A DNA stretch of 58,524 nt, from positions 1-58,524 of the forward strand of contig JAFZBK010000016.1 in the NCBI GenBank assembly GCA_017561825.1, written 5' to 3'. The notes beneath the pieces are model-generated. The model was not told the DNA's origin and made no database searches. It was given only the letters and a program-made list of their open reading frames with translations. The DNA is from Prevotella sp. (GTDB taxonomy: Bacteria > Bacteroidota > Bacteroidia > Bacteroidales > Bacteroidaceae). Shown here one piece after another: positions 1-58,524 of the stretch. The translations under genes and the position numbers were made by a program. The first letter of the stretch is position 1, and every line of letters begins with the position of its first letter.

Positions 1-41
1 CAAAGAAATGCTTGCATTTTATTTGTTGAGTCGTGACAAAA
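1..41 (+). repeat. Dispersed intergenic repeat, partial copy (left edge)
   Basis: This stretch contains CAAAGAAATGCTTGCATTT followed by ATTTGTTGAGTCGTGACAAAA. The same block recurs at 28150-28193 upstream of leuS, and its first part recurs at 76-94. The core AAATGC-TT-GCATTT is a quasi-palindrome whose two central bases differ between copies (TT here, AA at 28 kb). It is cut by the window edge, so its full extent is unknown. No coding function is seen; it behaves like an interspersed intergenic element. Confidence 0.6.
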
Positions 42-53
42 CTCATCATTCAG

Positions 54-97
54 ATAAATTTTGGAGCAGCGAATACAAAGAAATGCTTGCATTTAAC
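54..97 (+). repeat. Dispersed intergenic repeat, second partial copy
   Basis: The block AAATTTTGGAGCAGCGAATA followed by CAAAGAAATGCTTGCATTT matches 28132-28171 almost base for base, with one extra G and a TT/AA swap at the palindrome centre. It follows directly after the copy at 1-41, so a head-to-tail partial duplication is likely. The right half (ATTTGTTG...GTGACAAAA) is missing and is replaced by the ACTACATG-repeat region. Confidence 0.6.
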
Positions 98-107
98 ACC
101 TCAGAGT

Positions 108-240
108 GGATTTTACCTACATAACTACATGTTTTTACTTTAACCAACTATAATACAGCGAATTGTGAACCATTCTACCTACATGCAAACTACATGGAAA
201 CTACATATAACTACATGCAAACTACATGGTATGATAGGTA
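108..240. repeat. Left arm of a large inverted repeat built from ACTACATG units
   Basis: The sequence holds GGATTTTACCTACAT near 108-122 and then several copies of AACTACATG up to about 229. The reverse complement of 470-575 contains the same elements: CTACATG units, ATAACTACATG, and TTTTACCTACATG followed by TTTTACTTTA. The arms are imperfect and rearranged but clearly related, and they enclose about 230 bp (241-469). Unit spacing is irregular, which argues against a CRISPR. Function is unknown. Confidence 0.55.
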
Positions 241-292
241 TAAACGACCGAAACCATGGTGTTCTTGATAAGTATCTTAGTCGTTTGTTATG

Positions 293-310
293 AAATTCTC
301 TAGAGAATTT
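293..310. repeat. 18-bp perfect palindrome, copy 1
   Basis: AAATTCTCTAGAGAATTT is a perfect 18-bp palindrome. An identical copy lies at 358-375. Both are followed by ATGA and then a GTGACG- or CGTCAC-containing stretch. Two identical palindromes 65 bp apart, inside a larger inverted repeat, suggest a protein-binding or recombination region, but nothing here names the protein. Confidence 0.6.
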
Positions 311-357
311 ATGAATAACTACGTCACTTACTACTAGTCACCATGCTATTTGCGCAC

Positions 358-375
358 AAATTCTCTAGAGAATTT
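358..375. repeat. 18-bp perfect palindrome, copy 2
   Basis: This is identical to the palindrome at 293-310. It is followed by ATGAGAGAGTGACG and a second AGAGAGTGACG about 19 bp later, so direct repeats of AGAGTGACG sit on its right side. No reading frame in 240-470 looks like a gene. Confidence 0.6.
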
Positions 376-469
376 ATGAGAGAGTGACGTTGTGACGGTC
401 AGAGAGTGACGTAATTTCTACCTCTTAGTGCCACAGTTTCTATGGTTTTATACGGCAATTCGTGGCAAA

Positions 470-575
470 ACATGTAGGTAGCATGTAGTTATATGTAGTT
501 TGCATGTAGTTTGAAAATCTCGCAACGCACTGAGTAATAGTAAAATAAAGTAAAACATGTAGGTAAAATCCAAAA
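470..575. repeat. Right arm of the ACTACATG inverted repeat
   Basis: This region carries CATGTAG units (ACATGTAGGTAG, GCATGTAGTT, ATATGTAGTTTGCATGTAG, ACATGTAGGTAAAATCC) that are the reverse complement of the left arm at 108-240. A short leftward open frame over this stretch is composed of the repeat and is not accepted as a gene. Confidence 0.55.
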
Positions 576-619
576 ACGACTAATTTTATCAACAATTCCA
601 GCATTTTAAATATAAATAA

Positions 620-642
620 GCCGGCACCAAATAGGTGTCGGC
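620..642. terminator. Hairpin terminator
   Basis: GCCGGCACC and GGTGTCGGC form a 9-bp stem with one G-U pair around a 5-nt loop, followed by CTCTTTA on the right and an A/T-rich run on the left. It lies just downstream of the leftward gene ending at 684, so it probably terminates that transcript. Confidence 0.55.
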
Positions 643-683
643 TCTCTTTATGAGTATTCAATAGAATAAATCACCCGTTGCAA

Positions 684-1154
684 TCAGGACTTGTGCGCAT
701 ATATCTGTTCCGCTATTTCTCTTGCCAATCCTGCATCGTAGCCCACTCGTAGGTGGATGGTGGGATGCTGTGGATTCTTGGTGTTGATGATGACGGCATA
801 TTCGTCGATGGTATAAGGCGTAGCCATGTTCTTTGGCACCACATCGGTCATGTCGCTGATCTTTAGTTCCTCGCCTTCAACAATCATCACATCCTGAGTG
901 GTATAGAACAGGATGAGGGCCGACAATTCGTTGGCTCTTGAAGCATCCAGCACCACTACGTCGTCGGGTTCTCCGTATTTCAATTCCACTTCCTCTGTGT
1001 TGGCATATATCACCTTTGGCGGTTCTCTCTTTTCCATAAACTTAATGGTAAAATAACCTAAAGGGATAGCAATTAACAGGAGAAGGAGTGCTTTACCAGC
1101 AAAGCATGCCAATAGAAGAATGGCAATGACGGCAATGATGATGTATCGTTTCAT
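684..1154 (-). CDS. Membrane-anchored protein of unknown function
   Basis: This 156-residue protein begins with a long hydrophobic stretch (about residues 4-38, one long or two tightly packed membrane segments) followed by a soluble domain of about 115 residues rich in predicted beta strands. I do not recognise the family. It starts 10 nt after the upstream nitroreductase-like lipoprotein gene on the same strand, so the two are probably co-transcribed. No catalytic motif is visible. The gene is likely real because of its orientation, spacing and clean N-terminal membrane segment. Confidence 0.7.
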   Translation of the reverse strand: MKRYIIIAVIAILLLACFAGKALLLLLIAIPLGYFTIKFMEKREPPKVIYANTEEVELKYGEPDDVVVLDASRANELSALILFYTTQDVMIVEGEELKISDMTDVVPKNMATPYTIDEYAVIINTKNPQHPTIHLRVGYDAGLAREIAEQIYAHKS

Positions 1155-1164
1155 GCTGCTCCTC

Positions 1165-1788
1165 CTATTTCTTGTAACCGATGGGATGATTCAGTGCGAT
1201 GATGACACCCTCTGGGAGGTTCAGTTTGGTGCGGATGGCCTCTTTGTTCATCATGGCGCGTGCCACTGTACTCAAACCAAGGGCTTGGCAGGCAAGGTAG
1301 ATATTCTCTGACACATAGCCTACATCCATGGCGGCAAACTGATCGTTTCTACGACGGTTGCCCTGATCGCTTACCAACAGCAGGGTAACGGGGGCATCCA
1401 GCACAAAGTTCTGACCACCGGCTAGGTCCTGCATGATGTTTTCGTTCAAAACTTGGGTAAGCGTGTTGTCCTTGGCATTGAAGAGAGCAACACCCATCTT
1501 ATTGCACACATACACCTTGACATCCTGCATGTTCATGGCCGAAGGGGCGGTAATCTTTCCCGAGGCGGGATCGCTGACGCCGCAGGCAGCCCACAGGATG
1601 GTAGAAAGCGTTTGCAGGTCAACCATCTTGTCTTTTTGATACTCGCGTACGGAACGACGCTCTTGGAGGATTTTGCCCAATGGCATACTCAGCTTACCGA
1701 TTTCCGGTTGCGGCAGCTGAACGGTTTCTTGTGCCTTGCAGCCCATGCAGAGGGTTAGTGCGAAGACGAATAAAAGGATTTTTTTCAT
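1165..1788 (-). CDS. Nitroreductase / SagB-like flavoprotein, predicted lipoprotein
   Basis: The predicted start at 1788 gives 207 residues beginning with a lipoprotein signal: a hydrophobic stretch ending in C-M-G-C, with Cys17 as the lipidated residue. An in-frame upstream ATG at 1872 is unlikely because it would place 28 charged residues before the signal and would lie upstream of the promoter. The mature part carries the nitroreductase FMN-binding start (RRSVREY, about residues 44-50), a central region ending in DAPVTLLLVSD, and the helix-rich C-terminal part with DVGYVSENIYLACQALGL typical of the fold. The family binds FMN and uses NAD(P)H; the substrate cannot be read from sequence. Export is unusual but known for Bacteroidota members. 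Confidence 0.85.
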   Translation of the reverse strand: MKKILLFVFALTLCMGCKAQETVQLPQPEIGKLSMPLGKILQERRSVREYQKDKMVDLQTLSTILWAACGVSDPASGKITAPSAMNMQDVKVYVCNKMGVALFNAKDNTLTQVLNENIMQDLAGGQNFVLDAPVTLLLVSDQGNRRRNDQFAAMDVGYVSENIYLACQALGLSTVARAMMNKEAIRTKLNLPEGVIIALNHPIGYKK

Positions 1789-1830
1789 ATTGTTCGTATA
1801 AAAGTGAATAGCATATTTGGTTTCTGTCTG

Positions 1831-1838
1831 CAAATATA
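1831..1838 (-). promoter_or_regulatory. Bacteroidota -7 box for the nitroreductase-like gene
   Basis: On the minus strand this reads TATATTTG, a perfect TAnnTTTG box, about 43 nt upstream of the start at 1788. No clear -33 TTTG is seen at the expected distance. It lies back to back with the dsbD promoter. Confidence 0.5.
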
Positions 1839-1877
1839 CATCTTTTTCTGTAAAAGAAAAAGAAAAACGCACTTTTC

Positions 1878-1909
1878 TTTGGTTTTGTGCCCGCTTAATA
1901 TTATTTTTG
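1878..1909 (+). promoter_or_regulatory. Promoter of dsbD
   Basis: TTTG (1878-1881) and TATTTTTG (1902-1909) are separated by 20 nt, matching the Bacteroidota sigma-ABfr promoter. The dsbD start at 1930 follows 20 nt later, which excludes the longer in-frame ATG at 1804. Confidence 0.7.
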
Positions 1910-1929
1910 CAGGCAAAATAATTTTTGAT

Positions 1930-4041
1930 ATGAGAACAACAAAACTGCTCATCGTTCTGCTGATCCTTTCCGTATCAGTCCTATCAGCACACGCACAGAG
2001 TCCTGTGCAGTTCACGGTTAGTCAGAAACAAGTGTCGCCCACCGAGGTGGATGTGGTGTTCACAGGAAAGATGTCACCGGGATGGCATGTGTATTCCACA
2101 GGACTGCCTGACGGAGGACCCATCTCTGCCTCGCTCACCACTGAGGTGGCCGAGGGTGCGAAGGCACAGGGGAACCTGAAGGCACAGGGTAAGGAGATCA
2201 GTAACTATGACAAGATGTTCGATATGAACGTGCGCTATTTCGAGCAGACGGTTACCTTCGTGCAACGTTATCTGATTACGGGTAAGACCTATCATATCAA
2301 GGGTTTACTGGAGTATGGTGCTTGCAACGACAAGAGCTGTCTGCCACCCACTGACGTGGAGTTCGACTACCAAGGCGAGGGTGTTCAGGAAACAGCTGCT
2401 GATCCGGCAGATAAAAAAAAAGCGGACGATGATGCATTGGCAGCACCTGTAGAAGTACCGCTTACAGGTGTTGTTCTTGCTGATACCTTAACAACGACTG
2501 CCGACACGCTGACTGCAGTCCCTGCACAACTGGATTCTGCCGCAGTGAAGGGTTTGTGGACACCTGTGGTGAAAGAGCTGCAGGCCTTTAACGGCGACCA
2601 GCAGAAAAGTCGTTCGTGGCTCTACATCTTCCTCATGGGCTTTCTCGGTGGACTGATTGCCCTGTTCACGCCTTGCGTGTGGCCGATCATTCCCATGACG
2701 GTGAGCTTCTTCCTGAAGCGTGCCAAGGATGATAAGAAGAAAGGTATTAAGGATGCCATCACGTATGGTATCTCCATTGTGGTGATCTATCTGGCCTTAG
2801 GACTGGCTATCACGGCGTTTTTCGGTGCCAGTGCGTTGAATGCCCTCTCCACGAATGCCGTGTTCAACATCTTCTTCTGTGTGCTGCTGATCGTGTTCGC
2901 CCTCAGCTTCTTCGGCTGGTTCGAACTCACCCTGCCCGCATCATGGAGCAACAAGGTGGATCAGAAGGCCAGCAGTACCAGCGGACTCCTCTCCATCTTC
3001 CTCATGGCCTTCACGTTGGTGTTGGTGAGTTTCTCGTGTACAGGACCCATCATCGGCTTCCTGCTGGTGGAGCTGACCACCGCCAGCAGCATCCTCGGTC
3101 CTGCCATCGGTATGTTCGGCTTTGCCCTTGCCCTGGCATTACCCTTCACGCTCTTTGCCCTCTTCCCCACTTGGTTGAAGAAAGCACCGAAGTCGGGCGG
3201 CTGGATGAACATCATCAAGGTAACACTGGGCTTCATCGAACTGGCCTTCGCCCTGAAGTTCTTCTCCGTGGCTGATCTGGCCTACGGCTGGCGATTGCTC
3301 GACAGGGAAGTGTTCCTTTGTCTGTGGATTGTCATCTTTGGTGCCCTTGGTCTGTACCTGATCGGTAAGTTGAAGTTCCAGAGTGATTGGGAAGGAGGGG
3401 ATATCAACAAGCCCATGCCCGTGGTGTGCATCATGCTCGGACTGGTGTCGTTGGCCTTCGCCCTCTATATGGTTCCAGGCTTATGGGGCGCACCCTGTAA
3501 GGCTGTCAGCGCCTTCGCACCCCCGATGAGCACACAGGATTTCAATCTCTATCAGGCTCACGAGGTTCGGGCAAAGTATCTGAACTACGAGGAGGGGATG
3601 GCGGCAGCAAAGGCACAAGGGAAACCCGTGCTACTTGATTTCACGGGCTATGGCTGTGTGAACTGCAGGAAGATGGAAGCGGCAGTATGGACGGATCCTG
3701 ATGTGGCCCGTATGCTGAACAACGACTACATCCTGATCTCGCTCTTTGTGGATGATAAAACGCCGTTACCGGAACATATACAGGTAACAGAAGAGAATGG
3801 ACAACAGCGCACATTGCGTACCGTTGGTGACAAGTGGAGTTATCTGCAACGCTCGAAGTTCGGTACCAATGCGCAGCCGTTCTATGTGGCCGTCAATCCA
3901 GATGGTTATCCATTGACGGGCTCTGCGGTGTATGACGAGGATATATCGAAGTATCTGAAGTTCTTAAAACAAGGTTTTGAGAACTATTCTTCCGCAAATG
4001 CGGCAGCTTCTGCGGCAGCGATGATCTCCTCGCGCGACTGA
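1930..4041 (+). CDS. dsbD: Thiol:disulfide interchange protein DsbD
   Basis: This 703-residue protein carries electrons from cytosolic thioredoxin across the inner membrane to reduce periplasmic disulfides. A signal peptide (about residues 1-23) leads into the N-terminal periplasmic domain with its cysteine pair C132/C137 (ACNDKSC). An eight-helix membrane domain follows, with the two conserved cysteines C249 (TPCVWP) and C370 (FSCTGP). The C-terminal thioredoxin-like domain has C576-V-N-C579. All six redox cysteines expected in DsbD are present. The start is chosen from the promoter at 1878-1909 and the signal peptide. The last 58 bp overlap the 3' end of rnc on the other strand. Confidence 0.95.
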   Translation: MRTTKLLIVLLILSVSVLSAHAQSPVQFTVSQKQVSPTEVDVVFTGKMSPGWHVYSTGLPDGGPISASLTTEVAEGAKAQGNLKAQGKEISNYDKMFDMNVRYFEQTVTFVQRYLITGKTYHIKGLLEYGACNDKSCLPPTDVEFDYQGEGVQETAADPADKKKADDDALAAPVEVPLTGVVLADTLTTTADTLTAVPAQLDSAAVKGLWTPVVKELQAFNGDQQKSRSWLYIFLMGFLGGLIALFTPCVWPIIPMTVSFFLKRAKDDKKKGIKDAITYGISIVVIYLALGLAITAFFGASALNALSTNAVFNIFFCVLLIVFALSFFGWFELTLPASWSNKVDQKASSTSGLLSIFLMAFTLVLVSFSCTGPIIGFLLVELTTASSILGPAIGMFGFALALALPFTLFALFPTWLKKAPKSGGWMNIIKVTLGFIELAFALKFFSVADLAYGWRLLDREVFLCLWIVIFGALGLYLIGKLKFQSDWEGGDINKPMPVVCIMLGLVSLAFALYMVPGLWGAPCKAVSAFAPPMSTQDFNLYQAHEVRAKYLNYEEGMAAAKAQGKPVLLDFTGYGCVNCRKMEAAVWTDPDVARMLNNDYILISLFVDDKTPLPEHIQVTEENGQQRTLRTVGDKWSYLQRSKFGTNAQPFYVAVNPDGYPLTGSAVYDEDISKYLKFLKQGFENYSSANAAASAAAMISSRD

Positions 4042-5042
4042 GCCGCGGCGGAGATATCAGAGAGGTCGAACTCATCAGCAACATCGGACTTCTTGGAACG
4101 TCTCTTTGGCTTCTCCTCCTGCTTCTCTTCCACAGGAGCCACCTCATCCGTTCCATCGAAACGCTCCAGGCGCTCCACCTCCTGACCTTTCCTCTCTCCT
4201 TCTGAGGTGAAAGGTGCGGGTTCCTTGGTCTCGGGCACGGCAGTGGTAGGCATCTCCTCCATCTTGGTACGCGAAGCCTTGGCAGCAAACACCGCATCGA
4301 TAAACTGCGGCTCCTTGCGCAGACGCTGTAAGGTGAGCTTGCTGGCCATCTGCTGCGACTCCTTCTTGCTGTAGCCCTCGCCCTTCTCGCCATCAAGACC
4401 TTCGATGGTCACCTGGTAAACGAACTTCGAATTACCCTTCTCATCCTTCTCCTCAGAAACCAGCTTGAAGTCGATCTTCACGCGGTTCTTCTGACTCCAT
4501 TCGATGAGCTTCGACTTGAAGTTCACTTCCTTGTAAGCCACCTTGTCGATGTTCAGCAACTCCTTCAGGATACGCTTCTCCATGAATCGCATGCAAGCGC
4601 CGTAGCCTCTGTCGAGATAGATAGCACCAACAAGTGCCTCGAACGCATTTCCTCCCATATAGCTGTTATGAGAGGAGGTGTGTCCGTTGGATTTGATCAA
4701 GTTGATGATGCCCATCTCCTGTGCCAAACGGCCCAGCGTCTCACGTTGAACGATCTTGGAGCGGGTATTGGTGAGGAAGCCCTCACGCTTGCCCTCGAAA
4801 TGGCGGAACACGATATCGCCCACCACAGCATCGAGCACGGCATCCCCCAAGAACTCCAAGCGTTCGTTGTTCATGGGCTTGCCTTTCTCGTTACGGCGTG
4901 CCATGCTCTTGTGAAGCAGGGCCTGTTTGTAATAAGAGATGTTACGGGGGTAGAATCCGATGATTTCGTATAAAGACGAATAAAGCTCCTTCTCCTTACG
5001 GAAAGGGAGCTTTATCCGGTCTATCAAGTCCTTAATCTGCAT
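3984..5042 (-). CDS. rnc: Ribonuclease III
   Basis: RNase III cuts double-stranded RNA in rRNA and mRNA processing. The 352-residue product has the catalytic domain with the signature NERLEFLGDAVLD (residues 59-71, acidic residues E63 and D67) and the second acidic helix around E135. A double-stranded-RNA-binding domain covers about residues 177-245. A charged, low-complexity tail (about 250-352, rich in E, K, P and A) goes well beyond the roughly 225 residues of E. coli RNase III. That tail is encoded partly opposite the end of dsbD. The start overlaps the end of fabF by 11 bp, giving the classic acpP-fabF-rnc order. Confidence 0.95.
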   Translation of the reverse strand: MQIKDLIDRIKLPFRKEKELYSSLYEIIGFYPRNISYYKQALLHKSMARRNEKGKPMNNERLEFLGDAVLDAVVGDIVFRHFEGKREGFLTNTRSKIVQRETLGRLAQEMGIINLIKSNGHTSSHNSYMGGNAFEALVGAIYLDRGYGACMRFMEKRILKELLNIDKVAYKEVNFKSKLIEWSQKNRVKIDFKLVSEEKDEKGNSKFVYQVTIEGLDGEKGEGYSKKESQQMASKLTLQRLRKEPQFIDAVFAAKASRTKMEEMPTTAVPETKEPAPFTSEGERKGQEVERLERFDGTDEVAPVEEKQEEKPKRRSKKSDVADEFDLSDISAAAQSREEIIAAAEAAAFAEE

Positions 5043-6294
5043 ATTTCTTGAAGATTACGCAAGCATTATGTCCGCCGAAACCGAACGTATTGCTCATGGC
5101 GGCACGCACCTCACGCTTCTGTGCTTTGTTGAAGGTGAAGTTCAGGTTATAGTCGATCTCCTCGTCCTGATCATCGTCAGCATGGTTGATGGTTGGCGGA
5201 ACGATGTCGTTCTGCACACTGAGTACGGAAATCATGGCCTCTACAGCACCTGCAGCACCCAGCAGATGACCTGTCATCGACTTGGTTGAAGAGATGTTCA
5301 ACTTATAGGCTGCATCACCGAATACCTCCTTGATGGCCTTAGCCTCAGAGATATCACCCACATGGGTGGAAGTGCCGTGAACATTGATATAGTCGATATC
5401 CTCAGGTTTCATCTGAGCATCCTCCAAAGCAGCCTTCATCACCAGCTTGGCACCCAGTCCTTCGGGATGAGAGGCAGTGATATGATATGCGTCAGCGCTC
5501 ATACCCTCACCGATCATCTCGGCATAGATCTTCGCACCGCGAGCCTTGGCATGCTCCAGCTCTTCGAGAATCAGACAGCCAGCGCCTTCTGCCATGACGA
5601 AGCCGTCACGACTGGCACTGAAGGGACGACTGGCCTTTTCGGGCTCGTCATTACGAGTTGACAGGGCTTTCATGGCATTGAAGCCACCTACGCCACACAT
5701 ACAGATGGCACTCTCTGCACCACCGGCAACGATGACGTTAGCCTTGCCCAGACGAATCTGATTGAAGGCATCTGCCAAAGCATTGCTGGATGAAGCACAG
5801 GCACTTGTCGTGGTGTAGTTAGGACCATGGAAGCCGAAGTGGATACTGATATGTCCTGCAGCGATATCACTGATCATCTTCGGAATGAAGAAAGGACTGA
5901 ACTTCGGTCCTTGATCAATATGCTGACCGTAATATACCACCTCATCCTCAAACGTGCGGATACCACCGATGCCTACGCCATAGATGACGCCGATGCGGTT
6001 CTTATCCTCTGTTTCCAGATCCAAGCCACTGTCCTTCACACCCTGAATGGCACTGATCATGGCCAGCTGGGTGTAACGGTCGAGCTTGCGGGCTTCCTTA
6101 CGATCGAGATACTCGTTAATATCCAGGTCCTTCACCTCACAGGCAAAATGTGTCTTGCACAAAGAGGTATCGAACTGCGTAATAGGGGCAGCGCCACTAA
6201 CACCGTTCAACAAGTTCTTCCAAGTCTCCTCGGGAGAATGGCCTAAAGGTGTAACGGCACCGAGTCCTGTTACAACTACTCTTTTTAATTCCAT
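5032..6294 (-). CDS. fabF: Beta-ketoacyl-ACP synthase II
   Basis: FabF elongates acyl-ACP with malonyl-ACP in type II fatty acid synthesis in the cytosol. The 420-residue length is typical. The catalytic Cys166 lies in TTTSACASSS, and the histidines H306 (NVHGTST) and H343 (TGHLLGAAGA) with K338 complete the active site. It lies between acpP and rnc on the same strand and overlaps the rnc start by 11 bp, suggesting translational coupling. The 103-bp gap to acpP holds only A/T-rich runs related to AATTGAA, with no hairpin of note. Confidence 0.97.
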   Translation of the reverse strand: MELKRVVVTGLGAVTPLGHSPEETWKNLLNGVSGAAPITQFDTSLCKTHFACEVKDLDINEYLDRKEARKLDRYTQLAMISAIQGVKDSGLDLETEDKNRIGVIYGVGIGGIRTFEDEVVYYGQHIDQGPKFSPFFIPKMISDIAAGHISIHFGFHGPNYTTTSACASSSNALADAFNQIRLGKANVIVAGGAESAICMCGVGGFNAMKALSTRNDEPEKASRPFSASRDGFVMAEGAGCLILEELEHAKARGAKIYAEMIGEGMSADAYHITASHPEGLGAKLVMKAALEDAQMKPEDIDYINVHGTSTHVGDISEAKAIKEVFGDAAYKLNISSTKSMTGHLLGAAGAVEAMISVLSVQNDIVPPTINHADDDQDEEIDYNLNFTFNKAQKREVRAAMSNTFGFGGHNACVIFKKYAD

Positions 6295-6397
6295 ATTTAC
6301 AAAATTGAAAAATTGAAAAATTGAAGAACTGAAACAGTATCTAGTACATTAGCGTACACGCTATTTCAATCCTTCAATTCTTCAATTCTAATGATGT

Positions 6398-6634
6398 TTA
6401 TTTTGCGGCCTCCTCGATATACTTGATGGCGTCGCCAACAGTACCGATGGTCTCAGCTTTATCGTCGGGGATGGAAATGTTGAACTCCTTCTCAAACTCC
6501 ATGATGAGCTCAACGGTATCCAAAGAATCTGCGCCCAGATCGTTAGTGAAACTTGCCTCCGGCTTTACCTCTGCCTCATCAACACCAAGTTTATCAACGA
6601 TAATAGCCTTTACTTTGCTTTCAATTTCTGACAT
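6398..6634 (-). CDS. acpP: Acyl carrier protein
   Basis: This 78-residue acidic helical protein carries the growing acyl chain on a phosphopantetheine arm. The attachment serine is S37 in [10 protein letters not shown]. It is the first gene of acpP-fabF-rnc and has its own promoter at 6688-6719. Length and acidity are as expected for the family. Confidence 0.97.
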
Positions 6635-6687
6635 AATTGTACTTTTTTAATTGTTAATAAAATCTTTCTTCTTTGAAAATTCGGGTG

Positions 6688-6719
6688 CAAAGGAACAAAT
6701 TTTTATTCACGTATGCAAA
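6688..6719 (-). promoter_or_regulatory. Promoter of acpP-fabF-rnc
   Basis: On the minus strand TTTG (6716-6719) is followed after 20 nt by TTCCTTTG (6688-6695), one base off TAnnTTTG. The acpP start is about 54 nt downstream. Confidence 0.5.
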
Positions 6720-6921
6720 TATTTTGGTGAAAAAAGCACTGCTCTTTGCACACAACACCCTCTTTTGTGCATAAAATATTCTCATATTTTACATTTATTT
6801 ACAATTGGTAACGTTCACACAGATGTTTTTACCTCATACCCAAATTATTAAACACGTACCTCTTTCTTGGGTAAAATATTAGGAAATAGGAAGCAAGATG
6901 AATGAAAAAAAGTATAAAACG

Positions 6922-6952
6922 TTTGTTATTTGAAAATTATTCTCTATATTTG
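6922..6952 (+). promoter_or_regulatory. Promoter of the DUF4254-GT9 pair
   Basis: TTTG (6922-6925), a 19-nt spacer and a perfect TATATTTG (6945-6952) lie 23 nt before the ATG at 6976. Confidence 0.7.
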
Positions 6953-6975
6953 CAGAATAATATATATATAGAAAT

Positions 6976-7584
6976 ATGACATTCACAGAACAGTGCAACC
7001 AGATTTTTAATCAAGCCATTAGGGACTACCATATCAAAGACGATATCGAAACGCCCATCAGCAACCCTTACGGGTATGATACCATAGAAAACCGACTCTA
7101 TCTGAAATGCTGGATAGATACCGTGCAATGGCATTATGAGGACATCATCCGCGACCCCCATATCGACCCCATCGAGGCCCTGCAGCTGAAGAGGCGCATC
7201 GACCGCTCCAACCAGGATCGTACCGACCTCGTGGAACAGATTGACAGCTATTTCCGTCAGCAATACTCCAATGTGAAGGTGCTGCCTGATGCAAGAATCA
7301 ACACAGAGAGTCCTTCATGGGCTGTTGACCGTCTGAGCATCCTCGCCCTGAAGATCTACCACATGAGGGAACAGGTTGAACGCAAGGATGCACCTGCAGA
7401 GCATCGCGAGAAATGCAAGGCGAAGCTGAACGTGTTGCTGGAACAGCAGGTTGACCTGAGCACAGCCATCGACCAGCTGTTGGAGGATATCGCTGCGGGA
7501 CGCAAATACATGAAGGTGTACCGACAGATGAAGATGTACAACGATCCATCCACCAATCCTATTCTCTACAGTAAGAAATCATGA
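6976..7584 (+). CDS. DUF4254 domain protein
   Basis: This 202-residue protein matches what I know of the Bacteroidota DUF4254 family: an N-terminal helical segment with NPYGYDTIENRLYLKCWIDT and a second half with long helices, probably coiled coil. No signal peptide or membrane segment is seen, so it is cytosolic. It overlaps the following glycosyltransferase by ATGA, so the two are translationally coupled. That pairing suggests a role in lipopolysaccharide or surface-glycan assembly, but the biochemical function is unknown. Confidence 0.85.
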   Translation: MTFTEQCNQIFNQAIRDYHIKDDIETPISNPYGYDTIENRLYLKCWIDTVQWHYEDIIRDPHIDPIEALQLKRRIDRSNQDRTDLVEQIDSYFRQQYSNVKVLPDARINTESPSWAVDRLSILALKIYHMREQVERKDAPAEHREKCKAKLNVLLEQQVDLSTAIDQLLEDIAAGRKYMKVYRQMKMYNDPSTNPILYSKKS

Positions 7585-8636
7585 AGCACGAGCATGTCCT
7601 GATCATCAGATTCTCTGCCTTGGGCGATGTGGCCATGGCGGTACCTGTTGTCTATTCTTTGGCACAGCAGTACCCGCATATCCGCATCACCGTGCTCAGC
7701 AGGGAGTTTGCCCGCCCGTTCTTTGAGAACCTGGCACCCAATGTGGGGTTCATGGCGGCTGACATCAAGCATGAATATCATGGGGTGAAAGGACTGAATA
7801 CGCTGTATCGCCGACTGACCGCCAAGAAGTTCACGGCCATTGCCGACCTGCACAACGTGTTGCGTTCAGGATATCTGCGAATGCGTTTCAACCTGGGGCG
7901 CTACCATGTATCGCACGTCAACAAGCACCGCAAGGGAAAGCGGAAGCTGACGGCCACGAACAACAAGGTGCTCAAGCAACAGCCCACCTCGTTCCAGAAC
8001 TATGCGGATGTGCTGGCGAAGTTAGGCTATCCCGTCAACGTGAAGTTCCGCTCCATCTTCCCACCTGAAGGAGGTGATCTGTCGCAACTGCCTGAAGTCT
8101 TCCGCGTGAAGGATGCTGATGAGAAATGGATCGGTATTGCACCTTTTGCAGCACACGAAGGGAAGATCTACCCGCTGAAGCTGATGGAGCAAGTGATCAG
8201 TCAGCTGGCGGAACGCTACCCCAAGAGCAAGCTGTTCCTCTTTGGTGGCGGACAAAAAGAACTATCCGTGTTCGATGACTGGTGCATGCGCTACCCGCAG
8301 TGCCAGCAGGCCTCGAAGGAGCTGAAGAGCATCAGCAAGGAGCTGATCCTGATGAGTCATCTCGATGTGATGCTCTCCATGGACAGCGGAAACATGCACA
8401 TGGCCTCGCTGACAGGTATTCCTGTGGTGAGCGTGTGGGGTGCCACACATCCGTATGCTGGATTCATGGGATGGGGACAGCGCATGGAGGACACGGTGCA
8501 GATCGACCTCCCCTGTCGTCCTTGCAGTGTATATGGTAACAAACCTTGTCTGCGCAACGACTACGCCTGTATGCAGAACATCGCTCCTGAGCAGATCGTA
8601 GGGAAAGTAATTAGACGAATGAGGACTTTCGAGTAA
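7581..8636 (+). CDS. Glycosyltransferase family 9 (heptosyltransferase-like)
   Basis: The 351-residue product has the GT9 arrangement: an N-terminal Rossmann domain starting IIRFSALGDVAMAVPVVYSL and a C-terminal nucleotide-sugar domain with SMDSGNMHMASLTGIPVVSVWG (split over about residues 269-292). Family members transfer heptose or related sugars to the lipopolysaccharide core at the inner membrane; the actual sugar cannot be inferred. It overlaps the DUF4254 gene by 4 bp. The C-terminal PCRPCSVYGNKPC cysteine cluster is common in Bacteroidota members. Confidence 0.9.
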   Translation: MKHEHVLIIRFSALGDVAMAVPVVYSLAQQYPHIRITVLSREFARPFFENLAPNVGFMAADIKHEYHGVKGLNTLYRRLTAKKFTAIADLHNVLRSGYLRMRFNLGRYHVSHVNKHRKGKRKLTATNNKVLKQQPTSFQNYADVLAKLGYPVNVKFRSIFPPEGGDLSQLPEVFRVKDADEKWIGIAPFAAHEGKIYPLKLMEQVISQLAERYPKSKLFLFGGGQKELSVFDDWCMRYPQCQQASKELKSISKELILMSHLDVMLSMDSGNMHMASLTGIPVVSVWGATHPYAGFMGWGQRMEDTVQIDLPCRPCSVYGNKPCLRNDYACMQNIAPEQIVGKVIRRMRTFE

Positions 8637-8752
8637 GGAGAAAGGACGAAGGAGGAAGGAGAATACTACTAAGTTTAGGCCTGAGGAAACAGGAGCAAGT
8701 AGCAAAATACATAATACTAATCTCCTTACTCCCTACTCCTTACTCCTTCCTC
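8634..8752. repeat. GTAAGGAG-rich inverted repeat between GT9 and rubredoxin
   Basis: The left arm (about 8634-8662) is rich in AAGGAG/GGAAGGAG units and the right arm (about 8722-8752) in CTCCTTACTC units, so the transcript could fold into a long imperfect hairpin. It is followed by GATAAAAAAAA. It may end the GT9 transcript or be a decayed mobile repeat. Confidence 0.4.
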
Positions 8753-8788
8753 GATAAAAAAAATATTATTATTAATAAATAAGGAAAG

Positions 8789-8947
8789 ATGAAAAAGTAC
8801 ATTTGTGACGTCTGCGGTTATGAGTATGACCCGGAAGTAGGTGACCCTGACAACGGTATTGAGCCCGGAACGGCCTTTGAGGACCTTCCAGACGATTGGG
8901 TTTGTCCGCTCTGCGGAGTAGGAAAAGACGAGTTCTCAGAAGCATAG
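8789..8947 (+). CDS. Rubredoxin
   Basis: This 52-residue protein has the two iron-binding knuckles of rubredoxin, C6-D-V-C9-G-Y and C39-P-L-C42-G, with the usual [19 protein letters not shown] between them. It carries one electron on a single Fe(Cys)4 centre, typically in oxygen or peroxide defence in anaerobes. A good AAGGAAAG precedes the ATG. It lies 3 nt before the next gene and may be read together with it. Confidence 0.97.
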
Positions 8948-8950
8948 TCT

Positions 8951-9607
8951 ATGAGCAGGCACGCGTTATGGCAGGATGAATATTGGCTGCTGTTGATGCA
9001 ACTGTACCTGAAGAAGCCCGAAGGTGTGAAGCCTTTGTACTCCAAGGCAATGGTGCGTCTGGCATTGGAGCTGCATATTCCTCCCCAGTTTCTCTATGAA
9101 CAGATGTTCAAGCTAAGACAGCTGGACACACCGCGGATGGAGAAGCTGTGGGAGCGGTATGGTCAGAACCCCAAACGACTGGCCAAGGGGGTGCGCATGC
9201 TGCGACAGATGAAGGGTTTCAACAGTGCCGACGCTTTCTATGAGGGGGTGGAGACCATCGAGTCGTGGGAGCTTGACTTCAAGCCTCTGCCTGAAGACGA
9301 GAACATCAAGCCCGTGATGCTGATCATGATACTCGACCTCTACTTCCGACTGACTCCCAATACCATGGTGGCGGAGACGCCTGAGATTCAGGAACTCGGA
9401 CGACTGATCAAGATGAAGTCAGCAGACATCGTGAAGATCATGGATATCTTCCAGATCTGCGACCCCTATCTGAACAGGTCGGAAATCATCCTTACGCCCC
9501 TCATGGCACCCTGTCAACAGATCTGGCAACGGTTCGGCAATGATAGTCCTGAGAAGCTCGCGGCGTTAGCAGCACAGATGAAGGAGTATTTTAGAGGTGA
9601 GAAGTGA
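8951..9607 (+). CDS. Conserved hypothetical protein upstream of rpoN
   Basis: This 218-residue protein is soluble, helix-rich and has no signal peptide. I recognise no catalytic motif or named domain. It sits 3 nt after rubredoxin and 10 nt before rpoN on the same strand, so it is probably part of the same transcript. Its stop codon TGA lies inside a tandem heptamer repeat (9597-9624) that also supplies the rpoN start codon. Confidence 0.75.
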   Translation: MSRHALWQDEYWLLLMQLYLKKPEGVKPLYSKAMVRLALELHIPPQFLYEQMFKLRQLDTPRMEKLWERYGQNPKRLAKGVRMLRQMKGFNSADAFYEGVETIESWELDFKPLPEDENIKPVMLIMILDLYFRLTPNTMVAETPEIQELGRLIKMKSADIVKIMDIFQICDPYLNRSEIILTPLMAPCQQIWQRFGNDSPEKLAALAAQMKEYFRGEK

Positions 9608-9624
9608 GAGGTGAGAGGTGAGAA
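9597..9624 (+). repeat. Four tandem GTGAGAR heptamers spanning a stop and a start codon
   Basis: GTGAGAA, GTGAGAG, GTGAGAG and GTGAGAA follow one another without gaps. The TGA of the second unit stops the upstream gene, and the GTG of the fourth unit is the only plausible rpoN start because the in-frame codon at 9612 is TGA. Confidence 0.8.
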
Positions 9625-11126
9625 GTAATCTTTTACAGACGCAGGAGCAGAGGCTGGTGCAACAGCAACGACTCACCCAGCAACAGATGCTGCAGGTGAG
9701 ACTGCTGGAGATGCCGTTGGCGGAACTGGAGCAGAACGTGCAAGCGGAGATTGACGATAATCCCGCGCTCGAAACTACTCCCCCTGAGGATGAAAACCTT
9801 ATCACCAACGAGGATTCCACGGAATCCAACGAGACATACGAAGAATCGTTGGAACGTGAGGAACGGGCTGATGTCCTTGACACCGTATTGGAAAATATGG
9901 GGGGTGATGACGAGATGCCTGATCCGTCATATCACAACTTCGCTAATGCCGGTGCGGAATACGAGGAGATCACCTATGGCAACCAGCGCTCGTTCTACGA
10001 TCAGCTGAAGGAGCAGATGCGCGAGCTGGACCTCTCGCCTGAGCAACAGGACGTGATGGAATACCTGATAGGCTCGCTCGATGATGACGGTCTGCTACGC
10101 AAACCCCTTGAGGACCTGTCAGACGAGTTGGCCATCTACCACGCCATCAACGTCACACCCGAGCAGATCGAGGAGGTGCTGCATCTGTTGCAAGGCTTCG
10201 ATCCTGCTGGTATCGGTGCCCGCTCCCTCCAGGAGTGTCTGCTGCTGCAGATTGAACGGAAGAGTGCTTCGCCCATCAGACAGCTGTTGAAAACGTTGAT
10301 TGCCGAGCACTTCGACGATTTCATGAACAAGCATTGGGATAAGATCGTGCAGCAGTTCAACCTTGATGCCGAGACTCTTGAACAGCTCAAGACAGAGATT
10401 CAGAAGCTGAACCCCAAGCCGGGTGCTTCCATGGGGGAGACGGAGGGGAGGAACCTGCAGCAGATCACGCCCGACTTCGTGGTGGACACCGCTGATGACG
10501 GCACCATCTCCTTCTATATCAACAAAGGACGGGTGCCTGATCTGTATGTATCACCCTCGTTCACAGATCTGCTGAAAGGCTATCAGGAGAACAAGCAGAG
10601 CATGAGCAGACAAGACAAGCAGGCACTGCTCTATGCCCGCGAAAAGGTGGATCGCGCCAAAGGGTTCATCGAGGCCGTGAAGCAACGCAGACATACATTG
10701 TATATCACCATGAAGACCATCATCGAGCTTCAGCGGGATTTCTTCCTTGAGGGGGATGAGAACGATCTTCATCCGATGGTGCTGAAAGATATTGCGGAGA
10801 GGACAGGACTGGATATCAGTACGGTATCGCGCGTCTGCAACTCCAAATATGCACAAACACGATGGGGCACCTTCCAGCTGCGCCATTTCTTCAGTGAGGG
10901 TATAAGGACCGAAGACGGCAAGGATGTGTCGGCACGACAACTGAAAGCAGTCCTTCAAGAGATTATCAAAGGGGAGGATCCTCAAAGGCCCTTGAACGAC
11001 GATCTGCTGGCAGAGGAGATGAGACGTCGGGGATTCCCCATTGCACGCAGAACAGTGGCGAAATATCGGGAGCAGTTAGGTATTCCTGTTGCACGACTGA
11101 GGAAACAGGCAGCACATATATTATAA
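9618..11126 (+). CDS. rpoN: RNA polymerase sigma-54 factor
   Basis: Sigma-54 directs RNA polymerase to -24/-12 promoters that need an ATP-driven activator. The 502-residue product has the Gln-rich N-terminal activator-interaction region (about 1-55), an acidic linker, the core-binding domain, the helix-turn-helix and the C-terminal RpoN box ARRTVAKYRE (about 476-485). The start is GTG at 9618, forced by an in-frame TGA at 9612. The GA-rich heptamer repeats just upstream may also act as the ribosome-binding region. No sigma-54 activator gene is seen in the window. Confidence 0.95.
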   Translation: MRSNLLQTQEQRLVQQQRLTQQQMLQVRLLEMPLAELEQNVQAEIDDNPALETTPPEDENLITNEDSTESNETYEESLEREERADVLDTVLENMGGDDEMPDPSYHNFANAGAEYEEITYGNQRSFYDQLKEQMRELDLSPEQQDVMEYLIGSLDDDGLLRKPLEDLSDELAIYHAINVTPEQIEEVLHLLQGFDPAGIGARSLQECLLLQIERKSASPIRQLLKTLIAEHFDDFMNKHWDKIVQQFNLDAETLEQLKTEIQKLNPKPGASMGETEGRNLQQITPDFVVDTADDGTISFYINKGRVPDLYVSPSFTDLLKGYQENKQSMSRQDKQALLYAREKVDRAKGFIEAVKQRRHTLYITMKTIIELQRDFFLEGDENDLHPMVLKDIAERTGLDISTVSRVCNSKYAQTRWGTFQLRHFFSEGIRTEDGKDVSARQLKAVLQEIIKGEDPQRPLNDDLLAEEMRRRGFPIARRTVAKYREQLGIPVARLRKQAAHIL

Positions 11127-11139
11127 TGTGGAATGTTAA

Positions 11140-11769
11140 TTGTTTAGAGAATTGAGAGAGAGAGACATTATTTTTGCAGCCAGGGTGATCAGTGCTATCT
11201 TCCACCCGTTTTATCTGGCTACCGTAGGACTCATATTCCTGTTTATTTTCAGTTATATGGGTGTGTTGCCACTGAAGTACAAACTATCTGTGCTCGGCTT
11301 TGTCTATCTCTGTACCGTTCTCCTTCCCGCATGGCTCATCAAAATCTACAGGAAGTATCAGGGGTGGTCGTTGATTGAACTCGGATCAAGGGAACGACGT
11401 GCCATTCCCTACGTCATAGCCATTGTGTGCTACTTCCTCTGCTACTACATCTTGAACTTATTGCACGTCCCACATTTCATGACCAGCATCATCGTGGTGG
11501 CACTGGCCATACAGGTGGTGTGTGCCATCGTGAACCTCTTCTGGAAGATCAGTACCCATACAGCAGCCATTGGTGGGGTGGCAGGAGCATTGATTGCCTT
11601 CTCGGGCATGTTCTCCTATAACCCCGTTTGGTGGCTCTGCCTCATCATCATCGTGGCAGGAATCTTGGGAACAAGCAGAATGATTCTCAGGCAGCATTCT
11701 CTCTCACAAGTGGTGGCAGGATTCCTGTTGGGATTCGTCCTCTCCTTCCTGGTCATCCTGAGGTTTTAA
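11140..11769 (+). CDS. PAP2-like integral membrane protein
   Basis: The 209-residue protein has about five or six hydrophobic helices. Its C-terminus carries TSRMILRQHSLSQVVAGFLLG, which resembles the third phosphatase motif of the PAP2 superfamily (SR-x5-H-x3-D), but the final Asp is Gln, and the KxxxxxxRP and PSGH motifs are not obvious. A lipid-phosphate role is therefore only suggested. The start must be TTG at 11140 or later, because the codon before it is TAA. It lies 13 nt after rpoN. Confidence 0.7.
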   Translation: MFRELRERDIIFAARVISAIFHPFYLATVGLIFLFIFSYMGVLPLKYKLSVLGFVYLCTVLLPAWLIKIYRKYQGWSLIELGSRERRAIPYVIAIVCYFLCYYILNLLHVPHFMTSIIVVALAIQVVCAIVNLFWKISTHTAAIGGVAGALIAFSGMFSYNPVWWLCLIIIVAGILGTSRMILRQHSLSQVVAGFLLGFVLSFLVILRF

Positions 11770-11799
11770 TATCGTGTGTAATCATTAGATAAATAATAT

Positions 11800-12312
11800 A
11801 TGACTCCAATTGTTAGCATCATCATGGGCAGTACCAGTGATCTGCCCATCATGGAAAAAGCCATGCAGTTCTTGAACGACATGCATGTACCGTTCGAAGT
11901 AAACGCCTTATCTGCCCACCGCACACCTGATGCCGTGGAGCAGTTTGCCAAGTCGGCTCAGCAAAGGGGTATCAAGGTGATCATTGCAGGTGCTGGCATG
12001 GCAGCCGCCTTACCAGGTGTGATTGCGGCCAACACTACCCTACCCGTTATCGGCGTGCCCATCAAGGGAAGTGTGCTCGACGGCGTTGACGCACTATATA
12101 GCATCCTGCAGATGCCTCCAGGTATTCCTGTGGCCACAGTGGCCATCAACGGTGCCATGAACGCAGCCATCCTGGCTTGTCAGATGATCTCTCTGGCTGA
12201 TCCTGCATTGGCAGAGAAGATGACCGCGTACAAGAACGGACTTGGGGCGAAGATCGAGAAAGCCAATCAGGCCTTGTCGGAAGTGAAATACGAATACAAG
12301 ATTGATTCCTGA
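11800..12312 (+). CDS. purE: N5-carboxyaminoimidazole ribonucleotide mutase
   Basis: PurE moves the carboxyl group from N5-CAIR to give CAIR in purine synthesis. The 170-residue size fits class I PurE. The phosphate-binding GSTSDLPIME lies at residues 10-19, the catalytic SAHRTP with H40 follows, and GAGMAAALPGV and GVPIKGS are further conserved loops. It is separated by only 3 nt from ispG. Confidence 0.96.
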   Translation: MTPIVSIIMGSTSDLPIMEKAMQFLNDMHVPFEVNALSAHRTPDAVEQFAKSAQQRGIKVIIAGAGMAAALPGVIAANTTLPVIGVPIKGSVLDGVDALYSILQMPPGIPVATVAINGAMNAAILACQMISLADPALAEKMTAYKNGLGAKIEKANQALSEVKYEYKIDS

Positions 12313-12315
12313 ACA

Positions 12316-13716
12316 ATGAGTAGCACGTATCAAAGACGACTGTCGTCTGTTACCGTTGTGGGTGGTGTTCCCATGGGGGGTAACAACCCCATCCGCATCC
12401 AGTCGATGACCACCACGAACACCATGGACACGGAGGCTTGTGTGGAACAGGCCATCCGCATCATTGAGGCTGGTGGAGAGCTCGTCAGACTGACCACTCA
12501 AGGAACACGGGAAGCAGAGAACATGAAGCATATCCGTGAGGCGCTGCGGAAACGGGGCTATCAGACACCCTTGGTGGCTGACGTGCATTTCAATGCCAAG
12601 GTGGCTGATGTGGCGGTGCTCTATTGTGAGAAGGTTCGCGTGAACCCAGGAAACTATGTGGATCCTGGTCGTACCTTCAAACACCTCGAATATACCAATG
12701 AGGAATATGCCGAGGAACTGAAGAAGATCGAACGACAGTTCGTGCCTTTCCTGCAGATCTGCAAGGAGCATCATACGGCTGTACGCATTGGTGTGAACCA
12801 CGGCTCGTTGTCTGACCGCATTATGAGTCGTTATGGGGATACCCCAGAAGGTATTGTGGAGAGCTGTATGGAGTTCCTGCGAATTTGTCAGCGGGAACAG
12901 TTCGACAATGTTGTCATCTCCATCAAGGCCAGTAATACTGTGGTGATGGTGCGTACCGTACGACTGTTGGTTGAGACCATGGACAAGGAGAACATGCACT
13001 ATCCACTTCATCTCGGTGTGACAGAAGCCGGGGAAGGAGAGGACGGTCGTATCAAGAGTGCTGTGGGAATAGGCGCCTTGCTCACTGAAGGTATTGGTGA
13101 CACCATCCGCGTTTCCCTCTCTGAAGAGCCTGAATACGAGATTCCTGTGGCACGAAAGCTAGTTGACTCCATTGAAGCATGCGCTGAACTTAGGGAACAG
13201 GCGGTACAGTCGATTGCCAATGATACGGTTACCCTCAACCTGCAGGAAACCGACTGGGAGTCGCTTCAGCTGAAGGCTGCCATGGCGGTGGGTGCTCTGT
13301 TTATCGACCAGAAAGCTCATCAGCTCATCATCAGGAACAACCAGCCTGTTGAGGGTGTTTCCAACCTCGAAGAGAAACTGGTGGAGCTGGCTGATAACAT
13401 CCTTCAGGCAGCACGCATCAAATTCACCAAAACAGAGTATATCTCGTGCCCAGGCTGCGGTCGTACGTTATACAACCTCCAAGACACCATTGCCCGTATC
13501 AAGGCAGCCACGAAGCATCTCGTAGGACTCAAGATCGGTATCATGGGATGTATCGTGAACGGTCCAGGTGAGATGGCGGATGCCGACTACGGCTATGTGG
13601 GTGCTGCACGTGGCAAGATCTCACTCTACAGAGGTAAGGAGTGTATCATGAAGAATATTCCTGAGGAAGAGGCTGTGGAGAAACTCTTGGAACTGATAGA
13701 GAGTGACAAGTTTTAA
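12316..13716 (+). CDS. ispG: 4-hydroxy-3-methylbut-2-enyl diphosphate synthase, short-insert form
   Basis: IspG (GcpE) performs the penultimate step of the MEP isoprenoid pathway with a [4Fe-4S] cluster. The product is 466 residues. A TIM-barrel domain covers about 1-285 and the Fe-S domain about 366-466, with ligands C378, C381 and C412 and the conserved E419 (VNGPGE). The E. coli enzyme (372 residues) joins these two domains directly. Plant, chlamydial and most Bacteroidota enzymes, as I know them, insert a domain of roughly 250 residues. Here the insert is only about 80 residues (about 286-365), so it is intermediate. It follows purE by 3 nt. Confidence 0.93.
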   Translation: MSSTYQRRLSSVTVVGGVPMGGNNPIRIQSMTTTNTMDTEACVEQAIRIIEAGGELVRLTTQGTREAENMKHIREALRKRGYQTPLVADVHFNAKVADVAVLYCEKVRVNPGNYVDPGRTFKHLEYTNEEYAEELKKIERQFVPFLQICKEHHTAVRIGVNHGSLSDRIMSRYGDTPEGIVESCMEFLRICQREQFDNVVISIKASNTVVMVRTVRLLVETMDKENMHYPLHLGVTEAGEGEDGRIKSAVGIGALLTEGIGDTIRVSLSEEPEYEIPVARKLVDSIEACAELREQAVQSIANDTVTLNLQETDWESLQLKAAMAVGALFIDQKAHQLIIRNNQPVEGVSNLEEKLVELADNILQAARIKFTKTEYISCPGCGRTLYNLQDTIARIKAATKHLVGLKIGIMGCIVNGPGEMADADYGYVGAARGKISLYRGKECIMKNIPEEEAVEKLLELIESDKF

Positions 13717-13749
13717 GTTTCCAGTTGCAAGTTACAAGTTACAAGTGAT

Positions 13750-14700
13750 ATGAAACCTGATGTGTACCTTCCTGCCAACGACCGCTACGACAACGGTATG
13801 CAGTATGCCCGTTGCGGACGAAGTGGTGTTCTCCTGCCCAGGATAAGCTTAGGCTTCTGGCATAACTTCGGTAGTGTAGATCCCTATGAACGCAGTAGGG
13901 AGATCACCCGTTTTGCCTTCGACCATGGTATCACCCATTTTGACCTGGCCAATAACTACGGACCAGTTTATGGCAGTGCAGAGGAGACGATGGGACGGTT
14001 GATGGATGACACCTTTGCTCCCTACCGTGATGAGCTGTTCATCTCTACCAAGGCAGGGTATGATATGTGGCCTGGACCGTATGGCGAGTGGGGTTCAAGG
14101 AAATACCTCATGGCCAGCATAGACCAGTCGTTGAAGCGTATGCATCTCGACTACGTGGATCTGTTCTATAGTCACCGTTATGACCCTGTGACACCTTTGG
14201 ATGAAACACTGCAGGCGCTGGTAGATATTGTCAAGGCAGGAAAAGCGTTGTATGTAGGTATCTCTCGTTGGCCGCTCGAAGCACTGAAGTTCGCGGATGA
14301 GTATCTGCGTGCCCGTGATGTCCCCTTGCTGATCTTCCAGGATAAGCTGAACATGCTCGACAAGGAACCCATGGAGAATGGAACACTCAACTACTGTCAT
14401 GAACATGGCATTGGCTTTATCTCGTTCTCTCCATTGGCACAAGGCTTGCTGACTGACCGTTACCTGAATGGTATTCCTCAGGATAGCAGAATGGCTAAAC
14501 AGCATTTCCTGAAGTCGGATATGCTCACCCCTGAACTGCTGGAGCAACTGCGTGAATGGAACAAAGAAGCACAGGCGAACAACGAAACGCTGGCTGAGAA
14601 GGCGCTTGCCTGGATCTTAGCCCAACAGGGGGTTACCTCAGTGATTGTGGGTGCCAGCAGTGTGGCTCAGCTGGAGAAGAACTTAAGGAGTGTGAGATGA
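13750..14700 (+). CDS. Aldo/keto reductase, YghZ/Kv-beta-like group
   Basis: The 316-residue protein has the AKR TIM-barrel and its catalytic tetrad: D65 and Y70 in FDLANNYG, K101 in STKAG, and H142 in YSHR. The C-terminal IVGASSVAQLEKNL binds the NADPH phosphate region. The sequence GPVYGSAEETMGR resembles the E. coli YghZ group that reduces L-glyceraldehyde 3-phosphate, but the substrate is inferred only. Its stop overlaps the next start by ATGA. Confidence 0.92.
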   Translation: MKPDVYLPANDRYDNGMQYARCGRSGVLLPRISLGFWHNFGSVDPYERSREITRFAFDHGITHFDLANNYGPVYGSAEETMGRLMDDTFAPYRDELFISTKAGYDMWPGPYGEWGSRKYLMASIDQSLKRMHLDYVDLFYSHRYDPVTPLDETLQALVDIVKAGKALYVGISRWPLEALKFADEYLRARDVPLLIFQDKLNMLDKEPMENGTLNYCHEHGIGFISFSPLAQGLLTDRYLNGIPQDSRMAKQHFLKSDMLTPELLEQLREWNKEAQANNETLAEKALAWILAQQGVTSVIVGASSVAQLEKNLRSVR

Positions 14701-15719
14701 GGTGGTACTGGTTACTTATCGTTTGTTGCTTGCTGACTGCCTGTCATCGCCAGCAACAACCGTCGCAACAGTTACTGAAGCCTCATACGGATTGTCTTGT
14801 TAAAACCACACCCGTAAAGAACCAGGGATCGAGTAATCTCTGCTGGGTATATGCCATGCTGGCCACCATTGAGAGTGACCGATTGATGGAAGGTGACTCG
14901 GTGAATCTATCCCCACAATATATAGGAAGGAAATACCTCGAAGAGTTGGCTGACCGCTATTATTTGACAAACGGGAAAGAGGAGATCAATATGCGGGGTA
15001 TGTCATCTATGTTCTTCCATCTACTTCATCGTCATGGAATTACCCATTATGATGCCTTCCATCGTGATGATGCAAATTTCCGTGTTCTCATTCGCAAGGT
15101 TCAACAGATGGCCCAGACAGCCCATGCACAACGAAAAGGGTTGACATCTTTCCGTAACGATGTTAGCACATTGCTCGACGAGGAACTTCATGGTTCTCCC
15201 CGTTTTGTTTTCATGCTGGGTGCGGAATATACCACATTGGAGTTTGCACATAGTCTTTATCATGAGGATGAATACGAAGCACTGACCAGCTTCACCCATC
15301 ATCCTTTCGGTAGTTCGTTTGTCTTGGAAACACCTGACAACCATATGCACGACGAGTTCCTGAACGTACCACTCGACACGCTGATGAACAGGATAGATAA
15401 ATCGTTGAGAAGCGGTCATGCGGTCTGCTGGGAGGGTGATATCAGCGAACCGAAGTTCTCGTTCGCCAAGGGTGTGGCAAAACTGGAGAACGAGCAACAA
15501 CCAATAACCCAAGAGGTAAGACAAAAATATTTTGAACAACAGCAGACCACCGATGATCACTGTATGGAGATCATTGGTATGGCCCATACGGATAAGGGAA
15601 GTCGTTACTACATCTGCAAGAACTCGTGGGGTACGAAAAATCCTTTCGGGGGATGGATGTATCTCAGCGAGAACTATCTGCGGGCAAAGACCATTGCTGT
15701 TTGGATGAAGAAACATTGA
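14697..15719 (+). CDS. C1 (papain-like) family cysteine peptidase, predicted lipoprotein
   Basis: The 340-residue product begins with a lipoprotein signal with lipobox L-T-A-C16. The papain-like active site is complete: Q43 and C49 in KNQGSSNLCW, H288 in DDHCMEI and N309 in KNSWG. The arrangement resembles bleomycin-hydrolase/aminopeptidase C-like Bacteroidota enzymes. It is probably attached to the envelope and degrades peptides in the periplasm or at the surface. It overlaps the aldo/keto reductase by 4 bp. Confidence 0.9.
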   Translation: MRWYWLLIVCCLLTACHRQQQPSQQLLKPHTDCLVKTTPVKNQGSSNLCWVYAMLATIESDRLMEGDSVNLSPQYIGRKYLEELADRYYLTNGKEEINMRGMSSMFFHLLHRHGITHYDAFHRDDANFRVLIRKVQQMAQTAHAQRKGLTSFRNDVSTLLDEELHGSPRFVFMLGAEYTTLEFAHSLYHEDEYEALTSFTHHPFGSSFVLETPDNHMHDEFLNVPLDTLMNRIDKSLRSGHAVCWEGDISEPKFSFAKGVAKLENEQQPITQEVRQKYFEQQQTTDDHCMEIIGMAHTDKGSRYYICKNSWGTKNPFGGWMYLSENYLRAKTIAVWMKKH

Positions 15720-15764
15720 AAATTAAACATTAAACATTAAAAAATAAAAAGTAGGAATTAAGAT

Positions 15765-17048
15765 ATGAAAAAACAACTGATTACCATTATCATGGCGAGC
15801 ATGGTGCTTACCATGAATGCACAGACTGCCCGAGAGGAGATTGCTCAGAACCCCTGTCTCTCAGCAAGTAACTATCTTGCCTATCCGGGTCCTACCAAAG
15901 AACTCACCAAGGCACCTAAGGGTTACAAGCCCTTTTACATCAGTCATTACGGTCGACATGGTTCGCGCTATCTGATTGGTACGGATGATTACAATGATCC
16001 TGTTGACATGCTCAGCGAGGCTGATGAGAAAGGAAAGCTGACTTCCTTGGGTAAGGATGTGCTTAGACGACTGATCCTTATTCGTGATGAAGCAGAGAAA
16101 CGTGATGGTGAGCTGACGCTCTTAGGCGCCCAACAGCACCAACAGATTGCTGAAAGGATGTATGAGCGGTTCCCGGAAGTGTTCAAAGGTGATGTGTGTA
16201 TAGACGCAAAGAGCACTGTTGTCATCCGCTGTATTCTCTCTATGGAGAACGAACTGCACCAGTTCCTGCTGAAGAACCCCAAGCTTCGCATTTCCCATGA
16301 TGCCAGTGCACATGATATGTATTACATGAATCAGCAGGACAAGCCTTTATACAACAAAAAGATGCCACAGCGCTCCAAGGTGCTCTATGAGGAGTTCTGT
16401 GACAGACGTCCTACACACGAACGACTCCTCAGTACGCTTTTCAATGATCCCGACTATATCCATTATGATGTTGATGGAGAGAAGCTGGCTGGTTTGCTGT
16501 TTAAGTTAGCCAGTAACCTGCAGAGTACGGAACTGCGGAAAGAGATCACACTCTACGACCTTTTCACACCTGAGGAGATTTATCTGAATTGGGAAAAGAA
16601 CAATGCCGGGTGGTATCTTTCTTATGCCAATTGCAAGTATAATGGCGGAACGCAACCTTTCTCACAGCGCAACCTGCTCAGAAACATCATTCATCAGGCT
16701 GACAGCTGTATTCAGTTGGAACGTCCTGGAGCCACCTTACGCTTTGGTCATGAGACCATGGTGATGCCTCTTACCTGTCTGCTCGACCTTAACGGATACG
16801 GACAGCAGACAGATGATCTGGAACAACTGGTTCAAAACAGATGGTGTAACTACAAGATCTTCCCCATGGGAGCCAATATCCAGTTTATCTTCTACCGTAA
16901 ATCCTTTGGTGGGGATGTGATATTCAAGGTATTATTAAACGAGAACGAAGCCACATTACCTATCTCTACTGATATGGCACCTTATTATCATTGGAATGAT
17001 TTCAAGGATTACTTCCTGAAGAAACTCGATAGTTACAAGGAGGAATAA
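15765..17048 (+). CDS. Histidine-acid phosphatase (MINPP/phytase-like), exported
   Basis: The 427-residue product has a signal peptide (about 1-20), the catalytic R64-H65-G-S-R68 motif and the proton-donor motif H329-E-T. This places it in clade 2 of the histidine phosphatase superfamily, next to multiple inositol-polyphosphate phosphatases of gut Bacteroidota. Phytate hydrolysis in the periplasm is plausible but not shown. HET instead of the common HAE/HAT is a mild variation. It ends the rightward run before a strong terminator. Confidence 0.88.
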   Translation: MKKQLITIIMASMVLTMNAQTAREEIAQNPCLSASNYLAYPGPTKELTKAPKGYKPFYISHYGRHGSRYLIGTDDYNDPVDMLSEADEKGKLTSLGKDVLRRLILIRDEAEKRDGELTLLGAQQHQQIAERMYERFPEVFKGDVCIDAKSTVVIRCILSMENELHQFLLKNPKLRISHDASAHDMYYMNQQDKPLYNKKMPQRSKVLYEEFCDRRPTHERLLSTLFNDPDYIHYDVDGEKLAGLLFKLASNLQSTELRKEITLYDLFTPEEIYLNWEKNNAGWYLSYANCKYNGGTQPFSQRNLLRNIIHQADSCIQLERPGATLRFGHETMVMPLTCLLDLNGYGQQTDDLEQLVQNRWCNYKIFPMGANIQFIFYRKSFGGDVIFKVLLNENEATLPISTDMAPYYHWNDFKDYFLKKLDSYKEE

Positions 17049-17072
17049 ATCAATAATTATAACCATACAGTT

Positions 17073-17116
17073 CGGGCCGTAACTGGGTAGTTTCCTACTT
17101 TGTTACGGCCCGTTTA
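17073..17116. terminator. Bidirectional hairpin terminator
   Basis: CGGGCCGTAAC (17073-17083) and GTTACGGCCCG (17102-17112) form an 11-bp perfect stem, with an inner GTAG/CTAC stem. It lies between the convergent phosphatase gene (ends 17048) and the leftward small exported gene (ends 17160), so it probably serves both. Confidence 0.8.
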
Positions 17117-17159
17117 TCGTTACAAAAGTCTTATGGTTTATGAAAAAAATCGCCTTTTC

Positions 17160-17549
17160 TTAGAGATACTTGTTGCGAAGGGTTGCACCCAACAGCATCA
17201 TATAGGTATCAAACTGCTTGCTGTCCAATACTGTGCGCATCTTATCCACATCGTTCTTAACGGCCTGACGAACCTTTGCTGAGCGGTGGAAACCACGTGC
17301 ATCTGCTGCAGACATCATCTCGTTGTTGAAATTGTTCTGGATAATCTGAACAGCTTCCATCTGATCGTAGGTGAGATCCAATTTCTCTGCCAGTCTGCGT
17401 ACATCGAATGACATATCATAACTCTCAGCACTTCTCATGTGCATCATACTACGACGCTGAATATTTCTTTCACCTTCATTGTTGTCTGACTTTGCGAAAC
17501 TACAGGTAATGGTCATTATTGCTACTGCAACTAATAAAATCCTTTTCAT
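17160..17549 (-). CDS. Small exported protein, unknown (Spy/CpxP-like helical pattern)
   Basis: This 129-residue protein has a signal peptide (about 1-20) and a charged helical mature part with MxxM/RRxA-type spacing (residues about 35-125), which resembles small periplasmic Spy/CpxP-like or DUF4890-like proteins. No definite family can be assigned. It is the last gene before the candidate origin, transcribed away from it, and is followed by a long A/T-rich leader. Confidence 0.7.
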   Translation of the reverse strand: MKRILLVAVAIMTITCSFAKSDNNEGERNIQRRSMMHMRSAESYDMSFDVRRLAEKLDLTYDQMEAVQIIQNNFNNEMMSAADARGFHRSAKVRQAVKNDVDKMRTVLDSKQFDTYMMLLGATLRNKYL

Positions 17550-17780
17550 TTTTTTTCTCCTTTTCTTTTTTATTTCAGGACTATCACTCTTACTCTAGAA
17601 CTAATAGCTTTCGTCCTTACTTGATGATTAATTGATTTTGTTTTCTGGTTATTTGACGAAGCTAATAATCAATAGTTTAAAAGAATCTGAACTTTTTTTC
17701 TCCTTTTCAGTCATACTAGAATACTAGTAAAACTATGTTTTACTTTATATATAAAAATTTTTTTTCTAGTTTTCTAATTG
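17550..17780. other. AT-rich intergenic region left of the palindrome array
   Basis: About 230 bp without a gene. It has two copies of TTTTTTTCTCCTTTTC (about 17550 and 17694) and TACTAGTA-like short palindromes near 17720. It could include a duplex-unwinding element for the adjacent DnaA-box cluster, and must contain the promoter of the leftward gene at 17160-17549, although no clean TAnnTTTG was found. Confidence 0.4.
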
Positions 17781-17839
17781 TTCCCATGCTGGGAACGTTT
17801 TATTCCCAAGTTGGGAACATTTTATTCCCACATTGGGAA
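17781..17839. repeat. Triple palindrome array TTCCCA-N3-TGGGAA, 22-bp period
   Basis: Three perfect 15-bp palindromes begin at 17781, 17803 and 17825, exactly 22 bp apart. The central three bases differ (TGC, AGT, CAT) while the arms are invariant. The spacers are A/T-rich (ACGTTTTA-like). A second array of the same design lies at 32458-32516. The period of two helical turns would place bound dimers on one face of the DNA. Confidence 0.8.
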
Positions 17840-17893
17840 TAATTACTTACTGTATTATATAAGCAAGAAAATCCATTTTATTACTCATTAAAG

Positions 17894-18201
17894 TTATCCA
17901 CATCAGCATGTGGAAAACATTGTGTATAACTTTTAGTATATCCTTGGAAAACATAAAATGAAGAGAACAATGTGAATAATCCACCTGTTATTTCCAAGTT
18001 TTCATGAAGTTTTTTACAATTTCCATTGCAAAAAAGATATAAACTTATTATTTTTGCACAAGAATAGAGTATTGTGGATAAACTACATAACTCTTTCATC
18101 ATAAAGAGGAAACAATGAGAATAGTATGTGGAAAAGTAGTAGCTGAATGTTTATAACGTAATAACCAAAGAATTGAGTGAAAAGTTTTCCACTTATCTAC
18201 A
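17894..18201. other. Candidate replication origin oriC: DnaA-box cluster
   Basis: Four perfect TTATNCACA boxes occur within 190 bp: 17894-17902 (+), 17921-17929 (-), 17971-17979 (-) and 18073-18081 (-). Two TTTTCCACA boxes lie at 17909-17917 (-) and 18127-18135 (-). One-mismatch boxes lie at 18148-18156, 18185-18193 and 18193-18201. The surroundings are strongly A/T-rich and non-coding. In a random sequence of this length far less than one perfect box is expected. dnaA itself is not in the window. Two parS sites at 47 kb agree with an origin-proximal location. A DnaA-regulated non-origin cluster remains possible. Confidence 0.7.
18026..18056 (+). promoter_or_regulatory. Possible promoter of nadA inside the DnaA-box region
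   Basis: TTG (18026-18028) and TATTTTTG (18049-18056) are 20 nt apart. The nadA start is about 200 nt downstream, so the transcript would run through several DnaA boxes. DnaA occupancy could therefore influence nadA. Confidence 0.45.
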
Positions 18202-18259
18202 CCCCATTATCATTCTACTATTCAAAATAGAAAAATAAAAAACTAAAGAATATATAAAT

Positions 18260-19252
18260 ATGAAGTTGAAAAAGGTATGGACAAAGCAAGGTTATATTGA
18301 TGAACCTGTTGCTGAAGGTACAGACTTGAAAAAAGAGATCCGAAGGATGTGTGATGAGAAAGGAGCTATTATCCTGGCTCATTATTACACGATAGGAGAT
18401 ATTCAGGATATAGCAGATTTTGTAGGTGATTCCTTGGCTTTAGCTCGTAAGGCTGCAGAGACAGATGCAAAAATCATGGTGATGTGTGGTGTTCACTTCA
18501 TGGCTGAGACATGTAAACTGTTATCTCCTGATAAGGTTGTATTATGTCCTGACTTGAATGCTGGTTGTTCTTTAGCTGACAGCTGTAAGGCTGAGGATCT
18601 TAAGAAATATAAAGATGAGCATCCAGGTTATCAGGTTGTGAGTTATGTAAATACTACAGCAGCTGTAAAAGCATTGACAGATGTTGTAGTAACAAGTGGT
18701 AATGCAAAGAAAGTGATTGATCAGTTACCAGAAGATGCAAAGCTAATATTTGGTCCTGACTATAATTTAGGAAACTATATCAATGAGGTTACTGGCAGGA
18801 ATATGTTATTATGGAATGGCGGTTGTCATGTTCATGAACGTTTCTCTATTGATAGTATCATAGCACTAAAGAAAGAATATCCAGATGCTGTTGTGATGGC
18901 ACATTTGGAGTGTAAAGGTCCTGTATTGGCATTAGCTGATGTAAAGGGTAGTACAGCTACTATGCTCAATTATGCTCAGCAGAGTGATGAAAAGCAGTTT
19001 ATTGTGGCTACAGAAGCTGGTATTCTTCACGAGATGCAACGAACTTGTCCTGATAAGGAATTTATACCTGTACCTCCAGAAATCAGCGAGGGAAGCTTAG
19101 GATGCAGTTGTAATGAGTGTCAATATATGAAGATGAATACTTTGTTGAAGATTTACAACTGTTTGAAGTATGGTTGGCCATCCGTAGAGGTAGATCCAGA
19201 AATAGCTAAAGATGCTGTAAAGCCAATTAATAGGATGTTGGAATTGGGTTGA
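18260..19252 (+). CDS. nadA: Quinolinate synthase
   Basis: NadA condenses iminoaspartate with dihydroxyacetone phosphate to quinolinate in NAD synthesis and needs a [4Fe-4S] cluster. The 330-residue product has the three-fold repeated architecture with conserved cysteines C103 (AGCSLADSC), C189 (GGCHVH) and the C-terminal C282/C284/C287 group, plus HYYTIGDIQDIADFVGDS near the N-terminus. nadB and nadC are not adjacent. By eye, the codon use is more A/T-rich than in the genes left of the origin candidate. Confidence 0.96.
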   Translation: MKLKKVWTKQGYIDEPVAEGTDLKKEIRRMCDEKGAIILAHYYTIGDIQDIADFVGDSLALARKAAETDAKIMVMCGVHFMAETCKLLSPDKVVLCPDLNAGCSLADSCKAEDLKKYKDEHPGYQVVSYVNTTAAVKALTDVVVTSGNAKKVIDQLPEDAKLIFGPDYNLGNYINEVTGRNMLLWNGGCHVHERFSIDSIIALKKEYPDAVVMAHLECKGPVLALADVKGSTATMLNYAQQSDEKQFIVATEAGILHEMQRTCPDKEFIPVPPEISEGSLGCSCNECQYMKMNTLLKIYNCLKYGWPSVEVDPEIAKDAVKPINRMLELG

Positions 19253-19258
19253 TAGTTT

Positions 19259-20647
19259 CTATCTCTTGATTATCTTCTTTTTACGATAGATATAAATTCC
19301 TTTGGGCAACTGTTGGTTCAACAATAATGGTTGTCCTTGGAGATTGTATATCCTGATGGTTTCATCAGGATGATCATATGTGATGTCTTGTATGTTTGTA
19401 TCATAATTGAAATGATACTTATCCAAATAGTTAATTCTACTGACTATCCAGTTATTGATATATTCAATCTCTGCATCAAAATTGATTTCAGCACCTAATA
19501 CATCTGTGTCTTTCGACCATCTTTCTTTTTCTCTATCTGCAGCACCACTTGATTTAAGAAGTTCAAAATAATTCATATATCTATTTTGTAGATTTTCTAT
19601 AGAGAAAAATGTTTTTCTCAATACTGAATAACGGTCTTTTACTTTTTGATTGAAGTTATCTACATTCAATCTTTTAAGTCTTGTAATAAGATACAATACA
19701 TCTCCTGCATCAAATTCAGGTGAGCTGAATTTCTTGTTATACTGTTCAGCTGATCTGGCTCCTACACTGATATCAAGATCCCAAACAGCTGGTGTGAGTT
19801 TTTTATTTGTCATCTTGTCATAGACAGCCCAAAACATGTTTTTTCCCTCATTATCAATAGCATTTAACAGGTTGATGAAAAGATAATAATCAATGATAAC
19901 AGGGATATCGAAATATTCTTCTATATGATTAATGAAATCATGATCATCACTGTTTACCACAAAATCAATAGCATTCCAAAGCGTACTGTAATCAGTGGAA
20001 TCCATATCATTGAGGTCAGGGTATTTTACCTCAAACACATCCATCATTGGTTCCTTGTTGTTATAGGATTCAGGAACACTGTTCATGGTAGCACAACCAT
20101 ATCCCACAGACTTCCATAAAGTGCCATGAATATTTCCTTCATTATCAAATTTTTTCAGCTTCATTTGCTTTCTGTCCATGTTTTCAGTAAAACTGTAGAT
20201 ACCTCTGTATTCATCATTCAGATATACTTCCACAACCTTACCTCTTACACCTGACAGAGCCTTTGGTTCTTCATCAATATAATAGGGCTTTGTAGCAAAG
20301 TCGTTCCATAGTTCTGTAGCAATCAGATTTCGTAACCTGAACACATCTGCTTGTCCTGCATCCAGTATCCAGTTATCATCATTCCTTAGTCCGAAGAAGC
20401 TATAATCTTTATCAAACTTGATCTTGTAGTTACGCTTGTGTTTATCATCAATATTCGTACTACCTCCACGCCATTTGATTTGGGCAGTAAGACCCTCTTG
20501 TGAACTACCGTCTGGATAGATAATACTCACAGTACCCTTTTGATAGTCATAACCAAAATCACCAGTTAACCTGATAACCGGTAGTGTTTCCTGAGCACTA
20601 CTTCCAACACTTATGAGAAGTAACAGTAAGATACAATAATGCTTCAT
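19259..20647 (-). CDS. CotH kinase family protein, exported, with sorting-like tail
   Basis: The protein (462 residues from the predicted start MKHYCIL) has a signal peptide and a CotH-type domain. The conserved KWRGGSTN and KRNYKIKFDKDYSF region comes early (about 50-85), then NWILDAGQADVFRLRN, and VWDLDISVG in the second half, which includes the acidic catalytic residues of the atypical CotH kinase fold. The last 30 residues (IYNLQGQPLL...KGIYIYRKKKIIKR) resemble the tails of two other exported proteins here and a short type IX secretion tail. It is the last gene of the leuS-to-cotH leftward run. Confidence 0.85.
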   Translation of the reverse strand: MKHYCILLLLLISVGSSAQETLPVIRLTGDFGYDYQKGTVSIIYPDGSSQEGLTAQIKWRGGSTNIDDKHKRNYKIKFDKDYSFFGLRNDDNWILDAGQADVFRLRNLIATELWNDFATKPYYIDEEPKALSGVRGKVVEVYLNDEYRGIYSFTENMDRKQMKLKKFDNEGNIHGTLWKSVGYGCATMNSVPESYNNKEPMMDVFEVKYPDLNDMDSTDYSTLWNAIDFVVNSDDHDFINHIEEYFDIPVIIDYYLFINLLNAIDNEGKNMFWAVYDKMTNKKLTPAVWDLDISVGARSAEQYNKKFSSPEFDAGDVLYLITRLKRLNVDNFNQKVKDRYSVLRKTFFSIENLQNRYMNYFELLKSSGAADREKERWSKDTDVLGAEINFDAEIEYINNWIVSRINYLDKYHFNYDTNIQDITYDHPDETIRIYNLQGQPLLLNQQLPKGIYIYRKKKIIKR

Positions 20648-20676
20648 AATGGTTGGACAAATCAAGAAAAAGCAGC

Positions 20677-22812
20677 TTAATTGATGATAGCAATCTTACA
20701 AACCGTTCCCTTCTTACCATCCTGAGTAGCCGTATTGACCATATAGATACCACTTGCTACACGTTTTCCTTTCTGATCGTTGCCATCCCATGTGAAGGTA
20801 CCACCATTACTACGTCCTTCTTTCACCAAGGTTCCGTTGGTAGTGAGAATCTTTACATCTGCATTATAGGTAAGACCAGTAATGGTGATATAACCTGTGT
20901 AGTCAGGACGGACAGGATTAGGATAAGCATATACCTGATCCTTAACCATTTCTTCGGCTGTTTCACTGGCATCACTCATATAAGAGCATAATCCTTTACT
21001 GGTACCAAAAAACACTTCACCCGTCTTATTATTTACAGTAATACTCTCGATAGTATTTGACAAGAGGTTACTGTTTGTTTCGGTAAAATGCTCAATCTGT
21101 GTATTATTGTCTTCACTGATCAGATAGACACCCTTACTATCCGTACCGAACCATTTTCTGCCAGCTCCATCAACAGCCATACAAGTAACGAAAACACCGT
21201 TAAGCAAATAGTCAGCATAATTGGTTCCATCGTTTCTAGGTACTTTTACTTGTATGAATCCCAAGGAAGGATCATTGATTTCTTCTTCTGTCAGCATAAG
21301 AGGACCTACTTCCGTACAAAGCCAAATATTTCCTTGAAGATCCTCACAGACATTCGGCACACGATAGATGGTAAAGTGAACACCATCCTGGTTTTTGAAG
21401 TTGATATATTTCTTACCAGTTTTCTTGACAGTATCGAAACAGAAAAGGGCAGGATAAAGACCCGTATCATTGACAAACCAATAGCGGCGTTTTCTATCTA
21501 AACAGGTACGGGTAAGGTTACTATATCCATTACCATCTGTACCCATCAGTTCATCAGGATGGTAGGTCAACCACTTTCTATCAGGTGTGAAGGCAATAAC
21601 TGGATTAGGAGAATAACCATTCACCAACCAGAGAACACCGTCTTCGTCATATAACACACCATCAGCACGGACATAATTCTGATTGATTCTATTCGATCTT
21701 AAGGTAGAGTAAATGGCGTCATCACTATTACCATGTGTAAAGTTATTTATTTTCTCTCCATCCTTAAATTCGTAAATACCAGTACCACCTGTTCCAACAA
21801 AGAAATGAGAAGGATCTCTTGGGTCAACGGCAATACTTGATACATCCTGAAAAGCCCTGCCGTAATCGGGTACCACATCCTTTCCATAGATGGTCCAATC
21901 ATTGTTCTCATCCAGGATTTGTATCATTCCAGGACGGAAGAACTTATCTACCCACGACCATCCTCCAGGTACGGTATATAGCTTGTTATTGAAGACTTTC
22001 ATGAAGTAGAAATAATTGGATTGAGGACCATCTGGGTGAATCCCTTCAAGAATTATTACTGGTTCTTTGTTTTCATCCAAAGAGAATGATTGAAGGTTGC
22101 CGTTTTTATCATCCGACCAATAGTATTTGTTCTTCTTGTCGTACACGACAACATTGGCGGTTGAGAGTGTTATAGCATATTCATCCTCAATAAAAATGTC
22201 AGATTTATTCCCTGAGAACAATGACCAGTTATTAGGATCCAACAAGTTGTCATGGATGTTTGCCTGATAGATTTTATTTCCATTGCTGTTCACGGCATAC
22301 ATCACTTGATTGACAATCGTCATATCTGCAATATTGTCATTCAATTGATAAGCATCAGCAATCTCTTCCTTCTTCACGTCAATCTTCAAGATACCGAATC
22401 CTGTACACAAATAAGCGAACTGATCAATGATTCTTACCTTATTGATGGTCTTATCCAAAGAGGTGGATTTCTGATAGTAATCAGGCAGGTTATTAAAGTT
22501 GTCATCCTGGTCGATGAAGTCAATGTTATAGTTGTCATAAATCACAACAAGTTTCTTTGCACTTTCACACCAAGAGATATGTGTAATTCCAGCATCACTT
22601 AGTCCATGACCTTTTCCGTATGTCTTGACACTGTTGTCGGATAGATGATAGGAAAAGAGATTGCTGGAAGAGAGAACATATACCGTGTTTCCTGCCGGTT
22701 GTATGTCGGTAATGTCTGCATAAGCAGGATAAACGTTCCATTCTCCAATCGTTGCTGCTTTCAGAAGGATGGGAATCAGGAAAGATAATATGGTGACTGT
22801 TAATCTGTTCAT
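20677..22812 (-). CDS. porZ: Type IX secretion-associated beta-propeller protein, PorZ-like
   Basis: The 711-residue protein has a signal peptide (about 1-20) and a repeated beta-propeller made of about 40-residue blades. The first, WNVYPAYADITDIQPAGNT, matches what I know of the PorZ N-terminal propeller. It ends in a type IX sorting domain from about residue 625 (VYAYPNPVRPDYTG ... GIYMVNTATQDGKK). PorZ sits on the cell surface in the attachment complex that anchors T9SS cargo to lipopolysaccharide. Its presence supports the T9SS tails seen on neighbouring exported proteins. Confidence 0.8.
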   Translation of the reverse strand: MNRLTVTILSFLIPILLKAATIGEWNVYPAYADITDIQPAGNTVYVLSSSNLFSYHLSDNSVKTYGKGHGLSDAGITHISWCESAKKLVVIYDNYNIDFIDQDDNFNNLPDYYQKSTSLDKTINKVRIIDQFAYLCTGFGILKIDVKKEEIADAYQLNDNIADMTIVNQVMYAVNSNGNKIYQANIHDNLLDPNNWSLFSGNKSDIFIEDEYAITLSTANVVVYDKKNKYYWSDDKNGNLQSFSLDENKEPVIILEGIHPDGPQSNYFYFMKVFNNKLYTVPGGWSWVDKFFRPGMIQILDENNDWTIYGKDVVPDYGRAFQDVSSIAVDPRDPSHFFVGTGGTGIYEFKDGEKINNFTHGNSDDAIYSTLRSNRINQNYVRADGVLYDEDGVLWLVNGYSPNPVIAFTPDRKWLTYHPDELMGTDGNGYSNLTRTCLDRKRRYWFVNDTGLYPALFCFDTVKKTGKKYINFKNQDGVHFTIYRVPNVCEDLQGNIWLCTEVGPLMLTEEEINDPSLGFIQVKVPRNDGTNYADYLLNGVFVTCMAVDGAGRKWFGTDSKGVYLISEDNNTQIEHFTETNSNLLSNTIESITVNNKTGEVFFGTSKGLCSYMSDASETAEEMVKDQVYAYPNPVRPDYTGYITITGLTYNADVKILTTNGTLVKEGRSNGGTFTWDGNDQKGKRVASGIYMVNTATQDGKKGTVCKIAIIN

Positions 22813-22815
22813 ATA

Positions 22816-23682
22816 CTATTTGATTTGTGCAAAATACATCAACTTGTATATAGTAAACAAAAAAACAGGCATTTTATTGTGTATAAGTTGTTTTCTTAGG
22901 GTTTTGCCGAAGATGGGATAGAGCGTTTTGCCCAGTACTTGGAAAGTACGAGGAAGGCTGAGCAGACGGGAGTATTCTTTCAGTTCCGACTGGAATTGAT
23001 GGAGGGTATGCAAGGATTCTTCGGTCTTCAGGACGAAGTGCTCATTATCTTCGAAGTCCTCAAAACTAACAGGATTATCGATATGGGTGATGGTATAGCC
23101 GTGCTCTCTTAATGTCTTTCCCCAAAGAACATCCTCATAACCATAGGTAGTGAACCTTTCATCAAGAGGGAGAGATAGCATGATACTCCTTTTCACCAAG
23201 AAGTTGGAGGTGTGGAAGTCCATGAACGGTTGCTTATTCCGTTGCTGGGCATTTCTTTGCAAGGTATTATTCTTCTCGTATCGATAGCGTAGATTGTTCT
23301 GTAGGCTTTCTTTTTCCTCTGGTATGACATATCCCCCATAACACACATCCGTTTCGTTCTCGAGGTATTGAGCAATGAAAGAATCGTTTCTTACGCTCAT
23401 ATCTCCATCGACAAATAACAAGTAATCATATTGAGCTTGTCTTACCAAATAGTTGCGCACCCCTGCCCTACCCCTGTTCTTTTCTTCGATGAGATAGGTG
23501 CAATGGGGTAGTTCTGTGATATTTTGATTTTGTTGGATACATGATTTGTCAGTACTTCCGTCATCTACCACCACGATTTCGAAGGTGATAGGGAGCCCAC
23601 AAAGTTGTTGATGTAAAGAATGAACGAGTTCTTTACAGATACAATTGTAAGTGGGTATCAATACTGATAATGCTTGTATCAT
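22816..23682 (-). CDS. Glycosyltransferase family 2
   Basis: The 288-residue protein has a GT-A fold: SVLIPTYNC at the N-terminus, [10 protein letters not shown] for nucleotide binding, and the DGD metal motif in [10 protein letters not shown]. It has no membrane segment except a weak C-terminal hydrophobic patch. It probably adds a sugar to a surface glycan. It overlaps rdgB by 4 bp and lies 3 nt before porZ, so it belongs to the same operon; a link to the lipopolysaccharide used in T9SS anchoring is an attractive inference. Confidence 0.92.
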
Positions 23683-24302
23683 GTATTCAACAGATAGTCT
23701 GTTAATTTGGTCACGGCTCGTGCCCTGTGAGATATTTTATTCTTGATGGGTAATCCTAATTCAGCAAAGGTCTTGTCGTAACCATCAGGCTGGAAGATCG
23801 GATCATAACCAAAGCCTTCTCCTCCTCTCCGTTCCTGGATAATCTGTCCTTCCACGATTCCTTCAAAGAGAATGGTCTTTGGGGTTTCCTGATCTGATTC
23901 TGCCTGATTGATGATGAGGGCAATCACGGTGCGGAATCTGGCCTTGCGGTTATCAATGCCTTTTAATTCATGAAGCAGGCGGGTCATGTTTGCTTCTGAA
24001 TCATGACTGGCAATGTGATTATCACTTGAAGCCATGCTGGCATATCTCGCAGAATAGATGCCTGGTGCCCCATTCAACGCCTCTACCTCCAGTCCTGTAT
24101 CATCTGCAAATACATTCAGATGATAGTGGTCGTAGATATACTGCGCTTTCTGGAGCGCATTCTCTTCAAGTGTCTCTCCCGTTTCGGGAATATCCACATC
24201 ACAGCCAATATCTTTCAAAGAGAGCACCTCTACCCTATCGCCCAAGATCTCGCGGATCTCCTTCAGCTTATTCTTGTTATTTGTCGCAAAAACAATCTTC
24301 AT
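23679..24302 (-). CDS. rdgB: Non-canonical purine NTP pyrophosphatase (RdgB/HAM1)
   Basis: The enzyme hydrolyses dITP, ITP and XTP to keep them out of nucleic acids. The 207-residue protein starts with [12 protein letters not shown], has [24 protein letters not shown] for substrate binding (aspartates of DDTGLEV) and ends with GFGYDPIF and the SHR motif. It is cytosolic. It lies 3 nt after the YitT-family gene and overlaps the GT2 gene. Confidence 0.96.
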
Positions 24303-24305
24303 ACT

Positions 24306-25235
24306 TTACTTTTCTTTTTTCACCTTCACCTTAATTGCATCGAATCCTTCTCCAAAGACACCGATAACAGCACTCTGCGAGACAAAGGCTTGTGGGTCGA
24401 TCATCTTGATGATGCGGAAGATGTTCACGCTCTCGTTCTTCTTTGCCAGGATACAGAGCACCTTCCGCTCCTGTCCTGTGTACCATCCGTGAGCATCCAG
24501 AATCGTAACCCCATGGTCCATCTGTGTACCAATCGCATTGGCTATCTCCTGCCATTTCTGGGAGAAAATCATGAACTGTACAGACTGTCGTTGACGGTTA
24601 TAGATATAGTCGAGCATGTAGTTCTCAATCACCATCGTACAGAAACCAAAGACTACCATATAGGAGCGCTCCAGCATCGTTCCAAACTGCGGGATGAACA
24701 TACATGAGCCGATGATGATAAAGTCGAGAATCAGCAAAACCGTTCCTAATGAGAAGTTATAGTATTTGTTCACGGAAGCCGCAATGATATCACTACCGCC
24801 CGTGGAACCATTGTTCAGGAAGACGATACCCAGGGCAGATCCAGTCATCATACATCCAATGATAAGCGACATGAAATTTTGTCCTTCGCCCAGTATCTTT
24901 ACCATATTACCCTGTTCGTCAACAGGTGCTATTTCCTTCATCAGCCACAGCAGGAAGGTAAGCATCAGGATGGCATAGATGGTTTTCATCAGGAATTTCC
25001 ATCCTAGAATTCTCAATCCCATGATCAGCAAGGCGGCATTGACCAAGAAATAGGTATAGGAGTTGGGGAAAGATGTGGCATAATAGACAATAGCGGAGAT
25101 ACCTGCCACACCTCCTGTAACGATCTCATACGGCATCAGGAAGAAGGTAAAGCCGAATGAATACAAAATAAGGCCAAGGGTTATAAAGATATAATCCTTC
25201 GCCTCATTCCAGATGATTTGATGATCAATAGTCAT
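24306..25235 (-). CDS. YitT family membrane protein (DUF161 + DUF2179)
   Basis: The 309-residue protein has about five or six membrane helices (residues about 15-195, including NNGSTGGSDIIA, a conserved YitT loop) and a cytosolic C-terminal DUF2179 domain (about 220-305, with MIDPQAFVSQSAVIGVFGEGFD). The role of the family is unknown; transport or signalling has been suggested. It is the second gene of the leuS operon, 3 nt from leuS. Confidence 0.93.
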   Translation of the reverse strand: MTIDHQIIWNEAKDYIFITLGLILYSFGFTFFLMPYEIVTGGVAGISAIVYYATSFPNSYTYFLVNAALLIMGLRILGWKFLMKTIYAILMLTFLLWLMKEIAPVDEQGNMVKILGEGQNFMSLIIGCMMTGSALGIVFLNNGSTGGSDIIAASVNKYYNFSLGTVLLILDFIIIGSCMFIPQFGTMLERSYMVVFGFCTMVIENYMLDYIYNRQRQSVQFMIFSQKWQEIANAIGTQMDHGVTILDAHGWYTGQERKVLCILAKKNESVNIFRIIKMIDPQAFVSQSAVIGVFGEGFDAIKVKVKKEK

Positions 25236-25238
25236 TCA

Positions 25239-28067
25239 TTATTTGATTACTACATTCACCATACGTTTAGGGACGATGATAACCTTAATGATTTGTTTTC
25301 CTTCGAGGTACTTGGCAGCCTTCTCATCAGCAAGGACAGCCTCTTGGATGGTCTGGTTGTCAGCATCTGCGGCAAACGCCATTTCGAAACGTGTCTTACC
25401 ATTGAAGGCCACACCTAACTTCACGGTGTTCTCCACCAGATACTCCTCATTCCACTTGGGCCATGCTGCATCGCATACACTGCCCTGCTCGCCCAAAGAC
25501 TCCCACAGTTCCTCAGCGATATGCGGGGCAAACGGGGCAATCAGAATAACGAGCGTCTTCAGCATTTCCTTGTTCTTACACTTCTGCTGAGAGAGCTCAT
25601 TCACGCAGATCATGAAGGCCGAGATCGAAGTGTTGTAGCTGAAGGTCTCAATATCCTGCGTTACCTTCTTGATGAGCTTATGTACGCTCTTCAAGTTATC
25701 TGCCGTAGCCTCGCCCTCGAAACCGTTTTGATAGAGGTTCCAGAACTTGCGCAAGAAACGGTGACAACCGTCAATACCATTGGTATCCCAAGGTTTCGAC
25801 TGCTCCACAGGACCGAGGAACATCTCATAGAGACGAAGGGTGTCAGCACCGTATTTCTCTACGATCATATCGGGGTTCACCACGTTGAACATCGACTTTG
25901 ACATCTTCTCAATAGCCCAGCCGCAGACATACTTTCCGTTTTCAAGGATGAACTCTGCATTGTTGTATTCTGGGCGCCATGCCTTGAAAGCCTCCGTGTC
26001 GAGTACATCAGCTGATACGATATTCACATCTACGTGGATAGGTGTTGTGTTATACTTATCTTTGAGTCCGAAACTTACGAACTTACCCTTGTCGGCCCCC
26101 TCGTCCTCAATACGATAAACGAAGTTAGAGCGTCCCTGAATCATACCCTGGTTAACCAGTTTCTTGAATGGTTCATCCTCGCAAGAGAATCCGAAATCAT
26201 ACAAGACCTTGTTCCAGAAACGAGAGTAGATCAGGTGACCAGTTGCATGTTCCGTACCTCCTACATAAAGATCCACGTTGCGCCAATACTCATCAACATC
26301 CTTGTCAACCAACGCATTCTCATTCTTGGGATCCATATAGCGGAGATAATAAGCGCTTGAGCCGGCAAAACCAGGCATGGTGTTCAACTCCAAGGGGAAG
26401 AAGGTCTCGTTGTCGATGAGCTCTTTGGATACTACTGTATTGTTCTTTGTATCCCAAGCCCAAGTCTTAGCACGTCCCAACGGGGGCTCACCAGTCTCTG
26501 TTGGCTTGTACTCATCAATCTCAGGAAGCTCCAGTGGCAGACACTCCTGGGGAATCATATAAGGCATCTCGTTCTTGTAATATACCGGGAACGGTTCTCC
26601 CCAATAGCGCTGACGAGAGAAGATAGCATCGCGAAGACGGTAGTTCACCTTGACACGACCTAATTCCTGCTCTGTCACGAACTTCTTGGTGGCAGCGATA
26701 GCCTCTTTTACGGTAAGACCGTTAAGACTGAACTTACTACTTGCAGAGTTACACATGATACCTTCCTTGGCATCATAGCTCTCTTCTGACACATCAGCTC
26801 CCTCAATCAGCGGGATGATGGGCAGGTTGAAGTGCTTGGCGAAAGCATAGTCGCGAGAATCATGAGCAGGCACAGCCATGATGGCACCTGTTCCATAACC
26901 TGCTAACACATATTCAGCAATCCAGATAGGAATCTTCTCATCATTGAAAGGATTGATGGCGTAAGAACCAGAGAAAACGCCAGTCACCTTATGATCCATC
27001 TGACGGTCACGTTCTGTACGCTTCTTCACATAGTCGAGATACTGGGCAACCTCTTCCTTCTGCTCAGGAGTGGTCAGCTCAGCTACGAGTTCTGATTCAG
27101 GAGCCAACACCATGAATGTCACACCAAACATCGTATCGGCACGAGTGGTGAAGATGGTGAAATGCTTATCAGAGTCGGCCACGTTGAATTCCACCTCAGT
27201 TCCTTCTGAACGACCAATCCAGTTACGCTGTGTTTCTTTCAGAGAGTCGGTCCAATCAATCTTCTCCAAGCCATCCAGCAATCGCTGTGCATAAGCAGAA
27301 ACACGAAGACACCACTGGCGCATCTTCTTCTGTTCTACGGGATAACCGCCACGAACAGAAACGCCGTCAACAACCTCGTCATTAGCGAGTACTGTTCCAA
27401 GTTTCGGACACCAGTTCACCATCGTATCGGCCAAATAGGCGATACGGTAGTTCATCAATACCTCCTGCTGTTTCTTCTCATCCCAGCTGTTCCACTCATC
27501 TGCAGTAAAAGAAAGCTCTTCACTGCAAGCAACCTTGATCAGTCCACCGTCGTCACTCAGCGTTCCTTGGGTTTTGAACCGCTCGACGAGCTTCTCGATA
27601 GGCATAGCCTTCTGGCATTTGTTACAGTAGAACGAGTTGAACATCAACTGGAAAGCCCATTGTGTCCACTTGTAGTAGATGGGATCGCAAGTACGAACCT
27701 CGCGGTTCCAGTCGAACGAGAAACCAATCTTGTCCAGCTGACTTCTATATCTGTCGATATTCTCAAAGGTGGTCTTCTCTGGGTGCTGACCTGTCTGAAT
27801 GGCATATTGCTCAGCGGGCAGACCATAAGCGTCATAACCCATAGGGTTCAAAACGTTGAATCCCTGCTGACGCTTGTAGCGGGCATAGATATCACTGGCA
27901 ATGTATCCTAACGGATGACCCACATGCAAACCGGCACCACTGGGGTACGGAAACATGTTTAGTACATAGAATTTCTTTTTGTTCTTGTCCTCCGTTACAC
28001 GATAGGTTTGTTGTTCCACCCATCTCTGTTGCCACTTCTTTTCGATGTCCCTGAAATTGTATTCCAT
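25239..28067 (-). CDS. leuS: Leucyl-tRNA synthetase
   Basis: LeuRS charges tRNA-Leu. The 942-residue protein has the class I signatures: HVGH (residues 48-51) and K721-M-S-K-S725. Between them lies the editing domain, and a zinc-knuckle-like CNKCQ region precedes it. The C-terminal anticodon-binding part is typical. It leads the leftward run leuS-yitT-rdgB-GT2-porZ-cotH, where several gaps are 3 nt or small overlaps, so all are likely in one transcript from the promoter at 28104-28135. Confidence 0.98.
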
Positions 28068-28103
28068 TGTTATCTTTTATTTTACTTCATTATAATTTTG
28101 CGG

Positions 28104-28135
28104 CAAAGGTACGCATAAGTGAGCGAAAAACCAAA
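28104..28135 (-). promoter_or_regulatory. Promoter of the leuS operon
   Basis: On the minus strand TTTG (28132-28135) and TACCTTTG (28104-28111) are 20 nt apart. The -33 element lies at the edge of the dispersed repeat 28132-28193. Confidence 0.7.
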
Positions 28136-28193
28136 TTTTGAGCAGCGAAAACAAAGAAATGCAAGCATTTCATTTGTTGTGTTGTGACAAAAA
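28132..28193 (+). repeat. Dispersed intergenic repeat, full copy
   Basis: This is the most complete copy of the family, containing AAATTTTGAGCAGCGAAAA, CAAAGAAATGCAAGCATTT and ATTTGTTGTGTTGTGACAAAA in order. Parts recur at 1-41 and 54-97. Its left end provides the -33 box of leuS. Confidence 0.65.
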
Positions 28194-28234
28194 GGACTAA
28201 TTAATTATTCAAGTTCAATGTTTTTTTCTTTTGT

Positions 28235-28268
28235 TTTGTTCTTCATATTCATATTTTTTGTATCTTTG
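28235..28268 (+). promoter_or_regulatory. Promoter of the exported OB-fold protein
   Basis: TTTG (28235-28238) and TATCTTTG (28261-28268) are 22 nt apart, slightly long for the consensus. The ATG is 42 nt further on. Confidence 0.6.
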
Positions 28269-28309
28269 CAGTCAGAAGTATAATAGTATTAACTAAAACA
28301 ATAACGCTT

Positions 28310-29695
28310 ATGAAACATTTATTACGCTATTCATTGATGTGCGCTTTGTCCCTGCTTTGGGGAACATCTTTCGCACAGACAGAGGTCAAGTTCGACTTTG
28401 ACAACGGTGATGCAGCCTTATTCGGACTGCCTGGTGTGTCATGCAATGCCGATGAAGAGAATGGAATTGCTGAATCTCATGATGGTGACTTCACCCAAGA
28501 TGCAACAGCCACTAAGGATGGTGTTTCCATTACAGTATCAGCAGCTGAGGAAGGAGCAAAGAATGCCAACCGCATCTGGAACAAATCCGCTGTTCTTCGT
28601 ATGTACAGTGGTACTTTGACCATTGAGGCTCCTGGACATCAGATTACCAAAATCGTGATCAACTACAGCAAGGATAAGTGGCAAGCAGACAGTAAGCCCG
28701 ATACTGGTGCATTTACCTCTTCTACCAACCAAACGACCATCTGGGAAGGTTCATCCTCAAAGGTCGTGATCAAGATTGCTGGTAATTCACAGATGAAAGA
28801 CATTACTGTAACCTTAGACGGTGAGTCAGGTGGACAAGGTAGTGGCGATACAAGTTATGGAACAGCTGAGGCTCCTCTGACAGTTGCTGAGGCTTTGGCT
28901 ATTGCAACTGCTCTTGATAAAGATGCCAAGACTCCAGAAGGCGTGGATGTCTATACAAAGGGTGTTGTAACAGAGATTACTACAGCTTGGAGTTCTCAGT
29001 ATAAGAATGTCAGCTTCAACTTCTCTAACGATGGAGGTACTACAAAACTTCTTGTCTATCGTTGTAAAGCAGAAACAGAGGATTATGTTCTCGCTGGTGA
29101 CGAAGTTGTCATAAAGGGTACATTGAAGAACTACAAGGGTGATACCCCTGAGTATGATGCTGGTTGTGAGATTATCAGTCTGGTACAGGGTAGTGGTCAT
29201 TCAGGAACCACTCCTGAAACTCCTGAAGAGATTGACGTAGCCAAGGCTTTGGAAATCGTTAGTGGCTTAGCCGACAAGGAGAAGACCGAAAAGGAATACA
29301 TCGTTTCGGGCTATGTTGTTGGTACTCCTGATTACCAACGCAAGGATGGAGTTTTGTATGGCAACGTCAATCTAACAATTGCTGATGAGGCAGGCGGTAC
29401 TCCTACACTTACCATCTTCCGTGGAAAGAGTTATGATAACGCTGACTTCACCGAAGAAACACTAAACCTCTTCTCTGAAGGTGACTTGGTTGTCTTCCAG
29501 GGTAAGCTCCAGAAGTATGGTGAGACCCCTGAACTGGTTAACGGCTATCTGATCAAGGTAGAAAAGGCAACGGGTATCCAGAGCGTGAAGGCTCAGCTGA
29601 ACAATGGTGCTATCTACAACCTTGCAGGACAGCGTGTGGAGAAGGCTACTAAGGGTATCTATATCATGAACGGTAAAAAGGTTATCGTTAAGTAG
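28310..29695 (+). CDS. Exported protein with tandem OB-like domains and sorting-like tail
   Basis: The 461-residue protein has a signal peptide (about 1-22), an N-terminal jelly-roll-like domain (about 23-170), and two repeats of about 100 residues that both begin with AxALxIxxxL and contain a strand-rich GxVxx...G...F.GxLxxYxxxPE pattern (about 185-295 and 305-420). They resemble the OB-fold/DUF6359-like repeats of Bacteroidota exported proteins. The tail (IYNLAGQRVE...KGIYIMNGKKVIVK) matches the short sorting-like motif of two neighbouring proteins. Ligand unknown. Confidence 0.8.
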   Translation: MKHLLRYSLMCALSLLWGTSFAQTEVKFDFDNGDAALFGLPGVSCNADEENGIAESHDGDFTQDATATKDGVSITVSAAEEGAKNANRIWNKSAVLRMYSGTLTIEAPGHQITKIVINYSKDKWQADSKPDTGAFTSSTNQTTIWEGSSSKVVIKIAGNSQMKDITVTLDGESGGQGSGDTSYGTAEAPLTVAEALAIATALDKDAKTPEGVDVYTKGVVTEITTAWSSQYKNVSFNFSNDGGTTKLLVYRCKAETEDYVLAGDEVVIKGTLKNYKGDTPEYDAGCEIISLVQGSGHSGTTPETPEEIDVAKALEIVSGLADKEKTEKEYIVSGYVVGTPDYQRKDGVLYGNVNLTIADEAGGTPTLTIFRGKSYDNADFTEETLNLFSEGDLVVFQGKLQKYGETPELVNGYLIKVEKATGIQSVKAQLNNGAIYNLAGQRVEKATKGIYIMNGKKVIVK

Positions 29696-29716
29696 TCCCC
29701 TACCCTATCTCCTTTG

Positions 29717-29759
29717 TTCCGCCTTGTGTATGCCTGTGCTGCACAAGGCGGAATTTTTT
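29717..29759 (+). terminator. Strong intrinsic terminator
   Basis: TTCCGCCTTGTG (29717-29728) and CACAAGGCGGAA (29742-29753) form a perfect 12-bp stem followed by TTTTTT. It ends the transcript of the OB-fold protein gene before the mutS promoter. Confidence 0.9.
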
Positions 29760-29767
29760 GTTTTTTC

Positions 29768-29798
29768 TTTGTCAGTTCACGAAAAAAGCGTACTTTTG
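29768..29798 (+). promoter_or_regulatory. Promoter of mutS
   Basis: TTTG (29768-29771), a 19-nt spacer and TACTTTTG (29791-29798) match the Bacteroidota consensus; the ATG is 27 nt downstream. Confidence 0.7.
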
Positions 29799-29825
29799 TA
29801 GCTAATCAGAAAATTCAGACAGAAA

Positions 29826-32453
29826 ATGGCCAATAAAGGGGGCAAGGAGCTCACTCCAATGATGAAGCAGTTCTTCGATCTGAAGGCAAAGCATCCGGAT
29901 GCTTTGCTACTGTTTCGTTGTGGTGACTTCTACGAAACCTACTGCGATGATGCGGTTATTGCAGCAGGTATCCTCGGTATCACGCTGACACATCGGAACA
30001 ATGGTGCTGGTGTGAAAGGTGATGAGATGGCGGGATTCCCTCATCATGCTCTCGATACGTATCTTCCCAAACTGATCAGGGCAGGAAAACGTGTGGCTAT
30101 TTGCGACCAGCTGGAAGATCCGAAACTCACCAAGAAACTGGTGAAACGAGGCATTACAGAACTGGTTACTCCTGGTGTGGCCATGAGCGATAATGTGCTG
30201 AACTACAAGGAGAACAACTTCTTGGCCGCTGTTCACTTTGGGAAGTCGGCCTGCGGCGTGGCTTTCCTGGATATCTCTACTGGTGAGTTCCTGACAGGTG
30301 AGGGCACTTACGACTATGTAGAGAAACTGTTAGGGAACTTCCAACCCAAGGAGGTTCTCTTTGATCGAAGCAGAAGGCGCGACTTCGAAAGGTTTTTCGG
30401 CACGAAGTACTTTACCTATGAGATGGATGATTGGGTGTTCACTGACCAGACTGCCAAGCAGAAACTCCTGCGCCATTTCCAAGTAAAGAACCTGAAAGGA
30501 TTCGGCGTAGATCATCTACACAATGGTATCATTGCCAGTGGAGCCATCTTACAGTATCTGGAGGTTACGCTTCATACCAGCATCGGACATATCACGACAC
30601 TTTCCCGCATTGAGGAGGAACGGTATGTGCGACTGGATAAGTTTACTGTCAGGTCGTTGGAACTGGTGTATCCCATGCAGGATGATGGGAAGTCGTTGCT
30701 GGATGTCATCGACAATACCGTGTCGCCCATGGGTGCCCGACTACTGAAACGTTGGATGGTGTTCCCTCTGAAAGAGGTGGGGCGCATCAATAAGCGTTTG
30801 GATGTGGTGGAGTATTATTTCCGTCATCCTGAGTTCAAGGAGATGGTGGATCAGCAGTTCCATTGCATTGGCGACCTTGAGAGAATCATTTCCAAGGTGG
30901 CAGTTGGAAGGGTGTCACCTCGTGAAGTGGTGGCCTTGAAGGTGGCCTTGCAGGCATTACGACCCGTAAAAGAGGCTTGTATCATGGCTGATCATCAGGA
31001 ACTGAACCGTTTTGGTGAACAGTTGAATCTTTGTGAGGCGTTGGTTAGCAGAATAGACCATGAGGTACAGGAGGATCCTCCTCAGTTGGTGAATAAGGGT
31101 GGGGTGATTAAAGACGGTGTGAGTGATGAGTTGGATGAACTGCGCCGCATCGCCTACAGTGGAAAAGACTACCTGCTGAAGATCCAGGAACGTGAAACGG
31201 AACAGACAGGTATCGCCTCCTTGAAGATTGGTTATAACAATGTGTTCGGCTACTATCTGGAGGTAAGGAACACGTATAAGGATAAGGTGCCGGCCGATTG
31301 GATTCGTAAACAGACTTTGGCTCAGGCAGAGCGTTATATCACCCAGGAACTGAAGGAATATGAAGAGAAGATCTTGGGCGCTGAAGATAAGATTCTTTCC
31401 TTGGAAACACGCCTGTTCAACGAGTTGGTCATGGCTATGCAGGAGTTTATCCCAGCCATTCAGGTGAATGCAAACCTCATCGCACAGTTGGATTGTCTGC
31501 TGAGTTTCGCTAAGGCTGCTGAAGAGAACGGCTATATCCGACCTGTAATTGATGATACGGATGTTATTGATATCCACCAGGGACGTCATCCTGTGATTGA
31601 AACAGAACTGCCGTTGGGTGAGAAATATGTGCCTAACGACATCTATCTCGATACGCAGAAGCAACAGATCATGATTATTACCGGACCGAATATGGCGGGT
31701 AAATCAGCGCTGTTGCGACAAACGGCATTGATTGTACTGTTGACCCAGATAGGTTGTTTCGTGCCTGCAGAAAGCGCGAGAATCGGTCTGGTGGACAAGA
31801 TCTTCACAAGGGTAGGGGCTTCTGATAACATTTCTTTGGGCGAATCCACGTTTATGGTGGAGATGACAGAGGCTTCGAATATCCTGAATAATGTGACGCC
31901 AAAGTCGCTCGTGCTCTTCGATGAATTAGGAAGAGGTACCTCTACTTATGATGGTATCAGCATTGCCTGGGCCATCGTGGAGTACCTGCATGAACATCCT
32001 AAGGCACAGGCTCGTACGCTCTTTGCCACGCATTATCATGAGCTGAACGAGATGGAGAAGAACTTCTCGCGTATCAAGAACTATAATGTGAGTGTGAAGG
32101 AGGTGGATAACCAGGTGATCTTCCTGCGCAAACTGGCTCGTGGAGGCTCTGAACACTCGTTTGGTATTCATGTAGCGCAGATTGCGGGTATGCCGAAGAG
32201 TATTGTTAAACGGGCTAACACCATTCTGAAACAGTTGGAGGCTGATAATAGTGGAGTTGGACAAGTGGGCAAACCGTCGGCAGAGAAGTTGAATCAGAGT
32301 CGTGACGGCATGCAACTCTCCTTCTTCCAACTTGATGATCCCGTACTTTGTCAGGTACGCGACGAGATCCTAAACCTCGACATCAATAACCTAACTCCCG
32401 TTGAGGCTTTGAACATACTCAACGAGATTAAGAAGATAGTCAGGGGGAAATAA
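29826..32453 (+). CDS. mutS: DNA mismatch repair protein MutS
   Basis: MutS recognises mismatches and starts repair. The 875-residue protein has the mismatch-binding domain with the Phe-x-Glu motif in [12 protein letters not shown] (about 35-46), the connector, lever and clamp domains, and the ABC-type ATPase with Walker A GPNMAGKS (residues 620-627), [12 protein letters not shown] and ATHYHEL. Length is typical. Its stop lies 4 nt before a triple palindrome array. mutL is not nearby. Confidence 0.98.
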
Positions 32454-32457
32454 AACG

Positions 32458-32516
32458 TTCCCACGTTGGGAATGTTTTGTTCCCAACGTGGGAATGTTTT
32501 GTTCCCAACATGGGAC
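32458..32516. repeat. Second triple palindrome array TTCCCA-N3-TGGGAA, 22-bp period
   Basis: Units begin at 32458, 32480 and 32502, again exactly 22 bp apart. The first two are perfect (centres CGT and ACG); the third ends TGGGAC where its last base is part of the stop codon of the leftward gene. The spacers are TGTTTTG and TGTTTTG. It lies between convergent genes, so it may act as a terminator-like structure, but three equal units on a helical period point to protein binding or a mobile repeat. Confidence 0.8.
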
Positions 32517-34339
32517 TATTTCAGAATGATCTTCTTTCCATTGTGGATATAGATCCCCTTAGCTGTTGGCTTTCCACTCAACTTCCTACCGTCAATCGTA
32601 TACCAAGTATTTGCTTCATTTTCAATTTTCAATTTTCCATTTTCAATTGGAATGAAGCCTGTGGCAATAGGAGAAAGCTCCTCATTTCCCCACCAAAGTT
32701 TAACGACCTTTGTCTCACCAACAATAGATGAAGGTAATCGGAGATATGATCTATTGGTAGGAAGGATTACCAGAGATTCCACTTTCAAGAAACGGGAGTC
32801 ATTTAGATAGAAGTTGGTATAGTCTCCACTGTTAATAGTCATGATTGGAACAACCTGATTATTCTGAATCTCCCATCCAGCACCAAAGGCAGAAACCAAA
32901 TCTGAAGTCCCCATACCAGTAGCATCCGTTCCTTGTACTTCACCATACGTTGATGTGTAGTAGCAGTTAGTAATTGTACCTCCAGAATAACCCGACACAA
33001 ACGTTCGGAGCTTGTCAACATAACTACTGGAGGCATCTATGGTGACTGGTGCCGATGGGTTAAACAAACAGTTCTCCAAGGTAGCAGAAGCACCATCCTG
33101 TGTCCACCCCACGAAACCGCCACATGAATTAGCACTGCCACTCTTGAGCAGCTGGCCATCAAAGAGACAATCCGTTAAGGTTACATTATTGCCACTGTTT
33201 ACTCTTCCTATGAAACCACTACCATCAAAGTCACCACTACGTGATGTTGTGATAATTACTGATGAATGACAATTAGAGATGGTACTGTTTCCTGCCACGT
33301 AACTGGCTATACCCGATCCGCGCATACCCGAAACCGTGATTGTTCCTGCCACGTGGAGATTCTTGATCTGCGCATTGGAAATAGTTACGAAGGGGGATAT
33401 ATTATCACCACCCGTCAGATGAACTGTAAGTGTATGGCCCTGACCATCGAAGACTCCTTTATACGTTCCAATCTTTGTCTGGTCATCTCCTAAGTCAATG
33501 TCTGCTGTCATCACTGCATTCAAATCTGGCTTGGAACTCACTTGTGCGACAAATTCCTTCCAGTCATTTACAGAACCGATGAGGAAATTTGTTTCTACAT
33601 CGATTGCTTCCGATTGCGTAAGCTGGGTTTTCCCAATTGCAGCAATCAATTGATTATCCTCTGCTACCGCATTATCTTCCGCCTCAAGCAAGGTAACCTT
33701 TTCAGATCCTCTGCCTCGAAGAAGAACACCTGTATTGGCAGGAATGGTTGTCAAATCTTCCACCAAGATATGCTCAAGTTCTGCATCATACTCAGTACAA
33801 TAGCCGGCTTGCAAGTTATCATGCAGAGCCAGATTTATGTCACTGCTGAGTGCTCCTATTCCTGTAGGGGGTAATACATAATTGAACAAGTGGCTATTTA
33901 CCTGTTGGCTCCATTTACCCGTAGAATCTCCAACACGCCAGTTAATCGTGTGCTTGCCTTCCGAGAGTCCTCCCACTTCAACATTAACAATGTCGTTATT
34001 TCCATTTGTTTCAACCACAACCCCGTTATCGACATCTTCGTCAAACCAATACATATAGCGTACAATACCCACTCCCGTCTCTTTTAAACGAGGTATAAGA
34101 AAGTATTTCGTTACTGGACTGCTCCACAAACCTTTACTGTCCTTAACTCGCATGGTGAAAGTATGCACACCTTTTGACAATGAACCCACGTTGATGGTCA
34201 CCCCTGATACACCCAGCGATTGACTCGCACTGATGTCATTGTCGATCCAATACACATACTCCTCCAACGTCTTCTGAGCCAAAGCTGTTGCGCTGAGCAT
34301 GGCTACAACAAGAAGTATTATGCTCCTTAATCTCTTCAT
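32516..34339 (-). CDS. Exported GLUG/beta-helix repeat protein with sorting-like tail
   Basis: The 607-residue protein has a signal peptide (about 1-21). Two tandem repeats of about 75 residues follow, each with Y-x-Y-W-x-D-x-D and ending in SLSKGVHTFTMRV or GLSEGKHTINWRV (about 25-155). A middle region contains FDGQGHTLTVHL and GLUG-like repeats (about 285-450, with GGFVGWTQDG and GSGFIGRV). It ends in WYTIDGRKL...KGIYIHNGKKIILK. It is probably a surface or secreted adhesin-like protein. Its start lies 30 nt after the next gene on the same strand, so they may be co-transcribed. Confidence 0.8.
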   Translation of the reverse strand: MKRLRSIILLVVAMLSATALAQKTLEEYVYWIDNDISASQSLGVSGVTINVGSLSKGVHTFTMRVKDSKGLWSSPVTKYFLIPRLKETGVGIVRYMYWFDEDVDNGVVVETNGNNDIVNVEVGGLSEGKHTINWRVGDSTGKWSQQVNSHLFNYVLPPTGIGALSSDINLALHDNLQAGYCTEYDAELEHILVEDLTTIPANTGVLLRGRGSEKVTLLEAEDNAVAEDNQLIAAIGKTQLTQSEAIDVETNFLIGSVNDWKEFVAQVSSKPDLNAVMTADIDLGDDQTKIGTYKGVFDGQGHTLTVHLTGGDNISPFVTISNAQIKNLHVAGTITVSGMRGSGIASYVAGNSTISNCHSSVIITTSRSGDFDGSGFIGRVNSGNNVTLTDCLFDGQLLKSGSANSCGGFVGWTQDGASATLENCLFNPSAPVTIDASSSYVDKLRTFVSGYSGGTITNCYYTSTYGEVQGTDATGMGTSDLVSAFGAGWEIQNNQVVPIMTINSGDYTNFYLNDSRFLKVESLVILPTNRSYLRLPSSIVGETKVVKLWWGNEELSPIATGFIPIENGKLKIENEANTWYTIDGRKLSGKPTAKGIYIHNGKKIILK

Positions 34340-34369
34340 CTCTTTAAAGTTTTAAAATTGAAGCATTAT

Positions 34370-35443
34370 TTATCGCACTTCGGCATCATAAGTTACACTT
34401 AGAGTAGTACCGCTCACGCCTAACTGAAGACTCTTTACCGTCGGAGTGGCAGGAGCCTTATTAAAGCCATCACCGCCATGGATACCGATTGGGGTGTCGT
34501 CATTATCAATCCACTCTTCATTACTCAATATAAAAGTTCGTTCTGGAGTATATGCAGCATCCGCTACATCCTTGAACATCTCATCGTATGCAACGCCAGT
34601 ACAATTCGTAACATTTCCATAGTTAGTATACATCTTTACTCCATAAGAACCTCCTATACGTTTTGTATTATATAAGCAATTGTCCACATAACTGCCTATA
34701 CCATTATAGGTGATCCAGGATTGGTCATTACTATAACTTGCCGTTGAAACGAAAATATCATTCGTGAACTTGAATTGTGCATATTGATAATTCTTATCAT
34801 AGTACCCACCGATGATACAATGGTCGATGAGTACATTACTCTGTGGATCTAAAGAAGATACCGTTGAAAAAAGGTAGCAGTTTGTAATATCCATCTTAGC
34901 AACCACTATAGATACATAATAACCCTTAACAGCATTAAGCACACAACATGAAATATTAACCGTATTTATATTGCTACGAAAATAAACACCATCATTAATC
35001 CTACACTTGGAAATCGTTATTTCTTTAACAGGTCTGCCTGCGGATCCATTCCTGAGTTGTCCAAAAAAAATATTACCCGTACAATACACTCCCTCAAGAT
35101 GAATCTTCGACAGAGTCGTATTTTCATCCGATGCTCCAAAGTATAACGGACTTTTTATCTCTGTTTTCTCCATACCCTTATCTGAATGATCTTCAAAGCC
35201 AGCTCCATAAATACTCACAGATTTTGTAATATTGAAGTCCCCTTCAAAAACACCTTGTGAAAGTGTGATAACATCCCCCTCATCAGCTACTTCCATAGCA
35301 TTCTTAAAAGCAGAATAGCCTTTGAAAAGACTCATTGTGGTGCCATGTTGAAGAATGGCGGTAGGGACTTCATTCTCCTCTGCCCTTGACAACACTGCGC
35401 AGCAAAGTGCTATCACTATAAAAATAATACGTCTTGTTTTCAT
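34370..35443 (-). CDS. Exported right-handed beta-helix protein
   Basis: The product (357 residues from the predicted MKTRRI start; ATGs at 35449 and 35455 are also possible) has a signal peptide and a series of beta-helix rungs (AMEVADEGDVITLSQGVFEG, then N-rich repeats such as TISKCRIND and VNISCCVLNA). It looks like a parallel beta-helix of the pectate-lyase-like type, with no clear catalytic residues. It lacks the KGIYI tail. It lies directly downstream of the Kelch-AraC regulator gene on the same strand, with a 34-bp palindrome in the gap. Confidence 0.75.
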   Translation of the reverse strand: MKTRRIIFIVIALCCAVLSRAEENEVPTAILQHGTTMSLFKGYSAFKNAMEVADEGDVITLSQGVFEGDFNITKSVSIYGAGFEDHSDKGMEKTEIKSPLYFGASDENTTLSKIHLEGVYCTGNIFFGQLRNGSAGRPVKEITISKCRINDGVYFRSNINTVNISCCVLNAVKGYYVSIVVAKMDITNCYLFSTVSSLDPQSNVLIDHCIIGGYYDKNYQYAQFKFTNDIFVSTASYSNDQSWITYNGIGSYVDNCLYNTKRIGGSYGVKMYTNYGNVTNCTGVAYDEMFKDVADAAYTPERTFILSNEEWIDNDDTPIGIHGGDGFNKAPATPTVKSLQLGVSGTTLSVTYDAEVR

Positions 35444-35513
35444 ATTCATTTGCATTAATTAATTTGCGGCTAAGATAGGGAAAAAAAGATTACAAAGACT
35501 TACATCTTAACAA

Positions 35514-35547
35514 AATCGACTTACAAAACATGTTTCGTAAGTCGATT
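35514..35547. promoter_or_regulatory. 34-bp near-perfect palindrome: terminator or operator
   Basis: AATCGACTTAC (35514-35524) and GTAAGTCGATT (35537-35547) are perfect complements, and the space between them contains the palindrome AAACATGTTT. On the minus strand it is followed by TTTGTTAAG, as in a terminator for the regulator gene ending at 35574. A second GACTTACA at 35497-35504 repeats the arm, which would also suit an operator for the neighbouring AraC-type regulator. Confidence 0.6.
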
Positions 35548-35573
35548 CTCTCAAATGGATATGGTTTTGAGAC

Positions 35574-37271
35574 TTATGACTTGTTCAACCACTCTTTGGG
35601 TGTCATGCCCGTGACTGACTTGAAAGTACGGAAGAACGTAGTCTCATTGGCAAACCCCGACTCATAATAAACATCAGCAATCTTCTGGCCAGCGTTCTTG
35701 CGCAGAAGCTGTTTGGCATGTTCTATGCGATAGGTGTTGACAAACTGGGAAAACGAGCAGCCTACCTGAGAATTGATACTTTCGGAAATGAAACGACGGT
35801 TGGTTCCAAGGGCATTAGCCACATCTTGTAGTTTCAGTTCACTGTTCTGGTAAAGTTTCTGTTCTTCCATTACCTTATCGATACGTTCCATCAGTGCCTT
35901 TGCTGTGTCAGAGACCTCTGGCTCTATTGATGCTGTCTGGTGTCTCTTCTTGTTCTTAAAGAAAATAAATGCGCAAATCAACAAAAGGGAAGTAAGGATC
36001 AACAAGGGCACAAGCCAACGACTGATGCTGGCATGATTATTTAACGGCTTTCTGCCAACATGGAACAGATAAACATGCTTCGAGGGTGTGAAGTTACTGG
36101 CGTTTATCATTCCTCCAGCCATCAACAGATTACCATCGGAAGTCAGTACGTGTGAGCAACTGGGTACTACAGGCAGGGGGTCGGTGTAGTAAAGCGTGAT
36201 GGGTGCACCACCATCAATAGAGGAATGACCATAGTCTATGCTAAGTATATAATGGTGAATCTTTGGACTTGTGTAGTAGTCTGCATCTATACCCATGAGG
36301 TATGCAAGTCCAGCTTGACGGTCTGCAATGATACACGAATAACATATCTTTTTTCCCATACACTCCATCGGAACGGGATAGGCAGTAGGCAGTAAGTTGA
36401 TGTCAGTTCCGCAGACCCGTGCTATTGCCACTTGACCAGTATGGTCCTGCACAGGCAGAAGGTAGGTATAGTCGTTCTTTGTCTCGTCACCGATGAAACT
36501 CGCAACGTCATTGTAGTCACCAGGGGATATTGGTTGCCAGGTCTCAAACAAGGGGATATGGACGCTGTCGCCCCTTAGACGCTCAGCACACGTAGAGAGC
36601 AGGGTGTCACCCTTTGTATCGCAGTTGCCCACGATTAAGACATCATTCCCTTCCATACGAAAGATATGGGGACAGGAGCGCTGGACCGCCACATCTTTTA
36701 TATAGGTGAAACTCTGCCTGAGAGAGTGGTCACCCATTCCGCTTTGCTTTTCTTGGAACAACTCGATGCCGTCGTCGTTGTACCAATTGCCCGCAATGAC
36801 CACCTGTCCGCTGTCAATTTCAAGTCCAGATGCCCCAGCACGCTTGCGCTGCATGTTACCGAAGCCTCGGAAGGTATGCGTCAGCGGATCGTAGAGTTCT
36901 GCCGAAAAGGTCTGTCCTATGCCCGTAGGCTGCTCTAAGCCACCAGCCAATAGCACTTTGCCGGACTTCAACACGACGGAGATGGCAAAATCATGATTAT
37001 AGGTCATCTGCATCGTATGCCACTTACCGTCTTGGTAGTATTCCGCTGTTGGAGTAGGGACAAAGCCATTAGTGTGACCTCCTGCCACCATCAGTTCTCC
37101 CCCAGCATAGAATACTTGATGTCCTGAACGTGGAATATTCAAGTCGGACAATTGTTCCACGTCTATCTTTACCAGGGGGCATAATAACGATTTGCTGTCT
37201 TGTCCAACCATCAGCAAAGGGGAAAAGACAGAAATAAAAAGAATCAGGCAAAATGGCATACCTTTATTCAT
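35574..37271 (-). CDS. Membrane-spanning Kelch-propeller AraC-family regulator
   Basis: The predicted start at 37271 gives 565 residues. A signal peptide is followed by a periplasmic beta-propeller of Kelch-like blades (ELMVAGGHTNG, KVLLAGGLEQP, GQVVIAGNWY, GNLLMAGGMIN). A single membrane helix follows (about residues 415-437, WLVPLLILTSLLLICAFIFF), then a cytosolic AraC-type DNA-binding domain at the C-terminus (two HTH motifs ending FFRTFKSVTGMTPKEW). There is no histidine kinase or receiver, unlike hybrid two-component systems, so it appears to couple an outside signal directly to DNA. Downstream exported genes are the likely targets. Confidence 0.88.
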   Translation of the reverse strand: MNKGMPFCLILFISVFSPLLMVGQDSKSLLCPLVKIDVEQLSDLNIPRSGHQVFYAGGELMVAGGHTNGFVPTPTAEYYQDGKWHTMQMTYNHDFAISVVLKSGKVLLAGGLEQPTGIGQTFSAELYDPLTHTFRGFGNMQRKRAGASGLEIDSGQVVIAGNWYNDDGIELFQEKQSGMGDHSLRQSFTYIKDVAVQRSCPHIFRMEGNDVLIVGNCDTKGDTLLSTCAERLRGDSVHIPLFETWQPISPGDYNDVASFIGDETKNDYTYLLPVQDHTGQVAIARVCGTDINLLPTAYPVPMECMGKKICYSCIIADRQAGLAYLMGIDADYYTSPKIHHYILSIDYGHSSIDGGAPITLYYTDPLPVVPSCSHVLTSDGNLLMAGGMINASNFTPSKHVYLFHVGRKPLNNHASISRWLVPLLILTSLLLICAFIFFKNKKRHQTASIEPEVSDTAKALMERIDKVMEEQKLYQNSELKLQDVANALGTNRRFISESINSQVGCSFSQFVNTYRIEHAKQLLRKNAGQKIADVYYESGFANETTFFRTFKSVTGMTPKEWLNKS

Positions 37272-37276
37272 TGGGA

Positions 37277-37308
37277 CAAAGATACGTTTTTCACCTGATA
37301 TCACCAAA
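37277..37308 (-). promoter_or_regulatory. Promoter of the Kelch-AraC gene, very close to its start
   Basis: On the minus strand TTTG (37305-37308), a 20-nt spacer and TATCTTTG (37277-37284) fit the consensus well. The -7 box ends only 5 nt before the ATG at 37271, so the mRNA is predicted to be leaderless or to begin at the ATG. This excludes the in-frame ATG at 37307. Confidence 0.7.
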
Positions 37309-37327
37309 CATTTTCAGTTTTTTTCTG

Positions 37328-38248
37328 TTAGGCTTTCTTGGCTCTTATCATGCAATAGATGCCCAGGATGATGAAGGGAATCGATAGGATCTGTCCCATA
37401 TTGAAGAGCATGCCTTCTTCGAAAGCCTCCTGCACATCCTTGGTATATTCGATGAAGAAGCGGAAAGTGAAGATATAGGTGAGGCAGAAACCGAAGAAGA
37501 AGCCGGTACCAACCTTCTGCGGATATTTCCTATAGAGACGCCACATAATGAAGAAGAGAATGGCATAGGCAATGGCCTCATAGAGCTGTCCGGGATGGCG
37601 GGGCATCGTATCCACACGTTCAAAGATAAACGCCCAGGGTACATCTGTCACCTTACCGATAATCTCTGAGTTCATCAGGTTACCCAAGCGGATGAAACAG
37701 GCCGTTGTTCCTGTGGCGATGGCGATATTGTCGAGCACTGTCCAGATGTTCAGCTTTGACCATCTCACATAGAGAAGGAGGGCGATGATTAAGCCAAATG
37801 TGCCGCCATGACTGGCCAGTCCTTCATACCCTGTGAACTTCCAACCTCCGTCTGCCATGAAGTGGATGGGCAGCAGCATCTCGATGAAATGCTTGCCCGA
37901 AGATAGGAAGTAATCGGGCTGGTAGAACAGACAATGACCAAGTCGTGCACCAATCAAGATTCCCAGGAAGCAGTACACGAACAGAGGGTCGAAGACGTTC
38001 TCCTTTTCTTTCTTCCCCTTGGCATTGACTATGGTGCGTTCTGCAATCTTCTGTTCATAGAACAGCTTGCGAACGATGATATAAGCTAATGCCAAGCCAA
38101 TAAGCCAGCACAGGGAGTACCAACGTAAGCCGAGCGGTCCAAGCTTAAAGGCAATGAGATTGGGATTCCAGTTGATGAATAGAAGACCCCTCCCAGCCTC
38201 CCCTATAGGTGAGGAGCAATTAGCGATGGTAGATAATAATATGTTCAT
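37328..38248 (-). CDS. lgt: Prolipoprotein diacylglyceryl transferase
   Basis: Lgt attaches diacylglycerol to the lipobox cysteine of prelipoproteins in the inner membrane, which is needed by the lipoproteins in this window. The 306-residue protein has about seven helices, with SHGGTFGLI (about residues 136-144) and the Lgt signature [16 protein letters not shown] (about 188-203). The usual family start, near INWNP, is at about residue 26. The 25 preceding residues are partly encoded by an intergenic-type repeat (38181-38215). It follows ychF on the same strand. Confidence 0.93.
38181..38215 (-). repeat. GC-rich hairpin repeat inside the lgt 5' coding region
   Basis: On the minus strand this reads CTCCTCACCTATAGGGGAGG followed by CTGGGAGGGGTCTT. 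It matches the plus-strand repeat at 38285-38319 (CCCTCCCTATAGGGAGGG, then TAGGGGTGGGTCTT) in both design and sequence, in inverted orientation. It encodes about residues 12-23 of Lgt. Confidence 0.65.
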
Positions 38249-38284
38249 ATAACGTGATGAATAATCTAAGTTGAAAAGTAATAA

Positions 38285-38320
38285 CCCCCTCCCTATAGGG
38301 AGGGTAGGGGTGGGTCTTTA
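38285..38320 (+). repeat. GC-rich hairpin repeat between lgt and ychF
   Basis: CCCTCCC-TATA-GGGAGGG (38287-38304) is a perfect 18-bp palindrome followed by TAGGGGTGGGTCTTTA. The final TTA is the stop codon of the leftward ychF gene. It can act as a terminator for ychF and is a copy of the repeat found in lgt and before dtd. Confidence 0.7.
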
Positions 38321-39418
38321 AACATTAAAGCGGAAGTGCATGATATCGCCGTCCTGCACCACATAATCCTTACCTTCAATACCCATCTTACCTGCCTCGC
38401 GGACAGCTGCTTCGGAGCCATATTGGATGTAATCGTCGTACTTGATCACCTCCGCACGGATAAAGCCTTTCTCAAAGTCAGTATGGATCACGCCAGCGCA
38501 CTGCGGAGCCTTCCAGCCTTTCTTGTAAGTCCATGCCTTCACTTCCATCTCACCAGCGGTGATGAAGGTCTCGAGGTTCAGTAGGGAGTAGGCCTTTTTG
38601 ATGAGTCGGTTTACACCGCTCTCCTCCAAGCCCAGTTCCTCGAGGAACATCTGCTTGTCTTCATAGCTTTCCAGCTCGGCGATATCCTCTTCGGTCTTGG
38701 CGGCAATCACCATGGATTCAGCACCTTCTTCCTTGGCCAAGGCCTCTATCTGACGGGTGAAATCATTGCCAGTCTTGGCCTCTGCTTCGCCGACGTTGCA
38801 GACGTAAAGCACAGGCTTGGAGGTCAGCAGGAAGAGGTTCTTGGCGCAATCCTGCTCATCCTTTGTATCAAACTCCACAACACGAGCATTCTTACCTTGT
38901 TCCAGCACTTCTTTATACGCCTTCAGCACCGTTGCTTCTATCTTGGCTTCCTTGTTACCTGCGGCAGCGGCCTTCTCGGTTTTGGCCAACCTGCTCTCAA
39001 TGGTCTCTAAGTCCTTCAGTTGGAGCTCTGTATCAATGATCTCCTTGTCGCGGATGGGATTGATAGTACCATCCACATGGGTGATATTCTCATCCTCAAA
39101 ACAGCGAAGCACATGGATGATGGCATCCGTCTCGCGGATGTTTCCAAGGAACTTGTTTCCCAATCCTTCGCCCTTGGAAGCACCTTTCACCAAGCCTGCA
39201 ATATCCACGATCTCGCAAGTGGCGGGAACGATACGACCCGGATGTACGAGTTCGGCCAGTTTGGTGAGTCGTTCATCAGGAACGGTAATCACACCCACAT
39301 TGGGTTCAATCGTACAGAAAGGGAAATTGGCTGCCTGCGCCTTGGCACTGCTCAGACAGTTGAAAAGGGTGGACTTACCCACATTCGGGAGTCCTACAAT
39401 ACCACATTTTAATGCCAT
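38318..39418 (-). CDS. ychF: Ribosome-binding ATPase YchF
   Basis: YchF (OLA1) is an Obg-family P-loop ATPase that binds ribosomes and takes part in stress responses. The 366-residue protein starts with the G1 motif GLPNVGKS (residues 9-16), carries a coiled-coil insertion (about 120-200) and ends with a TGS domain (about 280-366). Length and order are typical. Its stop codon lies in the GC-rich hairpin repeat. Confidence 0.97.
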   Translation of the reverse strand: MALKCGIVGLPNVGKSTLFNCLSSAKAQAANFPFCTIEPNVGVITVPDERLTKLAELVHPGRIVPATCEIVDIAGLVKGASKGEGLGNKFLGNIRETDAIIHVLRCFEDENITHVDGTINPIRDKEIIDTELQLKDLETIESRLAKTEKAAAAGNKEAKIEATVLKAYKEVLEQGKNARVVEFDTKDEQDCAKNLFLLTSKPVLYVCNVGEAEAKTGNDFTRQIEALAKEEGAESMVIAAKTEEDIAELESYEDKQMFLEELGLEESGVNRLIKKAYSLLNLETFITAGEMEVKAWTYKKGWKAPQCAGVIHTDFEKGFIRAEVIKYDDYIQYGSEAAVREAGKMGIEGKDYVVQDGDIMHFRFNV

Positions 39419-39446
39419 ATATCTATAAACGTTTATATTCCGGCTG

Positions 39447-39454
39447 CAAAATTA
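39447..39454 (-). promoter_or_regulatory. -7 box of ychF
   Basis: On the minus strand this reads TAATTTTG, fitting TAnnTTTG, about 29 nt before the ychF start. No clear -33 was seen. Confidence 0.5.
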
Positions 39455-39493
39455 CTAATTAATTATGAATTATGCATTACGAATTATGAATTA

Positions 39494-42259
39494 TTAATGT
39501 GCCTCGAGCCAGTTGGTGCCGAAGCCACAGTCGGCAATGAGGGGCACACGGAGGGCATAAGCGTTCTGCATTTCCTCGATGACGATGCGTTCCACGATCT
39601 CTTTCTCCTCAGGATAGACGGAGAAGTTGAGTTCGTCGTGTACTTGGAGAATCATCTTACTTTTGATGCCTTCTTTCTTGAAGCGGTTGAAGATGCGGAT
39701 CATGGCCACCTTGATGATATCTGCTGCACTGCCTTGGATGGGGGCGTTGATGGCATTGCGCTCGGCAAAATTGCGCACCGTGGCATTATGCGAGTTGATA
39801 TCCGGCAGGTAACGACGACGGTGGAACACGGTTTCTGCATAGCCTTTCTCGCGGGCTTTCTGCTTCGCCTCTTCCATATACTGATGTACTTGCGGGAAGG
39901 TGTAGAAGAAACCATCGATGAGCTGTTTGGCTTCATCGCGAGAGATATCCAGTCGTTCAGCGAGTCCGAAGACGGTGATACCATAGATGATACCGAAGTT
40001 AGCACGTTTCGACTTGGTTCGCTCATCTCTGCTCACCTCGTTGATCTCCTTTTTATAAATGGTAGCAGCGGTGGCTGCATGCAGATCCTTGCCTTCGCGG
40101 AACACGTTCATCATATTCTCATCTTGGGATAGATGCGCCATCACCCTCAGTTCAATCTGGGAGTAGTCGGCTGAAAAAAACAGACAACCAGGTTCTGGAA
40201 TGAAAGCCTTGCGGATTTCCTTGCCATCCTCACCGCGAATGGGGATGTTCTGCAGGTTGGGATCACTCGAGGAGAGTCGTCCTGTTGCCGTGATGGTCTG
40301 GTTAAACGACGTATGGATATGTCCTGTACGTGCATTGATCAGCTTGGGTAATGCATCGATATAGGTGCCGAGGAGCTTCTTTAATCCTCTATGTTGTAGG
40401 ATCTTATCTACGATCTCATGTTTATGGGAGAGCTGTTGTAGTACCTCTTCGCTGGTAACAAACTGACCCGTCTTGGTCTTCTTCGGCTTCTCCACAATCT
40501 TCATCTTACCAAAGAGGATGTCACCCACTTGCTTTGGCGAGGCGATGTTGAACTGTTCGCCTGCAAGCTCATAGATTTGTTGCTCTAGTTCCTGCATCCT
40601 ATTGGTGAAAATCTTTGATGTTTCGTTCAAGGAATCGGTATCAAGACAAACACCGTTCATCTCCATCTCGGCCAAGACTGGCACCAAGGGCATCTCGATT
40701 TCATAGAAGAGATGTTCCACGCCCGACTCTTTCAGTTTCGGTTCCAGTACGTTTTTCAGTTTCAATGTCACATCTGCATCCTCACAAGCATATTCATAGA
40801 CGAGGGTAGGAGGGAGGTCGCGCATGGATTTCTGGTTTTTACCCTTCGGACCAATCAGCTCATCAATATGGATCGTCTTGTAGTCGAGTAGTGTCTCTGC
40901 CATGTAATCCATGTTATGTCTGAGTTCGGGTTGGATGAGATAGTGGGCAATCATCGTATCCCATAACTGACCCTTCAACTCGATTCCGTAGTTGCGGAGA
41001 ACCTCAAGGTCGTATTTGATGTTCTGACCGATTTTCAGAATTTGTGGATTTTCATACAACGGCTTGAAGATGTTCACCAATTTCTCGGCTTCTTGACGGT
41101 TGGACGGGATGGCAACATAAAAAGCTTCATTTTCCTTCACCGCGAAGCTTAATCCCACCAATTCGGCATCAATCGGGTTGGTTGAAGTCGTCTCTGTGTC
41201 TAAAACAAGAATTTCATTTGTCCGTAAAAAGTCATATAATTCCTGCGCATCCTTCTCATTCTCAACCAATTTGTAATTGTGCTTAACATCTTTTAATGAA
41301 AAATACTGCGGGTTTTCCTCACTCTCTGTACTGGTGGGAGCGAAAAAGCCAAACAGATCGGGTTGCGATTGCGCTTTTGCGGGTGCTTTTTGTGGTTTGT
41401 TGAGGAACTTGTCAGCGAGTGTTCTGAACTCGAGTTCCGTAAAGATTTTCCGCAATGACTTCTCGTCTGGTTCCATCACCTTCAGTTCATCCAAGTTTAG
41501 TTCAATGGGAACATCGGTTCGGATGGTTGCGAGGAACTTCGACATCTTGATGTCTTCCACTGCCGCTTCGATCTTCTCGCGCAGCTTCCCTTTGATCTGC
41601 TCGGTGTTGTTCAGCAGGTTCTCTACTGTTCCAAACTCATTGATGAGTTTCACTGCAGTTTTCTCTCCAACGCCAGGACAACCAGGGAAGTTATCGGCTG
41701 AGTCACCCATGAGTGCCAGCAAATCAATGACATGTTGTGGGGTAGGGATACCATACTTATTACAAACACCCATTTCATCGAGCGTTTCATAACCTCCGCC
41801 ATGACGGGGACGGTAGATGAAGACATTTTTCTTCACCAGCTGTCCATAATCCTTATCAGGTGTGAGCATATAGGTAGAAACACCGGTTTCACCGCTCTTG
41901 ATGGCTAATGTGCCGATAACATCATCCGCCTCGAAGCCATCTACCTGAAGCACAGGTATCCGCATGGCATCAAGTATCTCCTTGATAATAGGAACGGAAG
42001 CACGAATATCCTCGGGTGTTTCTTCACGCTGCGCCTTGTATGCCGGGAAGGCCTCTGTCCGGAAGGTAGGACCATGAGGGTCGAAAGCCACTCCCAGATG
42101 CGTTGGCTTCTCTTTTTCCAGTACTTCATGAAGCGTGTTACAGAATCCCATGATGGCCGATGTGTTCAGTCCTTTGGAATTGATGCGCGGGTTCTTTATG
42201 AATGCATAATAGGCACGATAAATGAGTGCGTAAGCGTCTAAAAGAAACAATTTATCCAT
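39494..42259 (-). CDS. polA: DNA polymerase I
   Basis: The 921-residue protein joins three activities. The 5'-3' exonuclease domain (about 1-290) starts with LFLLDAYALIYRAYYAF. The 3'-5' exonuclease domain begins around residue 330 and keeps the catalytic D354-T-E356 motif, so proofreading is predicted to be intact. The polymerase domain (about 540-921) has the catalytic D698 in DYSQIELR and the final QVHDELNF motif. It acts in Okazaki-fragment maturation and repair. It diverges from the polyprenyl synthetase gene. Confidence 0.98.
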   Translation of the reverse strand: MDKLFLLDAYALIYRAYYAFIKNPRINSKGLNTSAIMGFCNTLHEVLEKEKPTHLGVAFDPHGPTFRTEAFPAYKAQREETPEDIRASVPIIKEILDAMRIPVLQVDGFEADDVIGTLAIKSGETGVSTYMLTPDKDYGQLVKKNVFIYRPRHGGGYETLDEMGVCNKYGIPTPQHVIDLLALMGDSADNFPGCPGVGEKTAVKLINEFGTVENLLNNTEQIKGKLREKIEAAVEDIKMSKFLATIRTDVPIELNLDELKVMEPDEKSLRKIFTELEFRTLADKFLNKPQKAPAKAQSQPDLFGFFAPTSTESEENPQYFSLKDVKHNYKLVENEKDAQELYDFLRTNEILVLDTETTSTNPIDAELVGLSFAVKENEAFYVAIPSNRQEAEKLVNIFKPLYENPQILKIGQNIKYDLEVLRNYGIELKGQLWDTMIAHYLIQPELRHNMDYMAETLLDYKTIHIDELIGPKGKNQKSMRDLPPTLVYEYACEDADVTLKLKNVLEPKLKESGVEHLFYEIEMPLVPVLAEMEMNGVCLDTDSLNETSKIFTNRMQELEQQIYELAGEQFNIASPKQVGDILFGKMKIVEKPKKTKTGQFVTSEEVLQQLSHKHEIVDKILQHRGLKKLLGTYIDALPKLINARTGHIHTSFNQTITATGRLSSSDPNLQNIPIRGEDGKEIRKAFIPEPGCLFFSADYSQIELRVMAHLSQDENMMNVFREGKDLHAATAATIYKKEINEVSRDERTKSKRANFGIIYGITVFGLAERLDISRDEAKQLIDGFFYTFPQVHQYMEEAKQKAREKGYAETVFHRRRYLPDINSHNATVRNFAERNAINAPIQGSAADIIKVAMIRIFNRFKKEGIKSKMILQVHDELNFSVYPEEKEIVERIVIEEMQNAYALRVPLIADCGFGTNWLEAH

Positions 42260-42279
42260 AAATAATCTAATTTTCTGCT

Positions 42280-42287
42280 CAAAATTA
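42280..42287 (-). promoter_or_regulatory. -7 box of polA
   Basis: TAATTTTG on the minus strand, 20 nt upstream of the polA start. It lies back to back with the promoter at 42321-42328. Confidence 0.5.
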
Positions 42288-42320
42288 CAAATTCTTTTTC
42301 ATTAATCCGAAGAAATTCCT

Positions 42321-42328
42321 TAATTTTG
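42321..42328 (+). promoter_or_regulatory. -7 box of the polyprenyl synthetase gene
   Basis: TAATTTTG ends 17 nt before the ATG at 42346, predicting a short leader of about 10 nt. No convincing -33 element was found. Confidence 0.5.
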
Positions 42329-42345
42329 CATGAAATTTCTGTGAC

Positions 42346-43320
42346 ATGGATAATCAATTGGTCATTACAGCACCTATTCAGAAGGATTTGAACAACTTCA
42401 TTGAGATGTTCAATCAAGCACTGACACACCCTGACGGCTTACTGGGTCAGGCGCTGTCACATATTCGGAATAGGGGAGGGAAGCGCATGCGTCCCATACT
42501 TCTTTTGCTGATGGCCAAGAACTTCGGAGGTGTGAATGAGGCAACGCTTCATTCGGCCGTAGGACTGGAATTGCTTCACACTGCCAGTCTGGTACATGAT
42601 GATGTGGTGGATGAAGCCAAGGAAAGACGCGGTCAACAATCAGTAAACGCCTGTTATGATAATAAGGTGGCTGTGCTTGTTGGTGATTATGTGCTTTCTA
42701 CCGCACTTTTCCATGTCAGTATGACCCATCAGGAAGCCATCTTCCGTCAGATTGCTGAGTTGGGTAGGGCCTTGGCTAATGGTGAGATCCTGCAGCTTAC
42801 AAACACCGATGAAAACGGTCTTTCTGAAGAGAAATACTTCCAAGTGATTGAGAAAAAGACCGGTGCTTTGTTCGAGTCATGCTGTATCATCGGTGCACTT
42901 TCTGCTGGTATGACTATGGATGATATCCAAGAGGTTAGACGGTTTGGCAAGATTATCGGTACCATCTTCCAGATCCGCGATGATATCTTTGATTATTACG
43001 ACTCCAAAGAGATTGGTAAGCCAACAGGAAACGATTTGGCTGAAGGTAAGCTGACGCTACCTGTTCTTTATGCGCTGAACCACACCGATGATGCTAACAT
43101 GCAATCATTGGCCAAGAAGGTGAAGAATGGAACCGTAACCTCCGATGAAATTGCCACTTTAGTGACCTTCACTAAAGAACATGGCGGCATTGATTATGCA
43201 GAGAAGAAGATGGATGAACTGGCTGCTGAAGGTCTTGAGTTTATCCGTAAAAGCGTCAAGCCGGAGTTGCAAGACGCCTTTACGGCCTATCTCGAATATG
43301 TCATTCAGCGTAAGAACTAA
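42346..43320 (+). CDS. Polyprenyl (all-trans) diphosphate synthase
   Basis: The 324-residue protein is a trans-isoprenyl diphosphate synthase with both Asp-rich motifs: D85-D-V-V-D89 in LVHDDVVDEAKERRG and DDIFD in QIRDDIFDYYDSKEIGKP. It extends an allylic chain with IPP, probably to make the side chain of menaquinone, which the fumarate reductase in this window would need. Chain length cannot be read reliably. The substrate pathway links to ispG at 12.3 kb. Confidence 0.94.
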   Translation: MDNQLVITAPIQKDLNNFIEMFNQALTHPDGLLGQALSHIRNRGGKRMRPILLLLMAKNFGGVNEATLHSAVGLELLHTASLVHDDVVDEAKERRGQQSVNACYDNKVAVLVGDYVLSTALFHVSMTHQEAIFRQIAELGRALANGEILQLTNTDENGLSEEKYFQVIEKKTGALFESCCIIGALSAGMTMDDIQEVRRFGKIIGTIFQIRDDIFDYYDSKEIGKPTGNDLAEGKLTLPVLYALNHTDDANMQSLAKKVKNGTVTSDEIATLVTFTKEHGGIDYAEKKMDELAAEGLEFIRKSVKPELQDAFTAYLEYVIQRKN

Positions 43321-43371
43321 GTTTCCTGAAAGTTCGAGAAACCTGTTCCCACTTTTTTTCGTACTCTCGTT

Positions 43372-44301
43372 TTAGAAGAACTTCACTTCTGTTCCCTCAA
43401 TCTCTGAAAGCAAAAGGTTGGCAAGTCTGGATGTACCCAGGCGGAACCATTTGTTGGTGAGCCATTTCTCACCCAGCACTTCTTTTACGATGGTGTAGTA
43501 GATCATCGCATCCATCACGCTATTGATGCCGCCAGCAGGCTTGAAACCAATCTGAATACCCGTTTCATCATAGTATTCCTTCATGGCCTGGCACATCACA
43601 TAAGCGGCCTCTGGGGTGGCTGAAATCTTCTCCTTACCCGTACTGGTCTTGATGTAATCGGCTCCTGCATACATCGAAAGGATGGATGCTTTCTTGATAT
43701 TTGCTGCTGTAACCAGACAACCAGTCTCTAGAATCACCTTCATAGCTGCGTCACCACAGGCTTGTTTCAGCTCGCTGATATCGTCGCAAAGCGACTCATA
43801 ATCACCACTGAGGAACTTACCTACTGGCATTACGATATCAATTTCAGTGGCACCGTCCTTTACAGCCAGCATGGTTTCAGCTACTTTTACCTCAATTAAT
43901 GCTTGTGAAGATGGGAAACTTCCTGACACACAGGCGATTTCAACGCCATCTACTTCCAGTGTCTCTGCCACTGTCTTGGCAAAGCAGGGATAGACGCAGA
44001 TGGTTGCCACGTGGGGCAGGTCGGCATATTGCTCATCAAACTGGTTCACTCTTTCCGTGAAAGCCATGATGCTTTCATCAGAATCGGTGGTCTTTAACGA
44101 TGTCAGCTCAATACTTCCAAAGAGAAATTTCTTTACTTCCATCGTGTCGTTTTCAGGTACTTTTTCAGCAATGATCTTCTTCACGGCTGCTTTCACCTCT
44201 TCATCACTGATGTCGAGGTTATACTTACTCAGAGCCTCTTCGTACTTGCTCTTCTGTGGCATCTCGAAATGATGCTCGTGCTGATGGTCTGCCATAATCA
44301 T
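43372..44301 (-). CDS. deoC: Deoxyribose-phosphate aldolase
   Basis: DeoC cleaves 2-deoxyribose 5-phosphate to acetaldehyde and glyceraldehyde 3-phosphate in deoxynucleoside breakdown. The 309-residue protein is a TIM barrel with the Schiff-base lysine in DYIKTSTGK. The N-terminal extension (about 60 residues, starting with a His-rich DHQHEHHFE) makes it longer than E. coli DeoC (259). ATG at 44301 or 44295 is possible. Confidence 0.95.
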   Translation of the reverse strand: MIMADHQHEHHFEMPQKSKYEEALSKYNLDISDEEVKAAVKKIIAEKVPENDTMEVKKFLFGSIELTSLKTTDSDESIMAFTERVNQFDEQYADLPHVATICVYPCFAKTVAETLEVDGVEIACVSGSFPSSQALIEVKVAETMLAVKDGATEIDIVMPVGKFLSGDYESLCDDISELKQACGDAAMKVILETGCLVTAANIKKASILSMYAGADYIKTSTGKEKISATPEAAYVMCQAMKEYYDETGIQIGFKPAGGINSVMDAMIYYTIVKEVLGEKWLTNKWFRLGTSRLANLLLSEIEGTEVKFF

Positions 44302-44334
44302 TATTATTTAGTTAGTAATGTAATTATCTGTATA

Positions 44335-44661
44335 TCACGCCTTTAACTTAGGATTCTCCAAGTGGCGCGTCTTGTCGCGGAAGGTCTTCTTCTGGATGGA
44401 TTTCTCGAACTCTTCTGTCAGATCAACTCCTGTTTGGTTTGCCAAACAAACGAGCACCCAGAGCACATCAGCCATCTCCTCGCCAAGGTTCTCTTTCTCA
44501 CCTGGCTTGAAACTCTGATCACCGTATTTGCGTGCCATCACACGAGCCAGCTCACCAACCTCCTCTGTCAGAACCGCCATGTTGGTCAACTCTGAGAAAT
44601 AGCGAACGCCGTATTCATGAATCCAGCGGTCAACCGCCTCTTGTGCTTCTTTGATCGTCAT
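44335..44661 (-). CDS. MazG-like nucleotide pyrophosphohydrolase
   Basis: This 108-residue all-alpha protein has the MazG-type metal-binding pattern: EVGELARV (about 32-39) and ENLGEEMADVLWVL (about 58-71). Family members hydrolyse NTPs or dNTPs to the monophosphate. It lies between deoC and dtd on the same strand. Specificity is unknown. Confidence 0.92.
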   Translation of the reverse strand: MTIKEAQEAVDRWIHEYGVRYFSELTNMAVLTEEVGELARVMARKYGDQSFKPGEKENLGEEMADVLWVLVCLANQTGVDLTEEFEKSIQKKTFRDKTRHLENPKLKA

Positions 44662-44680
44662 AGTTTCTCTTACTTTATTA

Positions 44681-44717
44681 CTCCCCTCCTTTTGGGAGGG
44701 GTAGGGGGTAGGCTTTA
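44681..44717 (+). repeat. GC-rich hairpin repeat before the dtd stop
   Basis: CCCCTCC (44683-44689) and GGAGGGG (44695-44701) form a hairpin followed by TAGGGGGTAGGCTTTA. The right end resembles the copy at 38285-38320, and again the final TTA gives the stop codon of a leftward gene (dtd). Probably also the dtd terminator. Confidence 0.65.
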
Positions 44718-45167
44718 CTCTTTATTCTTCGTATCCATACAGATGGTTACAGGACCGTCGTTCAACAGTTCAACCTTCATGTCTGCGCCGAATTCCCCTG
44801 TTCCAACGGGTTTGCCAATAGCTTCTGAGAGCTGTTCGCAGAAGGCTTCGTAGAGTGGGATAGAGTGCTCATGAGAGCCTGCTCTGAACCACGAAGGACG
44901 GTTCCCCTTTTTGTAGCTGGCATAGAGTGTGAACTGACTTACTACAAGGGCTTCTCCTTGTACATCGAGTATTGAGCGGTTCATTACGTCATTCTCGTCG
45001 CCAAACACGCGCAAATTCGCAATCTTCTTCACCAGCCATTCCACATCCTCCATCGTATCTTCATCGCAGATACCTAACAGGATGAGGAATCCTCCTTGAA
45101 TGGATGATTTCACCGTACCCTCTATGGTAACACTTGCGTGACTTACTCGTTGTATTACTGCTCTCAT
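44715..45167 (-). CDS. dtd: D-aminoacyl-tRNA deacylase
   Basis: Dtd removes D-amino acids (and glycine) wrongly attached to tRNA. The 150-residue protein has the family start MRAVIQRVSHASV, the catalytic SQFTLYA motif (about residues 77-83) and the C-terminal NDGPVT motif with the cross-subunit GP. It has a promoter directly at its start codon. Confidence 0.97.
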   Translation of the reverse strand: MRAVIQRVSHASVTIEGTVKSSIQGGFLILLGICDEDTMEDVEWLVKKIANLRVFGDENDVMNRSILDVQGEALVVSQFTLYASYKKGNRPSWFRAGSHEHSIPLYEAFCEQLSEAIGKPVGTGEFGADMKVELLNDGPVTICMDTKNKE

Positions 45168-45171
45168 TTTG

Positions 45172-45203
45172 CAAAGATAAGCATTTTTCCCGTTACTTCC
45201 AAA
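45172..45203 (-). promoter_or_regulatory. Promoter of dtd, predicted leaderless
   Basis: On the minus strand TTTG (45200-45203), a 20-nt spacer and TATCTTTG (45172-45179) fit the consensus. The -7 box ends 4 nt before the ATG at 45167, so transcription probably begins at or within a base or two of the start codon. Confidence 0.75.
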
Positions 45204-45228
45204 TAAAATAGTTAAGGAGAAGAAGGTA

Positions 45229-47052
45229 TCAGGGATTGAAATGACTGAATATTAATGCTGCCTTTGCACTCCCGATGATTTCTGAAAGTGAGGATTGTTC
45301 TGCTTCACGGATGTTTTTTACCGTCTTGAAGTGCTTTAGAAGCGCCTCTTTCGTCTTTTCCCCGATTCCTTTGATCTCATCCAACTCAGAGTGTAAGGCG
45401 CGCTTAGAACGCTTGTCACGATGGAATGTGATAGCATAACGGTGTACTTCATCCTGTAGTTTGGTGAGGAAATGGAACAGTTCTGAATCCGTTTTCAATC
45501 CGATAACCACAGGTGGGAACCCATAAAGCAGTTCGTTGGTGCGATGACGGTTATCCTTGGCCAGTCCTGCAATGGGAATACTTAAATGTAACTCATCTTC
45601 CACCACCTTTCTAACCACTTCCATCTGACCTTTTCCGCCATCTGTGATAATAAGATCGGGTAGGGGAGTTCCTTCTTCTATCATTCTGCTGTATCTTCTA
45701 CGTACTACCTCTTGCATGGAAGCATAGTCGTCAGGACCTTCAACCGTCTTGATATTATACTTTCGGTAGTCGTTTTTCGACGGTTTCATCCCTTTGAACA
45801 CCACGCATCCCGCCACGGCATCAGTGCCCGATATATTGGAATTGTCGAAACACTCTATCTGATAAGGCAGTTTGGGCAGTTTCAAGGCGTTTTGCAGTTC
45901 CTTCATCAACCGCGTATGTTTCTGTTCAGGATTCAGTTTCTCGGCCTGTTTCAGACGGTCAAAACGGTACTGCTTACCGTTCATGATGGAGAGATCGAGC
46001 AAGGTTTTCTTGTCTCCTCTTTGTGGAATGGTTAGTGTCGCATCTTTAATACCTGTTTCCAGCGGAAAAGGAACGATGATTTCCTTGGATTTACTCTTCA
46101 CCTGCTCACGGATCTGCACAATACCTAAACTCAGAATTTCCTCTTCTGATTCGTTCAGTTTCTTCTTGAATTCATAGGTAAAAGCAGCGTTGATACTGCC
46201 ATTGGTGACGTGCATATAGTTAATGTAAGCCATCTTTTCGTCGTCAGTGATGGAGAATACATCTACGTCATCAATGGTATGACTCACTACTTCGCTCTTT
46301 CCGGCATAGTTTTCCAACGCCAGATAGCGGTTTTTCAGTACTTCGGCTTCTTCGAAACGCAGTTCCTCTGCAGCTCTCTGCATTTCTTGATAGAGGACTT
46401 TTTGCACCGCTCTTGTACGTCCTTTCAGGATTTCCTGTGCTTGGGCGATGTTGTTTTGGTAATCATCATATGACTGTTTCCCAATGCATGGCGCATCGCA
46501 ATTATGAATATGGTATTCCAGACAAGGCTTGAAACGGCCTTCCGTAATTCCTTCTTTCGTGAGCGGCAATCGGCACCTTCTGGGTTTGTAGAGCTTGTTG
46601 ATGAGGTCTAATACGGCATACATGCTACCCAAATGACTATAAGGACCGTAATAGGTACCTGTTTTCTTGTTGATAGTGCGGGTCTTGAAGATTCTTGGGA
46701 AGCATTCTTTCGTAATGCAGATGCTTGGATAGGTCTTACCGTCCTTCAATAAGATGTTGTACTTGGGCTTGTATTTCTTGATCAAGTTGTTCTCAAGTAG
46801 TAAGGCATCTTCTTCGGTGTTGACTACCGTGTAGGTGATATCATGAATCTTGCTGACCAGTACTTTTGTCTTGAAACGATCCACCTCCTTATGAAAATAG
46901 GAAGAAACACGACTTTTGAGGTTCTTGGCTTTACCTACATAAATGATTACACCATCCACATCATAGAACTGATAGCTGCCCGGTTTCTCGGGTAAACTGC
47001 CAACAATCCCATGGAGTTTCTCTAACCTCTTTTCGTTTTCTTCCTTGGTCAT
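45229..47052 (-). CDS. uvrC: Excinuclease ABC subunit C
   Basis: UvrC makes both cuts in nucleotide excision repair. The 607-residue protein has the GIY-YIG nuclease domain for the 3' cut (about 10-95, GSYQFYD and IIYVGKAKNLKSR), a UvrB-binding helix pair (about 200-240), the RNase H-like nuclease for the 5' cut (about 385-540, ECFDNSNISGTDAVAG and ITDGGKGQ) and C-terminal helix-hairpin-helix motifs. Length is typical. Confidence 0.97.
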   Translation of the reverse strand: MTKEENEKRLEKLHGIVGSLPEKPGSYQFYDVDGVIIYVGKAKNLKSRVSSYFHKEVDRFKTKVLVSKIHDITYTVVNTEEDALLLENNLIKKYKPKYNILLKDGKTYPSICITKECFPRIFKTRTINKKTGTYYGPYSHLGSMYAVLDLINKLYKPRRCRLPLTKEGITEGRFKPCLEYHIHNCDAPCIGKQSYDDYQNNIAQAQEILKGRTRAVQKVLYQEMQRAAEELRFEEAEVLKNRYLALENYAGKSEVVSHTIDDVDVFSITDDEKMAYINYMHVTNGSINAAFTYEFKKKLNESEEEILSLGIVQIREQVKSKSKEIIVPFPLETGIKDATLTIPQRGDKKTLLDLSIMNGKQYRFDRLKQAEKLNPEQKHTRLMKELQNALKLPKLPYQIECFDNSNISGTDAVAGCVVFKGMKPSKNDYRKYNIKTVEGPDDYASMQEVVRRRYSRMIEEGTPLPDLIITDGGKGQMEVVRKVVEDELHLSIPIAGLAKDNRHRTNELLYGFPPVVIGLKTDSELFHFLTKLQDEVHRYAITFHRDKRSKRALHSELDEIKGIGEKTKEALLKHFKTVKNIREAEQSSLSEIIGSAKAALIFSHFNP

Positions 47053-47091
47053 CCTTGCAAACCCCTATCATTATAGCAGTTAAGACAGAGA

Positions 47092-47107
47092 TGTTTCACG
47101 TGAAACA
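47092..47107. promoter_or_regulatory. parS site 1
   Basis: TGTTTCACGTGAAACA is a perfect 16-bp match to the widely conserved ParB-binding parS consensus. It lies in the gap between uvrC and apt. parS sites are normally near oriC. Confidence 0.9.
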
Positions 47108-47157
47108 AACAAGTTTTGTCATGTGTCACGAATCTCATCAGTATCTAAACAAGCCTC

Positions 47158-47688
47158 CTATTCTGTGATCAAGGTAGTAATCTCTGTGTCCTTGTCGAAG
47201 ATGTCACGGCCATGGAGACCTTCATCTGTAATCTCTATGATGAAGTTGACGTAGATGTTCTTGGGGTTGAATTTCTTCACAAGGTTGTATGCAGCCTTCA
47301 TGGTTCCACCGGTTGCCAGCAGATCATCATGGAGCAGAACTACATCATCTTCATTAATGGCATCTTTATGAATCTCAATCGTGTCGGTTCCGTACTCTTT
47401 GCTATAGCTTTCCTGTACGGTTTCAGCGGGCAGTTTGCCAGGTTTCCTGCACAGAACGACACCAGCACCTAACTTAACAGCTAAAGCAGAAGCCATCACA
47501 AAGCCTCTACTCTCGATTCCAACGATCTTGGTAATGCCTTTGTCCTTGTAGATTTCGTAGAGTTCATCGAGCATAATCTCTAAGCACTCATGACTCTTGA
47601 ATAACGTTGTTACATCCCTGAAGTTAATGCCCTTTACGGGGAAGTCCTTAATACATCTTAGGTTTTGTAATAGAATCTTGTTGTTCAT
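47158..47688 (-). CDS. apt: Adenine phosphoribosyltransferase
   Basis: Apt converts adenine and PRPP to AMP. The 176-residue protein has the type I PRTase PRPP loop VVLLHDDLLATGGTMKAA (about residues 115-132), GIESRGFVMASALA and the PRKPGKLP flexible loop (RKPGKLPAETV). It lies between two parS sites. Confidence 0.97.
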   Translation of the reverse strand: MNNKILLQNLRCIKDFPVKGINFRDVTTLFKSHECLEIMLDELYEIYKDKGITKIVGIESRGFVMASALAVKLGAGVVLCRKPGKLPAETVQESYSKEYGTDTIEIHKDAINEDDVVLLHDDLLATGGTMKAAYNLVKKFNPKNIYVNFIIEITDEGLHGRDIFDKDTEITTLITE

Positions 47689-47712
47689 ACGAATGATATT
47701 TGTAGTTTAACT

Positions 47713-47728
47713 TGTTTCACGTGAAACA
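47713..47728. promoter_or_regulatory. parS site 2
   Basis: A second TGTTTCACGTGAAACA, identical to the site at 47092, 621 bp away. It ends exactly at the base before the mnmG stop codon. Confidence 0.9.
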
Positions 47729-49621
47729 TTATCTCCCTAACAGCACCAATAACACATTGATATCACTGGGTGAAACCCCAGGAATCCTACTTGCCTGTGC
47801 CAATGTCTCGGGATTAATGCGGTTGAGTTTCTGTCGGCATTCCGTAGAAAGCGACTGCAAAGAATCGTAATCAAACCGACCTTTGATCTTGATGTTCTCC
47901 AGTCTGTGCATCTTGTCGGCAATTACTCGTTCGCGTTCGATATAGCCAGCGTATTTCATTTTTACCTCTGCGGCCTCGATAATCTCCTCTTTCCTGTTGG
48001 GTAGTTCATCAAACACTGTGTTGAGATCAGGGATGAGTTCAGCGAGGATTGGCAAAGTAATCTGTGGACGACTAATGAGATCGATGGCTTTGCAGCCAGC
48101 ACGGAGTGGGGTAGTACCTAATGCTTCCAATTCACTGTTGATGAGTTTGGGCTTGACGGGTGCTTGCTGACAGAAGTTGATAATCTTTTCAATCGCTTCT
48201 TTCTTCTCCATCCACCAGTCGTACCTGTCGCGTTTAGCCACGCCTAAAGCGTATGCTTTTTCCGTCAAACGGGCATCAGCATCATCTTGTCGTAACAGGA
48301 TGCGGTATTCGGCCCGAGAGGTAAACATCCGATAAGGCTCATCCACCCCCTTGGTAACCAGATCATCGATCAATACACCGATATAGCTCTCATCGCGGTG
48401 CATCACGAACGGTTCAGTTGCGGAAGGACTCTGCTTGTCTTGTCCTGCATAGATAGCCGCGTTAACACCAGCCACCAAACCTTGTCCTGCTGCCTCTTCA
48501 TAGCCCGTAGTACCGTTCACTTGACCAGCAAAGAACAGACCTTTCACTACTTTCGATTCCAACGAATGGTTCAGTTGGGTGGGGTCGAAGAAATCATATT
48601 CTATAGCGTAGCCAGGACGGTAAGCCTTTATGTCACGTAGTGCAGGGATCTTTTTCAAAGCTTCGATCTGCACATCCATAGGCATACTCGACGAGAATCC
48701 GTTGAGATACATCTCGTTGGTGTTCTCGCCTTCCGGCTCCAGGAATAGCGGATGAGAATCCCTGTCGGGGAAGGTCATGAGCTTGGTTTCGATGGAAGGA
48801 CAGTAACGAGGACCGATACTTTGGATCTGTCCGTTATATAAAGGAGAGTCCTCGAGTCCTGAACGCAGAATCTCATGCACTTCGGCATTGGTATTGAAGG
48901 TCCAACAAGGAAGTTGTTTGCTGGTATGTGGAATATTCAGATAAGAGAAACCTGTATGCGATTCCTCTCCTGGTTGAATTTCTGCATCTTCGAAATGCAC
49001 GCTGCGACGGTCGATGCGAACAGGCGTACCGGTCTTCATTCGTTCTGAAGTGATGCCATGACGGGTAATGCTCTCTGAAAAACGAGTCACTGCTGGTTCC
49101 GCAATCCTTCCGCCAGGAATCATTTTCCGTCCGATATGAAGCAGTCCGTTGAGGAATGTGCCAGCGGTAATTACCACAGCCTTGGCACGAATTTCTGCGC
49201 CCCAGATGGTCTTCACACCAACAACCTCCCCGTTCTCTACCAATAATTCATCAGCCTGGTCTTGCCAGATGTCCAATCCGTCGGTGATATCCAGTTGGTG
49301 GCGCCATGCCCAGATGTATTTCTCACGGTCGCATTGTGCCCTTGGACTCCACATAGCAGGACCTTTGGAACGGTTAAGCATACGGAATTGGATGGCTGTC
49401 TGGTCAGTAACGATACCCATCCTACCGCCCAGCGCATCAATCTCTCGCACAATCTGTCCTTTGGCAATACCGCCAACAGCGGGATTGCACGACATTTGTG
49501 CTATCTTGTTCATGTCCATGGTCACCAACAGTGTTCTGGCACCCATGTTCGCACTGGCACATGCAGCCTCACAACCCGCATGTCCTCCACCAATGACGAT
49601 GACATCATACTTTAGAATCAT
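47729..49621 (-). CDS. mnmG: tRNA uridine 5-carboxymethylaminomethyl modification enzyme MnmG (GidA)
   Basis: MnmG, with MnmE, modifies U34 of several tRNAs using FAD. The chosen start (49621) gives 630 residues with the FAD-binding VIVIGGGHAGCEAA near the N-terminus, GGRMGIVTDQTAIQFRMLNRSKGPAMWSPRAQ-type motifs (spread over about 55-90) and the helical C-terminal MnmE-binding domain. An upstream ATG at 49648 lies inside the promoter box and is rejected. gidA is next to oriC in many bacteria; here parS lies directly after it. Confidence 0.97.
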   Translation of the reverse strand: MILKYDVIVIGGGHAGCEAACASANMGARTLLVTMDMNKIAQMSCNPAVGGIAKGQIVREIDALGGRMGIVTDQTAIQFRMLNRSKGPAMWSPRAQCDREKYIWAWRHQLDITDGLDIWQDQADELLVENGEVVGVKTIWGAEIRAKAVVITAGTFLNGLLHIGRKMIPGGRIAEPAVTRFSESITRHGITSERMKTGTPVRIDRRSVHFEDAEIQPGEESHTGFSYLNIPHTSKQLPCWTFNTNAEVHEILRSGLEDSPLYNGQIQSIGPRYCPSIETKLMTFPDRDSHPLFLEPEGENTNEMYLNGFSSSMPMDVQIEALKKIPALRDIKAYRPGYAIEYDFFDPTQLNHSLESKVVKGLFFAGQVNGTTGYEEAAGQGLVAGVNAAIYAGQDKQSPSATEPFVMHRDESYIGVLIDDLVTKGVDEPYRMFTSRAEYRILLRQDDADARLTEKAYALGVAKRDRYDWWMEKKEAIEKIINFCQQAPVKPKLINSELEALGTTPLRAGCKAIDLISRPQITLPILAELIPDLNTVFDELPNRKEEIIEAAEVKMKYAGYIERERVIADKMHRLENIKIKGRFDYDSLQSLSTECRQKLNRINPETLAQASRIPGVSPSDINVLLVLLGR

Positions 49622-49645
49622 ATCAAATCTTGTGAATATGCGATG

Positions 49646-49653
49646 CAAAAATA
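49646..49653 (-). promoter_or_regulatory. -7 box of mnmG
   Basis: TATTTTTG on the minus strand, 25 nt upstream of the start at 49621. It supports the shorter reading of mnmG. Confidence 0.5.
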
Positions 49654-49729
49654 CAAAAACTTTTGCAAATAACGGGAAGAAGTAAAAAGGTTTTTTTGCT
49701 GACCAAAAAGCGTTTTTTATGAAAAATAC

Positions 49730-49760
49730 TTTGTACTCTCATTAAAATATGTTATATTTG
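49730..49760 (+). promoter_or_regulatory. Promoter of the succinate dehydrogenase/fumarate reductase operon
   Basis: TTTG (49730-49733), a 19-nt spacer and TATATTTG (49753-49760) are a near-ideal match. The first gene begins 153 nt further, leaving a long leader. Confidence 0.8.
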
Positions 49761-49821
49761 CAGACTGATAGGAAAGAATTATACCTATTAAAAGGTATGG
49801 TTTATCATGGAACAGATGTGG

Positions 49822-49849
49822 AAGAGTCAACCATCTGGTGTTGATTCTT
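49822..49849 (+). promoter_or_regulatory. Hairpin in the sdh/frd leader
   Basis: AAGAGTCAAC (49822-49831) pairs with GTTGATTCTT (49840-49849), 10 bp with one G-U, around an 8-nt loop. It lies in the middle of the long leader. It has no U-run, so it is more likely a structured leader than a terminator. Confidence 0.4.
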
Positions 49850-49913
49850 GCCAACTCAACAAAGACTTCAGAAACGAAAGTCTAACAATTAAATAATTTA
49901 AAATCAATCATTT

Positions 49914-50633
49914 ATGTGGTTAATCAATTCATCAATTGGTAGGAAAGTTGTAATGTCCGTCACGGGTGTTGCGCTGATCCTGTTCCTGACCTTTCATGGT
50001 TGTATGAACGTGGTGGCGCTATTCTCGGCGAAAGGCTACAACATGATTTGCGAATTCCTGGGTGCCAACTGGTATGCCGTTGTGGCTACCCTTGGCTTGG
50101 CTGCCCTGGCAGTGATTCACATCGTTTATGCGTTCTGGCTGACCATACAGAACCGCAAGGCCCGCGGTAATAACCGCTACGAAGTGGCAACGAAGGTGAA
50201 TTCAGGAACTGTGGAGTGGTCGTCAAAGAACATGCTCGTGCTGGGTATCATTATTTTGCTTGGCCTGCTGCTTCATCTTTGGAACTTCTGGTACAACATG
50301 ATGTTTGCAGAGCTCACAGGTGTTATGCCCGCCATCAGTCCTACTGACGGCTTCGGATGGATCAAGGAGACATTCTCTAATCCAGTATTCGTGGTGCTCT
50401 ACATCATCTGGCTCGTTGCTATCTGGTTCCATCTCACTCACGGCTTCTGGTCTGCTATGCAGACATTCGGATGGAGCGGTAAGATTTGGTTCAAGCGCTG
50501 GAAATGCATCGGTAACATCTACGTTACCCTGCTCCTGCTCTGCTTCTTGGTAGTAGTGCTGGCTTTCTATTTCGGCTGGGCTCCCTTCTGTTGTGATGGT
50601 GCTTGTTGCGTTCCTGCTGAGGGCTGTTGCTAA
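49914..50633 (+). CDS. Succinate dehydrogenase/fumarate reductase cytochrome b subunit
   Basis: The 239-residue protein has five membrane helices and conserved heme-ligand histidines (FHGCMN about residues 28-33, VIHIVYAF, HLWNFWY and WFHLTHGFWS), the pattern of the di-heme cytochrome b (SdhC/FrdC) of the Bacteroides type. It takes electrons from menaquinol and passes them to the Fe-S subunit. First gene of the operon, 39 nt before the flavoprotein gene. The C-terminus is unusually Cys-rich (CCDGACCVPAEGCC). Confidence 0.93.
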   Translation: MWLINSSIGRKVVMSVTGVALILFLTFHGCMNVVALFSAKGYNMICEFLGANWYAVVATLGLAALAVIHIVYAFWLTIQNRKARGNNRYEVATKVNSGTVEWSSKNMLVLGIIILLGLLLHLWNFWYNMMFAELTGVMPAISPTDGFGWIKETFSNPVFVVLYIIWLVAIWFHLTHGFWSAMQTFGWSGKIWFKRWKCIGNIYVTLLLLCFLVVVLAFYFGWAPFCCDGACCVPAEGCC

Positions 50634-50672
50634 ATTTAATGTTTAATGTTTCATTTTATCATTTGAAAGATT

Positions 50673-52652
50673 ATGGCTAAAGTAATTGATTCAAAGATTC
50701 CCGCAGGTCCAGTACCTGAGAAATGGAAGGAATATAAGGCTCATCAGCGTCTGGTAAACCCGAAGAACAAGCTGAAGCTGGATGTCATCGTTGTGGGTAC
50801 TGGCTTGGCTGGTGCTTCTGCAGCTGCTTCTCTTGGTGAGATGGGCTTCAATGTCATTAACCTGTGTATTCAGGATTCTCCCCGTCGTGCTCACTCTATC
50901 GCCGCTCAGGGTGGTATCAATGCCGCCAAGTGCTATCAGAACGATGGTGACTCTGTTTATCGTCTGTTCTATGATACCGTAAAGGGTGGTGACTACCGTG
51001 CTCGTGAGGCCAACGTGTATCGTCTGGCTGAGGTTTCTAACAATATTATCGACCAGTGCGTAGCTCAGGGTGTTCCCTTTGCTCGTGAGTATGGCGGTAT
51101 GCTGGCTAACCGTTCTTTCGGTGGTGCACAGGTAAGTCGTACGTTCTACGCCAAGGGTCAGACGGGTCAGCAGCTTCTGCTCGGTGCCTACAGTTCTCTG
51201 AGCTGTCAGGTAAAGGCCGGTAAGGTAAAGCTCTACACTCGTTATGAGATGGAAGACGTGGTCATCGTTGATGGTCGCGCTCGTGGTATCATCGCCAAGA
51301 ACCTAGTGACTGGTAAGCTGGAGCGTTTCAGCGCCAATGCTGTGGTGATTGCTACTGGTGGTTACGGAAATGCTTATTTCTTGAGCACCAACGCTATGGG
51401 TTGTAACTGTACTGCTGCTATCCAGTGCTATCGAAAGGGTGCCTATATGGCTAATCCTTCTTATGTTCAGATTCACCCCACCTGTATCCCCGTTCATGGC
51501 GACAAGCAGTCTAAGCTGACGCTGATGTCTGAGTCACTGCGTAACGACGGTCGTATCTGGGTACCGAAGAAGATCGAAGATGCCAAGGCTCTGCAGGCTG
51601 GAACGAAGCAGGGTTGGGAGATTCCTGAGGAAGATCGCGACTACTATCTGGAGCGCCGCTATCCCGCCTTCGGTAACCTCGTTCCCCGTGACGTGGCCTC
51701 TCGTGCCGCTAAGGAGCGTTGCGACAAGGGCTTCGGCGTGAACAACACCGGTCTGGCAGTGTTCCTCGACTTCTCTGAGTCTATCAACCGTCTGGGTCTT
51801 GATGTCATCATGCAGCGTTATGGCAACCTCTTCGAGATGTATGAGGAGATTACTGACGTATTCCCTGGCGATGTAGCCAACGAGATCAATGGTGTGAAGT
51901 ACTACAAGCCGATGATGATTTATCCCGCTATCCACTACACGATGGGTGGTATTTGGGTTGACTACGAGCTGCAGACCTCTATTCCTGGTCTGTTCGCTAT
52001 CGGTGAGTGTAACTTCTCTGATCACGGTGCTAACCGCTTAGGTGCTTCTGCGCTGATGCAGGGTCTGGCCGATGGTTACTTCGTATTGCCTTATACGATC
52101 CAGAACTACCTCGCCGATCAGAGCATCTGGGGCAAGGTTTCTACCGATCTGCCTGAGTTCGAAGAGGCTGAGAAGGCTGTCAATGCCGAGATCGACCGTC
52201 TGATGAACATCAAGGGTAAGCGTTCTGTTGACTCTATCCACAAGGAACTGGGTCATATCATGTGGGAGTATGTAGGTATGGGTCGTACCGCTGAGGGCTT
52301 GAAGGAAGGTCTGAAGAAGATGCATGAACTGGAGAAGGAGTTCGACTCCAACCTCTTCGTTCCTGGATCTAAGGAAGGTCTGAACATCGAGCTCGACAAG
52401 GCTATCCACCTGCGTGACTTCTTCACCATGGGTCAGCTCGTTGCTTTCGATGCTCTCTCTCGTAATGAATCCTGCGGTGGTCACTTCCGTGAGGAGTACC
52501 AGACCGAGGAAGGTGAGGCTAAGCGCGACGATGAGAACTACTTCTATGTAGGCTGCTGGGAGTACCAGGGCAAGGGCAATGAGCCTGAGCTTATCAAGGA
52601 GCCGCTGGAGTACGAGGCTATCAAGGTACAAACACGTAATTATAAGAATTAA
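50673..52652 (+). CDS. Succinate dehydrogenase/fumarate reductase flavoprotein subunit
   Basis: This is the catalytic subunit that interconverts fumarate and succinate with covalent FAD. The 659-residue protein has [20 protein letters not shown] for FAD binding (about 35-55), [15 protein letters not shown] with the histidine that would carry the [15 protein letters not shown], and the substrate-binding [15 protein letters not shown] and [16 protein letters not shown] regions. In anaerobic Prevotella-like bacteria it would mainly work as fumarate reductase, forming succinate. Codon use is strongly biased, as expected for a highly expressed gene. Confidence 0.96.
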
Positions 52653-52711
52653 GTAACTGGTCCGGTATGTTGCTGGTTCTCAGCAACCTCCGCCTAAAAT
52701 AGAAAAGAATT

Positions 52712-53470
52712 ATGGCTAAAAGTATAAGCTTTACAATCAAATTTTGGCGCCAGAACGGGCCAAAAGACCAGGGACACTTCGACTCTTACGAGATGAAGGA
52801 TATCCCTGATGATACTTCATTCCTGGAGATGCTCGATATTCTTAACGAGAATCTCATCAACGAAGGCAAGGAGCCATTCGTGTTCGACCACGATTGCCGC
52901 GAGGGTATCTGCGGTATGTGCTCACTGTATATCAACGGTACGCCTCATGGACTCACTGAGCGTGGTGCCACCACCTGTCAGCTTTATATGCGCCGCTTCA
53001 ACGATGGTGACGTGATCACCGTTGAGCCTTGGCGCTCTGCTGCCTTCCCTGTAATCAAGGACTGTATGGTTGACCGCAACGCCTTTGATAAGATTATCCA
53101 GGCTGGTGGTTATACCACAATCCGTACAGGACAGGCTCAGGATGCTAATGCAATCCTGATTCCGAAGGAAGATGCTGACGAGGCAATGGACTGCGCTTCT
53201 TGCATCGGCTGTGGTGCTTGTGTGGCTGCTTGTAAGAACGGCTCTGCCATGCTGTTCGTATCCAGCAAGGTATCTCAGCTCGCCCTGCTTCCCCAGGGTC
53301 GTGTAGAGGCTGCTAAGCGTGCTAAGGCAATGATGCTCGCCATGGAAGAGGCTGGCTTTGGTAACTGTACCAACACTCGTGCTTGCGAGGCTGTATGCCC
53401 CAAGAACGAGACCATCGCCAACATCGCCCGCCTGAACCGCGAGTTCATCAAGGCAAAACTTAGCGATTAG
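52712..53470 (+). CDS. Succinate dehydrogenase/fumarate reductase iron-sulfur subunit
   Basis: The 252-residue protein carries three clusters: [2Fe-2S] by [15 protein letters not shown] (about residues 68-82), [4Fe-4S] by [15 protein letters not shown] (about 156-170) and [3Fe-4S] by [13 protein letters not shown] (about 220-232). It links the flavin to the cytochrome b. It is the last gene of the operon and is followed by a terminator. Confidence 0.96.
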
Positions 53471-53492
53471 AAAGTTCGTAACACCTTTTATA

Positions 53493-53532
53493 ATAAGAGC
53501 GCTGCAGAGAATTCTGTGGCGCTCTTATCTTT
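53493..53532 (+). terminator. Terminator of the sdh/frd operon
   Basis: ATAAGAGCGC (53493-53502) and GCGCTCTTAT (53519-53528) form a 10-bp stem, with CAGA/TCTG pairs inside, followed by CTTTTA. Confidence 0.8.
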
Positions 53533-53626
53533 TATATCGTTGTTTCTGCATGTTACTGTGCCACAGCAACTAAGGTTAAGACACCATATGTTATATAGTA
53601 CACTTTTAGTACACCTTGACAAACAA

Positions 53627-53659
53627 AAAGTGCTGCAAGATATTGTCTTACAGCACTTT
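53627..53659 (-). terminator. Hairpin terminator downstream of the tRNA 3'-end fragment
   Basis: AAAGTGCTG (53627-53635) and CAGCACTTT (53651-53659) form a perfect 9-bp stem with an inner AAGA/TCTT stem. Read on the minus strand, it lies 15 nt after the tRNA 3' end and is followed by TTTTGTTTG. It looks like the original terminator of the disrupted tRNA gene. Confidence 0.7.
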
Positions 53660-53674
53660 GCTTTTAAAGCCTTG

Positions 53675-53694
53675 TACCCAGAGCCGGGGTCGAA
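53675..53694 (-). other. tRNA 3'-end fragment: attachment site of an integrated element
   Basis: On the minus strand this 20-nt stretch reads from the T-loop (TTCGACC) through the 3' T-stem (CCGGC) and acceptor strand (TCTGGGT) to the discriminator A. The 5' T-stem and the rest of the tRNA are missing; the sequence changes abruptly at 53695. The acceptor strand would pair with a 5' end like ACCCAGA/GCCCAGA, as I recall for Bacteroidota tRNA-Leu; that identity is inferred. This is the expected trace of a tyrosine recombinase integrating in a tRNA 3' end. The rebuilt whole tRNA should lie at the far end of the element, outside the window. Confidence 0.7.
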
Positions 53695-53850
53695 TGCTGC
53701 ATATTCCATACTTTTCAGTTGTCTTCCATTATCTTTCATTTTCTTTATAACGCATTAATAATCAGTATTATTGCGTGATTATAAGATAATTTTTCATTTT
53801 TAATCATTTCACTCACTTTTGTATTCGGTGGGGAAAATGTGGGGAAAATT

Positions 53851-53882
53851 TTTGGTGGTGTGAAGAATTCGTTGTACCTTTG
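53851..53882 (+). promoter_or_regulatory. Promoter of the integrase gene
   Basis: TTTG (53851-53854), a 20-nt spacer and TACCTTTG (53875-53882) fit the consensus. The ATG is 28 nt downstream. TTGTACCCAGA (53880-53890), at the predicted transcription start, repeats 11 nt of the tRNA fragment at 53672-53682. Confidence 0.7.
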
Positions 53883-53910
53883 TACCCAGAAATCTTAAAA
53901 TTCAATAGAT

Positions 53911-55248
53911 ATGAAGGCAACATTGATTATAAAAAAGGTGGCTAAGCGCAACGATACAGAGTCGTTGGCAACAGTATATGTACGTGTTAGAGATGGCAGA
54001 AGACTCGACTGCACAGTTTCTACTAAGTTGGAGGTTAACCCCAACCAATGGGACAATACTAAGGGCCATCTGAAAGATCGTATAGTTATTGATAAGGATG
54101 AGAAGGCAAAGATTGATGGTGCCGCTAATGATATTGTGACCTTTATCAATAAAGAATACGCGGAGGCAACAGAACTGATTGATAAGGATTGGGTGGAGCT
54201 GACTTTGGATAAGTTCTATAACCCCGACAAGTATAAAGCACCGGAAGAGAACAAGAATTTAGAGGTTATCCCAATGTATGAGTACTATCTTGAAATGCAT
54301 CCTTTATCAGAAGTCCGCAAGAAGAACAATAAAGTGATCATCCGGGCTCTGAAGCGATACGAGTTATATATCCGAAAGACAAAACGTGGCCAGAAGGAGT
54401 TTACATTGATGTTGAATGATGTTACTGCAGACACCCTTCACAGCATATGGAACTATTTCAAGGAGGAACATACGTTAACGGAAAAATATGAAGATATCTT
54501 TGAGGAAGTTCCAGAGACAAGAAAACCTAAGCCTCGTGGAGAGAACACTTTGATAGACTATTTTTGCAAGATTCGCACATTCTTTATATGGTGCTATGAT
54601 AATGACTTCACCAAAAACAAGCCATTTGAAAAGTTCCATATTGACGAGCCTGTTTATGGTACCCCGATCTATATTACTTTAGAGGAACGAGACCAGATAA
54701 TGAGTTGCGACCTATCTGACGAACCAAGATTAGCTTTTCACAGAGATTTGTTCCTATTTCATACTTGTATAGGTTGTCGTGTTAGCGATCTGTGGAAAAT
54801 GACTAAGGAGAGTGTGACGGGAAACGTCGTTGAGTATATCGCAGGAAAAGGAATCAATGGTGACCCTAAGACTATCCGTGTCCCATTGAACAAAATAGGT
54901 ATATCCATTCTTGAAAAGTACAAGGATTACAAAGGGCCGTCTCTTTTCCCGTTCCATTTCCAGCAAGATTACAATGAGGACTTGAAAGTGATATTCAAGA
55001 GGGCTGGCGTTGATCGCATGGTGACCATTTTGAATCCAACAACTCGTAAAGAGGAACATGTGCCAATCTGCGAAGTGGTTGCAAGTCACATGGCCAGGCG
55101 TACATTCATTGGAAACATGTACAAAAAAGTGAAGGACAAGAGTATGGTTGGTATGTTATCTGGTCACAAGTCCGATAGCAAGGCATTTGATCGTTATTGG
55201 ACTCCAGATGATGATACGCGCCAGAGTCTTGTTGACTTATTGGTATGA
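53911..55248 (+). CDS. Tyrosine recombinase / site-specific integrase
   Basis: The 445-residue protein would integrate and excise the element at the tRNA 3' end. An N-terminal arm-binding domain (about 1-90) is followed by a SAM-like core-binding domain (about 118-245). The C-terminal catalytic domain holds R290 (CIGCRVSD), K320, H393-x-x-R396 (ASHMARRTF), H419 (LSGHK) and the nucleophile Y429 (FDRYW). All expected catalytic residues are present, so it is probably active. It lies 217 bp from the tRNA fragment and transcribes into the element. Confidence 0.95.
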   Translation: MKATLIIKKVAKRNDTESLATVYVRVRDGRRLDCTVSTKLEVNPNQWDNTKGHLKDRIVIDKDEKAKIDGAANDIVTFINKEYAEATELIDKDWVELTLDKFYNPDKYKAPEENKNLEVIPMYEYYLEMHPLSEVRKKNNKVIIRALKRYELYIRKTKRGQKEFTLMLNDVTADTLHSIWNYFKEEHTLTEKYEDIFEEVPETRKPKPRGENTLIDYFCKIRTFFIWCYDNDFTKNKPFEKFHIDEPVYGTPIYITLEERDQIMSCDLSDEPRLAFHRDLFLFHTCIGCRVSDLWKMTKESVTGNVVEYIAGKGINGDPKTIRVPLNKIGISILEKYKDYKGPSLFPFHFQQDYNEDLKVIFKRAGVDRMVTILNPTTRKEEHVPICEVVASHMARRTFIGNMYKKVKDKSMVGMLSGHKSDSKAFDRYWTPDDDTRQSLVDLLV

Positions 55249-55297
55249 GAATCCGTTAATATATATAATAAGGTGTAGTTCTTTTGAGATATTTTTG

Positions 55298-55305
55298 TAA
55301 TTTTG
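55298..55305 (+). promoter_or_regulatory. -7 box just before the AlbA/HATPase gene
   Basis: TAATTTTG ends 7 nt before the ATG at 55313, predicting a leaderless or nearly leaderless mRNA. A -33 element at the normal distance is not clear. Confidence 0.45.
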
Positions 55306-55312
55306 CACCCAA

Positions 55313-56830
55313 ATGAAGACAATTGAAGAAATTAGAAACGGAAAGGAAGGTCAGACATTTGACCTGAAGAGCATACAGATCGATCCGAAAGCATTGGCAA
55401 TTCCCATTGTAGCGATGGCCAATGCGGATGGTGGTATGTTGGCCATCGGTATATCTGACAAGACAAGAAAGATTGAAGGTGTAAATCAGCATACTGCAAA
55501 GTTGAATGAGCTGCTTCGTGTGCCGTTTGACTTTTGCAATCCGTCTATTCCGGTAGCATGTCGCTATATGGACTGCACTGACGATGAAGGCAATCCCAAT
55601 CGTATTTTGCTGATGGATATCCCTGCCAGTCAGTTCCTTCACACAAATCAGGCTGACGAAGCCTATATCCGAGTAGGCGATAAGAGCCGTAAACTGACAT
55701 TCGAAGAGCGGATGCAACTAATGTACGACAAAGGTGAACGCTCTTACGAAGATACGGCAGTATATGGTGCAACCATTGATGACATCGACATGGATGCCGT
55801 TGCTGAATATGCCAAATTGGTAGGTTACGGGAAATCACCGCTTGAATACCTGCGAGAGAACAATGGCTTTGTAACGACCAACAAGAAGGGTGAGGAAGAT
55901 GTCAGTGTTGCCTGTATCCTGCTTTTCGGAAAGAATCCTCAGAAGTTCTTCCCTCGCAGTCGTACCCGTTTCATTCGTTACGAAGGTGTTGACGAGAAAG
56001 TTGGCGCAGAGATGAACGTCATCAAGGATGTCATCTTTGAGGGAACCATCCTGAATCAAGTCAGGAAAACGATAGAATTCATCGAGACCCAGGTACGTGA
56101 GCATACCTTCCTGGGACAGCACGGACAATTCGTTACCCGTCGTGACTATCCTGAGTTCGTCATTCAAGAGATGGTAGTCAATGCCTGTTGCCACAGAGCG
56201 CACAACATCAAGGGAACAGAGATTCAGATCAAGATGTTCGATGACCGACTGGTATTTGAATCGCCAGGCAAATTGCCAGGACAGGTGAAGCCAAGCAATA
56301 TCCGCAATACTCACTTCTCGCGCAATCCGAAGATCGCTGCATTCCTGAAAGCCTATCACTACGTGAAGGAATTTGGCGAGGGTATGGATCGTATCTGTCG
56401 AGAGCAGGAAGCCAATGGTGCACAAGCCCCTTCCTTCCGAACAGATGACTTCATCTTGAAGATTACGATACCTAAGGTCACAGAAAACGTCATAGAAAAC
56501 GTCACAGAAAACGAGGTAAGCCGAACAGAAAAGTTACCAGAAAAAGGTAAAAAGTTACCAGAAAAGTTGTCTGATAGTGAGAGCAAGTTGACAGAAAAGC
56601 TAGAAAAGTTACTTGAAAGGGCGAAATCAAAGGGTGATAGGTTAACAGAAAATAGGATAACAATTTTACGCCTTATGATTGAAGATCCATATGTTTCTAA
56701 GTCAACTTTGGCCGAAGTAATAGGCATAAGCTATACTGCAGTAGGTAATAACATTAAGGCTATGCGTGGCAAATACCTTCGTCGTGTTGGCCCAGATAAA
56801 GGTGGTTTTTGGGAAATAATAGAAGAGTAA
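55313..56830 (+). CDS. AlbA_2 (Schlafen-like) / HATPase_c_4 putative regulator
   Basis: The 505-residue protein has an N-terminal AlbA_2 domain (about 12-130; EGQTFDLKS, AIVAMANADGGMLAIGISD-like and AYIRVGDKSRKLTFEE regions). It then has a divergent GHKL ATPase-type region (about 270-385; VVNACCHRAHNIKGTEIQIK, DDRLVFESPGKLPG, KEFGEGMDRI). A repetitive hydrophilic tract follows (about 392-440; repeats of TENV, PEKG/PEKL, TEKLEKLLER), and the C-terminus is a winged-helix domain (about 445-500; SKSTLAEVIGISYTAVGNNIKAM). Members are often called ATP-dependent DNA helicase or transcriptional regulator without proof, and some occur in defence islands. Confidence 0.9.
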   Translation: MKTIEEIRNGKEGQTFDLKSIQIDPKALAIPIVAMANADGGMLAIGISDKTRKIEGVNQHTAKLNELLRVPFDFCNPSIPVACRYMDCTDDEGNPNRILLMDIPASQFLHTNQADEAYIRVGDKSRKLTFEERMQLMYDKGERSYEDTAVYGATIDDIDMDAVAEYAKLVGYGKSPLEYLRENNGFVTTNKKGEEDVSVACILLFGKNPQKFFPRSRTRFIRYEGVDEKVGAEMNVIKDVIFEGTILNQVRKTIEFIETQVREHTFLGQHGQFVTRRDYPEFVIQEMVVNACCHRAHNIKGTEIQIKMFDDRLVFESPGKLPGQVKPSNIRNTHFSRNPKIAAFLKAYHYVKEFGEGMDRICREQEANGAQAPSFRTDDFILKITIPKVTENVIENVTENEVSRTEKLPEKGKKLPEKLSDSESKLTEKLEKLLERAKSKGDRLTENRITILRLMIEDPYVSKSTLAEVIGISYTAVGNNIKAMRGKYLRRVGPDKGGFWEIIEE

Positions 56831-57870
56831 TGGCATTTTATAACGAAGAATATTCAAATACTCGTAAAGAGTGGATTAGAAATAATCAGGATTTTTATAA
56901 TAGCAAGATTGAGAACGCTAAGACATTAGAAGTTGGCGGCTTATTGCACATGTATCAACTGGCAATAGAAAATATGCCAGTCAATCCCCTGTCCTCAAAA
57001 GCAGGAGAATATGGGAAAGTCGTGAAAAAATATCATAAACTTATCCATTCTACCTTTGGGGTAAAGACACTTATTGCTGGAGCTAATTCACTTTCTGCAT
57101 TTTTCATGAGCAATGAAGAAGCTATCCTATTCTCTACCTCATGGCTCATTCATGGCGATTTCTACGAGAATCTAGTCTATCAAATCATTGATAGTTATAA
57201 CAAGCCAGGGTTCAAGAAAAAGGAAGTTTTATTGAAAGAATTGAAAAACCGCATTATTTACGAAAGCATTCTACTCGGTGTCAGGACATTGGAAGACTGG
57301 CAGAAGTATCACAAGGATATGAATGAAATAAAGGGTTGGACAATTATTCCTGATGATTTTGTTGCCCCCACACCATTTGATCCAGAGAAAGAAGCCTGTC
57401 AAGAAGAGCCACCTCAAAAAGAGCAAAAAACAGAAAAGAACAAAGAAAGGGAAAAAGACATTGATCCAAATACGTTCTTCAATATGTTAAAGTGTGATGA
57501 TAGCATCAAAGAAAGCGTAATTAAGTCCTTGGCGAGCGAAATCTTCAGCAACAACTCTAGCGATCGAATTGCAAATATCAGGTTCGCATTGGAGAGAAAC
57601 AAGTGGATTGACAACGGAATCTCTTTCTTATCGTTCTATGACGCATTTGATATTGCAATAAAGCCATTCACGGAAGAAGGCTTTCATCTAATCTCTCGAA
57701 ATAAGGGAAGTAAAGTCTATCACAACAATCCAACTCTGTTGTTGCACGAACAGAAAGGGCAATTAAATAAAGAAGAAGAACAAAGACTCTTTGAGGTTGA
57801 ACGTATCTGCAAATTATTAGATGATTTGAAATCTAATACAGAAAAAGCAATAGAAACAGAAGCCTGTTGA
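56830..57870 (+). CDS. Unrecognised element-borne protein, coupled to the AlbA gene
   Basis: The ATG at 56830 overlaps the upstream stop by one base (TAATG), giving 346 residues. The N-terminal half is helical with HMYQLAIENMPVNPL and SAFFMSNEEAILFSTSW. A Lys/Glu-rich coiled-coil linker follows (about 185-215, EEPPQKEQKTEKNKEREKD), then a helical C-terminal domain. No signal peptide or membrane segment is seen. I cannot assign a family; it may belong to a Bacteroidota mobile-element family such as DUF6043, but this is a weak guess. The coupling suggests a joint function with the AlbA protein. Confidence 0.75.
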   Translation: MAFYNEEYSNTRKEWIRNNQDFYNSKIENAKTLEVGGLLHMYQLAIENMPVNPLSSKAGEYGKVVKKYHKLIHSTFGVKTLIAGANSLSAFFMSNEEAILFSTSWLIHGDFYENLVYQIIDSYNKPGFKKKEVLLKELKNRIIYESILLGVRTLEDWQKYHKDMNEIKGWTIIPDDFVAPTPFDPEKEACQEEPPQKEQKTEKNKEREKDIDPNTFFNMLKCDDSIKESVIKSLASEIFSNNSSDRIANIRFALERNKWIDNGISFLSFYDAFDIAIKPFTEEGFHLISRNKGSKVYHNNPTLLLHEQKGQLNKEEEQRLFEVERICKLLDDLKSNTEKAIETEAC

Positions 57871-57942
57871 AGTCCAAAATGGTCCAATAGGGTACAGAAC
57901 GGTACAATCGTTTTAACAGACTGATTTTAAACGGATTAATTA

Positions 57943-57973
57943 TTTGAGGTTTTATTTCAAACCTTTAATTTTG
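57943..57973 (+). promoter_or_regulatory. Promoter of the small HTH protein
   Basis: TTTG (57943-57946), 19 nt and TAATTTTG (57966-57973) fit the consensus. Transcription would begin at about 57979. Confidence 0.7.
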
Positions 57974-57977
57974 CACT

Positions 57978-58008
57978 CGCAATCAGACGAACTGGTTGCG
58001 GGTTTTTG
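57978..58008 (+). promoter_or_regulatory. 5'-end hairpin in the leader of the small HTH gene
   Basis: CGCAATCA (57978-57985) pairs with TGGTTGCG (57993-58000), 8 bp with one G-U, around a 7-nt loop, followed by GGTTTTTGTG. It would form at the very start of the transcript. It looks like an early attenuator or a 5'-stabilising hairpin. Confidence 0.5.
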
Positions 58009-58055
58009 TGTCTGGCCAGGCCTTAACTCAGTTACAAATTTAAAATTTATATTAT

Positions 58056-58439
58056 ATGTTTACAAGTAAAGAAAACTATCAGGAAGTTGCTAATACCATC
58101 CAGGGATGGGATGCAACACAAGAGGAAGCACTGCTGTCACGTCAGCTGCTTTCTAACATCGAGAAGTGTGGTGATCATATTACCATCATGTTAACAGGTA
58201 AGGGAATCTCTGCTATTGCCAAAGCCATCCATGACTACATGGGGTTTGTAGATCTGCCTGAAGATACCCCGTCTGATGAAGACGTCCTTCTTTCCAAGCA
58301 AGATGTGAAGGACAAATTTAGCGTCAGTGACACGACCCTATGGCTATGGGGGAAGAAGAACTATCTGGTACCAATAAAGATTGGGCGACGTGTGATGTAT
58401 CGTTCATCCGATATCAAGCGACTGGTGAATGGGAAATAA
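58056..58439 (+). CDS. Small helix-turn-helix protein, possible excisionase-type
   Basis: The 127-residue protein has a helical N-terminal half of unknown type (about 1-75) and a C-terminal HTH of the MerR/excisionase type (about 80-125, SKQDVKDKFSVSDTTLWLW ... GRRVMYRSSDIKRLV). In Bacteroidota integrative elements such proteins are common next to integrases and control excision or transfer. It has its own promoter and a hairpin leader. Confidence 0.8.
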   Translation: MFTSKENYQEVANTIQGWDATQEEALLSRQLLSNIEKCGDHITIMLTGKGISAIAKAIHDYMGFVDLPEDTPSDEDVLLSKQDVKDKFSVSDTTLWLWGKKNYLVPIKIGRRVMYRSSDIKRLVNGK

Positions 58440-58441
58440 GC

Positions 58442-58524
58442 GTAGGCTATGAAAGAAATCAAGAGTATTATTCTTATCTTGATAGCCTTGTTGCCATTGA
58501 GCATCTGACAGACGAGCAGGCTGG
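58442..58524 (+). other. Right edge: overlapping short frames, gene start unclear
   Basis: After the HTH gene, an ATG at 58449 opens only 19 codons. Another frame (from about 58442, VGYERNQEYYSYLDSLVAI) is open to the window end and has normal protein-like composition but no ATG or GTG near its beginning. A partial gene is likely, either with an unusual start or a frameshift; it cannot be resolved here. Confidence 0.3.

Follow-up and report, generated by a model that had tools for sequence, protein, structure and literature searches.

A conserved DnaA-box module upstream of nadA as the probable chromosomal replication origin of a Prevotella-type bacterium

Does a dense cluster of DnaA boxes that lies beside nadA and away from dnaA mark the place where the chromosome of a Prevotella-type bacterium begins to replicate? 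The cluster sits in the window analysed here, a stretch of 58,524 nucleotides that constitutes contig C31 of a 2.98-Mb Prevotella sp. genome (69 contigs, 88% complete). From computed support, namely the skew switch in relatives, the polarity of 16S genes, a conservation that is independent of nadA and the layout of boxes and triplets, we conclude that positions 17894-18260 are very probably the chromosomal replication origin (oriC) of this bacterium. The initial annotation had placed a candidate origin at 17894-18201; the boxes are there, but the module runs on to the start of nadA (~18260), and the useful boundaries are about 17894-18260.

Scanning 17880-18210 with at most one mismatch to TTATNCACA returned nine box sites: four perfect (17894(+), 17921(-), 17971(-) and 18073(-)), two of the form TTTTCCACA (17909(-) and 18127(-)) and three other one-mismatch sites (18052(+), 18148(-) and 18193(+)), which is exactly the count that the initial annotation had given. 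The cluster had also been described as non-coding, with a small-protein gene on one side and nadA on the other, and the ORF and Pfam scans identified these neighbours as a 129-aa ORF and a NadA gene. The neighbouring genes and the boxes of the cluster up to its distal end are as follows.

17160-17549, minus strand: 129-aa ORF without a Pfam match.
17894-17929, no single strand: upstream DnaA-box array, made up of TTATCCACA at 17894(+), TTTTCCACA at 17909(-) and TTATACACA at 17921(-).
17971-17979, minus strand: DnaA box TTATTCACA, from the box scan.
18052-18060, plus strand: one-mismatch box TTTTGCACA, overlapping a promoter-like motif.
18073-18081, minus strand: DnaA box TTATCCACA, the most constant box of the module.
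18127-18135, minus strand: DnaA box TTTTCCACA, at the same offset in 41 of 101 loci.
18148-18156, minus strand: weak DnaA box TTATAAACA, at the same offset in 25 of 101 loci.
18260-19252, plus strand: nadA (quinolinate synthase; Pfam NadA, E 6.5e-118), a clade-level neighbour outside the proposed origin.

A cluster of this kind might arise by chance in A/T-rich DNA, and the local intergenic DNA is indeed A/T-rich. In 4,000 first-order Markov simulations of 17850-18259, however, the mean number of perfect boxes was 0.04 and the maximum two, so that four were never reached, and the cluster is conserved in relatives; the chance reading was thereby already refuted, and we assign it practically no probability. 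Over the whole window, eight perfect boxes were observed against 2.39 expected from shuffles, and the genome as a whole contains 132, against 85 for a reversed control pattern. Boxes are therefore mildly enriched overall, and the exceptional part is their density at the cluster. Inspection by eye of 100 of the 132 places found a single other spot with three boxes per ~310 bp, G000:C24:37732-37941; its three perfect boxes lie within a 235-aa protein-coding ORF, presumably Sir2-like, and this rival cluster was treated as chance. Across 101 of 119 loci (18 were dropped because of short flanks), boxes with at most one mismatch numbered 7.2 per 445-bp module, compared with 0.59 per 445 bp downstream. 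In 86 of the 101 loci, a perfect or one-mismatch box stood at exactly the offset of 18073-18081.

If the cluster is the origin, then the cumulative GC skew should reach its minimum there, as the initial annotation had expected. With our own genome in 69 contigs, skew was read in relatives from sampled stretches, which covered 14-27% of genomes G045, G117 and G024, 21% of contig C1 of G132 and 2.5% of G016. In the three closed relatives (G117, G045 and G024) the sampled cumulative minimum fell at or near nadA. A two-arm fit placed the origin 0 kb from nadA in G117 (-52 to +69 kb) and in G045 (-17 to +183 kb), and at -70 kb in G024 (-163 to +35 kb), with bootstrap intervals that include zero in all three; the expectation was thus borne out in two genomes and lies within the interval of the third. 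The local skew curve is noisy at the scale of tens of kb. In G132 the element is unlinked to nadA, and the sampled skew switch lies at the element; in G016, which has no NadA match, the cumulative minimum of the sparse sample also lies at the element. Within our own window the cumulative minimum is near 50 kb, not 18 kb, which we take as gene-strand noise that is uninformative or mildly against an origin here.

The direction of the 16S genes pointed to the same place. We searched 12 genomes, of which G137 and G146 were uninformative. In the remaining ten, read by eye, every one of the 23 full-length 16S copies carried on the contig of the element is oriented away from it (three each in G010, G075, G132 and G154, one each in G016, G045 and G084, two each in G024 and G061, and four in G117). 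Partial 16S copies mostly agree, with one partial copy in G016 and one fragment locus in G154 pointing the wrong way. That dnaA is not nearby, as had been noted at the outset, was confirmed: in our genome it is on a different contig (C41), and in the closed genomes it lies 840 kb (G024), 696 kb (G117) and 786 kb (G045) from the element. Of the features by which an oriC may be recognized, a position beside dnaA is thus lacking, and a non-coding DnaA-box cluster is present, as is a GC-skew switch in relatives (G117, G045, G024 within its interval, G132 and, sparsely, G016). On the second large contig C2 of the two-contig genomes G132 and G146 there was no match to the conserved core described below at E<=1e-3, so this second contig may start replication by another system.

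Skew of this kind resolves to tens of kb, and by skew alone an origin elsewhere within ~50-100 kb of the module could also fit. The module might then be a site that titrates or reactivates DnaA, as datA and DARS do in Escherichia coli, with the true origin nearby. Against this, among the sampled stretches of at least 14 kb the highest number of perfect boxes per 310 bp is that of the module in G024 (three), G045 (two) and G132 (two); in G117 the module has three across the contig join, compared with two in one other stretch. It also has an arrangement of boxes, spacer, triplets and A/T-rich DNA, and the numbering of the G117 contig starts inside it. In the chromosome of Prevotella communis E15-14 the element is ~4 kb from the end, and the two numberings suggest that submitters also rotated their chromosomes to the module. 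We regard a titration or reactivation site as extremely improbable.

The initial annotation had anticipated conservation upstream of nadA, and this held for close relatives. Among the best 29, 28 have a perfect box at most 400 bp upstream of nadA (for one of these 28 the sequence extends over just 230 bp), and a perfect or near minus-strand box lies at -185 to -197 in 27. Many rows of the alignment share minus-strand boxes near -370, -358 and -346, a long core and a conserved distal end, and many relatives carry two or three minus-strand boxes with this 12-bp spacing at the place of the upstream array. Locus L029 is a clear exception with no perfect box, and the core model matches partially in the same genome (G011, E 3.5e-8). 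Among 22 further, mostly more distant nadA loci the expectation held in part: the cluster stands at its usual position in seven, is displaced upstream in three and is missing upstream of nadA in 12. These 12 loci mostly encode a NadA of ~60-72% identity, and their element was mostly found elsewhere, where checkable again at the skew or 16S switch.

What is conserved is a module of ~370 bp that contains the cluster together with a 116-bp core, with the consensus TTTTTTG..GAAAAAAGATATAAACTTATTAATTTTGCACC in the alignment.

18002-18117, plus strand: 116-bp conserved core (model R1), holding ...AAAAAAGATATAAACTTATTATTTTTGCAC... and the near-constant box.
18026-18056, plus strand (towards nadA): promoter-like motif in the core, consisting of TTG at 18026-18028, 20 nt, and TAnnTTTG at 18049-18056; we take it to resemble a Bacteroidota-type promoter.

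The core model is sequence-only and was built from 37 sequences over 116 positions, namely the window and 36 of 52 scanned loci; the 16 omitted were the window duplicate and motif-less or cut-off loci, so that conservation inside the core alignment is partly by construction. Since the training loci were selected, independent evidence has to come from the 113 genomes that contributed no training sequence. Of these, 59 matched the core at E<=1e-5, as did all 37 training genomes. In total, 110 of the 150 genomes of the genus, including our own, matched at E<=1e-3 and 96 at E<=1e-5. In 95 of these 96 the core is single-copy at the stricter threshold, as expected of an origin present once per chromosome. 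The exception, G044, has three matches on contigs C13, C26 and C30, which together carry three copies of the origin core and three of nadA and reflect either mixed bins or a real duplication. The other 54 genomes, including the 99% complete G009 and G063, gave no core match at E<=1e-5, so the origin there has diverged or lies elsewhere. Strains of Prevotella, Segatella, Xylanibacter, Hallella and Hoylesella bear the element, as do many Prevotella and Prevotellaceae metagenome-assembled genomes (MAGs). In a 41-genome sample of the family, strong matches came from the three members of the genus, and beyond the genus the best value was E 8.4e-8; the core model is unfit as a family-wide tool. A MAG contig labelled Bacillota (L243) gave a strong match of 79.1 bits and is probably a mis-binned Prevotella contig, and the weak matches in a Bacteroidetes MAG (L218, 22.1 bits) and a Bacilli MAG (L264, 17.8 bits) are probably due to chance.

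A conserved region upstream of a gene could instead be the promoter or control region of that gene, with DnaA boxes that are regulatory or fortuitous and with no origin function. The linkage to nadA lends itself to this reading. In at least 118 named stretches, from which L218 and L264 were not deliberately removed (nor from the box and triplet counts), nadA follows on the same strand within 1.5 kb in 105, and of the 96 genomes with a strong match 82 have nadA, by eye, within ~2.4 kb of the core. The core also holds the promoter-like motif, which we take to be of Bacteroidota type, and several weak model matches fall mainly over the promoter-bearing half of the core. The module also occurs apart from nadA. 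In six of the named stretches it precedes a DUF3108 gene instead; the rest comprise one with nadA further off, three with too little sequence and three with neither gene. Eight of the 96 strong-match genomes have nadA elsewhere than the core (G010, G017, G029, G075, G084, G124, G132 and G146), and six have the core and no NadA match (G003, G016, G026, G047, G076 and G118). Because nadA is elsewhere or was not found in these 14 of 96, the module is not merely a control region of nadA, and linkage to nadA is ruled out as a defining feature. In the genomes with nadA elsewhere, the seven upstream regions of nadA that were read, of eight, contain no box cluster, and the unlinked element coincides with the 16S switch in G010, G075, G084 and G132, in the last of these also with the skew switch. 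We therefore consider the reading as nadA control alone to be largely refuted and very unlikely; a double role, as origin and as nadA control, is possible. A NadA match was found in 108 of the 150 genus genomes, including our own, and was missing in 42, including the ~99% complete G003, G009, G016, G026, G049 and G063.

We read 12 of the 14 unlinked modules (all except those of G010 and G029). Each of the 12 carries a minus-strand box at +66 to +69; between -123 and -86 there is a minus-strand box in ten, nine of which have at least two at 12-bp spacing; the upstream regions of G003 and G026 have no phased array. A DUF3108-type ORF follows downstream in eight of the 12 (Pfam-confirmed for the G132 protein), and in the other four no ORF start was found within the scripted downstream range. 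Compared by sequence, the module thus appears well conserved in most genus genomes that bear it, even with different neighbouring genes. The core keeps its orientation whether nadA or a DUF3108 gene follows, so transcription directed out of the origin may play a part.

The nadA-proximal end of the module, 18185-18260, contains in order tandem boxes, a C-rich spacer, T-centred triplets and the weakest duplex near the cluster.

18185-18201, plus strand: tandem distal boxes, TTTTCCACT at 18185-18193 (two mismatches) and TTATCTACA at 18193-18201, the proposed unwinding platform.
18202-18205, plus strand: spacer CCCC, 4 bp.
18206-18223, plus strand: trio-like run of six triplets, ATT ATC ATT CTA CTA TTC.
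18221-18260, no strand assigned: A/T-rich candidate unwinding region, the least stable of the 40-bp stretches listed for 17701-18320.

An A/T-rich flank that could unwind had been suggested from the outset, and 18221-18260 is the predicted candidate, with the lowest duplex stability nearby; ~0.01% of the 40-bp stretches of the window are as weak, and the second lowest stability lies at 17721-17760. In the alignment of 117 of the 119 loci (two were dropped), the middle base of triplets 1 to 5 is T in 100, 99, 82, 84 and 87% of loci, and that of triplet 6 in 49%, so that the sixth triplet is present in the window and not conserved. After the triplets, the loci turn T-rich and then A-rich. Among the 15 columns 18206-18220, the five with the most T form exactly one reading frame, which column permutation yields in 3 of 3,003 cases, for a stretch that was chosen after the pattern had been noticed and was measured afterwards. 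The unlinked modules, read by eye, have a box-like distal end in 12 of 12, followed by at least two T-centred triplets in 12 of 12 and at least three in ten of 12; those of G118 and G075 start with just two. The run of G076 seems longer through repeated ATC units, as would be expected of a triplet array. On the bottom strand the triplets read 3'-NAN-5', with 3'-TAA/TAG-5' closest to the box.

In its order of elements the distal end matches a basal unwinding system (BUS) of the DnaA-trio type. DnaA bound at the upstream array and the central boxes would raise the local DnaA concentration, and DnaA at the tandem distal boxes (18185-18201) would form an ATP-filament that extends along the bottom strand at 18206-18223. 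The strands would be pulled apart into the A/T-rich 18221-18260, where the helicase would be loaded, and two forks would depart in opposite directions, one of them through nadA. The steps of DnaA binding, strand opening and helicase loading are ones that we infer by analogy, and the trio step, transferred from Bacillus subtilis, is probable; the identity of the origin is the firmer claim. More tentatively, the origin of the genus could be a self-contained module of ~370 bp whose 116-bp core, conserved beyond the boxes, is its lineage-specific part, which would either bind a putative initiation factor or act as a promoter and assist opening through transcription, and the module or its surrounding genes could have been rearranged between nadA and DUF3108 neighbourhoods.

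A palindrome, TTCCCANNNTGGGAA, is arrayed with 22-bp spacing at 17781-17839, close to the module, and again at 32458-32494. With at most one mismatch it has 114 sites in the genome, compared with 17 for a control pattern. Its exact form is absent from the at least 118 named stretches and from the nadA loci of 29 relatives, and in sampled relatives it occurs once in G045 and not in G024, G117 or G132. The array at 17781-17839 was rejected as part of the origin, being dispersed in its own genome and absent in exact form from the relatives' loci. As far as sampled, TTCCCANNNTGGGAA is a species-restricted dispersed repeat or regulator array.

Origins of Bacteroidota are often missed by a search next to dnaA. 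A core model that locates the origin in draft genomes would anchor depth-based growth-rate estimates in a dominant gut and rumen genus. The module also offers a short origin sequence for biochemistry, and poses the question of what the core contributes beyond the DnaA boxes. In titles and abstract starts of the open-licence PMC literature we found no publication describing this core or an experimental Prevotella origin, and no experimentally mapped origin of any Bacteroidota. An origin distant from dnaA has already been reported; as far as that literature was searched, the genus module, its core and its unwinding end are apparently new in print.

The available passages on Prevotella intermedia OMA14 describe a predicted oriC on chromosome 1 that is far from dnaA, and state, following DoriC, that origins away from dnaA are common in Bacteroidetes (PMC4755523). 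Our module resembles that prediction in its multiple DnaA boxes, its GC-skew transition and its distance from dnaA; the OMA14 origin is an Ori-Finder prediction, given in those passages as coordinates without neighbouring genes, core or unwinding element, and is likened here by description (PMC4755523). For B. subtilis oriC, the passages at hand attribute the loading of DnaA onto the adjacent trios to the tandem boxes, and a higher local DnaA concentration to the distal ones (PMC6669920). A DnaA-trio search, as excerpted, asked for at least three 3'-NAN-5' triplets at most 16 bp from a box, found 3'-GAT-5' to be the commonest proximal triplet and reported potential BUS sequences in 1755 of 2070 predicted origins (PMC8287927). 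Judged against these excerpts, the Prevotella module is like the B. subtilis BUS (DnaA-boxes 6/7 and DnaA-trios) in having tandem boxes, a spacer of 4 bp, at least three consecutive triplets (six in the window) and further boxes upstream, and unlike it in that the proximal triplet is 3'-TAA/TAG-5' and not the most frequent but not required 3'-GAT-5' (PMC6669920, PMC8287927). It further differs from B. subtilis oriC in lying away from dnaA, in its additional 116-bp core with a promoter-like motif, and in being a prediction from sequence. The oriC of E. coli likewise combines a DnaA-box cluster with an A/T-rich unwinding flank at a distance from dnaA, and the Prevotella module shares these traits in a different overall layout.
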